Shown: piece by piece, positions 1-64,000 of the stretch
Layout of the letters: each line of letters begins with the position of its first letter
Numbering within the stretch: the stretch's first letter is position 1
Assembly: GCA_008802785.1 (NCBI GenBank)
Contig: VUYT01000004.1
Location: 248,001 to 312,000 of the forward strand
DNA length: 64,000 nucleotides
From: Symmetrospora coprosmae
Lineage: Eukaryota > Basidiomycota > Cystobasidiomycetes > Symmetrosporaceae
Reading direction: 5' to 3'
Notes under the pieces: model-generated
The model's database searches: none
Seen by the model: only the letters and a program-made list of their open reading frames with translations
Told to the model about the DNA's origin: nothing
Program-made: the position numbers and the translations under genes

Positions 1-1441
1 GAGAGCATTGGACGGCATGAATGTGAGGACTCGAGGCGTGAGACCCCTTGCGAAACCCTTGATGCCGTACCGACTCCAGATGATGCGGAACGCGTCGCCC
101 ATTCCCCTCGCCGCCCGGATCTCCTTGTCGGTGCTCGACCCGCGCGTCTGCAGCAGCGTCTTTGCCACGTCCAGCGGCGTCGTCACCGCTCCTCCTACGC
201 CTCCTGCAATCCCACCCGCTAGGACGTGCGTCATGGGCGAGTAAGCCTCGGTCGGATTGAAGATCTTCTTGAAGAACTCGTACGTGCTGAACTGCACCGC
301 CGTAAAAGGCACCGTCATGACAAGCGTCGTCGGGTATGACAGGTAGAAGGCCCGCAGCCCTTCGTTCCTGTAGACTGTCCGCGCGGCTTCGGACACGGTG
401 CGGTACGTGCTTCCGTGCACCTGCATGCGCTGCTTGATGACTGCGAGAGCCGGGCCGAACGCTGTCAGAGCTGAAGTAGGTCCCTACAAACAGCTACACA
501 ACCGACTCACCATCAAATGGGTTCATGAGAGCGTCTGAAGCAATGGTAGCACATGCTCCGGCGGTGGCTGCGAGGTCCCCGAAAAGCTCAGCTCCCCATT
601 GCCCTAGCCAACGCTGATTCAGAGACGGAGCGAAACGCACCCGTAGCTGCGAACTGATGTCCTGCCCTGTTTCCGCCTGCGAGATCCTTGACGGTCTCGT
701 AGGTGCCAAAGTAGACTGCATGCGCGGGCCCTGCACCGAGGATGACGCTCCACACGCCTCGCCACAAGCGTGACGCTCCTTCTGTACTGCTTATCCGCGA
801 GAACGCTTGCGTCATGCCAGTGTAGATAGCGGCGGGCTGGGTCGAGAAGACTTGCATCCGTGTCTGTGTTGTGGGTAGGCAGCGAGGCCAAGCGGAAGGC
901 AGGCGGGGCGGGCGAGGGACGGCACCATGGCAGCCGAAAGTTGTGTATAGAGGAAGCGCAGCTGTCAGTTCATCTAGCAGATTGTTGCAGGTGCTCACGC
1001 TGCCCTGCCGCGCTGTGGTGTCCTCCTGCTGCAGCTTGCCGTTGTGCAGCCATCCTGGCTTTTCCTCCGGCCTCGCCCAGACGCAGGTTGAGGAGGCAGC
1101 TAAGCAGGAGCAGCCGGCCGGGTGGACCCACCTTGATGCTATCGACGGGGAAGATGACGGCATGCTCTGTGATGCCTGCGAGGGAGCCAGCCAGCATGCT
1201 CACGCCGACTGCGGGCCAGGCCAGGCAGCAGCAGGTTGCGCATATTCGAGGACGGGGAAGCGAGCGAGCGAGCGAGCGAGCGAGAGGGAGGGAGGAAAGT
1301 GGATCGGAGAGGCGTGCAGCGGACGGATAGGGCGTCAGCGCAGGTCAATGTGAACCCCATGCATGCGGACGGATGCCATGTATCGGTGGACTGACTCGGT
1401 GCTGTCGCTCCGAGCGATTCGTAGTCAATCTCTTCTGCCAT
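1..1441 (-). CDS. MRS3/4: Mitoferrin-type mitochondrial iron carrier (3' end off the window)
   Basis: Mitochondrial carrier family protein of the inner membrane that imports Fe2+ for Fe-S cluster and haem synthesis. Visible exons on the minus strand are about 1441-1370, 1198-1132, 863-641, 591-511 and 440 to the window edge. The first repeat carries PVDSIK followed across an intron by TRMQ; the second has ASDALMNPFD joined to VIKQRMQ; the third has TPLDVAKTLLQTRG. These are the three PxDxxK/R carrier signatures. MLAGSLAGITEHAV and AGACATIASDALMNPFD are typical of the mitoferrin branch rather than other carriers. The start at 1441 (MAEEIDYESLG) precedes an intron whose donor is uncertain: the acceptor could be the AG at 1199-1200 or the better CAG at 1209-1211, so the first junction is provisional. 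The C-terminus runs off the left edge at FMPSNAL. Confidence 0.88.
1258..1285. repeat. GAGC tetranucleotide microsatellite in mitoferrin intron 1
   Basis: About six uninterrupted copies of a GAGC unit, followed by a purine-rich GGGAGGGAGG stretch. It lies in the first intron of the carrier gene and is not part of the protein in the assigned frame. Confidence 0.8.
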
Positions 1442-2256
1442 GATGCTTGCGAGTGGGCGATGGTGGCGCGCGCGGCTCTTTCTCCTGTCACTGGCGGGCA
1501 GGGACGGTCTCCGAGGGCAGTGTGCTGGAGAGCAGACGCTGTCTAGCAGAGTGAGCTCTGAATAGAAGTGTGTGCAGTTGCCTGCTGAAGCCGGTCTGCG
1601 ATGGTGCTGGGGAGACTCGTCGAGGATTCAGAAGAGTCGAGAGTCGCCTGAAAGAGACGGCAGTCGTGGGAGGAGCGAGCGGCGGAGGAGCAATCCAGCA
1701 GAGGAGCAGGAGCACAAAGAGCCTCGGGCAGAAAGAAGCGCGGTTGCTGTAATACCCACTCGTGTCAGGAGACCTCATGGTAGAAGGCAGCAAGGCAGCA
1801 GGTACACAGCTAGACGAGCTCCCTTACACTATCTGATAAAGCACTGGCAGCAGTCACCATACGCAATCACCGACCCGGCATTGTGTGACGGTGTGCCTCC
1901 ACTCGGAGATTCGGGGCGCCGCGAGCCGGAGTACAGTACCACCATGGCCCTGCGAACATGTCTGCTCATACGGATGCGCGTACCTGCTCTGCTGCAATGA
2001 ATCCGCGCACATGTCTGACTCACAAGCCCGTCAGACAGTGCGTCTCCGCGCGTGTGACTTGGCAGGACGTCGAAACAAAGGCGTATCGCACGTCGCAGAA
2101 GAGGGACGGTACTGTACAAGCGAGCAGAGCGCTCCTTCTCTTGCCTCTCGCCTCCCCTGCACATCAGAATCCGCAACCTCATCCGCTCTCCCACCCCTCC
2201 TCCTCCTCGAAAGCATCTCCAGGCCTGCCCTTGCATCGCCTGCCATCCGAGGCAAC
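1442..2256. other. Divergent intergenic region
   Basis: 815 bp between the start codons of the mitoferrin gene (minus) and the first orphan gene (plus), so it must hold two divergent promoters. The right end, about 2110-2250, is pyrimidine-rich (CTCC and CATCC runs) as is common in fungal leaders. The reading frame of the orphan gene stays open upstream to about 1885, but nothing there looks conserved. No RNA gene or repeat was recognised. Confidence 0.6.
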
Positions 2257-2712
2257 ATGGCTTCTTCAGCATCCTCCACCTTCGAAACGTATGTTTGCCG
2301 CGAACAGGCAACCATAACGGACTGGCAGGGCAATGTTCTGCCGCGGGCGTACATTGCCTACCTCGGCGTAGGCTGCACCGTACGCATCGTGGTCGAAGAG
2401 CGCGATGTTCAGGAGGGCAAGGGAGGCAAAGCGTCGGAATGCATCTACGTTGACATCACCGAGCTCCACGAGCTTGAGAATGGAAATAAGGCCATCAAGG
2501 GTATCGTGCAGGACATCTACAGGTCATATCCGACCCGGAAAGGCAGGGACAAAGGAGGGGAAATCGGGGTGGTCTCTGGACAGGAGATCGCTTTCGAAAC
2601 AAGGCACATAAACGAGATCCCGCTTGCGGGATGGCAGCCAGGGTGGTATCTGGAGGAGACGAAGGATCTCAAGCCAATGAGCAAGCACGTTGGGATGACC
2701 GGGTGGAGGTGA
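2257..2712 (+). CDS. Orphan tandem paralog A (151 aa, unknown family)
   Basis: Single-exon frame of 151 residues starting MASSASSTFETYV. I do not recognise the family. It aligns over most of its length with the next gene (2992-3579): TDWQGNVLP against TDWYGNVLP, GCTVRIVVEE against GCNVRIVVQE, a shared charged Gly/Lys loop, then INEIPL and a Lys/Glu-Pro C-terminal block. The pattern of short hydrophobic strands separated by charged loops suggests a small beta-rich soluble domain; this is inference. The ATG at 2257 was chosen because similarity to the paralog begins shortly after it. The frame is open further upstream but that part is low complexity. There is no signal peptide, membrane segment or presequence, unlike paralog B. 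Confidence 0.72.
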   Translation: MASSASSTFETYVCREQATITDWQGNVLPRAYIAYLGVGCTVRIVVEERDVQEGKGGKASECIYVDITELHELENGNKAIKGIVQDIYRSYPTRKGRDKGGEIGVVSGQEIAFETRHINEIPLAGWQPGWYLEETKDLKPMSKHVGMTGWR

Positions 2713-2991
2713 CTGCGCGACGCCTCCTCCGCTCTCGAGATTCGTAGCCCAAACAAGGGCAGACTTTTCCCGTGCGGGACGCACCCGGAGCTCGCAAGTC
2801 CTCCTCGTCTTGCCGTCAGTCCTGTTGGTCTTGTCTGCCCGAGTGCCCAGCTGCCTTCGTTTCCTGTCGAGTCAACACGAACCTGGTCTATCCCTCGCTC
2901 TCGTCTCCTCCGGCGTGTCCTCCACCGCCGCGCGCCTCTCTCGCCACCTTTCCGCACTATCTGCAGCATCTCCCTCGGAACCCTCCTCATC

Positions 2992-3579
2992 ATGCTCTCC
3001 CGCCTCTTCCGTCAAGCTGGCCTAGCTCGACCTGTACCTCCGCAACGCCTCATACAAGCAGCCCCGCTCCCTCGCTATCGGATCATCCCGCAGACCTGGT
3101 GCACCGACTGGTACGGCAACGTTCTTCCCCCACAATACAAGTCACGCCTCATTCCCGGATGCAATGTCCGAATCGTGGTGCAAGAGCTCGTGCACGATGC
3201 GGGCGGCAACGTCAAGGGCGGTCGGGGCGAGGCGCCGTACCTCAAGGTGCTCCGCATCCACCACGCTGCAGATGGCAAAGGGGATGTGAGAAATCTCGAC
3301 GGAACGGTTCTGGACTGGTACCGAGACGCGAAGGACGACAAGGGCAATGGACCCGCTGTCGGCGATCTAGTCCGCAATATCAGAAGCGGCGACATCAATG
3401 AGATCCCGCTCGGTCAGGCGTATCAGCCGGAAGAGTACTGCCTGCTCGTGGCCGATCTCGAGCCAACGGACGAGACCTTCTACCCGGTCACGGGTATCCG
3501 GGAGCTGCCGGACGATCGCAAGGACGGAGAGAGGGAGAGTCAGGGAGGCGAGCAGAGTGACAAGGCTAGCCAGAAGTAG
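2992..3579 (+). CDS. Orphan tandem paralog B (195 aa) with a presequence-like N-terminus
   Basis: Single-exon gene 279 bp downstream of paralog A on the same strand, 195 residues. The core (about residues 35-165) matches paralog A: TDWYGNVLPP, IPGCNVRIVVQE, a Gly/Lys-rich loop, VGDLVRNI, INEIPLGQ and LEPTDE. The N-terminus MLSRLFRQAGLARPVPPQRL is rich in Arg, Leu and Ala and lacks acids, as in mitochondrial presequences; paralog A lacks this extension. The C-terminus is a polar Gly/Ser/Glu/Lys tail. The pair looks like a local duplication followed by divergence in targeting. The function is unknown and I did not match it to a named domain. Confidence 0.75.
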   Translation: MLSRLFRQAGLARPVPPQRLIQAAPLPRYRIIPQTWCTDWYGNVLPPQYKSRLIPGCNVRIVVQELVHDAGGNVKGGRGEAPYLKVLRIHHAADGKGDVRNLDGTVLDWYRDAKDDKGNGPAVGDLVRNIRSGDINEIPLGQAYQPEEYCLLVADLEPTDETFYPVTGIRELPDDRKDGERESQGGEQSDKASQK

Positions 3580-3775
3580 CACGACAGCCCGTGAGTGTGC
3601 ACATAGCCATCCTGGCGAAAATCCAGATGGCACTGATGCTGATGATCGATTAGAGTTGCTCTAGTCTCTTTACGCGCTCTCAGCGACGATCCTGTACATG
3701 CATACCTGCTCAACAATCAGTCTCTTCCCCGCTCTACTCTAGCTCAGTCTGTACGCAGTCGACTATATCGCGACC

Positions 3776-4957
3776 CTAGTGCCCGTTCTGCTGCTGCGCC
3801 TTCTGCTGTGCCGAAAGCTCATTGTGCGCGTCGATGTCTGTCATCTCCCATGCTGTGGGTGCCGCGGTTCTCACATCAGATGCGGTCCGCGGTCTGATAG
3901 CTAGGACAGCCCTATCGCTCACGGTAGTCGACCCAGACGTCGCCCAGGTCTTCGCCAGAGAAGTACTTGACTGTGTCTGGGATGGATCCCACCTTTGGCT
4001 TGAGCTTGTTGTGGACTGGAAAGGTGGCCGGTAGTCAGGCAGTCTGGCTCTCGATCGCGCATGTCTACAGAATACCTGACACTCACCAACAAAGATGGCA
4101 AACTCGGTAGGCGGGACGGTAGAACGGCGCTCTTCGGGCAGGAGAGCCAGCTGTCGGATGGCGAGCGAATCTCTCAGCAGGCCGTTGCGAGACGGCTCTC
4201 TGGCGAGTCCCGCCTCACCTGCTTCTCCAAGTCCGCTTGGAGCTCTTTCAGCGCGTATGCAAGAGTCGTCCGTGTGTCATCAACCTCGTCCTATGTCGCG
4301 CGTCGTACACAGAGCAGCATGGTAGCGTCAGCAAACGCAGCAGTAGAAGCAGGATGATGCCAAGTGGGCAAGGCCACCCACGACGATGAGGATGCGCCGG
4401 CCGAGGAGGGGCCGAGATCCCAATGTAGAGAAGTCGAGCCATTGAGTGCGGACAACCTCCTTGCCGAGCTTCTCGACAGTCGAGTCCTCCGTGCCCATCT
4501 CCTCGTACAGGCTCAGCCCGATGGCCTGGATGGGGATGTTCTTCTGGCCTGGGTTCTTGCAGAATGTACGCATGACGCGCGCAGGGAAGAAGCCGCCTCC
4601 GCCAATGGCGACAAAGAGGTCTGGCCTGTAAGCACATCGAGTCCAAGGTGCAAAAGCGTGACCGGCGCGAGGGGAGCCAGGCAGGAAGACAGGGATGGAT
4701 TTGCGCAGACTGTCAGTACAGCTCTGGGACACCTGGACCAGCGACATTCAAGGAGAGCGACCAAGCAACTGACTTGAACTCTTGACGGATCCGCTTGCCA
4801 GCCGCTCCAATCAGTTTCTATGGGGTTCCAGCAGCACCAAATTTCAGCCCCTGGTCCGGTCAAGCGCGTCGACCTGAGATAAGCCCGTCAGAACGAGAGA
4901 GACACCAACGTGGATGTCAGAGTAGGTAGGGCGGTAGTGGCCATCGTTGATGGACAT
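3776..4957 (-). CDS. XPT1: Xanthine/hypoxanthine phosphoribosyltransferase (Xpt1-like)
   Basis: Cytosolic purine-salvage enzyme transferring phosphoribosyl from PRPP to xanthine, hypoxanthine or guanine. Seven exons on the minus strand: 4957-4910, 4817-4774, 4625-4382, 4290-4219, 4150-4087, 4015-3923 and 3852-3776, giving 213 residues. All junctions are GT-AG and phase-consistent. Diagnostic stretches are FKPDLFVAIGGGGFFPARV, IQAIGLSLYEE, then RRILIV joined across an intron to DEVDDTRTTL, the PRPP-binding loop of type I phosphoribosyltransferases. FAIFVVHNKLKPK and DYPWEMTDID near the C-terminus match fungal Xpt1 rather than mammalian HPRT. The first donor is the less common GTTGGT. It ends before a Gln-rich tail. 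Confident assignment; which base is preferred cannot be judged. Confidence 0.93.
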
Positions 4958-5609
4958 CTTGGGCGATCGTGAGTGTGTGCGGTGTATGGAGAGTTTGCAG
5001 GGGAAAGCGAGAAAGACGCTTGCACGCGCGAACAAGTTGGAGCCGTGTCCCCTGCACCTGGGTTGGCTCTGCTCGGACTCGACAGAGCCTCAGAAGCCAG
5101 AGCGTTCAGCTCATACAATGACAATGTGCACCACGCTGACACTGACACTGACACGCTAGACTCTCTGCCAATTTCAACACCTTCTGCGGCAGAGGCCCGC
5201 ACGGCACGTGCAAGAATGCGCAGGCTGCCCGGACTGCCAGTGACCTTCCATGAACGGAGAAGACCTGACGGTTGCTTAAGCAGGCATGCTCGACTTTGGA
5301 GGCGTCATGCTTCCGAAAGCACTGAAGCAGGCGACTGGTCTCGTATCCATTCTGCCCCTCTTCTCCCCTTTCGACCGGTCCCATCTCTCTCCACCATCGA
5401 CTGCATCCCTTCCTCTCGTGAGACATGCCAGCTGCAAGCTCCCACAGGCAGATCGTGTCAAAGTGCAGAAGCGACCGACGTAAGGCGGTTTGGAGCCCTA
5501 CCCTGCTCGAGAGACCGCTGACCGATACAGGCCTTCCAAAACAGACAGGGTGAGCTCGGCGACCTTACAAAAGCGTGCTGTAGTTCACCCCAATAGGCAC
5601 TGACCACCC
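4958..5609. other. Intergenic region upstream of XPT1
   Basis: About 650 bp between the XPT1 start codon (minus) and the tentative RRM gene (plus). A short imperfect TGACAC repeat occurs near 5138-5155. A small frame starting at 5425 (MPAASSHRQIV) runs into a GTGAGC donor near 5550 and could be a 5' exon of the next gene, but the joined frame is not convincing. No RNA gene seen. Confidence 0.45.
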
Positions 5610-6627
5610 TTGCCTTGCTTGTTACCACAGAAGGGCGAAAAGGAACGCGCTCGGGATGAGGCCTCCGGCCATCTGCCGTTGGACTCGCCCGCGGCGTGCT
5701 ACGATACCGACACGGCTGTCTGCAAGAGATGGTATTCAAACTCGACAAAGATTGCACGGTGGAAAGCGTACAAGGACCTCGATGCCGTTCGGCCGAATCT
5801 GCCATTCATCACCTTGCCGTACGATGGCAACGGCGACAAGGGCGGCGATGACAAGAAAGGCGCACCTGGCGTATACACTCGTCCCGCATCGCACAGGCAT
5901 CCTGCTTCCGCGCCGATGTCGAATGCAGCTGCTTCTATGACTTCCACTCGACCAGCTCGCCAAGGATACATTCAGCATGCTGGAACGCTTGATCTCATCG
6001 ACATCCCCGCCAAGCTCAACGCCCTTGCCGAAGATTGGGATCGGAAGTACGGAAGCACGGCCATGGATGTTCGCATTGTCCCGTATGAATGCGGCTCTAC
6101 CGAGCGCTACGTCACAGCGGGCCCTGGTCGCTCCACTGAGAAGGATCATCAAGCGCTGTCAGCTGCAACAGGGCTAGGTTTCGCCCGCTGGTCGAATGCA
6201 CACCACACCAATACGAACCCCGGCGACACCACTCAGTCACGCCCTGTGCAAGTGATGATGGACAATCTCTCGCCTGCAGTCACCATCAGAGACGTCCAGG
6301 TAGGCCATGTTCGCTGTAGCGGAACATTCTGCTCATCTCGCTCAAACGCACAGGCTGAAGCGACCCTTCAATACGCGCTAAGCACGTCTGTTCGGACTTT
6401 GGAAGAGTCGTTTCGGTTGTTCCGATGCTCTGTGCAGGCCCGGGCGTCCGGATGCTTGTCGGTTTTGAGCTGTACGAGGGCGCGATGGCTGCGGTGCGAG
6501 CCTTGCAGTGAGTGCCGCTCATGATTGCGCGCGTCAGGATCAGCTGCTCACCCTCTCTCCCAGCTGCATCGTCGCGGACGGACGACAACTGTCGGTCCAG
6601 CTTGTGGACAGGCCCTTCCAGGTGTAG
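5610..6627 (+). CDS. Tentative RRM-domain RNA-binding protein, 5' end unresolved
   Basis: The C-terminal part reads as one RNA recognition motif spliced from three exons: VQVMMDNLSPAVTIRDVQ, an intron from 6300 to about 6383, then CSDFGRVVSVVPML and GVRMLVGFELYEGAMAA, an intron near 6507-6564, then VADGRQLSVQLVDRPF and a stop at 6625-6627. This gives the strand-helix-strand-strand-helix-strand order of an RRM, with RNP-1 degenerate (MLVGFELYE). Upstream in the same frame AKLNALAEDWDRKYGSTAM looks coding, but before about 5950 the three frames each look partly plausible and I could not find a clean start. Specificity and partner are unknown. The domain is recognised from pattern only. Confidence 0.45.
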
Positions 6628-7465
6628 ACTGGGCGACATCGGTGCACAGAGAACGGGTTTGGACTGCATGACGAGTCTTTCACGACTGTACAGGAGCGTT
6701 ATGATGGATCTCTTGAAAAGCGAAGCAATGGATACGCCTTTGTACTGCAAGTCTTGAGCTTTCGCCGTTTCCCGTGCATGCAGGTACCGGTGCCCTCCGA
6801 GCCGAGAGCCGAGCCGAGCCTGCCTCGGTATGTTCGGCAACTTGGGCGCTTGAGCTTCAGAAGGCTGCTGGCAAGGGCGAGCAGCGTTTGGAGTGCCTTC
6901 AGCATGGACGAATCGATGGCAATCACATGCAGCTGCACCATTGAATCTCCTCTGCCAGGTGGAGCTGGTCTTTACGGTGCATTGCAGCTCCTGGTGACAC
7001 ACTCTCGCGGCATCGGCCCCGAGGGGGAGAGAGAGAGAGAGATTCGGCGCGCCTGCCCAGCCCGGATCCCAACATTCTTGGCGAGCCATTCAGAGAGGGC
7101 CGAGGAAGCGAAGAGAAGAGGAGGGAGAAGGCCTAAGGACTTTGCCTGCTTCTGCTCGCACTAACCGTGACAAAGTGTGCAAAGGACGCATCATGTCCGC
7201 GATCCCTTAGATGGTTCCTTCCCCTCCCTTGGATCCCCTGCCGGATGTGCCTTTGACACTCAAGCCCGTCGACTCGCCTCCCCTCTCACTGAAGTACAGC
7301 TGCCTGTAGCGAAGCTTCGCCTCTACGAGCAGGACAATAGGCAGTCAATCTCAATCACCCACACCTTCGAGACTCTCTGCTGGTCAGACAGTCGCTCGCC
7401 CAGTCTTGCGCGCGGATCAGCCACAAGAGGGGGTGTCGTCCCGCTGCTCGGCCTCTGCGACAGTC
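6628..7465. other. Intergenic region before the aspartic protease
   Basis: 838 bp without a supported gene. It contains a short purine run (GAGAGAGAGAGAG at about 7027-7041) and a pyrimidine-rich stretch at 7210-7290 that probably belongs to the protease leader. Open frames on either strand lack any recognisable domain. Confidence 0.5.
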
Positions 7466-9098
7466 ATGTCCCAATCGCCGTCAAGGTCATGCTCGCGCCT
7501 CTGCTCCGTCCTTCTCGTTACCACTCTCGCACTCAGCTTGACGCCGAACCTGGACGGACGCGTCGGCGCTCTTGCCACACCGGTTGGCTTGGTTCCCCGC
7601 GCGCCGAGTCCAACCAACATCCAGCTCACAAGGAACCACGCTGCTCAATCTCTGCGCAAGCGGGACGCGGCTACCTTGGAACAATGGGCAAAGGGGCAGG
7701 CAGAGCGCCTACAAGCACGGTATCGTCCAGGAGGAACCGCCGGGGACGATGGTGGTGGCGTGCAGCTGGACAAGCGACAGCAGCAGGGGTATCAAGAGCT
7801 GCACAATCTCTACGCCGATACGGAGTACTATGGCGCGATCCAGATTGGCACACCGGCCAGATCATTCAACGTCATCCTCGACACTGGATCATCGGACCTC
7901 TGGCTCGCTGGAGCTGGCTGTACCGCCGCGACAGGCTGCACGGAGGGCTCGCAGCTCTACAGCACAGTGGAGTCGCTCACTGTTGTACCGCATGCTTCTG
8001 CCAACGTCAACACGACAGGGAGCAGCCCTTCCAACGGTCTCTTCAACGTGTCGTACGGATCCGGCGAAGCATCAGGAGTGCTGGTCTCGGATGTAGTCAG
8101 CATGGCTGGGTATAGCGTGCCCAACCAGACTTTCGCAGCCTGTCACACCGTCACCACTGGACTCTTATCAGGGGGTGTGTCCGGCATCATGGGCCTCGGT
8201 TTTCAGCAGATCGCCGCAAGCGATAGCCTGCCGTTCTGGCAACATCTCGCAGAAGGAGGTCAGATCAGCGAGATGGGCTTTGCGTTCACGCGCTTTCTGC
8301 ACGACCCACGGAGCGGAGATGGAGAGGTCATGCCGGGTGGTGTGGCCACGTTTGGGCAGGCGAATCGGACGCTGTACGAGGGGGACATTGCCTGGAACCA
8401 ACTCACCGACACAGGCTACTGGATGATCGAGCTCGATGGCATCACTGTCAACGGGACAGTGCTAGCCGACTCGGGAAGCACGAACGTCGCCATCGACACG
8501 GGTACATCGTTGATAGGTGGTCCGCCGGACGTCGTTCGAGCGCTGTTCGACCGCATCCCTGGCAGTACGCCGAGCACGAGCGATTCGTATCGCGGATACT
8601 ATTACGTGAGTCGAGCCTGCCCAAGAGCAATCACCTAAAGGCACGCACCTGACCACATCTGTGCTCTGTAACCGGCAGTTCCCCTGCAACACCGACGTCG
8701 ACGTTTCGCTCACTTTCGGGGGACAGAGCTGGGCGATATCACCAGTTGACTTTAATCTCGGCCGCGTCGACTCGAACGGCAACTGCCTTGGCGGGATCTT
8801 CTCGCTCGAAGCCCAGTCCTCCTCGTCATCGCGGGGCAGTGGCCCTGCCTCTCCCGAGTGGATCGTCGGCGACACGTTTCTCAAGAACGTCTACTCGGTC
8901 TTTCGGTACCAGGATCCACGCGCAGTCGGATTCGCCGAGCTCTCGCAGACGGCTAGAGACCTCGACGATGCGCCGAGAAGCGATGCCGGTCTCACCAACG
9001 CCTCTGCTCAGGTCGCATTCTCCCGCGCGGGCTGTCGCCATACTATGGCAACCTGGTCAATCGCGGTCGTCACCCTTCTGGCCGCGTGCTTGGCTTAG
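7466..9098 (+). CDS. Secreted, probably GPI-anchored pepsin-like aspartic protease (A1 family)
   Basis: Two exons (7466-8605 and 8679-9098), 519 residues. The start at 7466 gives MSQSPSRSCSRLCSVLLVTT, a basic then hydrophobic signal peptide; an in-frame upstream start at 7406 would bury it. Catalytic motifs are DTGSSDLWLA (Asp 139) and AIDTGTSLIGGP (Asp 344), with the flap-region YGSGEASG between them. A KR dipeptide before the YYGAI strand fits zymogen processing. Cys residues around the second lobe and WIVGDTFLKNVYSVF, the usual A1 C-terminal block, are present. The protein ends in a Ser/Asn/Ala stretch and a hydrophobic tail (WSIAVVTLLAACLA) with no basic residue after it, typical of a GPI-attachment signal, so yapsin-like cell-surface placement is inferred. 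Substrate unknown. Confidence 0.93.
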
Positions 9099-9408
9099 GC
9101 CAGGGCTACTCTAATTGTACTATCTCCGTGGGCATCCCTACAGCCATGTCGGTCAGGGCACAGCATTGTCTCTGCGGTCTGGTAAGTGTGTTCCGTGATG
9201 TTATAGAAGAAGGGCCAGCAGGTGCGGGGGTCTCCAATATGTAGCAATAGCAGGAGAGAATGGACGTGCATGATCTGCCTCCTTGTCGTTCGTTTGTCTG
9301 CCAGTGTGAGTTGTCCATCGCACACGTGCCCGCTCAGCCGAGGGTGGCTCGTGCTGTGACTCTCCGCTCGTCCTCTCTCTATATCTCTCTGAACTGCTCT
9401 GATTGAAG
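9099..9408. other. Intergenic spacer
   Basis: 310 bp between the protease stop and the DUO1 start. It ends in a TC-rich leader (CTCTCTATATCTCTCTGAAC) just before the ATG at 9409. Nothing else was recognised. Confidence 0.5.
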
Positions 9409-10676
9409 ATGGAAGAATCGCCATACGCGAGCGAGACGAGCCTTCACTCGCAGTACCACCGCAATCCGCAGCGCTATTATCAGCCCGGTAATGTCTCGAA
9501 CCTGCTCGACCAGTCGCTTGACTTCCGAGGAGCAAGCAATACGAGCGCAAGCACTTCAGAGGCACCGGAAGAGCTTGAGCAGGATGGCCTGGACGCGGCT
9601 GCTCAGCGGCTACAGTCCGATCATCGGCGCGAGCAAGCAGAGCCTACCGGCCAGCGGACAGCAAGCAACGGTGCACGGCAAGACTCGGCGGATGCTGCGA
9701 CAACGCGCCTCGCGGGCATGGCGATCCAGGGCGGGCGCACAGAAGCAAGTGACCCAACAGCGGCAGGAGCACCATCAGAAGGCGAGAATCGAGCTGTAAG
9801 AGACGAAGCAACGGACCTGCCAACTGTGCCTCCGCTGTCGGCCCAGGAACGGCGCGAGAGAGCGTTGACACAAGAACGGGATGACCTGGCGCGCATGAAC
9901 ACGATACTGGAGCGCGCAATACATAGTCTAGAGGCGGCACTGCCGAAAGTCGACGTGAGTGACCATTGCTTGCAGCATGTGCCGCCTGCCGGGCCTCCAT
10001 CGTGAAACGTCGCGAGCGTACCAATGCACAGACTTCCACAACTCGCCTCGTTTGATCGCAGCGCATGCAAGAGACGATACAGACGACACATGACCTTATG
10101 GATACGTACGTGCGGCTGATGAGCCAGACTGAGCATACGCAGCGGCTCCTGCTGGACGGCGAGTGGGAAATGCAGAAGGTGAGGACGGAAATCGTACCCG
10201 TTGCGCTGGCGATTGGTTGAGAACTGATGGGGACCTGGACGTACTGGCGGACAGGACGAAGCCGAGATGCGACAAGCAGAAGAAGCCAGACTCCGTGCGC
10301 GAGAGGAAGAGGAGGCACGGTTGGCTCGCGAGGCGGAGGAGCTAGAGGAGCGAGAACGACAGCGGCAAGAGGAAGCGGACCGGAAAGGTGAGTGGGAATG
10401 GGATTGGCTGGCTGAGCAGCAACCCCTCTCAGAACACAGCTGATACATGACGGGGTCATGCCGTGTCTACCTCCGTCAGCTGCCTTGGCCCTGAATCCTC
10501 CTACAGGCAGAGCGCAAAGCGCAAGAGGGGCACCTGGCGGGGTGAGGGGAGGCACTAGGGGCCGCACAGGAGGAGCGATGGGTACGCGAGGGACGTCGGC
10601 AAGAGGGCTGCCTGCCAGAGGTAGGGGCGGCATCCCGACAGCTCGAGGGAGAGGGACGGTCTCTAAGGCGCTCTGA
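9409..10676 (+). CDS. DUO1: DASH complex subunit Duo1
   Basis: Kinetochore protein of the DASH/Dam1 ring that couples fungal kinetochores to microtubules. Four exons: 9409-9954, 10062-10178, 10255-10387 and 10507-10676, 321 residues. The family core spans the first junction: ERDDLARMNTILERAIHSLE, then ETIQTTHDLMDTYVRLMSQ and TEHTQRLLLD, the Duo1 signature. A highly charged coiled coil follows (Glu/Arg/Ala repeats in exon 3). The C-terminus is Arg-Gly rich (RGGTRGRTGG, ARGRGGIPTARGRG), which may bind microtubules or RNA; that is inference. The N-terminal 130 residues are low complexity. The third junction is phase 1 and the nearer of two possible acceptors (10506) keeps the RG tail in frame. 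Confidence 0.92.
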
Positions 10677-10916
10677 GTTGGCCGAAGCCAACGAGTGAGG
10701 CATGAGGATTCCATAGATGAGGATTACATAGGGTGCGCGCGTGATTCCGGTGGTTGCCTTGGTCCTGTTGTTGTACAGTACGCAGTTTGGCCGGTGACAC
10801 AAGAGCGCTGGTCGCGAGGTCGATCGACCTCTTTCGCCAGAAAGCGAGCACGAGACTTTCTTTGTCTGACGAACAGCTTTCGTAGATCAGTATACAGCAA
10901 GACAGCAGCAGCCAGC

Positions 10917-13900
10917 ATGGCTTCAGCCGCAGTAGATGCACCTTCGACCTCGCAGCTGCACAATGGTAGCTCGAGCGGTGCAGCCAGTGCTGAGGACGTT
11001 CAGGCAGCGCGCCTGAAGGCTCTGCAGGAGCAGATTGCAGCTCGCAAGCGGAAGCGCGAGTCTGCAGCCAGCGAGGACGTCAAGGGCAAAGGACGGGCAG
11101 TGACATTCAGCGAGGTCGAGCTGGACAGCGGCACGGGCGCTGCACCAGCCTCGGATGCAGCGGCGGCGGCAGCGCCAGTCTCCATCCTCAAGCCGGTACT
11201 CAGGACGAGCCAGGAGGACGCCTTCCGCGATGCCAAAGCCAGCGTGCCCAAGGCGCCCGAGAAGAAGAAGACAGTCGCAAAGAAGCGCTACCTGAAGGCC
11301 AAGCTCGAGCGGCGCAAGGCGAAGAAGCGCGCCGACAAGGACCCGTCTGCCGACGGAGCCGACAGCGAAGCACAGGGCAGTGATGACGCCGGCGAAGGCA
11401 ATGCTTCGGTGGATGCTGCGGCTGCTGTAGAGCAGCGTAAACTTGCCAAGAGAGCGAAGCGCGACGAGAGGAATGCACGCAAGCGGGGAGAGCTGCCTGC
11501 CGTCGAAGAGGGAGTGATGACAGACAGCGCACCAGGCCCGGAACAGGCCGATGATACGACCATGGTGGACAAAGAGGCACGCAAAACACAGCGCAAAGCG
11601 AAGAAGGAGGCCAAGCGGTCGGCTCTGGCTGCCGGCGAGACGTCCATGAACGCCGACGCGTCAAGCCTGATGGACCTGGACGGCTTGATATCGACTGAGC
11701 CAGGCTCTGCAGAGCTCTTGTTGCAGTCAGAGCCTCTGGTAGTAGCAGAGCCTCTCTCGCGACGAGAGCTAAAACAGCAAGCATTGCTTGAGGAGGCCAA
11801 AGCGATTCAGGACAAGGCGAACAAGAAGGCGGCCAAAGCAGCCCGCAAAGCCAAATTCGCGTCCGAGGCGCTGGGACACGCTGTAGGAGAACAAGCGGCG
11901 GGCAAGGAGGAGGAGCTTCCCCCAACGCAGAAGGACTCGCTGCCGAGATTCCCCGCGCCCGTTAAGCCCACCGCACCGAGCCAGCGCGAGCTCGACGATC
12001 TCGCCATTTCCAGCGAACTGCGGTATGCAGTCGTTGTCGATCAGTCCAGGGCAGTTGCGTTGCCCGACTATCAGGAGAGCAGCTCGCTGGCAGCGAAGCT
12101 GTCCGCTAGCACGCTGGAACGCCTGAGGGAAATGCAGATTGAGAGCCTCTTTGCCGTGCAAGCAGCTGTCCTACCGATCTTGCTGGAGAACCGCAAATTG
12201 TACTCGCCCAGGTCTCCTTCGAGGGATCTGTGCGTCAGTGCACCGACCGGATCAGGCAAGACGCTTGGCTATGTCATTCCGATGGTAGAGGTGCGTTTTT
12301 GTGGGCTTGTGTGGCTTGGCTCGGCTCCTGGGGTCTGACAGTAACGATTGTTATGGTATTTCGCAGATCTTGGGGAAGCGCACCATCACGCGCCTGCGGG
12401 GACTGGTCGTCCTGCCAACCCGAGACCTGGTCCACCAGGTGCGCGAGGTGTTCGAGCAGTTCTCGCATGGCACGGGGCTGCGGATAGGTACCGCGACAGG
12501 ACAGCATTCCTTCAGCCACGAGCAGAGCACGCTCGTCGACGAAAGCGAAGCCGATCTGCTCGGCGGGTCGAGCCGGGTAGACATCCTCATCGCTACGCCC
12601 GGTCGCCTGATGGATCACCTGAAGGCTACGCCCGGGTTCACACTGCAGCACCTGCGCTTCTTGGTCATTGACGAGGCGGATAGGCTGTTGAACCAGTCGT
12701 TCAATGACTGGCTCAAGACGGTCCTCAACCACATCGAGCGGACGTCTGTCAGGGAGCACGATCTCGACGAGGAAGATGACCAGAGCAGCGCCAACCGCAG
12801 AAACAGCAGGGCGGACGCCGTGGCTCCTGCTCTCATGGAGTCAAGCTTTGCGTGCATGCGGACGGACCTCGATGCCAAGCTACGCGGCTCCGTAAGTTCG
12901 CTCTTTGCGTGCATGTCTAATGTCGTCAGGGAGGTCACAGACTGATCTACCTTTGGCACTGGATTCAGACTCAAAAGCTCCTCTTCTCGGCAACACTGAC
13001 GCGAGATCCTGCTCGGGTCGCAGCTTTGCGTCTGAACAAGCCCGTCTACCTGGCAGTCACGGAGCCACGCAGCAAGCAGGCACGTCCAGAATCCGTCACG
13101 ATGAACGGCATCTTGGCCGATGCGGAAATGGCGGACGCGACGGTGGTCGATGGAGGCGATGCGTCCGATGACGAGGACGAGCAGGATCTGCTGGACGCCG
13201 AGAGGCGCTTTGCCCTTCCCAGCACGCTCAGCGAGAGCATGATTGTCACGTCGCCCGCGAGCAAGCCGCTCATCCTCTTGCACCTCCTGTACACGCTCTC
13301 GCTGCAGAAGACGCTGGCATTCACCAAGTCGGTCGAATCGGCCGCGAGACTTGTGTCGCTGCTCGAGTTCTTCTCGGCCGAGTACGCAAAGACCACCACG
13401 CTCGCGGGTGACGCTCGGACAATCACGGCCGCAAACTACTCGAGCGATCTCACGCCGGGCAAGCGGAGAGAGGTCATCGAGCGTTTCAAGAGCGGCGAGG
13501 TACAGGTGTGAGTCCCTGTGTCGTCTCGCTCATCCTGTGTGCGAAGCGGAACCTCCTGACACTCGGTGCCACTTCCGCCCTGCACAGGCTCGTCTGCTCG
13601 GACCTCGTCGCGCGCGGTATGGACATCTCTGGCGTCGAGCACGTCATCAACTATGACGTGCCCGTCGACATGCGCAAGTACGTGCACCGCGTGGGACGGA
13701 CTGCGCGGGCGGGCAAGGCGGGGCAGGCGTGGTCGCTCGTCGAGAAGCAGGAGGCGAGTTACTTCAAGAATCTCCTTCGCGACGCGGGCCGCTTCGACAA
13801 GGTCAAGAAGATCAAGGTGGCAGAGCGCGAGACGGAGAAGTTCGAGGAGGCGTACGGGGTGAGTCAACGTGCTTCACGATGCTCTGTGTGACGTGGCGTG

Positions 13901-13981
13901 TGCTTGGAGCGCAAGCTGACCTTGCCACTCTCTCTTCAGGATGCGTTGGACAAGCTACGGGACGCATACAGTAAGCAGTAG
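10917..13981 (+). CDS. DBP6: DEAD-box ATP-dependent RNA helicase Dbp6 (DDX51 type)
   Basis: Nucleolar helicase for early 60S ribosomal subunit assembly. Five exons: 10917-12290, 12367-12891, 12969-13507, 13588-13858 and 13940-13981, 916 residues. Motifs in order are APTGSGKT (I), LPTRDLVHQ (Ia), [10 protein letters not shown] (Ib), VIDEADRLL (II), FSATLTRD (III), [11 protein letters not shown] (V) and [10 protein letters not shown] (VI). The family-specific [13 protein letters not shown] and [10 protein letters not shown] blocks favour Dbp6 over other DEAD proteins. The first 380 residues are a Lys/Ala/Glu-rich coiled and disordered extension with many KRAKR-type clusters, as expected for nucleolar localisation. 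The final exon is only 42 nt and encodes the last 13 residues. Confidence 0.94.
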
Positions 13982-15385
13982 GGGGAACGTATACCAGGTC
14001 ATTCTGTATCTCCAAGACCGTGCGGCTGCAGCTTTCCCTTGCACACCCCCGAATGGCAAGCGTCCCTCTAGTCGGGACCACCGCCTTCTGGTGAACTCCG
14101 TCACACAAAAACCAGCAAGGTAGTCTGTGAAGCTATTCGGATACGCTGCTGCAGAATCTTTTACCATCGCCTCCGCAAGTGAGGCCTTGAACATGTCCCA
14201 GAGAGACAGGACGCGGACGAGATCTTCCGAATCGCAGCAGATCGCAGATAACGACGCATCGAATGCGTCCCGAAGCATCCACTTCTTCGTACCGCTAATT
14301 GTACGCGTAGTGCAGAGCAGACCGCTCCCGAAAGTGCCTTCCAAACGGAGGCAAAGATGTCACCGCCGTCACCGCCGAGCTGCTGCTGTAGAGGTGCGGT
14401 ACCAGACTTGCAGACGGCTTTTGCCTTTTCAGACTCCTCGAATTGGCATAGCGGCTTGTGTGTATGAATGAAAGCTGCCGCTGCGGGTCGCCGAGCGGAC
14501 TTGTGTCACTTGTGGTAGACGCCCCCCCCCCCTGTGCCTGGGTCCTTTCTTCACGCGCAAAACGCTCAGTGGCGGCGTTCATCACTTGCGCTATGGGCCA
14601 GCACACGTCCCGGGATCTGCATTAGGGGCACGGCATTGTCGAACGTGAATGCGTGAATGCACAGTGATGTAACAGTAGTAAAGCCGCTATCATAGCAGTG
14701 GTGCTCCATCCGTGGCGCAGAGACGTTTGACGCAACTCGAAGGCACGCTCTGGCGAGCGGGCCTTTTTGCCACCGAAGCACCCGCTCGAGGCCCACGACG
14801 CGTCTCGAAAGCTTGCAGGACTGTCAAGCACAGAGTCCAGCTGTATCGCAGAGACCGAATCCATCGAGGTATCTAGGCAGCATCACAGCAATCAGCAGTG
14901 ATACGAGCATCCTGCGATCATCGCGTCTCACTGCGGATACACGTCGAGCCAGACCAGATCCCCCCGTTGAAAGGGAAGGGAGAACGCCGGGTTGTTTGCT
15001 CGGAGGTGAGTGAGTGGCGGCGCACACCCAAGGAAGACAGCGAGCACTCTGGGATGCGGCAGAAGCTGATCCGACACGATACTGTGCTGCACACCATTCT
15101 CATATCCTTCGGGCGTCGCCGTTGCTGCTGACGTGCAATCCTCCACCACGCTTGGGGCGCGTGCTTGGGTCCTCCATCCTTGCGACTTGGTCCCTGCTCG
15201 CTCTCTGTGCCCTGGGTGCAGCCTGTGCGTGCGTGCGGGCGTGCGTCCCTTTCCAACGACGACGAGAGGGCAGCAGCGGATCTGATACACACACACGCAC
15301 ACACATCATCATCTTTGACCCACAGTAGATCTGGATCGAGGCAGTCAGCAAGCACCGAACCTGCTCGACTCTTACCGTGGCCGCC
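13982..15385. other. 1.4-kb gene-free interval
   Basis: The longest stretch without a supported gene. It holds an 11-nt C run at 14522-14532 and a short CA/GT-type tract (ACACACACGCACACACATC) near 15290-15307, which lies in the leader of the kinase gene. A 129-codon open frame on the minus strand (14344-13955) has no recognisable domain. A hairpin-like GC-rich stretch near 14745-14790 does not fold into a clear tRNA by eye. Confidence 0.5.
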
Positions 15386-18300
15386 ATGGCAGCCCTGCCT
15401 TACCCGCTCGGTCCAGGCTCGAGCTCGACGGGAGGGCCGACTGGCAACGACAGCGAATCCCGCCCAGCAGCGACATCAACCACTTTCGCAGGGTCCACGA
15501 CACTGCCGGACCTGTCACAGTACGCTCCTCGTCCCATTCCACCGCGACGTGAGGGCTCTGCCGCGTCCAGCGCTGCTGCTGCCGGTGTCGCGGGAGCAGG
15601 TGCAGGCGCGGCGCCGCCAGGGACGCGTGAACGACGGACCTCGCAGCTGTCCAACAGCTCGTCGCAGGACAGGCGGGGATCAACGTACGGCGCAGGACGC
15701 TACCCTTCTCCCGCTCCCAGTCCACCTGCCTCGTCCTCGCCTACATACGTTCAGGGCCTCTTCACCACACTCCCGTCCCTCACCTCCTCGGCCCAGCCAA
15801 ATTCGGCCTCCCCGCCGCAGCTCCAGCAGCAGCAGCAGCAGCAGCAGCCCGGGCCAGGGACGCGTAGGGATTCTGCAATAATGGCAGCAAGCAGCAGCGC
15901 CAGGGGCCAGCAAGGCTTCCTCCAGGGAATAGAGGCACAGCTCCAGATTCCACCGTTCAGAGGTGGGCCACAGGCGACGCAGAGCCATCACCACCAGTAC
16001 AATACGCGCTCGTCGTCCTCGAACACGACTGCAACACTGTCCTCATCCTCAGCAGGTGCAGCAGCCGGTCATTCTTCTTCGTCATCTTCCGCATCTTCTG
16101 TCCGACGCTCGCCTCAGCCTGATCAGCTGACACAGCAACAGCAGCAATATTTTCTGTATCAACAGCAACAGCAGCAGCAGCGTTTGTACGCCGAGCAGCA
16201 ACATCGGCAGCAGTGGGATCCATCGGCGACAGCAAGCGACGCGTCGTCAATGCAGCGCAGTCAGTCCAGCCAGCAGGCGAGCACGCACCGCCCGGCGAGC
16301 GCCACCATCGTCCCCGCCCACACGCAGCAGCAGTTCTACACGCACGACCAGTTTCTGAACCCGCATCAGGGCACGCCGCAGCAGTTCTCGCAGTCGGCAC
16401 GGGCCCCTCCACCTGGCGTAGTCACCTCGGCTGCCACGACCTCTGCCGCTGCGGCCTCGCATGGACCCGGTGGCGCCAATTCGCGGAACAGGGCTTCGCA
16501 CCAAATTGTCCCCCTCTCCGCGGCAGGGCAGCATGCCAGTCCGCCCGTCAACATTGCTCTGCACACGGCGCAGTACAGCCTCCCGCCCGGTAGGCAGAAG
16601 CTCTGCTTTGGCGACTACCAGCTCCTCCACACGCTTGGCGAGGGAGAATTCGGCAAAGTCAAGCTCGGTGTGCACAATCAGAGGTAGGCGTCTGTTTAGG
16701 TTGCTATCTACACGATGTCATGTCATACCACTGTGACCGAGCTGCTAAGCTAAGACTGGCACGTCATACCGCAGATGGGGCGAGGAGGTCGCCATCAAGC
16801 TCATCAAGAAAGGCAGCATCGAGAGCACCGCGCGGTCAATGAAGGTCCAGCGTGAGATTGAAGTGCTCAAGGTGGGTGTCACGGACGAGATCGATTTGAC
16901 CATGTGCCTGGACTGAATTGGACGCATCTCCTGCACTCGCAGATGGTCAGACATCCCCACATCGTCCGCCTACACGAAGTCATCGAAACGGATCGTTACA
17001 TCGGCATTGTGCTCGAGTATGCGAGCGGTACGTGCACATCCCGCTCAAGCTGGATTGCCTTTCTGACCCGGCATATTGGCTGATGGCTACCTTCCCCACA
17101 CAGGCGGCGAGCTGTTCGAATACATTCTGGCGCACAAGCACCTCCGAGAGAACATGGCATGCAAGCTGTTTGCCCAGCTCATATCGGGTGTCGCCTATCT
17201 CCATTCGCGAAAGGTCGTCCACCGAGACCTAAAGCTCGAGAATCTGCTGCTAGATCGGAATCGCAACATCATCATTACCGATTTCGGATTCGCCAACCGA
17301 TTCCACGATACTGGAAGCGACCTCATGGCAACGAGCTGCGGTTCGCCGTGCTATGCCGCGCCGGAACTCGTATTGCAGGATGGTTCATATGCTGGATCAG
17401 CAGTCGACGTCTGGTCATGCGGAGTCATCCTCTATGCCATGCTGTCAGGCTATCTGCCATACGACGACGACCCAGCCAACCCCGACGGCGACAACATCAA
17501 TCTCCTCTATCGCTACATCCAAAACACGCAGCTTACCTTCCCCGAATGGATTTCGCCCGAACCACGAGAGCTGCTGCTCATGATGCTTGTGCCGGAGCCT
17601 ACGCGTCGATGCACGCTGCGCGATGTCATGCGACACTCGTGGCTGCGGCGCTACCACCCCTTCTTCCAGAACAGCGTCGAGGAGCTTGAGCGCCAGGCCG
17701 AGGCTGGCTGGGAGGAGAAGCGCGTCCTCCTCATGCGGCAGCAGGAGCACTACTTCCGCTCGACGGGTCAGCCCCTCCCAGCTCACCTGCAGCGGAGCAT
17801 GTCGACACCAGGCGTCGCAGATCCGAGTTCCGCTCAGCAGAGGCACAGAAGCGCCATGGTGCACAGCGTCACGCAGCAACCCATGTCGCCGCCGTTGCAG
17901 CAGCTGCCGCCGCAGCAAGAACAGCAGCGCGCCACGTCTGCCATCCCAGCACACCTTGCTCCCTGGTCGCAGGGCAGGCCTTCGAGCGCCAGCTCGGGCA
18001 GTTCCGATCTTTCAGTATCCACCAGGCCGGGCTCGTTGCCAGCCCAGTCGTCGCGTCTGGCGCCAATTCTCCCAGACATCCAGTTCACCGATCCTTTCGC
18101 GCCATCCGACGCGTCAGCGCAGGGCACCGAGATGGAGCGGCCTGTCGAGGACACCCGACCGCTTTCGTCCGCCATGTACCCCTCTGCGTCAGCACCAGGC
18201 GAGGTCGAGACCATCTCCGATTCGCTGACCAGCGAAGGCGATATGCGGGGGGAGCCCCGCAGCAGGCGTACTGACGACGATGATGCCAGCACCACTAGCA

Positions 18301-21227
18301 GCAGTCGCGCTGCTCGCAACGGGCAGCATCGCGCCAGCACCTCGGCGGCCACGTCGGAAGCCGAGAAGAAGAGAAAGAGCAGTGCCCAGCAGCAGCAGGC
18401 CCTGAATTTCCCAGGCGACTATCCGGCTTCGCCTCCTGCCGAGTCAACAAGGTCGAAAGCCAAGGCACGGGAGTCGACCGCCGGCCCATCGGTACCTGCT
18501 CATCTCGCTGCCCAGCTCGGACAGGTCGGCGAGCAGCCTCTCGACACCAGTCTGCCAATTTTGGAAGCGGCGGCAGCAGCCGAGACCATGGACGTCCACA
18601 TGCAATCGCCAAACGCCTCGCCTGCGCGGTCGTCCGAGGGCCATCCTGCGCAACTCCCGCCGGCCTCCGGCGAGCAGCCCACGCTCTCGACGGTCATCCC
18701 CTCGGGCTCGCTCACCCTATCCGATCCCATATCGAGCTCTACAGCTATCCCAATTGTTGCGGTGCCGAGCGTCTCGCCCGTCCTTGAGCAGGCAGAAGCA
18801 CCCCTCGACAGTCCGCCTGCCACGTCCGTGTCTTCTGCATCGAGTGGCAGCAGGGAGCGCGAACGGCCAGCAGCACCAGCAGAAAGTGCTCTCACGCCCA
18901 AGAAGGCGGGACCGAAGCCGCAGTCGGTCGCGCAGATTACGCCACCCTCTTCGCCGCTTGGTCCGAGCGCTGGGAGCGTCGTCGTGTCCCCCTCCCGAAC
19001 ACCGAAGCGCTCTGCTGCGTCGTCCGCGGCAGCTGCCGAAGCCCTCGAGGCGTCGCAACGGACTCCGAAAGCAAGTGCTCAGCAACAGCAGCAGCCGGTA
19101 CCGCCAAAAGGGCCTCTCAGCCCGCAGCGCTCGGTCGTGCCGTTTCCTTCGCCCAGGCAGGATCGGCGACCAGCTACGGCGGCGTCGCTGGAGCGGGAGA
19201 CATCGACGAGCAGCTCGCGCAGGGAAGCTTCCGGAGACTCGGGCAATCGCCCAGCTTCTGCCCGTCCACCTCTGGCTGCGAGCAACTCGACCTCAAGCAA
19301 GACTGGCGCCCCTCGTCACCGCAAGGGGCTGTCCATCTCGCGGTTGCTTGGTAGCTCGACTACAAGCGTCGACAGGACCGATGTGCCAGGAGAGCCATCC
19401 CGCTCGCGCCAGAACAGTACAGACAGTGGAGCACAGTCGCCCGCTGGTGGAAGCCTGTCGACCATCGAGGACCTCAGCAAAAGCAGGAACCGCAGACGCA
19501 AGGCGCTCAGCCTTGTTGTTGATCCTTTCGGGCGCTCAGGCGGCGCTAGCGGAACCAGCAATGCTCAATCAGGTGCGGCTGTCAATGCTGCAGCAAAGAA
19601 TCGCCGCTCGGCCAGAGTGCAGACGGCTGCCGAGGCCAGTCAGCGTCCGCGCTCCGGCACGGCTTCCGCGACTGTACCAGCGCAAGCGACGAATCCACAC
19701 CGTGCCACCGTGCAAATCCCTGTCTCGCCTTCGATGACAAGCGTCACCGGCAATCCGAGCACGTCTCGACAATCTCTCGTGCCCGCCTCGCAGATCCCGC
19801 AGCCGACGTATCAGCCGCGGCAGGTTGCCGCTGAGCATAAGCAGTCCAAACGCGTCTCGGACTGGTTCAAGTGGCCCAAATCGCCGCGAGACTCATCGTC
19901 TCTGTCGCAGTCGGTCATGTCGCCCTCTGCCATGGCTCCCTCGGCTCCAAATGCGAACGTCGCCGGTGCCGGTGCCCGTCCAGAGGGCGAGAGGAGCAGA
20001 AGGGACTCGTCCCAGATTGCTCGACCTGCGACTCGCAGCAGGCAGTCTACAGCCACGCAGGCAGTCACTCAGTCGCTTCCCACTGCTCTGCCGCAGCACC
20101 AGCAGCCCACTGTTGTCGTCACTGGCGCGCAGACCCCGACATCTACCACCTTCCCGCGCGAGGCTCTTGCTGCAATCCCCGCGACAGCCTCTGTCCCGCG
20201 AGTCGTCGCGACGCCTGCCGAGGCGCGCATGTACGTCACTGGCACTGCTGCGTCGAACAATACGGCCGCGGTGCCCAAGTCTACCCTCACAGCCCAACGA
20301 AGCCTCCGGAACAGGGTCGTAGGCGCTGGGAATGCGTCTGACTCGGCGGCAACCTCCGGCGTATTTGACGACAGCAGGCTCAAGGTGCACTCTGGAGGTG
20401 CGTCATCCGCTGCTGATACCTTGGCTATGGATATGCCATCGATGGAGCTGATCTCTCGTTTCTTTGTCGCAGCCACCGACAAGCGCACCGTAACGAAGAC
20501 ACCACCGCCTCAGATCGTCGAGGAGCTCAAGCGGACGTGAGTTAGGCGAAGAATGCGCCTGGTGTGCACGAGAGAGCGAGCGACACTGAACATCGTTTGA
20601 ATGCACGCAGTCTCTACGGCATGGGCATGGAGCTCGAGCGCGATGGCGATTACCGGATCCGCGCAGTACGCCGGAGCCGGAAGTCCGTCCTTGCCTCTTC
20701 GGCGGCACCGTCTTCTGCGCTGTCTCCTTCGCCGAGCAGCACCTTCCGCTCGTTCTTCGGTCGCAAGAACAGCGCTACAACCACGGGCAGCCTACCTGTG
20801 TCGCAGCAGCAGCACTCCCCTTCCATGCCTTCGCCGGCACTCACGAGCTCGTCGCTCGCCATGGAAAACACGCCCGAGTCTGCTGCGCTCTCGCCGAGCC
20901 TGTCGACGCACAGCACCATGAACGCCCTCGGCCAGTCACAGTACCAGCCTCAGACGCAGACCGCGCCGCAACCGCAGCCGTTCTTTGGCGGGAAAGCCGA
21001 TCTCGGAGGCGAGGTCAAGTTCACCGTCGAGGTTGTCAAGGTTCGCGGCCTCACTGGCCTCTACAGCTTGGAGGTCAAGAGGATCAAGGGCACGCTCAGC
21101 GACTGGCGAGAGAACCATGTGAGTGACAGATGCCTCCTCAGGACGCCTTTGCTGCCCAGCTGAGTGTGGCCTGCTTCCCCTCCAGGATGCCTTCTTGGAC
21201 CGCCTCAACCTTGGCTCGGCCCTCTGA
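15386..21227 (+). CDS. Kin4/Kin1-like serine/threonine kinase with long disordered regions and KA1-like tail
   Basis: Six exons: 15386-16683, 16775-16871, 16943-17027, 17104-20536, 20611-21118 and 21186-21227, 1,820 residues. The first 400 residues are Ser/Gln/Ala rich with several poly-Gln runs. The catalytic domain (about 409-690) has [12 protein letters not shown] (P-loop), [10 protein letters not shown] (Lys), [12 protein letters not shown] (catalytic loop), TDFGFANRF (DFG) and [14 protein letters not shown] (activation segment), with a [10 protein letters not shown] insertion typical of the Kin4/Frk1 group. About 1,000 residues of disordered Ser/Pro/Ala sequence follow. The end ([20 protein letters not shown], then [11 protein letters not shown]) resembles a KA1 membrane-binding domain, as in Kin1/MARK kinases. 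Roles in spindle-position checkpoint or polarity are suggested by family only. I am sure of the kinase class, less of the ortholog name. Confidence 0.9.
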
Positions 21228-22007
21228 GCTCATCCAGGCTCTCCGTTGATCACCTCAAAGCCATGCCTTCCCCTAACCTTCCCCCAGTACTCCCGCCTTG
21301 TTTCGCACTTCACGCTTAATCAGTACAGCGCCTTCGCCTTCCGCATCTCCCCCAATCTTCAGACATATACATCCCGCTCGCTTCTGGACTCCGCAAGCAT
21401 CGTCATCCAGCTCAGACATAGCAGTAAAAGTATAACTCAGTAGCAGCATGCAGTAATCATCGTTCATCGCTCGGCAGCGCCATCGACGCACATCTCGCAT
21501 CCGTCCGTTTCATCTTCTCCTGTCCTCTCCGTTTGGCCATCTGCATCTACAGCGTCAGGGTACGGTACCTGCCTTTCTTCTAGGAGTGAAGAGTTGCCTG
21601 TAATTCATTACGTGAACTCGCCCGTTTAGCGAACGTCGTACTGCGTCTATGCTTGCTAGCCCGACCTTCTTCTCCTGAGCGCGCTCTGCCATCTGCATCG
21701 CGCACGGACCTGTTTCAAGCACGGACGGGAGTGCGTTTCCTGCCTTGGGCAAGCACAGCTCAAGTCACTGGCAGTTGATGTCGTTCGCTGCATCTCTACC
21801 AGACCTGGTAGCCTGCTTCAGCGCGTGCGAGCATTCTCTCGCTGCTCGTCGTCCTTCATGCGCGTCGGCCCGCAGCTTGCCTCTGCCCTGCGCAAAGTGT
21901 CTCTCCACCATCATCGTCACACGAAACCTGGTTGCGCATTACAAGCGGCTCCTCCATTCTCTGCTATTCCTATCTCCGCATCTTCAGACGCTCTGACCTC
22001 AGCCGCC
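21228..22007. other. Intergenic region between the kinase and thymidylate kinase genes
   Basis: 780 bp holding the kinase 3' region and the CDC8 promoter. The first 200 bp are relatively AT-rich (AATCAGTACAGC, CAGTAAAAGTATAACTCAG), which suits a fungal 3' end. No gene, repeat or structured RNA was recognised. Confidence 0.5.
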
Positions 22008-22934
22008 ATGCAAGCAGGAAGCAACGGCCCATCCAGCAGCGCGTCGTCCGCCTCGACGTCGACGTCGTCCAGCTCGCAGCGGGGCGCCTTTATCGTCTTC
22101 GAGGGGCTCGACCGGTCAGGCAAGAGCACGCAATGCCTGAAGCTCGTCGAGAACCTCAGGAAGGCGGGCGTAAAGGCGAAGGGAATCCGCTTTCCTGGTG
22201 CGTTGCGGTCTGGCGGACCCTTCTCATCCTGCGCTGGGACGCGCCTCACCGCTCACATTGACGCTTTGCAGACCGGACCACAACGACGGGCAAGATGATT
22301 GACAGCTACTTGAAACAGTCGTCAGAGCTGGACGACCACGCTATACACCTACTGTTTGCCGTCAATCGCTGGGAGAAGGCGTCAGTGTCTCCCCTTCTTA
22401 CCGTCCTGCATGACGGCCCGCTGACGCTCCTCCTTGTCCCGTTCTGCGGTCCCAGCAAATCCATTCTCGAAGATTTGAAACAAGGGACGACGGTCGTGTG
22501 TGACAGATATGCCTTCTCTGGCGCTGCCTTTTCCGCTGCGAAGGTGTGCTTCCCTGCTCTGTCCTTCCCTCCTTAAGGCGGCAAGCCAGGCTGACGTCCT
22601 CCCACCACACTACAAGCAGGGCCTGGACTACACATGGTGCAAGTCACCAGACGTTGGGCTCCCCCTACCCGACCTGACGTGTTTCCTGTCCGTCTCGCCC
22701 GACGTTGCTGCCAGTCGAGGCGGGTTCGGAGAGGAGCGGTACGAGAGCCGCGAGATGCAGGCGGCTGTCCGGCGCGTCTTTGCAACGATAGCGGGCGAGG
22801 TGGGCCCGCAGCGGTGGAGGGAGGTGAATGCGGATGGGACGATGGAGGACGTTGAGCGCGAGCTGCTGTCACTGGCAGAGGGGCTGCTCGCACAGGAGGG
22901 GAGACCTGCAGAGGTGGGAGAGCTCTGGCGGTGA
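22008..22934 (+). CDS. CDC8: Thymidylate (dTMP) kinase
   Basis: Essential enzyme phosphorylating dTMP to dTDP for DNA synthesis. Four exons: 22008-22197, 22272-22380, 22456-22543 and 22620-22934, 233 residues. The P-loop FEGLDRSGKSTQ follows a 25-residue Ser-rich N-terminal extension. RFP and then DRTTTTGKMIDSYL span the first intron; VVCDRYAFSGAAFSAAKG is the DRY/H motif with the adjoining dTMP-binding helix, and LDYTWCKSPDVGLP is the conserved substrate-binding block. FGEERYES lies in the expected lid region. Length is slightly above yeast Cdc8 because of the N-terminal extension. The third intron contains two in-frame AG sites; the one at 22618-22619 keeps the family sequence continuous. 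Confidence 0.95.
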
Positions 22935-23530
22935 CGCGGGTTCGGTGCACGTGCCAGGCACAGGGGTTCTTCGCCACAGGGGCGGAGTCGCATCTTCGGG
23001 GAGATTCTCCCTCCGTCGCATTCGCTGGAAGGAAGCCATGATTACAGTATTCACACTTGGTCGCACTCGTACGTACGTGGTAGCATCGCTGCAGTCTGTT
23101 GTTGTACCGAGCTCGATGCGTACAGGCGGGGTTGTCTGTTTGCGCCCCTCCCTCCTCCCTCCCTCCCTCCCTCCGGCCGGCTCAGTGACGCGTCTACTCT
23201 ATGAACTCCGCTTCCTCCGCCGTCGCCCGGACCCTCTCTCTCCCTCCCATACGCATCCTGCTGCATCTCTCTCCCTCTGCAGGCTCGCCTCTTTCGCTTT
23301 CCCACCTCCCTGTCTGCCTCTCTCCTCCGCTCCAATCACCATCATTGCATCCCTCGCAATATCCGCATCGCATCGCACCGCATCGCATCGCACCGCGCCA
23401 CACTGCCACTCCATCGTCCCTTCCTTTCCTGCCCTACGGCTGCTACCTTCCCTTCCTTCCTCCTACCTGCACACCTTCTGCTGCCCCATCTAACATCAGC
23501 CCTCCTCCACTCCACGCACAACCCCGCAGG
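22935..23530 (+). promoter_or_regulatory. Pyrimidine-rich promoter/leader of the RRM gene with short tandem repeats
   Basis: 596 bp between CDC8 and the next ATG. From about 23145 to 23530 the plus strand is strongly C/T-biased, with a CCCT/CTCC microsatellite at 23148-23174 and a CGCAT/CGCAC pentamer array at about 23361-23399. Such strand-asymmetric CT tracts are common in fungal core promoters and 5' leaders. Open frames across it are the low-complexity by-product of this bias, not evidence for protein. Promoter function is inferred from position. Confidence 0.5.
23361..23399 (+). repeat. Degenerate CGCAT/CGCAC pentanucleotide repeat
   Basis: About seven tandem copies of a five-base unit alternating CGCAT and CGCAC, immediately before the more C/T-rich part of the leader. 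The unit is not a multiple of three and it lies 130 bp upstream of the assigned start codon, so it is non-coding in this model. Confidence 0.75.
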
Positions 23531-26500
23531 ATGAGTCCCGCTCGCTCGACCGACATCAGCCACCGTCCGAGGCACTCTCGCAATCCCTCCCGTGCCCATC
23601 CTGCTCCTCAGCACCCTTCCCAGTACTCTGCTGCACCAGCACACCCTTCCTCGTCAATGCCCTCCCCGCTCAACGCCAGCATCAACGGTAGCCGAACCCC
23701 TGGCTTCGGTCGAGTAGCACACACCAGCCCGCAGGAGGGTCGACAGGTGACGACCGACGTCCCACCCAGCAGCTGCAGCACAACAGACAGTGTCTACGAC
23801 AGGAGCAGTAGCACCACTTCGACAGTCTCCCGCTACGCGCCTCGTCGCGCCCCACCATCCGCGGGAAGCAGGCACGGACCGGGACCAGCCTCTTCACACC
23901 TTTCTCCTGCCTCTATTCCATCGTCGAGAGCTATGGTCCTTGCCGCTCACTCGGACGCAGCCACTATTCATCTATACAATGTTCCGCCTCAAGGTGCGTG
24001 TCTGCGCATTGCCTGCTCAGCTTGGCGAGAGGGAGAGGAAGCGAGACCGGATGCATGACTGACATCCTGCATCTACCTTCCCATACAGTCACCGATGGAT
24101 ACATGCTGGATCTGTCTTCCAAATGGGGTGGGTCTCCCCCTATGTCTCCCGACCCTCATTTACCGCTTCCATCTCTTCCGTTGGCTGCCCGCTCTCCGAG
24201 TCCTATTGGTGCAGCAAGCTGACGTCGTCTGCTTCCCCCCTCTGCCACCGCGCCTCCGTACTTCCTTCCTTCCTTTGCACATGACTCGCTTCTTCCGCCA
24301 GGCTCTGTCGCCAGCATCACTCGACAGACGAGCAAGCTCGCACTCTCTGTGGTCGAGATTGTCATTGTCTACCACAGGGACACCGATGCTGCCGAAGCTC
24401 TGCGACACCTCGACGGAGGCGCCCTCTTTGGACACCCGCTGTGAGTAGCTGAGTATGGCAGGTCCATCTGTCGCAAAATGTGCCTGGGCTTACTCTGCCG
24501 GCTCTTCAATGCACAGACGCGCACAGCTCCGTTCAGTCCTGCTCGCCCAGCATCTCGAGTCGTTCCAAAAAGTCCTGTCGCCCCAGGAGATCGCCCAGGC
24601 AGCTGCCGGCGGGCCTCGCAACCTCTACGTCCTGAATCTCTCGCTCGAAATGACCAACCCCGAGCTCGAGCGTCTCTTCTCCGTCTTTGGACAAGTCACC
24701 CACGTCTGCATCATGGCCGTTCTCGACAATCAGGGCAAGAGACGTGCCTTCGTCGACATGGCCGCGGGAGAAGCGGCAAGACAGGCCATCAGCTCGCTCA
24801 ACGGGACGACTGTCCACGGCTACCGTCTCGAGGTGTCCTTTGCTATCGTGCAGCGCTCGGGCGGACCGGTGAGTCTGCCTCTCGCCTCGCCTTTGTGGTT
24901 GTTCAGTACCTCCCGCTCACGTCCTCGCATCCGGTCTCACCAGGTCACCGATTACCCTCCCTCGACCCGCAAGCGAGTCCAGCAGGCCACCCAGCATCTC
25001 GTTCACAACCCAACAGCCAGCGCATCCGCCTTCATCCGCTCGCAGATGGACCCTCCGCCTCAGCAGGATGACCAGACAGGTGCGTGGAGTTAAGCTCGGA
25101 CCGCGTTAGTCACTTCCAACGGAGAGAGGACTTATGGCGGAGCACTTACAGGCTCCATCCACGCTCACGGATCGATGGCGGACGCCCCTCTGCCCTATGG
25201 CCAGGTAAATGCGCACAAGCTTCTGACCCATGCAGATGAGCGGCTGCTGATGCTGGTGTCTTCCACCCCGTCCCATCTCACTGACATCATCATATGCAGG
25301 GTCCCCGCCAGTTGGAGCTGTACGTCTCCAACCTGGACCCCTGCGCGATCCTCGACGACGAAGACCTCGCACGCCTCTTCGGCGAGTATGGCACCGTCCT
25401 GTCAGCTAAGCTCGCTGCAAATGCTGGAACGGGCCAGTCGCTCGGGTACGGAGTCGTCAAGATGAGCTCGTCGCAGGAAGCCGATTTTGCCAGGACGCAA
25501 ATTCAGGGACAAGGTGAGCTGGCTGCATTCTTTGGCCTCAAGAAACCCATCACCGTAAAGGGAGCATACCCTGACGCTCTCCCGTCCCGGCAGTGATGGG
25601 CGGCAAGAGGCTGTCAGTCGACTTTACCCCTCCGATGGGCGCGCCTAGCCTCGATGCAAGTCGCTCTTATCCAGTAGGTCCAAGCTTGTTTCGTCCATAC
25701 AATCTGCTTGCTTTTCGTGCTGACGATGCCATACTGTGTGATGCCACAGCACCGTCCAGCTCAGTACAGCGGCCATTTCGGCACGCCTGTTCTCTCGCCT
25801 GACACCGGCTCAAGCTACCATAACAGCCCCATCAGCGGCATGCACCCCTCTCCCTTCGTTGGTCCCATGACGCCGCACCTATCTGCGCCTGTGCAGGCAC
25901 ACCAGCCCTCTGTCAGCATCCACGGCAGCTACATGCCCGAGCTCAGCAGCGGAAGGAATGGACTCGGTCTCTACGATGGTGACGGCAAGGGCTTCGCATT
26001 GGGTACGAACGGCAGCTACGGCTACCCGAGTGCGTCTGGACAGGCCCAGCATCCTTCGTACCAGCAGGCTCATCCGTACTACCGGCACCCGAACTCAGCG
26101 GTCCCTTACTTCATGGGCAGCCCGGCCGTCAATGGCAACGTCAACGCTAGTGCCTACGCCGTTCCTCAAGCGCCACCGCAGCACCCGACCTCTCTACCTG
26201 CCTTTGCGCCGGCCGACAACTCGCATGATCAGTCATCACTGGGAAGCACGGACTATAGCACGGACCACAACCGACAGCCGAGCATCGAGACTGTCGCGTC
26301 GTCGGCTGCTCCTAGCTCTGGGCGCGGCAGCCTCGGACTCGACATCAAAGTCGAGGACATCTCCTCTCCTCGCTCGCTTCGACATGCAGACCGAGGTCGA
26401 GTCGAGAGCAGCGGGACCAGCCACAACAGCAGCGGAAGGGCGTCGCCCAGCTTAATGACGATGGGTATCGCCAGCTCCTTGCCCGGCAGATTCTCGGTGC

Positions 26501-26866
26501 GCTTTTCGGCCTCCCCTTCCGCAGCGACCGACTCCCTCCCTTCGTCGCCTGCTGGCTCCACCTCTGTACTGCGCGTCCGATCAAGCTCGTCCGAGGGATA
26601 CCTCCCGCTTTCGACAAGCTCGCCTAAAGGCAGCAAGTCCGCTTTGCTGGTAAGCGCAGTACTCCGGCAGCAGAATTGGAAGCGTGGCTTGCTGACCCCG
26701 TTTCTCGGCGATGATGCAGAATGACATCGCAAGCCTCCCTAGGATCGGAGAGAACAGCCCAGTCTCCGCTTCTGCAACGATGGGAACTCGAACATCGACC
26801 CGTGGACTGGGCCGCACCGCTAGCGCGGGCAACACCATCTTTGGCGCCGCTAGGAGCCAGCACTAG
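23531..26866 (+). CDS. RNA-binding protein with two clear RRMs and a degenerate third (840 aa)
   Basis: Ten exons: 23531-23993, 24089-24127, 24302-24440, 24517-24868, 24944-25079, 25152-25204, 25300-25513, 25594-25673, 25750-26649 and 26720-26866. RRM-like region 1 (about 145-215) is degenerate: TIHLYNVPPQG, then VVEIVIVYHRDTDAAEALRH. RRM 2 has NLYVLNLSLEMTNPELERLF and RRAFVDMAAGEAARQAI. RRM 3 has QLELYVSNLDPCAILDDEDL and GYGVVKMSSSQEADFA. The 300-residue C-terminal part is disordered, rich in Ser, Gly, Pro and Tyr/His (QAHPYYRHPNSAVPYF). Organisation resembles fungal post-transcriptional regulators, but I cannot name an ortholog. Exons of 39 and 53 nt fit the splice phases exactly. Confidence 0.85.
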
Positions 26867-27636
26867 GGCCAGGCGACCATGGCAGACACAGCCTTTGCTA
26901 TACAACCGCGCTCGAAGCTCCTACGACCTAGACAACATCGCAGCAACCCTATCTCGCAAGATCAACTGTAATACCGCACAACAGAGGCAATTCACGATCT
27001 CGCCGCCACGCCTGGGGCGCAACCTTGTCCCACGACTCCGAACTTCTGCAGGGAGCTGCTTCTTTCACCACCGACAGCTTCTAGAAACGGCATCCTCGAA
27101 GCCCAAAGACGACACTTAGGCTCCTTCTTTTTCGTGTCTTGTACCATCAATCTCTTTCCCCTTTTCTCGTAGCTCGGCAGGTGTATCCGCTTCCGCCATC
27201 TTCGAAATTTCTACCTTGTCCTTACTTCCCGTTGTTAGCCGCTTAGACTGAAATGCGAGGGCGATGCTGTATCGTTAGATCACGTACATTCTTACTGCGT
27301 CTGCTGCATCAACATGCAAGAGGTACGGCGCCATGGGATACGTACAAGAGAATATCTCGGAAGAAGCATAGTTCCGGAGGAGCCTGCACAACCTCTAGAC
27401 AACATCGTACCTTTCCTACAGCTCCCACATTCACACAGCCAATCCAACGTACCTTCCCGACGTACCACCGTTTACAGCCTGCTGCTTTGTACATCCTGCG
27501 TGACGAATCAACCATCAGCACAAGTGCGTATCAGCGATAATTTCAACAACGGCGCTCACCTCTTGCATCCCGCGCCCTCGCATACGTGCGAGAGACTTCT
27601 TGCAGTCCATGTACTAAGGGAGCCTGTCTTGATCTC
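26867..27636. other. Convergent intergenic region
   Basis: 770 bp between the stop of the RRM gene (plus) and the stop of the membrane-protein gene (minus), so it holds two 3' regions and no promoter is required. Composition is somewhat more AT-rich than its surroundings near 27120-27200 (TTCTTTTTCGTG, ATTTCTACC). Short open frames have no conserved features. Confidence 0.5.
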
Positions 27637-28550
27637 CTAGAGCTTGGCTTTCAGATGGACGTGGTTGTCCTCTGCCTCTCGGGAAGCCTGCCTTACTCCG
27701 TCGCCGTCAATGCCGTCCTGACCCGCATCCGGCCTTGCCACGGCAGCGACAGCCTGCTTGACCTCGTCCAGCGAGTGTGCAGACAGCGTGCGCAGCATAG
27801 CGCGTGCGAGTGATGGAGAGGAAGCGGCGAGTGCCGGAGCGAAGACGCCGAGGAGGCTGTGCGCTTCGAGCGCCTTCCAGAGCAGCCTGAAGCGGGCAAT
27901 GACACTTGCCCGCTGTCTTTTCTGTTGTGCAGTCGGCTTTGTGCTGGTTGCGGATAGATGGGGGCTTAAAGAGGGGGTTGCTCGCCGGGAAGCAGTGTAA
28001 GGAGGACTCGGTCGGCCTCCTTCGAGGCATGTATATCGTCGACCGCGCTGAGCTCGGGTGCATTGCTCCCGGTACCGCTGACTAGCTCGATGCCGGGCAT
28101 AGGTTCGCGGGCGAAGGCATAGTCGCGCGTGAGGATGTACCACAGGACGACAGACAGCACGGCGGCCATGAACGGTCTGTCGAGAGGGTTGGAGGAACTT
28201 GCGAAAGGTGAGGACGAACAGCAAGAGGCCCGCAAGCGAGAGAGGAGGGAAGCGGATCGGACGCAGCAAAGAGATACCCGCAATGAGAAGGAAGAAAAGG
28301 ATGCGTTCCATCCCGCCGTCGTCATGGGCTGACAAAGCCCCACACGCGCTGAACGGCGCTGACCGAACTGACGATGGTCTAATGCCGATCCGGAGATGCC
28401 AGCGAGCTCAGCGGTCAAATCGATGAGGGCTTCGCGCAGCTTCGCGAGTCTTCGGAGGCGAAACGGAGGTGCCCATATACATGAGATGAGCACGGGTGGC
28501 ATGAGCGGGAGGAGGGACACGCAGTGAAGGAGGTACTTATGGAGAAGCAA
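27637..28550 (-). CDS. Predicted multi-pass membrane protein, 5' exon unresolved
   Basis: Four exons fit on the minus strand: 28535-28373, 28328-28220, 28176-28008 and 27912-27637, all phase-consistent. They encode three hydrophobic segments (LLHCVSLLPLMPPVLISCIW, ILFFLLIAGISLLRPIRF, FMAAVLSVVLWYILTRDYAF), a polar loop and a C-terminal helical part (RFRLLWKALEAHSLLGVFAP, SLDEVKQAVAAVA). Two introns are very short (43-44 nt) and the last donor is a weak GTCCTC. An upstream exon is needed for the start; a short frame beginning near 28853 (MAKIE) is one candidate but I could not connect it. I do not recognise the family. Confidence 0.5.
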
Positions 28551-29198
28551 GAGAACAGCGTCAGTTAGGGAGTTAGGGTGAGATGTAGCCCCTCGTTTCG
28601 GTTGCCGTCAGGCTTGGAGGTCGGAGCCGGCCGCAAGTCGGTGCAGGCCGGGTATCGTCTCGCAGAGCTATCTTTGACATTCGCAGCCGCTCGTAATCAG
28701 CTTGCCGCATCTTGCCGGAAGCGAGATGAACTGCCGAGTCGAAGTCGGATGTTCGCCAGCTGCCCAGAATGCAGTTCAGTGCAGAGGAAACGCGCGAACC
28801 GGCCAGGCTGCGACGGCACGCGTGCCTCATCATTCATATACCTCAATCTTGGCCATGTCAGTCCCCTCTGCTATGCAATTTGCCCTTGTCCATTGGCCGT
28901 CTCCGTGTGCCGCTGAACGCGTCCTGCAGCTGACCGCAAAGGCGAAATTTCTCCTTGCCCGAGTCTCATCTGCTCACGCGCGCGGGCGGGGGTTTACCGA
29001 AGCGCTTGACCCGGTACCACGCAGCAGGAGGAGGAGAATGGCCATTGCAGAAGGACAACAGCAGCAATAGCGACAGCGATAGCGATAGCAGCATCGTACA
29101 CTGCAGCACTCGAAGAGTAGACGTCAAGTACAATTTTCCTCTGAAGCCGACTCCTGCGCGCGCGACTGCACGCTTTTCGAAAATCCCTGTCTGTCTAG
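28551..29198. other. Divergent intergenic region with a GCGATA repeat
   Basis: About 650 bp between the membrane-protein gene (minus) and ADE4 (plus). It probably contains the first exon of the former. A short degenerate AGCGATAGCGAT repeat occurs at about 29062-29090, roughly 110 bp before the ADE4 start codon. Confidence 0.45.
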
Positions 29199-31387
29199 AT
29201 GTGTAAGCCGCAAGATGGTGCACAGTCGGCGAGGAGCATGGACAGCAGTCTCAATTTGACGACGTTTGCTCGCAGGCGGCATCATTGCACTGCTCCTGGG
29301 CGAGCTCGGCGTGCACCAGGCAGCCGGGCCAGAGCTCTACGAAGGTCTCGGGCTGCTCCAGCACAGAGGGCAAGATGCCTGTGGTATCGTCACCTGCGGC
29401 CCGAAAGGACGCTTCTACCAGATGAAGGGCAACGGCATGGTCAGGGACGTCTTTGACCCGTCTGCTATCGGAAGCCTTGTCGGGAGCATGGGCATTGGGC
29501 ACGGTGAGGGGGATCTCCCTCATGTTCTGCTGGAAGCAAGAGGCTTTGACGCTCATACTCGCCATTGCTACTGCTGCAGCACGCTATCCTACTGCCGGAA
29601 CGAGTCTCGCCTCAGAAGCGCAGCCTTTCTATGTGAACTCTCCGTATGGCATCGTCCTCAGCCATGTGAGTCTGCATGCTGCCGCCACTCTCGCGCTTGG
29701 ATATTGACCGAACGAACGCCAACACCCACACCAGAATGGCAACCTCATCAATACGCCCCATCTCCGCTACTACCTCGACCACTACGCACACCGGCACATC
29801 AACACCGACAGCGACTCGGAGCTTCTCCTCAACATCCTCGCCGACAACCTGCAAAAGACGGGCAAGTTCCGTATTGACCAGGACGACATCTTCCGCGCTG
29901 TCGGCGAGCTCTTGCGGCATTGCCACGGCGCGTACGCGTGTACCGCCATGCTCGCTGGGTTCGGCATCATGGCCTTCCGCGACCCGAACGGCATCCGACC
30001 TCTCGGCTACGGACGCCGCCGCTCCTCGAACGGCAAGGACTGGGATTATGCCATTGCATCTGAAAGCGTCGTGATTGACGCGCTGGGCTTCTCGGACTGG
30101 ACCGACGTCCAGCCGGGCGAGTGCATCATCATCACCACAAAGGGCGCCATCTCCAAGCGCCAGGTCGTGCCCAAGCGCACGTTTGCACCCGACATCTTCG
30201 AATACGTCTACTTTGCCCGACCAGACTCGGTCATGGACGGTATCTCGGTCTATAGCGCCCGGATGGCGATGGGCGAGGCGCTCGCTGCCGAGATCCAGCG
30301 CCGCGTCAAGCTCGCCAACCTCGAGGTCGACGTCGTCATCCCCGTGCCCGATACGAGCCGAGTCGCTGCCCTCCAAGCCGCACAGACGATGGGCGTACCC
30401 TATCGTGAGGGCTTCTGCAAGAACAGATACGTCGGGAGGACTTTCATCATGCCGGGACAGAGCATGAGGAGGAAGAACGTCCGGAGGAAACTCAACGCGA
30501 TGACGCAGGAGTTCGCCGGCAAGACTGTGCTGCTTGTTGATGGTGGGCTCTGACCGTTTGCGATAGGCGGTCCACTATTAGCCCCTATTCTGACAGCTTT
30601 CCCTCCTCGCACAGACTCGATTGTCCGCGGAACGACATCAAAAGAGATCATTCAGATGGCACGCGATGCCGGAGCCAAGAAAGTCATCATGGCCTCGTGC
30701 GCGCCGCCCATCCGCTACCCGAACGTGTACGGGATCGACATGCCTTCGCGGCAGGAGCTGGTCGCGTACGACCGAACGGAAGAGGAGATTGCCGCGTACA
30801 TCGGGGCGGACCTGATTGTGTTCCAGACGCTCGACGCGCTCATCGAGTCGTGCCGGCAATTCAACCCGGCCATCGAGACGTTCGACTGCTCCGTCTTTAC
30901 CGGCGAGTACATCACGGGAGGCGTCGACGAGGAGTACCTCAACCACATCCACTCCCTGCGTGAGGATAGCGCAAAGGCGAAGAAGAAGTCCCAGAATGGC
31001 GGCAAGGCGACCGCGCCTGAACACGGCGCTGAAGGATGGCGCTCGCAGACTCCGCTTGCGGGAGAGAAGGGCGCACGTCAGCCGAACGGGCATGCCAACG
31101 GCGCAAATGAGGACGAGGAAGAGGGCCAGAGCTGCTCTGGGCCAATGAATGGTGCGGATGCCATCGGCCTTTACAACGAGCCCCTGCTGTCGCGCAGACA
31201 CTCGCCGTCCCGTGCAAGCGGCGGGCAAGTCGGCCTATCGAACTCGTTTTATGCCGGCATCTCCGAGATGGACATCAACGAGACGGCGGAGACGGTCGCA
31301 GCGAGTGAAGATCTGGGTGTTTCGGAAGGTGCGAATGCAGTTGCTGGTGGAGCGGGTGCATCTGCTAATTCCGGTGCAGCGAAATGA
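29199..31387 (+). CDS. ADE4: Amidophosphoribosyltransferase (PRPP amidotransferase)
   Basis: First committed enzyme of de novo purine synthesis, making 5-phosphoribosylamine from PRPP and glutamine. Five exons: 29199-29202, 29276-29503, 29580-29665, 29735-30542 and 30615-31387, 632 residues. Exon 1 is only ATG plus T; splicing restores [13 protein letters not shown], whose Cys2 is the N-terminal nucleophile of class II glutamine amidotransferases. [31 protein letters not shown] and LSHNGNLINT complete the glutaminase domain. The PRPP site [17 protein letters not shown] spans the last intron. [16 protein letters not shown] and NRYVGRTFI are family blocks. The C-terminal 130 residues are a polar, Lys/Gly/Ala-rich extension beyond the usual end. 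No other start would give the essential Cys2. Confidence 0.96.
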
Positions 31388-31632
31388 TCGTAGCCACCTG
31401 ACTGTATAGCAGCTCTTGCTTTCGTCTAGACTTGTGCCTGTTGTCATTTCCAATCCTGATTCACTGCAATTCAGCTTGATACAAAATACACAGGGCCTAC
31501 GCATCGACATGCAAGCCTCAATGAAGACTGATGGGATGTTTGATCCTGAACGCGCTCGATAATTGAGAATCACTTTATCTTGATGGCAACAACACACGCA
31601 TGATGATCGCTACATGGTGTCCTCCTCAAAGC

Positions 31633-32345
31633 TTAGAGGGCGTCCTCGTCCGACATTGCCCCTTCCTCCTCATCGATGGTCCTCCGCCCAACAGCTTCGG
31701 CCATGTCCTCCCCTCCCGCACTCGCCTGCGTCCCACTTTTGCCCTTTGCCTGACCCAGGCGCTGCCTGATGAGCGTGTTGATAGCGGCCTGCGTCTTTGG
31801 CTTGAGCTTCTCCAACCGCTTGTCGAGATCGCGGCGCAGGTCCCAGTTGGGCTTCTTGGGCTGGATGTTGAACAGGTCCAGCTCCTGCTTGCGGCGCTCC
31901 TCGTCCGCCTGAAGTGCCTCGCGAATGACGTCCCGCGTTGCGCTCTCGACTGTCTCGGCTTCGTCGACGGCCTTGACGTGCCGCCGTGCTTGGCCGGTCG
32001 AAGGGTCGTATGAGCGGAATTTGAACTCGGTTCTGCGGACGGGAGCAAATGGCATGGATGAGTATACGGCGTGAGGTTTGAGGACAGTCGTGCATAGATG
32101 AGCAACGCACCTCGCTACCTTTGCCTCTGGCTCTGTCTCGGTAGCCGCCTGCGCTCCCTCTGCAATAGATGCGCCTTCCGCTTTGCGCTTCCTGTGATGG
32201 GAATGGCAACGGCAAGCAGAAAAGCAGGGCAAGACATGAGTATGAGCTGCATACTGTTTGCATCATCTCTAGACTACAGTACAACGCACCTCAATGCTAG
32301 CAGCTTCTCCTTACGCGCCGCAGCGGCATCCTCGAGCGAGCTCAT
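31633..32345 (-). CDS. cwf18: Spliceosome-associated protein Cwf18/CCDC12
   Basis: Small coiled-coil factor of the Prp19/NTC-related spliceosome. Three exons on the minus strand: 32345-32290, 32191-32111 and 32032-31633, 178 residues. It begins MSSLEDAAAARKEKLLALRK, the usual N-terminal helix. The family block LDLFNIQPKKPNWDLRRDLD then LEKLKPKTQAAINTLIR is unmistakable, with TEFKFRSYDP upstream of it. The tail is acidic. The next gene to the right, EF-3, is on the same strand 674 bp away. Confidence 0.93.
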
Positions 32346-33019
32346 CCTGGTGGCCGGCGCACAGCAGAGAGCGGAACGTCAGCGCAAGCTCAGCGCCAAC
32401 GGGAGCGGTGGTGCGTAGACGAGGTAGTGGGAAGGAGAGTGTGCGTGTAGGTGCTCATGTTAACTATGACTTCTTTTTAAAAAGGTCTGCAACGGCCCCT
32501 CGGTTTTCTGAAAACTTTGGTTTGGGATAGCCTCGAGAGTAGCGGTTCTAATGCTTGGAGATATTATAATCCTTGCAGTGTGTGTAGATGGAGTGGGGAT
32601 AGGATGTGTACTGCTTGCTGTCGAGCTCACTCACCTTGTTGCGTCTATCGCCTGTTGTCCTTGCTGGGAGCGGAGGAGAAGGGCAAGGGGTAGGGGAGGC
32701 CGCAACTTCGGCGAGCCTGGGTGATCGGGGGCAAAGTCCAGAGGGAGGTCCTCCTGGCACGCCATCGGACCGCAAGGCACGACAACATATTAGACAGGTA
32801 CTAAGCCATGTTTTTGCATTCATGTACTCTTGTGCAATTGACAAACAGCTATATCCATTCGACTGTGTTTGATAAGCTCTGCATTGCACGGATGAGGCAG
32901 CCAACATGCAAATCCGTCTAAGGTGTACCAAATGCGAGAAATCCGAGATAAGAATACAATGGCATGTGTAACGACGTGTAGCGTGAGAGGGTGGGAGTCC
33001 AGGAAGAAGGAGTGGAAGC
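32346..33019. other. Intergenic region between CWF18 and the EF-3 3' end
   Basis: 674 bp, both neighbours on the minus strand. It must hold the CWF18 promoter and the EF-3 3' untranslated region. An AT-rich patch lies at 32460-32520 (TTCTTTTTAAAAAGG). No gene or RNA was recognised. Confidence 0.5.
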
Positions 33020-36000
33020 TTATAGCTCGTCCTCGTCGGTGAAGACCTCCTCGCCACGCTTGCGGCGCTGTCAAGAGCAACGAAGACAATTAGCACAGAT
33101 TGGCAACGGTGCAGTCACCAGTTCGGAGAACGAACCGCCATTCGCTCTTTCTTCTTCTTGCGTGCCTCTGCGCTTGTAAGCTTCTTGACCTTCTTGGCCT
33201 GAGGAAGAGAAGGCAAAAGAGCAAAGTCAGCCGAAGTTCTCTATGACGAAATCCACCTGTCTCGAGTTTGAAAAGCCCGTCTGGCAAGACCAACAGATTC
33301 GAGCTTGTTCCCCATAGCATCGAACTTGTCTTCCTCGTCTTCTTTGCCCTGGTCGATACGGGGTCCGGAGCCCTGGCCCTCAACCCAGTTGTGGCCAGAC
33401 GCCACAAGGTAACCGTCCTTCATAGCCCAGATTTCCTTGCAGATGCTCTCGGAGAACTCTCGGGAGTGCGTGCTGTGTGTAGTCGAGAAGGCATCAGCAT
33501 TTTCGTTGATGTTATTTCGAAGTCGGTGGTGGCAAAATCCGATGTCCGGCGGGACGAGAAGAGTGGAAAACTCACATGACTAGGACACCACCCTCGAAGT
33601 CCTGCAGCGACTTGATGAGTGCGGCAAGCGACTCTCGGTCGAGGTAGTTCGTCGGCTCGTCGAGAATGACGACGTGCGGACGACGCCATGTGGCGGCGGC
33701 GAGGACGACCTTGACCTTCTGTCCACCGGAGAGACCACGCATGGTGTTGTGGGTGACGAACTCGGCCTCGAGACCAAAGTCGGCCATGTGCTGCTCGATC
33801 TCCTTTCGGACGAGCGGTCGGAGCAGACCAAGGCGCTGAGCCTCTCGAGTGTCGATCTCGAGAATCTTCTTCTCGAAACCTCGCTTCATGAGCTCGTCTC
33901 GCGACATCCAGATGTTCTCGGACGACGAGAGCGCCTTGAACGAGATCTCGTACTCGTACGACTGCTTGAGCTTCTTTCGGGCGACCAGCTCGTCAATGAC
34001 GCGCTTGACACCCTCGACGACAACGATACCACCCTGCTTCATCTTCTCGGCCTCCTCAGCAGAGATCTTGCGCGTGTCCTTGTTGAGCTCCTCAATGTCC
34101 TCTCCGGTCTGGTACCGCTGGAGAAGGTACTCGAGCGGCGTCTTGTCGAGGTGGTGGTCAATGTGGTGGAAGGCGTGCTGGGCGACGTAGCCAATGACCA
34201 AGTTCGGGTGCTTCCAGACCTCTCCCTGCTGTGCCTCGGTCTCTCCGACAAGGAGCTTGACGAGGGTCGACTTGCCGGAACCGTTGGGTCCGAGAACGGC
34301 GACTCGCGACGAGAGCGAGACCTGGAGGGTGATGTCGTAGAGCTGGGGTGCGGGCGAGCCAGGGTACTGGAAGCCGACCTTTCGCATCTTGAGCAGCGAC
34401 TTCTCCTTGGTCTTGACACCCTCGAGAAGAGGGGGCTCGGGGAACTTGAACTGGTAGTCCTCGGCCGGGTCGAGCTCGTAGTAGGCACGGGCAGACGGGA
34501 CGGCCTTGACGAAGGCCTCGAGATTACCGCGGTAGCGCTTAACCTTGAATCGGTCGAGGTGGAGAATGTCGGTGACGGTTCGGTTGAGGAAGTCAGAGTC
34601 GTGCGAGACAATGATGGAAGTGCAGGTGGTGAGCGAGGTGAGGTAGTTGATGAGCCACGTGACGTTGAGGACATCCAAGTGGTTCGTGGGCTCGTCGAGG
34701 AGGAGAATGTCGGCCTTGAAGAGAATGGCTCGGGCAAGCGCGAGCTTCATCTTCCAGCCTCCAGAGAGCGAGCCAATCGAGTGCTGCTGCCTCTCCGTGG
34801 AGAAACCGACAGTCTCGAGGGTCTCGGCGACCTCAGCCTTCTCAGCCTGGATACGCTTGTCCGAAAGGATGAAGTTGAGAATGGTGGTGTCCTCCTCGGA
34901 TCCGTCGATGTCGTGCTCGACGTAGAAGGTTCGGACCTCTTCCGGCGACGGGAAGCCCTCGACCTGACCGTTCTGGATGGCACGCATGAGCGTAGACTTG
35001 CCGGAACCGTTTCGGCCACAGAGGCCGTAGCGGTGACCTCGCTTGAGGCGGAGAGTGGCGGTGTTCAGGAGAATCTTGGCACCGTACGCAAGCGAGAAGG
35101 TACAGTTGCAAAGATCCTCTCCCTCCTCGTCGTCCTCGTTGGCCTCGACCTCGGCTCCGGCCTCCTTTGCGGACTTCTCGAGGATGTCTCGGACGATCGG
35201 CTGCGCCTTGGATGCCTCGGGGACACCGAGGTTGATGTAAGGGACGAGAGCAGTCTCCCACTCGACGAGCTCGTAGTTGCGGGCGTTGAGCAGGTTGGCG
35301 ACAATGGTAGAGATGTAGTGGATGAGGGGCGACTCCTTGGTCATTGCGGTCTGCGAGACGGCCTGGCACGCCTTGAGGACATAGGCGGTAACATCCTCGG
35401 GCTTGGTGACTCGCTCAGCGGGGATCTCGGATCCGTCACCCTCGATCTTTCCGACCTCGCGGAGAGTCTTGATGGCCTTGCCAACGACACCTCGCGCCTC
35501 TGGGTCGGCAACGGTGTCCTCGATCTTGATGAGCTTGGGGAGCAGGTTGGGAAGGAAAGGTCGGACGGTGTGCTCGTTGTCGACAAGCTTGGCCATGTTG
35601 TCCTGTACACAAGCACCAGATGATTAGCCGAAGCCCTGCCAAATCATGCTTCCACGTCAAGAACGCACCGTGATGACGGCAATCTTACGCCTGGTAGCGG
35701 TAAGACGCTCGTCGAGACCTCGGGAGAGCAGAGGAACCATCAGAGAGAGGGTAGGCGAGTCGACCTCGGAGACGAAGGTGGTGGCAGCGAGGAGCTGAAT
35801 CGTCTTTACGGTCTCCTCAACAGGGTTCTCGAGCGCCTTGAGGAGGGCGGGGATGAACTTCTCGATATCCTTGTTGACGACGAGCGAAGTCGTCGTCTTG
35901 AGCGTGGCACGGGCAGCCTTCTTGACGTCGGCCTTGGTGTCCCAGATGGCACCACCGAGGACGGGAATGGAGACGGGAGTGGCACGGGCCATCTGTGCGG

Positions 36001-36723
36001 GTGCCGAGCTGATGAGCTGGTCCATGATCTCGAGGGATCCAGTTTTGACCTGCCACTTTCCGGCGGTCTTGATCTCGTGGAGGATGAGCTCGAGGAGCTG
36101 AGGCGCAGCCCACGGGGTCATGACGCGCGTGAACTCCTTGACGGCGGCAACGGCAGCCGCTCGGACTTGCTTCTCCTTGTCGGCAAAAGTCTCGGAGATG
36201 ATGTGGGGAAGGACCTTCTCGAACATGAAGGGCTCGACAGCCTGTCCAACACCCTGCTGGCAGAGGATGGTGATGAGCTGACATGCACCCTCTCGTGCGA
36301 CGGCGTTTTTCTTGTCGTTGATGCCCTTGAGGATGGCATCGGAGAGGCCGAGGCGAACGAAAGCCTGGGGACCCTCCATCTTGACGAGGTTGGCGAGCTC
36401 GGCAGCGGCGTGCTCTCGTGCCATGCCCTGTAGCGCATAGAGAAGCGGGTTCGTCCGAAATGGTCAGATTTTTCTGATTCGGAATCGCACAAGAGCCACG
36501 CCAGGCCTTTGCGCAGCGACGTGCAGGGACAGCAGCAACTCACGTCAGGATTGGTCAGGAGCGAGTGGATGTCGACCTTGGCCTCGCCGTGGGCGTTGCC
36601 AGCCTGCTCGGCTTTGGCAGCGCTCGAGCCATCGAGGGCGACAGTCGCGGCAGGGACCTTGACGGGGGTGGACACGGCCGTCTTTGCCGTCTCGGAGGCC
36701 TTCTGTGCGGCGGGTGCAGGCAT
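33020..36723 (-). CDS. YEF3: Translation elongation factor 3 (EF-3, ABCF-type ATPase)
   Basis: Fungal ribosome-bound ATPase that releases E-site tRNA during elongation. Six exons on the minus strand: 36723-36544, 36427-35669, 35602-33576, 33472-33295, 33198-33136 and 33067-33020, 1,084 residues. The N-terminal HEAT repeats (about 60-330) precede ABC domain 1 (GRNGSGKSTLMR, LSGGWKMKLALARA, LLLDEPTNHLD) and ABC domain 2 (GPNGSGKSTLVKLL, LSGGQKVKVVLAAA, VILDEPTNYLD), the latter carrying the chromodomain-like insert before its signature motif. EDEEDKFDAMGNK and a Lys-rich tail (ARKKKKERMARRKRG) match the ribosome-binding C-terminus. Codon use is strongly biased, as expected for a highly expressed gene. 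The fourth donor is GTTGGT. The presence of EF-3 marks the genome as fungal. Confidence 0.97.
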
Positions 36724-37544
36724 GTTGTCTATGTGTGTATGCGTTTGAGAGTGTCTGGGTGTAGTGTTTACTGATGTGTCAGTCGCGAGTAGGCAAAAGA
36801 GGGGAGCTCATCCTGCAGCTGCTTGCAGCTCTCTCTCACCTGAAAGGGGCCAGCGGCAGAACAGCGAGCGGAAGATCCCTCTGTAAAATATAAAGGAAAG
36901 AGAGGACGAGCTCGAAAGAGTACTCTGGTCCTTGTCTAGATGTGGTGTATCGACTGCTCTGGTTGTGTACAACTGCAGAGGAAATTTGTGGATGGCTTTC
37001 CAAGAGAGAAGAGCTCGTTGCCTTGTTGCCCGTGTTCCTGTGCCAGCCAACTTCAGAATTTTTCCAGAGCCGAAAGCTCGCTGACCTGGCTGTGGCCGTC
37101 TTGTTCCGGTGGCGGTCCCAACCCAGCGGCGAGCAAAAAGGACACGTTGAGAGAGCCCAGCAAGAGACGAGCTCGAGAGCGCGGCGCGGTAGGTACCGAC
37201 ACCGGTACAACAGCCATCGACCGGCAATCTGCAGAGGCCGGATGAATGTCACTTTGGAACAGCATGACCAAGCAGGTATAGAGGAGCAGTAGTCTATAGC
37301 CGCATCACTGCTGGACTCGCGGGATACTGTCAGCCAGCTGCTTCAGACGTCCAGGCCTCGCTCTCGTGCATCGTTCTGCATGAAGGTCACGTGACTACCC
37401 CTATCCTCCTGGCCCGCCACTACAGTACTCTCGTGCCGAGTCGCAGCTGCCGACGCCTTGCTGCTTAAAACAGGCACAGACGTCCAGCCATACATTGCGC
37501 AGCGTCGTGCACGTCTGCTCTGCTCTTACAGCTGTGTCCGCATC
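36724..37544. promoter_or_regulatory. Bidirectional promoter region between EF-3 and the MFS transporter
   Basis: 821 bp separating two divergent start codons. The EF-3 side must carry a strong promoter; the sequence next to it (36724-36800) is TG/GT-rich on the plus strand, that is CA-rich on the EF-3 strand, as in many fungal 5' leaders. ATAAAG-like AT-rich sequence occurs at about 36885. No specific factor site can be asserted. Confidence 0.5.
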
Positions 37545-40228
37545 ATGTCTACCTCCTCCGAGAAGCGCATGGACACTCAAACGCAAAAGCCACCTCTAGA
37601 AGCTGAAGCTCGCAGGCAGGCGGTTCCACCAAGACGCCGGCGGGCACGACAAGACCGCGAGACCGGCTCGACAATAGCTCGTCCTGCGTTTCCAGCCCTG
37701 CGTGCGACAACCTCGGATCACCTGGACACCGTCGTGCTGGACGAGTGGGAGCATCATCACCCTCATGACTCGGATCTCGAGGAAGAAGACGAGCACGAAG
37801 AGCACGAGGCGGATGATGACGTCGAGAGGTGTTCGGATCAGACACTGCGCAACGAGCAGGATGCAAGCGACTCTCCAAAGCGGGACACAAGTGGTCGCAC
37901 GACAGACCGGGACGCTGTACGGCAACGCAAGAACAAGCAGGGCGGTCCGATAGATGCCGAGGAAGGTTCAGACCCAGACCGACAACCGCGTCCGAAAGGA
38001 AGGGAAAGAAGCGCGACGGAAGCCAGTCGCCAGAGAAAGGACCCAGAGAGTCGAGCTTGGAAAGATGACGTGCGTTCGTGCCTGGGCTCCTGCGATCTTG
38101 ATGGTCTCGCGCGCGCTCACAGTCATTGCCGCCGACAGATTGTCACTTTCGATCGCGCCGACGATCCGGCCAACCCAAAGAACTGGACATTCAGGCACAA
38201 GACTTTCATCGTCATGCTGTTCGGCATGACGACCATGTCATCGACGTATGCATCGTCGAGTATATCGTCAGCACTCGGCCCGATCTCGACAGAATTCGGC
38301 ATTTCACGCGAGGTCTCCATCCTCGCCATCTCCCTCTTCAGTATGTCCGCTCTCCGCTCTCCGGTGACAGGTATGTACGAGGCAAGCTCCTGATATGCAT
38401 CTCGTTCCAAGTTCTCGGCTATGTCCCCGGCCCTATCATCTTCGCACCTCTGAGCGAGTGTGAGTTCACAGCCGCCCATCCACTAGTTCAACCCCAATGC
38501 TCCGGCTGAAGGTGTGCTGTACATGATCGTCAACCCATAGTATACGGTCGCAAGATTGCTGTTCTGGGCCCCGTGGCTGTCTTCGCGTGCTTTGTAGCTG
38601 CGACGGCCACGGCCACCAATGTGCAAACGCTTATGATCACGAGATTCGTGAGTCTGAGTACACTGGCGAGACCCGCGCGAGGAGACGCTCGTTTTAATCT
38701 CTTCGGGTCCTTTGTATCTAGTTCGGCGGAATCTTCGCTTCGGCGCCCGTCGCTTGCGTGGGAGGAGGTCTAGCAGATCTTTTCGATGCAAGAGAGCGAG
38801 GGACGGCAGTCGTCTTCTAGTGCGTTGCCTCCTCGCTGCGATGGTCACTCCAGCTGACTAGGTACATTAAATCCACATCGACTCAGCTCACTCGCCGTCG
38901 TTGCAGGTCCGACTCTCAGTCCCATCATCAGCGCAGCCGTTACCCAGTCCTACCTGGGCTGGCGGTGGTCGCAGTACCTCACCTTGATTCTCATCGGAGT
39001 CGTGTTATGCTTGGACCTTCTCTTCTTGCCCGAGACTTTCGCACCGATCATCCTGACCCGCAAAGCGCGCCAGATCCGGTGGAAGACGCAGCGATGGGGT
39101 TTACACAGTCGCCAGGAGATGCAGCCAATCTCCATTAAGACATTTATGACCAAAAACCTGGTCGTCCCCCTTCGTATGATCGCCCTGGAGCCCATCGTCT
39201 CCTGCGTCACGCTGTACAACAGCTTTGCCTAGTGAGCAGTTTAGCCCTTCCAGTCGCCGCCCAATGTTGCTGACATATTCCCTACAGTGGCATCCTGTAC
39301 ATGCGTACGTTTCACGTCCTCGATACCTGAGAGACGTAACACAGCTGATCAATCTGACTGCGCCTTCTTGAAACAGTCTTCGCTGCGGTGCCCATCGTCT
39401 ACGAGCAAGAGAGGGGCTACGGCCTTCTCGTCAGCGCACTGCCATTCCTCGCTGTGCTACTGGGCTGCCTTACAGCGGCAGCGATCAATGTTGTCGTGCG
39501 TGATAGCATCGCTTCGTTCGGCTTCAGACCACAGCTGGCTAACCTTCGCCTAAAACAGTACTCGCAACTCGTCTACGCGAAAAGGCTCGACAAGTTGGGC
39601 TCGGTCGAGCCGGAGCTGCGCCTGTGGCCCATGGCGCTTGGCTCGGTACGTCCATCCGAGGAAGAACATCGCAGCTGTTGCTCATGTTTGCCGTTTGAAC
39701 TGCATCGCAGATCACCTTTCCCATCGGCTTCTTCCTCTTGGGCTGGACATCGGATCCGTCTATCAACTGGTTCCCATCTGTTCTCGGACTCTACTTTATT
39801 GGCAACAGCTTCCTGCTCATCTTCCAGGGCGGTATCAACTATCTCATCGATCTGGACCCAATGCGTGCCGCTTCGGCCGTTGCAGCCAATACCTTCATGC
39901 GGAGTCTTTTCGCTGCTGGGCTGTTAGTCGATACAGTCATAGGATGCTACAATAACAGAGACGACGAGCTGACCTGTCTCATCGTAAATGCACCACAGAC
40001 CCCTTGTAGCTGGTCCTATGTTCAATAACCTCGGCGTAAATTGGGCAGTGAGTGGCGCTTCCCGATTATCCAGCGAAGATGAGATCGTTCTGCCCGACAA
40101 GACCGCTGACTGCAGTATCACAGTGCACATTATTGGGCTGCATAGCAGTCCTGCTCGCCATCATACCCTTCCTCTTCATCAAGTTTGGCAAAACACTCCG
40201 TCAACGGGGCAAGCAAGTAGATGCATAG
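37545..40228 (+). CDS. Major facilitator superfamily drug/polyamine transporter (DHA1 type)
   Basis: Ten exons: 37545-38340, 38412-38459, 38541-38647, 38722-38819, 38887-39231, 39288-39304, 39377-39645, 39711-39922, 39999-40047 and 40124-40228, 681 residues. A 210-residue charged cytoplasmic N-terminus (Asp/Glu/His clusters) precedes DPANPKNWTFRHKTFIVML, typical of fungal DHA1 proteins. ELYGRK (motif A region), SLFILGYVPGPIIFAPLSE, GPTLSPIISAAVTQSYLGWR and FNNLGVNWACTLLGCIA follow. Twelve membrane segments are expected; a long loop separates TM6 and TM7 (FLPETFAPIIL, then RWGLHSRQ). Exon 6 is only 17 nt and is needed for phase and for YGILYM. Proton-driven export of drugs or polyamines is the family role; the substrate is unknown. 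Confidence 0.9.
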
Positions 40229-40477
40229 AGCCTTGTTCGCCAATGTAGGCAAATCTCACGTTGTGAGATGTCTTTGTAGCTGTATCGAGAGCATTGTCGA
40301 TGCTGTCAAGAACCTGCTGTGTCGGGAGGCCTTATCGCAAGCCCTTTCTCCGTCTCCTTTATCGCAGTGAAGCGGAGGTCGCTCGGGACGCGCGCGTGGC
40401 GCCTGTCTCCTCTTTCAACGAGGTTGCGATTGGACCCACTGCAGCTCTCGTTGTCTCGGCAAAGCAAAGCATACGAC

Positions 40478-43050
40478 ATGCTCATGCGACGCGTCTGTTC
40501 GTCTCTCGTCAGGCGACCGGCCGCAGCACGCCCTGCTGCTCCTACCACAGCCCCCACCTCGCAGCGGCGGTGGCAGTCAGAGCTCTCGAGTGTCGAAACT
40601 GCCCCTGGCGAACTTCCGTCGCGCATACAGAATCACAGCAAGCACCAGCATGCAGTCATCTCCGGTCAGTCTCTACAGCCTATCGATACTGTCATCACAG
40701 TCCTAATTCCCCCCTTCTCGCAGCTTTCGACCTCTTCTCCATCGGTGCGCTTGTCCACATGACCCCCACATCACGTGCAAGCGCTGTCGTGCGCGTGCAG
40801 CGCAAACGCAGCCGCAGCTCTTTTCGTCCACTAACGCCTCTCCTCGCTTGCGTGAATGCTGCAGGCATCGGTCCTTCCTCTTCACATACACTCGGTCCCT
40901 TCCGGGCGGCCGGCATCTTCGTTGGCGAGCTCGAGAAAGCTTCCCTGCTCGAGCGATGCGCGCGCTTGAAGATATCTCTCTATGGGTCTCTGGCTCTCAC
41001 GGGAGCCGGACACATGACTGCTGAAGCGCTCATGATGGTGCGTACCCGCTCTACAATCCACCTCGGTTCTTGAGTCCCACCTGACGCCCCGGATCGGCAT
41101 AGGGCTTCCAAGGACACGACCCAGAGACAATCGACACGAACATCATCCTACCTGCGTTCCGAGCCATCGAAGATACCAAGGCCCTCTCACTCGGTGGAAA
41201 GCACAAGATCGCCTTTGATCTGAAGAACGATATCCGTTGGAGCTGGGACAAGGTCCTGCCAGAGCACTCTAACGGGATGCTGTTCCAGGTCTATGACAAT
41301 GAGGGAGACCTTCTTGCCGTCAATACGTACTTCAGCATCGGAGGAGGGTTCGTAGTCACCCCTCGCTCGCTTCAAGTCGGCGGAGAGAACGTCTATTACA
41401 AGCAGACGGACCGGGCAGCAGCCGATCCGGCGCGTCGAGGTAACGATACGCAAGAAGGGCAGCCAGTTACGCTGCCGCTGGGTACTGCAGTGGAGAAGGC
41501 CGAGGACAGCAGTGCGGCCGCCAAAGCAGCAGATGCCAAATGGAGCGAACCACCGATGCCCTTCGCAAGCGGCGACCAGCTTCTCGCGCTCTGCGAGTCG
41601 CACGACCTGACCGTCGCGCAGATCGTCTGGGAGAACGAGCGGCATTACCTCTCCGACAAGGAGATCAAGTCGAAGTTACTGCACCTCTGGAGATTGATGG
41701 ACCGGTGTATTGCCGAAGGTGGGCAGGTGCTTCCCCTGGCGATCGGTCCGGACAAGCTGACATAGCTCGATGCGACAGGCGTCACGACGAACGAGACGCA
41801 CCTACCAGGCGTATTGAACCTGCCAAGGCGAGCGCCCAAGCTGTACAGGCGGCTCATGCGGGGCTTCTACCCGACTCTCGGAGATCCTGTAGTAGGAGGC
41901 GAGACTGGTGAAGCGGGCGCAGCGGGCGCAGCGTCCTATCCCAACGAGCTGGGCTTGTCGACGCGACCGAGCGTACGTGGAAGATTGGATCACCCATTGC
42001 AGCCGACGGCTCCACGGAAGTTCATGTTTCCAGCGCTGGAATGGTTGAGCACCTACGCGATCGCCGTCAACGAGGTCAATGCCTCTGGTGGCAGGATCGT
42101 CATTGCACCGGTAGGCATGACTACTCTGTTCGGCACATTTGTATTTGACTGACGATTTGTCGGAACGCAGACCGCAGGAGCGAGCGGCACCATCCCTAGC
42201 GTGCTGAAGTACGTGACAGAGTTCATCTCCCAGGACCCAGAGAAGGACGTGATGACGTTCTTGCTTACGGTGAGCAAGCTTCATTGGCAGATTGACATTT
42301 GCCCCACAGCGCTGACCACAATAACTGTGCGCGGTAACCAGGCTTCAGCTATTGGAATGCTGTTCAAGCGGTCAGTGAAGGCCCTTCCGGATTCCCGTCG
42401 CGTTGCTGATGGAGCTGACCTCGGCTCGGGATATCCTAGAGGCGCGACCATCTCGGCTGCCGAAGGGGGCTGCATGGCAGAAGTCGGTGTGGCTACGAGC
42501 TGTGCGGCAGCTGGGTTTACAGCCATCATGGGCGGAACTCCACAGCAGATCCTCCAGGCTGCCGAGTAAGTCGCCTAGTCGCACAGAACAGACGGAGCTG
42601 TTGCTGACATGCCATTGCTTTCAGGATCGGAGCTGAGCACTCGCAAGGACTGACATGTGACCCGGTAGCGGGCTTGGTCCAGGTGAGTCAGCACGAGCCT
42701 CTACCCACGTTGTCATTCTAATACTCAGGGGGAAATGTCCTCGGTTCCAACAGGTTCCCTGTATAGGTGAGTCAGGCAGCTCAGGAGAGCTGATGAAACT
42801 GATCTTAGCACGGCTAACCATCCTCGTATCTCGCACCCCAGAGCGCAATGCCATTGGAGCCGTCAAGGCGGTGTCAGCGGCCCAGCTCGCCCTCTCTGGA
42901 GACGGGAAGCATCTCGTCAGTCTGGACGAAGCCATTGCTTCGATGCGGGAGGTTGCGAACGACATGCACATGCGGTATCGGGAGACGTCTCTCGGAGGAC
43001 TAGCAACCAACGTCAAGGTCCGGATCCCTGTATCAGTGCCGAGCTGCTAG
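40478..43050 (+). CDS. L-serine dehydratase, iron-sulfur type, probably mitochondrial
   Basis: Deaminates L-serine to pyruvate and ammonia using a 4Fe-4S cluster, the bacterial SdaA/SdaB fold, unrelated to the PLP enzyme Cha1. Eleven exons: 40478-40664, 40724-40744, 40865-41037, 41103-41726, 41766-42110, 42171-42269, 42342-42370, 42440-42565, 42625-42682, 42754-42766 and 42842-43050, 627 residues. [20 protein letters not shown] opens the beta domain; the cluster cysteines are expected in [15 protein letters not shown] and VQVPCIERN. The last of these is encoded by a 13-nt exon. [16 protein letters not shown] at the N-terminus looks like a mitochondrial presequence. The protein ends VPSC, a C-terminal cysteine as in tail-in-mouth type enzymes. 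A polar Ala/Asp/Glu insert (about 230-280) explains the extra length over bacterial forms. Confidence 0.92.
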
Positions 43051-43103
43051 AAGAGGTGTGCACGATTGCTGTATGCTTTGCGACAGCTCACCGCCACAGC
43101 GCG

Positions 43104-46100
43104 CTACACCGACATCTCGGACGGTGCCCTAGCACTCGACATTCCCGCTCGCGTCACGTCTCCGTCCTCCTCGTCACTACTATCATCGTCCGTCCTGCCC
43201 GCATTCTCGATGATCTCCCTGATGCGGCCTGCGGCTCTCGGCTCCAGGTCTTGCGCGAGCGTAAGGTTCTTCGTCATCTTGGGTCCATCCCCCATTGCGC
43301 CGTACAATTTGCCAAGGAGGTAGTGCACGTTGAACTCGTTGGGCGCCATATCGCGCACGAGGAGGAGATCGCGCAGGGCTGCCTCGAATTGGCGCAGTTC
43401 CATGAGCATCCGCACGCGCTTGAAGCGCACAGCTGGCGATGTCGGCGCTAGCAGACATGCCCGCTCGTAGCATTCGAGGGCCTCCCGCTTGCGCTCGTCC
43501 CCGCCGAGCTTCTCGAGCACGCTTCCAACGCACGAGACGAGCATGGCATTCGTAGGGTTGATGCTGCTTGCCCGGCGGAAGTGGTACTCTGCGAGTCGGT
43601 GCTTGCCCGTCTTCATATAGACGTTACCAAGGCCGAACCTGCATATGATTATCTGTCAGCTGTGTGGCGAAGGCTCTCGCCTCGGTGTATACTACGACTT
43701 ACCATGCGTTGTAATGCCGCTCGTCTCTCCGGACAGCTTCTCGGAAGAAGCCTAGGGCGGTCTCCCATTCTTCGAGCGTTGTTGCTTCGTGACCAGCGAG
43801 AGTGTATGCGTATACACAGGCTTCGTCTGCCTGAATGGCTCGCTTGAATGCCTTGAGAGCATTGGCGTGATCTTCAAGATGAGAAAAGACATTGCCCGTC
43901 GCTATCCACGCTTGAGGGAGGAGAGGCGAGATCGACATGAGCTCCTGAGCGAGGTATGAGAGCTGAACTGGCCGGTGGACATGCCATAGGAGCGTCGAAT
44001 AAACGTCAATGCTGGACAAAGTATAGGGCGATAGTTGCCGTAGCGCTGTAAAAGCTTCTTCGGCCTGAACAACGAAACGTAGACGTGCAAATTAATCAGC
44101 CAAGTGTCGCCCCGATACCCGACAATGCCCACAAGGATGGCACTTCTCACCTTCGGGTAGTTTAGCGCCTCGAAATGAGCTCGGCCGAGCAGCTCGAGGG
44201 CTCTGGGACACTCCCGCTGTCTCTTCTCGAGCGCCAGAACTGCTCTCACACACTGCTCATTCTCGTACCGGGCGGAATGATAGTGCGCAGTAGCGAACTG
44301 GGCGTACATCGACCTGAGCCAATTCTGGGCGAGGGCCGCCTGCGCTTGCGCGACTTGGCTCTTGTATGAAGCGAGGGCTGCGGCTGAGTTCGTGTGCTGC
44401 AGTGGCGCGGAGCTGGGTTGATGTTGGCTCGTGCCGGCGGACGTAGTCGCGCGCGAGTTCTGCGCAAGCGCGCTGGAGAGGGGACGGATCTGCGAGCGAG
44501 CTCGATGCGAGTTTAGGAAGTGGGGTGCCACATTCTCGCCTTGGCTCCCCTCGCTCACAAGCGGCATAGGTGGTGGTGAGGATGAGCTCGACGCGCGCCC
44601 GTGCTGTGTGTTCGACTCAAAAGAATGCGAGTCCGATGCCGTCTCGTCGTACAGACTCGCAGGCCCTGCTTTTGATCTCTTCCGGTCCCGATGCCCACTA
44701 TTGTTGCTGTTTACTGCCGTCTTTGCAGCCATGGCAGTCGACGAGGTGGGAGCGGCACCGTTGGCGCCTGTGGAGCTACCCAGGCGAGAGCTCCTCCGTG
44801 CATACCCGGGCGGTGCGAGATTCGGCACGCTTCCTTTGCGGGGCGCCGCGGAAACTGCATAAGAGGGTCTCTGATCTTCGTCCACAATGCTAGCGCTATG
44901 TGACCGTCGCATAGCTTCCACGTCGCCTGTCCCATGATGCACCCCGCGCGGCGCGTCGGCCGGGTCTGCAACGAGCATCTCGCCGCGCACCGACAATTTG
45001 TGCGCCCCATCCGCCTGCCGACCAACGGACATCGAATCGTCGGCGTCCACCTGGCCCCGGCTGCGCTTCACCGCTGGAGGTGGCCGCGCTCCACCACCTC
45101 CTCCTCCGCCATAGGTGCTCCCAGAGAAGCTGCTCGACGACCCTTCTACTGGCTGATCTGGTGTAGCTGCTGCCAAATTGGCGGATGCGGATTCCGACGC
45201 ATGATTGGGCGGAGTGAAGAAAGAGCCCGCTCGTGGGCCTGCGCCTGCTGTGCCCCCGGCGTTCCCGAAGAGCAAGCCTGAGCCAAACAAGGGCGCACCC
45301 GACCCTTTCCGCTTGACGACATTGGCGACTGCAGAGGGAGCAGCATTCTGTGCCGCTCGTCCAAAGCCGAAGAGACCTGCACCCGTGCCCGTGCCCGTGC
45401 CCAGCCCTGCGGGCTTGCCGCTGGACGGAGCAGCAAAAAAGCTGCTTCCGCCTGTACCGTCACCTATCGGGATGTCGTCCATCGACATGCTGAGCTGCCG
45501 GCGACCATTCCCCGTCATCATGCCGTTGCTTCGCTCCCACGCTTCATCCTCCGCCTCGTTCGCGGAACCCTCGCGTATCAGCCCGTCATCGCCGTGAACG
45601 AGCGAGTCTCCCGCATCTTCCGTCCCGCTATCGCCAAACTGGAATCCAGCCCCTTGTGCCGAGCCGAGGAAGCTCTGTGGTGTCCGCCGATCCGCGCCGC
45701 CAAAGCCGTGCTGATGCACATAGCTCTGCTGATGAGGAGCATGGCCCACGGGCGTGGATGCGATGCCGCTCCGGGTGATTGAGCTGGATCGGCCATTGCC
45801 GTTTGTAGAGGGTACAGCATTGAAATGCGAACCGGGTCCTTGGCGGCTGTTCTGCGCGGATATAGGCTGTGCTGCTAGGAAGTCCGCAGGTGGTGGTTGA
45901 TCGTGCTCGCCTTCCCCTGAGTAGGGTGGGCCAGAGCTAGGTGGCACCGAGACCGTCGGAACGGGAATGCTAGGGAAAACCGTACTCGGTTCCGGGGCCG
46001 CATCTGGGCATCAATAAAACGGCCATCAGCTGGCAGATCGCGACAGTTCAGCCAGAGCGAGACGTACTCAGAGCACATAGGCTCTCGTAGGCCTCCCAAC

Positions 46101-46909
46101 ACCACCAAGCCGTCTTGACAATCTCGAGGTAGCGGGCAGCTGCCTGGTCCGCCTTGTAGGCTTTTCGAGCGGATTGAGCGAGGGCGATGTCGACGCAGAC
46201 CATCGACTGTACGCTGTTCGTCGTTGACGGTGCAAGCAGCGCATCGGCGCTGGTGCCGGTGAATGACCGCGTGGTGGGAAAGAGCGTCTGCATGTGCAGT
46301 GGAGCTGGAGGTGAGGGTAGGGCAGTCTCAGCTTGAGATAGCTAGGAACGGCGTTGCACATCCACTGGCACAAAGCCGGTCACTCGCACCTTGCTTGCTG
46401 CTCGCGTGAATGTCGGAGGCTCTCTGCAGACATGCCTGTGCTTCGCTGGCCCTGTCCAGGCGGATGCACGCCTCCGCGTACACGTGCCCGCATCTCAGGC
46501 TGGCCTCGGGCGCGAGGGCGGACGGCTGATGCTGCTGGGCGTTGATGAGGGCCGCGAAAGGCCCTCCTCCTGCAGTGGCCGTGGTCGCACCAGGATACGA
46601 GCTCCATGAGCCCGGGACGACGGACGTGCTCCGGAGCAGCTCGAGGGCCAGCCTGGGCCGTCCTGACCGCAGGAGGGCGAGCGAGTGGTAGAAGACGGCC
46701 TCTTCGCAGGTTGGCAGGAGGCACAGCAGGCGCTCCGAGAGGAAGAGAGCCGAGTCGTGCAGTCCAAGGCTGAGGGTGAGGGTGATGAGGCGCAGGAGCA
46801 GCGCGAGGATGTCCGGTGAGCGCGCCGGGTCCGCAGGGAGGGTCGGCTGAGGCAGGTAGGAGGCCGACGAGGCGGCAGTTGCAGCTGCAGCTGCAGCTGC
46901 AGGCGGCAT
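43104..46909 (-). CDS. CDC27: Anaphase-promoting complex subunit Cdc27/Apc3
   Basis: TPR scaffold of the APC/C ubiquitin ligase that binds activator C-termini. Five exons on the minus strand: 46909-46390, 46331-46068, 46003-44151, 44064-43703 and 43638-43104, 1,177 residues. N-terminal TPR-like helices (HDSALFLSERLLCLLPTCEE, ARKAYKADQAAARYLEIV) precede a 450-residue disordered linker rich in Ser/Gly/Ala. The C-terminal TPR array is clear: ARYENEQCVRAVLALEKRQ, LSPYTLSSIDVYSTLLWH, LPQAWIATGNVFSHLEDH, HEATTLEEWETALGFFREA, FGLGNVYMKTGKHRLAEYHF. A short acidic tail follows. The start at 46909 begins with a GCA/GCT-encoded Ala run ([13 protein letters not shown]); an additional upstream exon cannot be excluded because the first N-terminal TPR helix seems short. 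Confidence 0.93.
46868..46903 (-). repeat. GCAGCT repeat encoding N-terminal poly-Ala of Cdc27
   Basis: Tandem CAGCTG-type hexamers coding for alanines 4-10 of the predicted protein. Such a run near the start codon is slippage-prone and could differ between strains. Confidence 0.6.
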
Positions 46910-47783
46910 GACTGCGTCTGAATGTGATCTCGATGCTGATCCTCCTGCTGCTGCTCCTGCTCTTGCTTCAGGCTGGCCGGTACTCTCGATGAAGCTCAGC
47001 CACCCAGGGATTCAGCCACGGCCGGCCGGCGTGCCTACTCAGCGGCGCCTATGCTGAGAAGAGCGCTGTAGCTAGCGAGCGTTAAGCATGGCCGTGCTCT
47101 TTCTCCAGTCAGTGAGACACCTGACGCGGGCTTCCTGCTGCTCTACGTTGCGACGAATGCAAGGGCAAGAGCCAACAAACTTATTGACACCACATCGCGT
47201 CCAACGCTCGAGACGGACAGAGGCCGCCGGCCCTTGCCTCTCTACCTGAAGGCAGCGCATCGCGGCAATCAGAATGCAGATTGAAACAGGGCCATGTGAT
47301 TCATACATACAAGACAGGCAACATCTTGTGCGCGCAGGGCTAGGCCCTTCGCCTTCGCCCTCGATGGCGTCCGTGGAGAGAAGCTCCGTCCAGCACGACT
47401 GACATGACCGCTTCGACTTGCTCTCGACACATTGACCCAGATCCTCATCTGACAGTTTCTTCCGCACTTCTTCCTCACTGCCCCTATCACACCATGATCT
47501 CACCCACTTTCACCTTAACAGTTCATTGCAATGACGCGCCTGGAATCATGTCGCAGTGCGAACTCTGCCATCTGTCGCTCAGCTGCAAGTGTGATGTACG
47601 TCTAACAGGTTGACTCTCGGCAGGGGTCCTACAGATTATGCCCACTTGCACCTCTCCGGCTGCTTCTGAAATGGCCGTCTGGGCTATGCGGAGTATCACT
47701 GTGGCATCTATATCGCCGTGCCCTCTTGCTTGCCAAGGTCTTACGATACTCTCTATGTATGCACAGGTACGAATACGGAGGAG
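46910..47783. other. Divergent intergenic region
   Basis: 874 bp between the CDC27 start (minus) and the small membrane-protein gene (plus). It contains CTG-rich sequence next to CDC27 (46945-46965). A short frame at about 47548 (MSQCELCHLSLSCKCD) could be part of an upstream exon of the small gene but no consistent splice was found. Confidence 0.45.
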
Positions 47784-48079
47784 ATGCGCTCGTTTTGGAG
47801 GAGATTCTGGCTAGGCTCTGTACTCGCGGTCCTCGTACTGCTCCTGCTCCTAGCCTGGTTCTACGATACGGCCAATACGCCCGCAGGCGGAGCGGGAGTC
47901 ATCGACGATAAGGCTCTATCTACAGCGTACGTACAAGACTGGCTCTGCGGGCTAAACCTTCATGAGGGCGGAGTTACAGCAATGCGTATCCTGAGCTTCC
48001 GGGAGGGATGGCAGTCTCGCTGGGACAGACGTTAGCAGCGGCGCATCTGCTAGAAGGTATAGACAGCCTGCGGGTCTAG
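47784..48079 (+). CDS. Small single-pass membrane protein (80 aa), unknown
   Basis: Two exons (47784-47926 and 47980-48079) joined in phase 2 by a GTACGT donor and TTACAG acceptor. The product starts MRSFWRRFWLGSVLAVLVLL and continues with a hydrophobic helix ending AWFYDTA, then a soluble part including ANAYPELPGGMAVSLGQ and TLAAAHLLEGIDSLRV. Basic residues before the helix predict a cytosolic or matrix N-terminus. If unspliced, the frame would end at 48035 with a less plausible tail. I do not recognise it; small mitochondrial inner-membrane or ER proteins look like this. It lies 183 bp before the amidase-Mim1 gene on the same strand. Confidence 0.5.
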
Positions 48080-48261
48080 CATATTTGATCAGTCGTGCAG
48101 CATATACCATGCAAACGCACTCCGCTTGAGGAGTATTGCGTATCTCGGGTTGATCTGTCTGTACTCGAGTATTAAGCGTCTGTCGCCACCTCTGCCCTTG
48201 CCGTTCACGTGCCTCTGACGTGCGGCTCGACCCTTCTCGCTTCTGCACACTTACGTCGACC

Positions 48262-49890
48262 ATGGCAGTCTCGCCTGCGCCTCAGCCTGCGCGCTACACT
48301 GCCTTCTACTGCGAGGAGAATATCTACCACCTCGTCGCATCGCTCCAGTCATCGCTCGCCGAGGACAGCAGCGGGACACGCGTGTATGCCGTCTTCATCT
48401 CGAATGCACAGCGCAAGAGCCTCCTCTTCCATCAGAAGGCGGCGGACCCGGAGCAGGGCTACGTGATATGGGACTATCACGTCGTCGCCGTCACCGTGAC
48501 GCCCCGCGCCGGATCTGCTGGCGCGGGCGCAGAGCCGGACAACGTCGTGAGGGTGTTTGACCCGGACTCCAACCTGGACGAGTTCGAGGGTGGCCCGCAG
48601 GACGGCCATAGTGACGGCGCGCCGAACGGCTTCGATTTTGATGGTGCGTCATGCATGCGGGTATGCTTCAGGTCGGACGAGACCTACCGCTCGCTGACAT
48701 CCCGCCTCCGCTCGTGCGCCCAGACTACGTACAAGAAACGTTCCGGCCGGACCTCTACGCGCCCGGCGGCGTCATTCGCACCATCTTCGAGCTCGACGAG
48801 CCGTGCGTGGCCTTACGACACTGCGATGGATTCTCGGCTGGCACTATTTGACACCGCTCTCTCCCTTGTTGGTTGATGCAGGCGCTTCCGAGTGGTCCCG
48901 GCCAACAAGTTTCTGAAGAACTTCGCCTCGGACCGGTCGCACATGCTGCTCGAGTCCGCGTCTCATTGCAGCGTCGCGTCAGCTTCGCCGCCAGCCTTAC
49001 AATACTTCAAGCCCATCCCCACATGGGATGCCATTGTCGGCGAGGGCGCGCGGAGTAGACGCGAGACCAACAACCTTTTCTCGCACTGGCTAGACATGGG
49101 CGATGGACAGCAGGCTGGCCGAGCAAGCTCCAGCCAGGAAGAGGAGCCCTTCGGCAGAGTCTTTAGCCTGGAGAGCTTCGCAGGCAGGAGTGACTGGACC
49201 AGGGCCGCTTGGACGGGCCAGTCGGAGCGCCAACACGCATCCGCCGATCACCATGCCGAGGGCCACGACAAGATGGCGCGGCCAGTGTATGCAGCACAGT
49301 CCTCTCCATTACTCTCCCAGCCAGTCCCGCTCAGCATCTCCGCTTCACCGCACGAGGAGTCTGCCTCGGAAAAGGCCGCACACCTGGCCAAAAAGGCTGA
49401 AAGGACGGTGCAGCGGGCGCTGGTACCCGTTGTGCCACAGGAAGTCAGGGAGGCAGAATCAAGCAACGGTCGCTGGCCTTCGTATCTCCCGCAACGGCAG
49501 CTGGTTATTTCCATTTTCGTCAGCTTGGGCATCAACTTTGCCATACCATTCGTGAATGGCGTCATGCTGGGTGAGTCGCGAGAAACGCGCACGCTGGCTA
49601 CGCTGCCGCGGCTAACGGTTTGTTCTTCCGCACCTCGCGCTGCTTCGACAGGCTTTGGCGAGATCTTTGCCCGAGACTGGTTCGCACCCTGGGTCGGCCT
49701 GACCTCCTGGTCGACATCGCACTACCGTCGCGCAGCCTCGACGGCGCCGCACAGGATCGGCATACGGGCTGCGCCTCATCCAAACCCGCATCCTGAGCAA
49801 AGAGGTGGAAAGGGAGAAGTGCCCGGTCATCCTGCTGCGAAATCCATTGTCGAAACCGCGGCGGAGCAGGTCGTGGCTGGGTCGGTCTGA
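48262..49890 (+). CDS. NTAQ1: Protein N-terminal glutamine amidohydrolase fused in frame to a Mim1/TOM13 segment
   Basis: Four exons: 48262-48643, 48682-48802, 48882-49570 and 49652-49890, 476 residues. The N-terminal part (1 to about 270) matches the Nt-Gln amidase of the Arg/N-degron pathway, which converts N-terminal Gln to Glu: YCEENIY (Cys17), VIWDYHVV (His73), FDPDSNL (Asp100), then YVQETFRPDLYAPGG and VVPANKFLKNFASDRSHM and the C-terminal block FGRVFSLESF. With no stop codon the frame runs on through a polar linker to VPVVPQEVRE and a membrane segment SLGINFAIPFVNGVMLG spliced to FGEIFARDW, which is the Mim1/TOM13 signature of the mitochondrial outer membrane import complex. An internal ATG at 49273 could start a separate Mim1. 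The first intron is short (38 nt). Confidence 0.85.
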
Positions 49891-50141
49891 TGCTCGACAT
49901 ACAGGATGTTGCATGTAGCTGTACAGATGCTGCCTAGAATCCCTCAGTCTTGCCTGCAGTGCTTGCTTGCGCTGTTTCGGTCCCTCTGCTGCTCTGCACC
50001 GGTCCTCGTCAGGCACAAGTGATCGACTGCTGCTCGCCTCGGTCGTCATCCTGCTTGCTGCTTGCTGCTGCTGCGCGTCTTGTGTCTGGTCTCGCACTCA
50101 CTCCGTCCACCCATCCGTCCAGACACGCCGCCTATCTCGCC

Positions 50142-51901
50142 ATGGCCGACACACCGAAAGCACAGGCGCAGGAGGAGAAGAACAAGCACGACGTGGGGAC
50201 GCTGCACAACCCCGTTGGCGGTCAGTCAGGGAAGGGGCCATTCGGAGCTCGAGCGCACGCAGCGAAGTGGACGCAGCGAAGCGCAACTACAAACTGACAC
50301 TGCGTAAACTCTCCCAACGTGTGCATTCTATGTACCTCCTTCTCTCTGTCTCTGCCTGCTCCGCTCACCCGCAGACAAGAACTCCGGTCGAGGTGAGTTG
50401 CCTGCCGGAACAGCGCACCGGGCTCGCGCGCATTGTTACATGCAGCACAGCTACATACAGCTCGCGCACAGCAGCTCGGAACTCGGGAAGCTCTAGCTGA
50501 GTGACTTCCTTCCCTCCTCGTGTGTGCGCAACAGTATGGCCCCTCTTCCTCGCCATTGTCATCGGGTCGCTCGCCTGGTTCTCCCAGGATGCAGAGCTGC
50601 GGCGCGGACTCGGCCAGATCACCGGGTTCCACGCAATCGAGCCCATCATTGAGGAGGTCATCAACCGCGAGTTCATGATGACGGTCCACGGGACGTGGAG
50701 CAGCAGCTGCACCCAGCGCGTCCTCGTCGCGGCCCTCGAGAAGGACCTTGAGTACGAGCTCAAGCTCGTCAACATGACGGCTGTACGTGAAGGCCGCGCG
50801 CAATCCAGTGGGTTGTGGTATTCAGGGAAGCTGATTGTGGTGCATCCCCGTAACTGCTGTCCTTCCGGGGGCCACGCCTCGTCACCAGAAACAGCACAAG
50901 ACTCCCGAGCATCTCCGCATGCAGCCTTTCGGACAGGTGCCCGTGCTCGAGATTGACGAGCAGTCGTTCATCTACGAGAGCCGGGCCATTGCCAACTACT
51001 TCGAGCGGAGATACCCTACACGGGGCCAGTGAGTCGCGTCGCCATCGTCCTGGCATGACCGTATTGCTGAACAGCTTGCGCTCCCGTCGCCTGCAGATCC
51101 TGTCAGTGCAGCAGCATTCGGGAGCTGGGCGAGACAACCGTTTGGTCTGCTGACGCGTCCTCGCATTCCGATCCGTAGTCGCCGTGAACGGCCTCATTGG
51201 CAATGTCTATTACGACCAGGCCATCAGCGTCGAAGCATTCGATTTCGGTGCGTCCGGTCTTTGTCTCGCGTTACTTCGATATGCAAAAAGCTGAGCTTAC
51301 ACTCTGCCCTTCCACGGTGCACAATCAGATCCGACTGCAGCTGCCGTGTACCGCGAGGGTGTCGCCCTCCCCGCGCGAGGCCTCCCCGTGAACGAGGCGG
51401 TTCTGAATGCCAGCCTCGCGGCCTTTGCCGCCAAGCTCGACGGTTACGAGAGCATCCTTGCCACTGCGCAGGGCGGAGAGGGCAAGTACCTCGCTGGCCA
51501 GAATCTCACTCTCGTCGACCTGTTCCACCTCCCGCTCGGGCAGAAGCTCGTCAGCAACGGTCTGGGTCACGACCTGACAGACGAGAAGAAGCGGCCGCAT
51601 GTTGCAAAGTGAGCGGCACATTCTGGTTTCTCGTGTCCAGCGCTGAGTGTGGGTTGCTTCTTCCCTGAATGGCAGATGGTGGAAAGACATTAGCTCTCGC
51701 AAGAGCTGGCAGGCAGTCCTCAAGGACGTTACGGCCTACGAGGAGCAGCAGAAGAAGGAAGCTGACGAGAGGAATGAACAGGCCGAGAGAGAGGCACAGG
51801 AGAAGATCAGGCAGGCCGAGCTGGCCAAGGAGGCAGAGAGGGCCTTTCACCAGGCGAAAGATGTAGCGGACGATGTGGCGGCACGGGCGGAGAAGGCGTG
51901 A
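50142..51901 (+). CDS. Membrane-anchored glutathione S-transferase-like protein
   Basis: Eight exons: 50142-50220, 50375-50392, 50535-50782, 50889-51028, 51107-51144, 51179-51247, 51329-51608 and 51676-51901, 365 residues. A polar 30-residue N-terminus leads into a transmembrane helix (VWPLFLAIVIGSLAWF), a stem, then the GST thioredoxin-like half starting TVHGTWSSSCTQRVLVAALE, with PFGQVPVLEI and ESRAIANYFERRYP as the glutathione-binding Ser/Arg region. The helical half has GKYLAGQNLTLVDLFHLP. The last 60 residues are a charged, probably coiled, Glu/Ala/Lys/Arg helix. Exon 2 is 18 nt. An internal start at MMTVHG would give a soluble enzyme, so two isoforms are possible. Phi-like class is suggested by the SSC near the first helix; the substrate is unknown. 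Confidence 0.85.
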
Positions 51902-52107
51902 ATGTGTATATCATGCCGGCGCTCAAAGAGACCAGCAGACTGTGTACATAAGGTTGTCACATACAAATGCAGTGCTTGGTGCTGAGAGGGATGGTGAGGC
52001 TCGGGACTGTCTGGCAATCCTCCGACTCTGGACCCGCCAGCGCCCCGTCCAGCCTCAGCCTCGGCCTCCTGCTGGCTTGCCGTTGTGACAAGTGCAGGGC
52101 AACGGCG

Positions 52108-54288
52108 ATGGAAGAGGAGGAAGAGGCAGCTTTCAGGAGCAACAAGGCTAACGTTGAAGGCGGGAATGACGAGGAAGGCTCGTCCGTAGCTGGACCTGGC
52201 TCGCCTGCAGATGCAAGCGGGATGAAGCTCGGCGCCTCGTCGCGTGCGTCGCCAGAGAGGGCAATGATGCTCCAGTCGCCCGCGTCAGCAGCAGCAGCAT
52301 CAGCAGCAGCAGCAACGACAAGTACGACTGCGATGCAGGCCAACCTGCTCGATACGCCAGAAGGCGAGCTCGCGCTGCTGTCGTCGCTCATTCACTGCCG
52401 GCCCGTGGGCATGCACAAGCATTGGTCCATGATGACCATCCTCCGCTCGCTCGAGAGCCGCCTGGGCACCGACAGGTCGATGGCCCTACGCTCCGAGCAG
52501 GTTTGGGCGAAACTGGCAACGATATACGACCTCAAGCTGTTGGACGAGGATGTGCGTGCCTCATCTTCTGATGTCTGCATTTCCTCCACGCTGGCGGCTC
52601 TCGACTGACTGGTTCTCTCCTTGACACCGCGCACAGTCGGACCTCACAGAGCCCGCTCTGAGACGCAAAGACCCGGATGCTGCAGGTTTCGCCGCTGCTG
52701 CTGGGGTTGCCCCTCCAGCAGCAGCCGAGGAATCAACCGGCAGCATAGCGACCAACACGCGCAAGCGCAAGCGGCGCTCATCCGTCTCGCAAGCACCCAC
52801 GCCGACGACCCCGTCGAACGCAGCGACCTCGCAGAGCACGGCTGTGCCAGGCTCGCATCAGCGGGAAGCGCTCCAGACGCCTCACTCCAAATCCGACTTC
52901 AACATCCTCGATGTCCCCCAGTTTCACGAGGAATTCATGAAGCGTCGACGCGCAACGAGCCCGTCCCCGGGCGGTGGCTCGAGCAGTAAGCTCGACGGCG
53001 GCGCGCAAGACGCACTAGGGTCGGATCTGTCTGCGCCCGAAGAGGACGAGCAGCAGGGCGGCAGCCCGGATGTAGAGGTCGTCGACGAGACGCTCACGCC
53101 GAGCAGGATAGGCGCAGCGCGTGACATGGCAAAAAGCGAGGCCGATGAAGACCGCGTGCGGGAGCGGGACGACGCAGATACGCCGGCAGAAGAGGCCGAA
53201 AGCGGAGTGACAGGGGGCGAGGAAGAAGGGCGCTCGAGCGAATCGCCTGCTCGAGGGAATGGCAAGCGACCGACTAGTCGCGGCGGAGCGCGTGGGAGAG
53301 GAGGTCGACGCATTTCGGGCACTTCCACCGCTACGGGCAACGCGACTCGCCCGGCAAGAGGAACAAGGGGCCAGACACAAGCGCGCCTGTCTGTCGAGCC
53401 TGCCGGCTCCACATCGACGGTGCGCAAGAGCGGCCGGTCTTCGGCTGGAGGCGCAGCGGACAAGGGCAAGGGCAAAGAGGTGGCCAAACGGCGTAAGGGC
53501 AGAGGCACTACGAGAGCCACGAAGAAGGAGGATCAAGAGGAGCAGGGAGAACTGTCCGAGAGCGCATCAACCCTCTCTGCACTAAGTGACAACGACGAGA
53601 ACCACAAGGCGGCAAAAGGCCACATTGACGACTCGCAGGAGGAAGAAGGAAGCGCGATCGACGAAGACGAGGAGGAAGATGAAGGCGAAGACGAAGACGA
53701 AGGCTCCCATGCTGAGGACGGCGGTGAGGAGGACGAGGATCAAGAGGAGAACGAAGAAGCTGGAGAAGAGGAGGAGATCGATGGCGAACCAAGCGAAGAG
53801 TCTCCCGACGAGGTTGGTCGCGACGATATGCCCTTCAAGAGCCCCAAAGGTGAGCGCCCACTTTCCAGCCTTGGATAAGGAACGCAAGGTATGCATGCTG
53901 ACCGGCCGGTTCCCGTGCATCCGGCCCAGTCAAAAAGAGATACTCGCGCAATAAGCGCCAACGGGCAAGGTCTTACGATGGCGCTGCGGAGGTGGATGCG
54001 AGCGACGAGGCGGACGGCACTGGTGATGGCGATGGCGATGGCGATGGCGGAGCAGTCGAGCCCAATGACGATGCAGGCGAGGAGAGCGGGGAGGGGGAAG
54101 ACGAAAACGAAGAAGAGCAGGAGGAAGAGGAGGAAAAGCCGAGCGACGGGCGGAGGCGAGGCGGGATCAGAGGAGGGAGAGGCTCGCGTGGAGGGCGCGG
54201 GAGCGCGAGAGGGAGAGGCGCATCGGCAAGCCCGGACAAAGGCAGGAAGGGTACGGTATCCCGGAGGAAGCCTGCCAAAGCCAAATAG
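52108..54288 (+). CDS. EAF7: NuA4 histone acetyltransferase subunit Eaf7 (CT20 family)
   Basis: Nuclear chromatin protein, partner of Eaf5/Eaf3 and the counterpart of human MRGBP. Three exons: 52108-52551, 52637-53849 and 53930-54288, 671 residues. The conserved domain lies in exon 1: ELALLSSLIHCRPVGMHKHW and ILRSLESRLG, then WAKLATIYDLKLLDED, the CT20 signature. FNILDVPQFHEEFMKRRR follows as in other Eaf7 proteins. The rest is disordered: Ala-rich before the domain, then long acidic runs (Asp/Glu) and an RG-rich end (RGGRGSRGGRGSARGRG). The ATG at 52108 precedes an acidic patch; an upstream in-frame start at 51967 would add a less typical N-terminus. It is longer than yeast Eaf7 because of the tail. 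Confidence 0.9.
54018..54042 (+). repeat. GATGGC hexamer repeat in EAF7
   Basis: About four tandem GATGGC units coding for alternating Asp-Gly in the acidic tail of Eaf7. The unit keeps the frame, so length changes would be tolerated. Confidence 0.7.
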
Positions 54289-54889
54289 GACATCGCGGCG
54301 CTCCATACTGTACGCCACACTGCGATGATAGGCGACGACTCCTGCGCTTCTGTTGTTGTCTTCTTCTCGCTGAACCGAAAGCCGGTGCAATCGCAGAGTC
54401 TAGCCTGCGCGGCATGGTCCAGGCATAAGTTTCAATGCAGAGCAAAGGTCGGAAGACAGCATCGGCCGAATGCAGACGTGAAGACAACGGAGCAGCAAAG
54501 AAAGGACACGAGGAAGAGACTACAAGCCAAGTGTATCGGGGATCATGAGGAAGAGCTACTCTCGCCCGAAGGACAGAGAGAGGCCCGCGGATTTGGTGAA
54601 GAGTCGAGGGGCGGAGGGTCGTAGAAACTGTCTAGTCGATATTAGAAAGGCGGTTGCGTACGAGCAGTCTTCACTACGAGTGAGAGGAGTAGGAGGCACC
54701 AGCGCAAAGCGAGCGATGCGCGGGTGACAGACGTATGTGGGTGGGTGTCGTCGGAATCGTGGGTTGGCGTCGGGCGGGCCTCGGGGCTGGAGACCTCCGT
54801 TTGACTCGGAGGAACCGGCGAAGCGAGCCTTCGCGCGTTGATCCCGCTGTCGTCGTCGTCGTCGTCGTCGCATGCTTGGTTCCGTCCGT
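54289..54889. other. Convergent intergenic region with CGT repeat
   Basis: 601 bp between the stops of EAF7 (plus) and RHO1 (minus). A (CGT)n microsatellite of about seven units lies at 54849-54870, roughly 20 bp beyond the RHO1 stop codon, in its presumed 3' untranslated region. Nothing else recognised. Confidence 0.55.
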
Positions 54890-56448
54890 CTAGACAATGG
54901 TACATTTGGGCCCCTTCTTCTTCTTGGACATGAGCGCGGCCCGCGTGGCGTGCTCAAAGACCTCCCGGACTCCCTCGCTCGTCTTTGCACTGCACTCGAG
55001 GTACTTTACAGCACCAATCTTCTGGCTGATGTGCGCGGCCTGAGTTGTTCAAGCACAGGAGTAGCACGTCACGAAGCAGTGTTAGTCAGATCGCCCTGAC
55101 GCCGGGAGGCCTCGCCTTGCCAGACAAGATGAGCGAGGCCGGCCCGGCGGCGGTGGGAGGAGAGGCGCACCTGCTCTGGCAGGACTGGCTTCTGTCCCGA
55201 CTTGTGCAAGTCTTGCTGGGTCTTCTGGTCGAAGCGGAGATCCTTCTTGCACCCGACGAGAATGATGGGCAGGCCCGGGCAGAAGTGGTTGACCTCGGAG
55301 ATCCACTTCTCCTGGACGTTGTCGAGCGAGTCGGGCGAGTCGACGGCAAAGCAGATGAGAATGACGTGCGAGTCTGGGTACGAGAGCGGGCGCAGCCGGT
55401 CATAGTCCTCCTGTCCTGCCGTATCCCAGAGTGCCAGTTCCACGCGCTTGCCGTCGACCTCGACGTCGGCGACGCTGCAGAGCCATAGGGTGTGCGGTCA
55501 GCCTGGGCGACTGCATGCTTTTATTGAGTGACAGTTGCGCACTAGTTCTCAAAAACGGTAGGGACGTAGACCTCAGGAAAGGTGCCTTTTGAAAAGACGA
55601 TGAGCAAACAGGTCTGCAGCGTTGACAGTGTCCGTGTCAGTTCCGCCCACACCGGCCTCAACGACAGCAGGATCATCTCACCTTTCCGCATGCACCGTCA
55701 CCCTGTGCATTGGTTGACCGAGTCGTGTTGCAACGGATGGTCAGTCTCGATTCTATGCCAAATCATAGCTGCGTGTGAGGAGCGCGCTTTTCCGAACTTA
55801 CGACCTGCAGGTTTGGATGACGGTGGCCGCGGCAGAAGCGAGGAGGACAGACAGGCGGTCAGCAAGATTGCGCCTCTCTCTTACATGCGCGATTGCTTCT
55901 CGGACAGCAAGCAAGCATGCCTAGCCCGGAGCTGCTTGCACGAGCGACACGCAGCCCAAAGCCGGGTGGGCGGGGCCAGCGAGCGAGCGACGGAGGCGCC
56001 CGGCAGGGGAGCTAGCTGCTGGATGGCCGTCAGAGACAGGAGCCGCTGCGCGTCCGAGATGGGTAAGGGCAGAGGGAGCAGCGAAGGGCTGCACCAGCGC
56101 GCTCCACCCATCATATGCTCGCTGGGCATAGCATGCCGGAAGGCCTTGCCCTGCCCTCGTCAACGAGACCTGGGCTTGAGGCGGCACGGGCGCGCGCGGT
56201 CGACTCCTCGCGCTGTGCAAACCCCCTCCCTACCCCAGCCTGCCCTGCGCTGGTCGATAAGCCGAAGCAGACCAGCGAAGGAGACTGAGCAGGCGACAAT
56301 GTGTGGTGGTGCATCCCAGCAGATGTCGCTGAGGATACCCGCCAGACGCGCCTTCCTCGGTCCCTGCCGTCGTCCCTCCATCTGGCTAACAGGACATGCC
56401 GGCAGCCAGCCAACTTACGATGACGAGTTTCCTTCGGATCTCAGACAT
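54890..56448 (-). CDS. RHO1: Rho1 small GTPase
   Basis: Membrane-anchored GTPase controlling glucan synthase, the cell-wall integrity pathway and actin. Exons on the minus strand: 56448-56419, a 3-nt exon 55804-55802, 55702-55682, 55613-55543, 55474-55171 and 55039-54890, 192 residues. The start is [10 protein letters not shown]; the 3-nt exon adds Val; the 21-nt exon supplies GDGACGK and the next starts [37 protein letters not shown] (switch II), LVGCKKDLR and [12 protein letters not shown] are diagnostic. The end [11 protein letters not shown] has a polybasic stretch and a CaaX box for geranylgeranylation. Intron 1 is 614 nt, far longer than others here. Without the 3-nt exon the invariant Val before GDGACGK would be missing. 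Confidence 0.95.
55802..55804 (-). other. RHO1: Candidate 3-nucleotide microexon (GTC, Val) of RHO1
   Basis: On the minus strand the sequence CCTGCAG, GTC, GTAAGT provides a consensus acceptor and a perfect donor around a single Val codon. Direct joining of the flanking exons would give KLVI-GDGACGK, whereas Rho proteins have KLVIVGDGACGK. Insertion of GTC restores the family sequence without changing phase. I saw no other AG-GTN-GT arrangement in the surrounding 614- and 99-nt introns. Confidence 0.7.
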
Positions 56449-56928
56449 GGCAGGGATGGGGTTGGAAAGAGGGAGAAGAAAGAGTGACGAGTGTGCGTTG
56501 GTGACCCTTTGCTGCTGCTGCTGCTGCCGTCTGGGATTGTTCCTCCTCCAAGTCGTCGTGGGGTGGTGAGGGAGGGCGAGGCCGCTCAGCCGCCGCCTCG
56601 AGGCTGAGGCCGGGGCTGACCCCGGCTGCGGTGCGGGCAGGGCACGGCAGCTCGAGCACCTCGAGGGCGCTGAGGAGACCGTGACCCAAACACTGCATGA
56701 GAAGGCTAGGCAGCAGAGCAGAATACAGACGCGCCGCATCATTCATTCGCGAGTAACCGGCAGCTCAATCTGAGACCAGGCCTCCCTAAGCCTCCAGCGG
56801 CCATCGGACTTAACGCGCGCGTCTCTCCATGCATGACCTGCCTCCACTGACTTGATTGCAAGCTCAAAGGCGGGCCTCTCCTGCGCAAGAGCTCCCCGCT
56901 ACAACTAACAGCTGCTGGGATTAATTGC
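56449..56928. other. Intergenic region between RHO1 and DHR1
   Basis: 480 bp holding the RHO1 promoter and the DHR1 3' region, both genes being on the minus strand. A TGC run on the plus strand (about 56512-56527, CAG on the RHO1 strand) lies some 65 bp upstream of the RHO1 start codon, in its likely leader. Confidence 0.5.
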
Positions 56929-59900
56929 TCACACAAAGACCCACCGGCTCCCTACGCGCTTCTGCGTCGCCTTGATGGGCGCAAGCTTGAGCATCTCGAA
57001 GTCGGCAAACTTGGGGACCACAAAGCACACTCGCTCCTGCGCCGACCCGTCCGCGGCCGTCTTGGTCGTTGCGACTGCACCCGCGCTGGCGCTTGCAGGG
57101 TTCTCACCGGGTGCAGCCTCGAGCACACGGGAGAATGTGCACAGCGGCTTTCCCAACGTGGGCAACCATGCCGTGCTGATGCGCGTAACGGCTACAGACA
57201 AGCAAGTAACGCAAAGAAGGCAGGTGCAATGAGCATACGCAGAGAAGCATGCTGCAGCCCGCGCTGTCGGTGTGACTCACCCCGAATAAACACCCGGCTC
57301 GTCCGGACCAGCTCCTGGTAGACGACGCATTCGGGTGGGGAAGAGTGGAAAAGAATGCTCGAAGGGTGGATGAAGACGTCCTCGTCGACTCCGATCGCGC
57401 GGTAGGCCACTCCACGCGTCGAAGCGTACTTGCTGCTGTCGCCTTCCGAGGGCGCAACCAGGTCTTTGCGGATGGCGACCTGGTCGATGAAGGCGGCGGT
57501 CAGCAGCTGCCGTATGACCTTGAGCTGCGGGTGTTCAGCAGGAAGAAGCGGGGCCGTCAGCAAGGCTCCTCCTCAGATGCCGCGCTTACCTGTGATTGTA
57601 ACTCACCTGGGTATCATTTGGCGGCCGCAGCTTTGGGTCAAAGCCCGCGTCGAGTCCAGGGAAATTTGACTGCACGATCCTGCTGATCTGCGCCCGCAGT
57701 TTGTGGATCTCTTGCATTGCCTATGCAGATGCAAGAACGCATCACGTTAATCATCAATCATCTGCAGATCAGACTCCACCAGCAGCCATGCTTACCTTTG
57801 CTCTCACATAGCTCTTCTCGCAGAACTTGACAGACCCGCCATCGTACTCGTACGCACCGACGACGCTGAGCATCTTGAAGATGTCGCTGCTCGCTTTGCC
57901 CAGGGCCGCATGCTGCTGCTGCACCGCAAAGAAGCTGCGCCGCTGCACTTTACGCAGCTCGCGCGCTTTGACCTCCTCGCTCCTGATGTGCTCCAGCTCG
58001 GCGCCATTCTCGGCGTCGTGGCCCTGGCCAGCCTTGTCATCGTCATCTCCCCCAAAGCCCAGACTCTCAGGCCTGAGGAAAGGGTCCCCTACGGATAGAG
58101 CCGATACCACCGCAATGATGTAAGGCAGGCAGCCGTGCTGCTGCCCAACGACAAGCATCTTGGAGAACCTGGGCGAGAGCGGGAAGAGCGACATTGCATT
58201 GCCGAGCTCGGTGATGCGTGCCGGGGACGTCGTCCGGTTCCCGCTCACAACGGGCGCCGTGAGTGCACCGAGATTGACGAGAATCTTTTCGGCCTTTTGC
58301 AGCGCAGCACGGTCCGGCGGCGTCGGGAAGGGAAAGTTGATGACTTGGTCAATGTTCATGCTCTTCATCTGCAGCATGATGCCCTCGATCGGCATGCGCA
58401 GGATCTCCGGGGCCGTGTGCTGTGCGAACTGCGTCTCGAAGATGTTGGACGAGTACAGACGGTAGCAGTGCCCCGGGCCGGTACGACCTGCTCGCCCTGC
58501 TCGCTGGGACGCCGAAGCCTTCGAGATCCAGGATACGTCAAAGGATTGTATCCCTGACGCTGTGTCGTAGTTGCGCTAGAAGTGCCAAAATAGGGTCAGT
58601 GGCGTTTACAGCCGCAGCGGTGCCCTTGCACTTACTTCTTTGGCGAGTCCACAATCGACAACGTATTTGATATTGGGGATCGTCAGGGACGTTTCGGCAA
58701 CGTTTGTTGCAATGACTACAAGGCGGTGACCTTCGGGTGGGGCCCTGAAGACGCGCATCTGCTTGTCCGTGGGCAGCAACGAGTAAAGCGGGAGGATATG
58801 CATCGGAACTGAGAGGGGAACACGCACACGTTGCGTTAGCTTTCGCGGATGCACGCATCTACAGGTCGGACGCACCGTCTGACTCCTCCTCCCTGTCTGC
58901 GAAGAGGGCATCCGGGTCGTCCTCGTACTCTTCGTCCGAATCCAAGGCGTCCGGATCTTCGATAGGCTCCTCAGCTTCGATGCCATCGTCGACATCGCCG
59001 GCGAGGTCTCGAGGCTCGTAGCCAAGATCCACTTCCTCGGCTTCAACATCGCCTATAGAAAAGCACAGTGAGCTCTGTGCAGCATGCTTGTGGAGTGCCA
59101 TCCGCCTCACCTTGCTTTGAGCTGATCGCAGCTACTTTTGCGTCTTCCCCAATTGCCACGGCCGTATCTCCTCCCTCTGGCTCCTCCTTACCCTTGCGCC
59201 AGCTTTTTGAGCCCATGGCGATCCGCTCTCTCCGCGCCATTCTCTCGCCAACGGCCTGTGCTCCGAAGCGCTTCTCGAGGCGCTTGCAAAGCGTTGTAAT
59301 CTCGTTCTGCCCAGTCAGGAAGACAAGTACGCCTCCACCAGGAAGCCGAGCGTGGATCTTGCTGACCTTCTTGTACGCTTCGTCGAGATAGTCTGGCCGT
59401 GTCTTGCGATTAAAGTGCATCGTAACGGGATGCTGTCGAGCAGCCACGTTGATGAGCGGTGGCGGCGACTTGAACAAGCTTGTGTTTTCGGTGAAGTCCG
59501 TAGCGCGCAAGGTGGCTGACATAATTATCAAGCGCAGGGGCTGAAGTTCGGGAGGGGCCGCATCAGCGTGCGCGCAAGATCAGAAGCTCCGGGCACTAAG
59601 CCGCTCACCTTCACGCCTTGCTTGCCTTCTCGCCACATGTCTTCGCGCAACCTCACAACGCGGCTCAATGTGCCGATCAAGACATCCGTGTTGACGCTAC
59701 GTTCGTGTGCTTCATCCACAATGACGACACTGTAACGCGATAGGAGGAAGTCGTCCGCCAGCTCGCGGAGCAGAACTCCATCCGTTATGAACTTGATGGC
59801 CGTGGTCGGGGAGGTAGTGGCGTCGTATCGGATTTGGTAGGATACCCTGCTTGGCGGCAGGCTCAACTCCTCCCCAACACGGGTCGCCATGGACATTGCT

Positions 59901-61726
59901 GCCACCCGGCGCGGCTGGGTGATGCCAATCATGCCTGGATTGTCAGAGCCGGGGCCGCCAAAGCCAGCTTCGTAGAGGAACTGCGGGACTTGCGTCGTCT
60001 TGCCGCTTCCCGTCTCTCCACAGAGTACCACTACGCTGTGCAACCGGATTGCCTCCATGATCGTGTCTTCTTCTGCGAGAATAGGCAGCTGCAAGCGTTT
60101 TTCTTGCACCTCTTCCGACCGCTGCACTGCAATAACCGGCTGCCGTTTCTTGGCTGCTGGTAAAGCCGACCCATTTGCGCCGTTCCTTTCATTCGCACTT
60201 GTATGCGCAGACGGCAGGTCAATGAGGGTATTTGTTGGCAGCACGAGCTCTTCTCCCAAAGGTCCTCGCATTGATGCGGAAGTCCTGCCGGACGGCTTAC
60301 GCGGCACTACTCCCGCTGGCGCGTTCGAGACGAGCGGTTCTCCTTCTTCGGTACGACTGTCTGCGAGGCCCAGCTGATGTCGTGCCCAATCCTTGAAGCT
60401 GCCTCGCTGACGCTGCCCTGGCTCACGGGTAGTTGTGGAATTTGCACCGGCTGACTCCGTTTCGTCGTCTTCCAGGCCCTCACTTTCCAGTCCTGGCGCG
60501 TCATCGCCATCATCCTTAATTCCTCCCCACTCTTCCTCGTCTTCGAGCTTATGTTCAGCGTCCGACTCTTCTGCTGACGACCCGTCTTCTTGGCCATTGC
60601 CTTCTTCATCCTCGTCACTAGCCCCGTTTCCTGACTTCTCGGGATCCGTGTCAAATTCCGAGTCCGATGAGTCGAAGGAATCCTCCGAATCCGACGAGGG
60701 GAAGTCCTGCGGCTTGATGAGTTTTCCCATTTTGCGCTGTATGGAAAGCATCATGGGCTCACTGATCGGACTTCCGGCTCGCACGGACCGCGGTTGACGT
60801 ACAATATACTGCTGTTTGGGCCTCCTCTGCACTACGACAGGGACGACGCCGCCCGCAAGGCCGCTCCCGACAGTTACAGGAGCTGAGCTTGTTTTTGGAA
60901 TGCTTGTACTCGGAGCGGCTGTGTCCTTGTCCGCACTGACCTCTGCTCCATTGGGTGCTGGCAGGTTGCTTGCAGAAACTGCTTCCCGCTTGTGGATCGT
61001 CTCCGTGCGCTCTCCAGACGGACCGGCCTCGGGCGGGGTATCCTCGGCTGCATCTCCATCCACGTCGTCAGAGCTGCCTTCCTCGTCGTCCGAATGATAG
61101 CCCTTCTTCTTGTTTGCCACGATGTCGAAGACTCGCTGGCGCTTGCGGTCACCCAGGGTCGTAACGCGGTCCAGCTTCTCCTGGTTCGTATGAAACTGCT
61201 TCGAGCCAAGTGTAGATGACGGGCGTAGTTGAAGCGGGTTCTGCATCGTCTCCTGTGAAGCGCTGTATTGCGCCAGCGCGGGGATACACGTGAGTGCCGG
61301 CTCTCAAGTACTCGTTACAGCTCCGCAGCGGCCGCTCCTGGTCCTGGCAAACTCACGCCAAAGACTTGAAGAGTTCTGTCCGTCGATCTTTCTGCAGCTT
61401 CTTCTCTACGTAATTGTCCATTCGCTTTCGCTTCTTGGACGACATCTTGCCTTGAGAAGCGGCCTGACACGCCCTCGCCACGAAGAGGCAGCGTCAGCTT
61501 CCAGAGGCGCCAACGGCGAGCTGCCGGGACGCCAGCTCACCTGCTCTTGGATCTCACGCTGCTCCCTGGCTTTTGCCTTCTCTGCTGCTGTCCGCGGAAT
61601 GATGATTTCTGCATCTCCAGCATTCTCAGGCTGCTCATCCTGAACCCTTGCCTTCTTCTTGCCCTCTCTCCTAGCCTGGAGCTGCTCCTCCCGCGCCTTG
61701 TTGAAGCGTGGGCGTGTGTGTCCCAT
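56929..61726 (-). CDS. ECM16: DEAH-box RNA helicase Dhr1/Ecm16 (DHX37 type)
   Basis: Nucleolar helicase that dismantles U3 snoRNA from pre-ribosomes in 18S rRNA maturation. Ten exons on the minus strand: 61726-61541, 61445-61357, 61262-59609, 59540-59111, 59052-58876, 58808-58636, 58575-57796, 57720-57607, 57524-57281 and 57191-56929, 1,369 residues. It opens [20 protein letters not shown] and has [19 protein letters not shown], the Dhr1 N-terminal basic block. Motifs: [15 protein letters not shown] (I), [14 protein letters not shown] (II), [12 protein letters not shown] (III), LPTDKQM and [12 protein letters not shown] (V region), [20 protein letters not shown] (VI). The ratchet/HA2 and OB regions follow, ending [17 protein letters not shown]. 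Acidic linkers occur before the helicase core and within RecA2. Confidence 0.94.
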
Positions 61727-61968
61727 ACTGACGCCGTTGAGCACTCTGCAAGAGTAGCAGCGAACCTTTTCTCTGACTGCACAAAGCACAAGCAAGGCCG
61801 CTTCGTCCAGGTCGGCCGCAGCATTCTCCGATCGCCTGCAGCTGCGCCGGCACGTGCAAGCTCGACGCGGCCCTCTCCGACGGTACTCGACTCGGACGGA
61901 CGTCCGTAGTGGCTTGCCTGCAAGAGCATCCTAAAGTCATATTTTATGGTGACTACGCTCGGCCAACA

Positions 61969-63659
61969 TCACTCTAGATCTCGACAGTCTCCAATGCTCC
62001 ATCTGGGTCGCAGCGGGCTGTCGAAGGTGTCGAATCTACCTATCCGCAAGCTCTCGAAAGCGGTCCAAGCGATCATCACGGCATTGTCTAGGAAAGCGAC
62101 GTTGTCGTGAGCTGCAAGCTCATGCTGCTCATGTACTACGTGGGCTTACCTGTACAGAGTGAGATCGGCGGGTATAGCAGCCGCATGTCCTCCCCGCCGT
62201 TGTGATCCAAACACTCACGCATTCTGCATGCGCAGCGTCGAGGCGCGAGCCTCAGCTTGCGGATCACCTTGTCTGATAAGGGGACACTCACCTCTGACGA
62301 AGAAATGCATTGGAAGCCACACCTCCACTAATGACCAGACTGGAAGGTTTGGGTCCCGCGTGCGCTTTCAGAGCCAGCGCCGTCTTTTCCTCCAATTGGC
62401 GTACTGCCATGGCCTGAAAAGCAGCAGCTAGCTCTCTCTTCTGCCCATCAGGAAGAGACGATGTTCCATTGGGCTCTGCTTCCGGGCCAGAGTAACGCTT
62501 GACAGCGGATTTCAATCCGCTGTATGAGAAGCGCAGCTCGCCAGGAGCTGGGACGGAGAGATTCGCAAAGGCGGAGGGAGATGGGTGCACGCCAGCGACG
62601 TACTTTTCGAGAGCTTCTCCGCCAGAGCTTGCGCCATTGAACGGAATATCGAGCATCCGTGCCACCTTGTCGAATGCATCGCTCCAAGCCGAAGTAGGCA
62701 TACATGGTTAGCCGCGCAGGTCGATTGAACGATCATTCACCTCAGACTCACCCTATGCTGTCGTCTGTACTTGTAGCAAGGAGTCGCATGTCAAATGGTC
62801 CCTCTGCCAGCACCAAGAGCGTATGACCTCCCGAGACCAGCAGAGTCAGGTAGGGGTAAGCTGGAGCTTCGTCTTCCGTAAGACCGACGGTAAGTGCATG
62901 CGCCTGCATATGGTGCACTCCAATGAGAGGCTTCTCGTATGCCGCCGAGAGTGTCTTTGCTGCAAGAGAGCACGACGCTAGGCACGCTGGCATTCCGGGA
63001 CCTCGAGTGTAAGCGATAGCATCCACATCGGAGACGGACAGCCCGGCCTCATCCAGACATTGCCGGATTGCTTTCGCCTGTTTCCGAGCGCGGTATCAGC
63101 CGCCTGTCTCCCGTCTTCGGCGGCGATGGGTTTTCGCTTATTCCCACCATGTTTTTCTGATGGCGCGAAGTGGCATGATAAGGGTGGATGCCTGTGGCCG
63201 GGTAGAAGGCTGTAAGCCGCCTGACAGTGCGACTGCCTGCGATCCGGCTCACCGCCCCATTGCTCTGCGCGAGACCGAGTGCAGGCTGGTCAGTCAGTCT
63301 GCGATTGAAAGCCCTTGGTCCCTCGGGGTTCATCCGTCCATACCCACCTAGGAGATCCTGCTGCTTAAGGACGATGTTCGCAAGGATTCGCTTCCCAGAG
63401 TCGACTATAGCGGCGCAGGTGTCATCTGCAGACGACTCCAATCCTAGAATTCGGAGAGGTGCAGAAGGGTCGGGATTGCACCGGGGCAGACTTCTGCCAA
63501 ACCCTTGGATGACCTCTCGCCTCCCGTTACTTTTGCATGCAGGCTGGTACCACTGGGAAAGACATCGCGTCCTGGAAGAGCGAACTCCTTGCATGCATCA
63601 AACTTGCTGTCTCTCGCCGCAGTGAGACGGGAGGCAAGGCTCAGCATCGACAGCCTCAA
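61969..63659 (-). CDS. QRI7: Mitochondrial tRNA t6A37 threonylcarbamoyltransferase Qri7
   Basis: Transfers threonylcarbamoyl to A37 of ANN-decoding tRNAs in mitochondria. Exons on the minus strand: first exon ending at 63348, then 63191-63148, 63077-62752, 62681-62292, 62223-62150 and 62087-61969. [66 protein letters not shown] (metal-binding His pair), [29 protein letters not shown] and [18 protein letters not shown] are the TsaD/Kae1 family blocks. Two starts are possible: 63594 (399 residues, uninterrupted first exon) or 63659, whose [19 protein letters not shown] is a better mitochondrial presequence but needs a 32-nt intron at 63603-63572. Basic LysAsn-rich Kae1 features are absent, favouring Qri7. 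Confidence 0.92.
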
Positions 63660-63784
63660 CGAGGCAGAGGCGGCGGACCGAAAGATTGCGCAGGCATATA
63701 AGATGGCTACATGTGCGATTTGCGTTGAAGCTAATGAATAACAACATGACGAGGCACAACGTGCTGTTGAAGTGCGAATGGTGT

Positions 63785-64000
63785 CTAGCGGTGGGAGCTG
63801 AGGGCGATGGGATCAGCGCTGTCTCAGCAGATAACGAAGCTTGCAGTGGACCCGCATACCGTATCAACGTGAGAAACTCGCTCCGGGTCTTGTCTGATTT
63901 GCGGAAAGCGCCGAGCATCGCCGACGTGACAGTGGTTGCTCCAGGCTTCTGGACACCGCGCATGGTCATGCACATGTGCCTGTAGGAGCGATATGTGAAT
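63785..64000 (-). CDS. FOL2: GTP cyclohydrolase I, C-terminal exons (5' part off the window)
   Basis: First enzyme of folate/pterin synthesis, converting GTP to dihydroneopterin triphosphate. The minus-strand exon 63979-63860 encodes [19 protein letters not shown] and [15 protein letters not shown], the invariant C-terminal block with the zinc-binding Cys and substrate-contacting residues. It is bounded by a CTACAG acceptor at 63980-63985 and a GTATGC donor at 63859. A 13-nt last exon (63797-63785) would finish the protein as IRSHR; this is tentative because other AG sites lie nearby. The N-terminal part is beyond the right edge. Neighbouring QRI7 is on the same strand 126 bp downstream of this stop. 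Confidence 0.88.

Follow-up and report, generated by a model that had tools for sequence, protein, structure and literature searches.

A spliced fungal reading frame that joins an NTAQ1-type amidase domain to a Mim1/TOM13-type membrane domain

Within a 64-kb window, by which we mean the whole stretch of DNA analysed, a fungal gene holds an N-terminal amidase domain and a C-terminal Mim1/TOM13 domain in one spliced frame, and the fused frame and the two domains noticed in the preliminary description of this sequence are hereby confirmed. We consider it probable that this one gene gives one protein of 476 amino acids, in which an NTAQ1-type amidase is followed by a polar linker of approximately 90 residues and then by a Mim1/TOM13 membrane core that would anchor the amidase at the cytosolic face. 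We predict that the full fused product is made. The features of the gene are collected in Table 1.

Table 1. Features of the fused gene, in positions of the window
Feature	Coordinates	Strand	Comment
Exon 1	48262..48643	+	Start codon; N-terminal half of the amidase with Cys17, His73 and Asp100
Intron 1	48644..48681	+	38 nt; donor GTGCGT, acceptor GAG; removal gives the conserved amidase frame
Exon 2	48682..48802	+	Middle part of the amidase
Intron 2	48803..48881	+	79 nt; GTGCGT...CAG; holds the TGA of the straight reading
Exon 3	48882..49570	+	C-terminal part of the amidase, linker and membrane helix, uninterrupted
Linker	49180..49455	+	Residues 268-359, between the two Pfam matches
Internal in-frame ATG (Met299)	49273..49275	+	Could start a separate Mim1-like product; considered less likely
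TOM13/Mim1 core	49456..49677	+	Residues 360-406; hydrophobic helix, GxxxG and FGEIFARD; split by intron 3
Intron 3	49571..49651	+	81 nt; GTGAGT...CAG; inside the TOM13 core
Exon 4	49652..49890	+	End of the TOM13 core, C-terminal tail and stop

The frame from 48262 to 49890 had been described as free of stops, and this is so once three introns are removed, the four joined exons then containing no stop codon at all. Read straight through, however, frame 1 is interrupted by a TGA at 48874-48876 (codon 205), so the open frame of the preliminary description exists in the spliced form only. Intron 3 is supported by the domain search, since the TOM13 match rises on splicing from 18.5 bits (in a 3000-aa translation, and below the cut-off of 25) to 38.7 bits. 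The weakest point of the gene model is where precisely intron 1 begins and ends, because this intron is short, has a GAG acceptor and was placed by choice so as to restore the conserved amidase frame.

A Pfam search with the spliced protein bore out the presence of an NTAQ1 domain in the N-terminal part, residues 12-267 matching the Nt_Gln_amidase family (PF09764) over positions 1-180 of a 184-position profile with 126 bits (curated cut-off 27, E 1.7e-36). This family and the TOM13 family (PF08219) were the sole ones listed at E values up to 1. The residues Cys17, His73 and Asp100, which we take to be the NTAQ1 catalytic triad and whose codons start at 48310, 48478 and 48559 respectively, are present as had been claimed; all 22 rows of a bacterial alignment carry the same three residues and the same WDYHV block. 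These rows comprise the 20 best of the loci from 38 family-bearing genomes together with the loci L001 and L002, L002 and L009 sharing one genome. The sequence of the domain thus predicts an NTAQ1-type N-terminal glutamine amidase whose triad is intact.

Comparison of the protein with PDB chains by phmmer gave 15 sequences at E values up to 1, the best being 4w79 (E 5.7e-14), on which Cys17 and His73 fall at positions 28 and 81 of the NTAQ1 chain by manual count on the alignment; PMC10318531 identifies 4W79 as the human enzyme. The likeness to NTAQ1 lies in the near-complete profile match, the triad and the blocks YCEEN, WDYHVV and NFASDRSHM. In contrast, the 15 PDB chains are 202-205 aa long and leave no room for a membrane part, whereas the fungal domain continues into a linker and a helix. 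The fungal domain is also longer than that of the 22 bacterial rows in four places, namely residues 73-100 (27 compared with a median of 15), 102-148 (46 compared with 17), 189-214 (25 compared with 12) and 234-259 (25 compared with 12).

The Nt-Gln amidase family was found in 38 of the 282 genomes of Minicystis's phylum, and two bacterial relatives, L001 and L002, recovered by a scan of genome contigs match residues 11-189 and 7-219, i.e. the amidase part of the fungal protein. Scans of viral contigs found no relatives. Among the amidase loci of Minicystis's phylum, some lie in long stop-to-stop frames (579 aa in L015 and 515 aa in L022), which may represent fusions or nothing more than open frames.

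The C-terminal segment had been assigned to the Mim1/TOM13 type, and the assignment holds for the core of the family alone: residues 360-406 match PF08219 over profile positions 21-67 of 84, with a score of 38.7 bits above the curated cut-off of 25 (E 9.6e-10). There is a single clear hydrophobic segment in the protein, starting at residue 374, with a Kyte-Doolittle maximum of 1.99 at 374-375, and all 19-residue windows that reach at least 1.6 start within 374-381. Yeast Mim1 is a small protein that stands alone, as does Mim1 in other fungi, and it is a subunit of the MIM complex. The fungal fusion shares with it the hydrophobic helix core, the GxxxG motif and the FGEIFAR block, but it bears an enzyme domain on the would-be cytosolic side, and its frame extends upstream into the amidase instead of standing alone. 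We therefore class the segment as the Mim1-type domain of a fusion and not as a Mim1 protein. The GxxxG motif is GVMLG, starting at residue 394 at the C-terminal end of the hydrophobic segment; in yeast Mim1 this motif is predicted to lie where the helix faces the intermembrane space, and mutating it impairs oligomerization, as stated in PMC13254594. Mim1 is described as fungi-specific in an extract of PMC6010339. A tblastn search (E up to 1) found no further copy of TOM13 or the amidase in the window besides the fused gene, and neither the 2 genomes nor the 14 controls that were searched gave a TOM13 match, a result that does not show absence.

The joint between the two domains lies within exon 3, and from 48882 the fused frame runs without a stop until 49888, whereas over the stretch from there to 49900 the other two plus-strand frames are broken by 6 and 5 stops. 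In the linker region, residues 273-376 have a high content of Ala, Ser, Glu and Pro. A search for an intron between the two halves showed that none of the 24 GT sites in 48882-49470 fits GTRNGT and that one, at 49287, fits the weaker GTRNG. Coding character was assessed with a codon score whose training set was seven Pfam-matched frames of the window (the matches of two, 10677-12335 and 59531-61303, lie slightly below their curated cut-offs); of 125 held-out windows of 27 codons, it assigns 108 to the correct frame. In all 14 codon-score windows starting from 48862 to 49642 the fused frame ranks first among the three plus-strand frames. The linker at 49192-49272 scores 0.084, for which the held-out coding mean is 0.116 and the off-frame mean -0.275, and in the flanks at 48064-48261 and 49891-50141 no open 27-codon window reaches this score (37 and 119 open windows respectively, of 117 and 170 in total, overlapping). 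Minus-strand frames outscore the fused frame in the windows at 49522 and 49582, both of which include intron 3, and draw level in the window at 49642. Further along, at 49702 and 49762, the score of the fused frame drops below zero and another plus-strand frame exceeds it, so that the C-terminal tail is weakly supported.

The same data bear on an alternative that we regard as unlikely, in which an error of sequencing or assembly conceals the true end of the amidase and the locus consists of two ordinary neighbouring genes. Just past the conserved amidase end FSLESF, where an ordinary amidase would end, the mod-0 frame has a TGA at 49191, and a slip of one base before 49191 would produce an ordinary amidase with a Mim1 gene some 80 nt further on. 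The linker on its own is compatible with such an arrangement, its coding signal being non-significant: 11.5% of 5000 shuffles of 49192-49272 are open and reach the observed score (19.0% of the open ones), and for 49171-49272 the figures are 4.9% and 10.4% respectively. However, the longest single-base run in 49157-49272 is 3, and the fused frame scores best of the three plus-strand frames over 49192-49272, the other two giving -0.041 and -0.278. Moreover, the two genes would be merely ~80 nt apart, which is short for a 3' end and a promoter, and the composition of this interval is not leader-like.

Leader composition also counts in judging the internal ATG at 49273, for which the preliminary description had left two arrangements side by side, an anchored amidase or a second protein started from this codon. 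The second arrangement would amount to two overlapping genes, with a promoter inside the amidase gene giving a short Mim1 from 49273 and a long transcript giving the fusion or little. It would agree with the small and separate Mim1 of other fungi; the start context of Met299 is fair (AAGATGG), and the protein from Met299 would have 178 aa and a TOM13 match of 40.6 bits. Against it, the 80 nt upstream of 49273 contain 0.45 C+T and 0.09 T, compared with 0.69 and 0.26 at both 48262 and 50142, a comparison that rests on these two starts, the latter being our own reading of where the next gene begins. The value of 0.45 falls in the range of 0.35-0.64 found for gene-internal 80-mers. An out-of-frame ATG at 49253, 20 nt before 49273, lies in the path of scanning ribosomes, with more ATGs at 49023-49103, and upstream of 49273 the frame is still without an amidase stop. 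As 49273 has no pyrimidine-rich leader and is preceded by an out-of-frame ATG, a single fusion is likelier than a separate Mim1; we hold the overlapping genes to be rather improbable, and of the two arrangements the single anchored amidase is the better supported.

Two further readings accept the fused frame but would add a soluble amidase. In the first, which seems to us very unlikely, alternative splicing at a weak donor at 49287 would give a helix-less amidase besides the fusion, and hence a dual location. This donor, GTATGC, is the sole GTRNG site in 48882-49470; it sits within what would be the Mim1 portion and, if used, could yield a soluble amidase. For intron lengths of 35-200 nt there are 14 possible acceptors; splicing to 10 of them would delete the helix and end the protein at 327-392 residues, and splicing to the other 4 would retain it. 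All three introns of the gene model, however, carry GTGNGT donors, and none of the six pairings of 49287 with a CAG or TAG acceptor shows a branch-site-like motif (the branch-site scan covered donors in 49080-49470 with CAG or TAG acceptors, and a wider donor scan covered 48882-49470 with any AG). In the second, the whole fusion would be translated and then cut in the linker into a soluble amidase and a normal Mim1. The length of the linker and its Ala/Ser/Glu/Pro-rich composition suggest that it may be exposed, but we know of no cleavage site in it, and we give this reading little credence.

Some neighbouring features of the window were noted as well. The gene that follows, at 50142-50956 with an 18-nt micro-exon at 50375-50392, begins with a short tail and a hydrophobic segment that lead, in frame and without a stop, into the apparent start of a glutathione S-transferase; GST_N_2 matches with 17.7 bits, below its cut-off of 25, and GST_N slightly further on with 31.7 bits, above its cut-off. 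As read from the sequence, 50142-50956 is possibly a second membrane-enzyme fusion adjoining the first. On the minus strand, a family match to anaphase-promoting complex subunit 3 lies at 46625-46762 (31.3 bits, cut-off 27.2), and a frame for elongation factor 3, which is known from fungi, lies at 33575-36463; this frame and the fungi-specific Mim1 both accord with a fungal source of the DNA. Opposite the latter, a plus-strand frame of 679 codons at 33584-35623 is free of stops, for which strong codon bias is the most likely cause. The window yielded no tRNA and no tandem repeat relevant to the fused gene.

Returning to the single anchored protein, which is the reading that we prefer, its mode of action can be proposed from the known topology of yeast Mim1, which has one outer-membrane span with the N-terminus in the cytosol (in the same extract of PMC6010339). 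The Mim1 helix would be inserted in the outer membrane of the mitochondria so that its N-terminal flank stays in the cytosol, and the amidase would thereby be held at their cytosolic face. In that position it might act on protein fragments close to the surface of mitochondria, deamidating an N-terminal Gln to Glu. The resulting Glu would be open to arginylation by Ate1, after which Ubr1-type ubiquitin ligases would come in. The helix, for its part, may still contribute to the MIM insertase. The anchoring and the link to import are thus suggested by analogy with Mim1, and an amidase at this site would widen the set of substrates to putative Gln-ended fragments. Passages of PMC8189435 state that Ate1 and Ubr1 localize in the cytosol and that in yeast they target the mitochondrial protein Mcr1 after processing by Imp1, and its authors deem a wider role of Ubr1 in the quality control of mitochondrial import likely. 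In the same passages, processed Mcr1 exposes Glu at its N-terminus; as this form already starts with Glu, Mcr1 needs no amidase, which counts against the proposed role. We found no description in the open-access literature of the amidase paired with Mim1, TOM13 or the outer membrane, and in those parts of open-access texts that cite PF08219 or PF09764 the amidase family is named and no fusion is shown.

A comparison may also be drawn with Nta1, which to our knowledge is not of the NTAQ1 family and has no connection known to us with a MIM subunit. Nta1 likewise deamidates an N-terminal Gln, after which arginylation and Ubr1 come into play, but it handles both Asn and Gln (according to the passages of PMC8189435). 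A natural fusion of the amidase with a MIM-type subunit would, if true, be a genetic hint that both meet at the outer membrane. Fusions are often read as evidence of cooperation between separate partners, and the fused gene offers one protein with which such a meeting of the amidase and MIM at the outer membrane may be tested.
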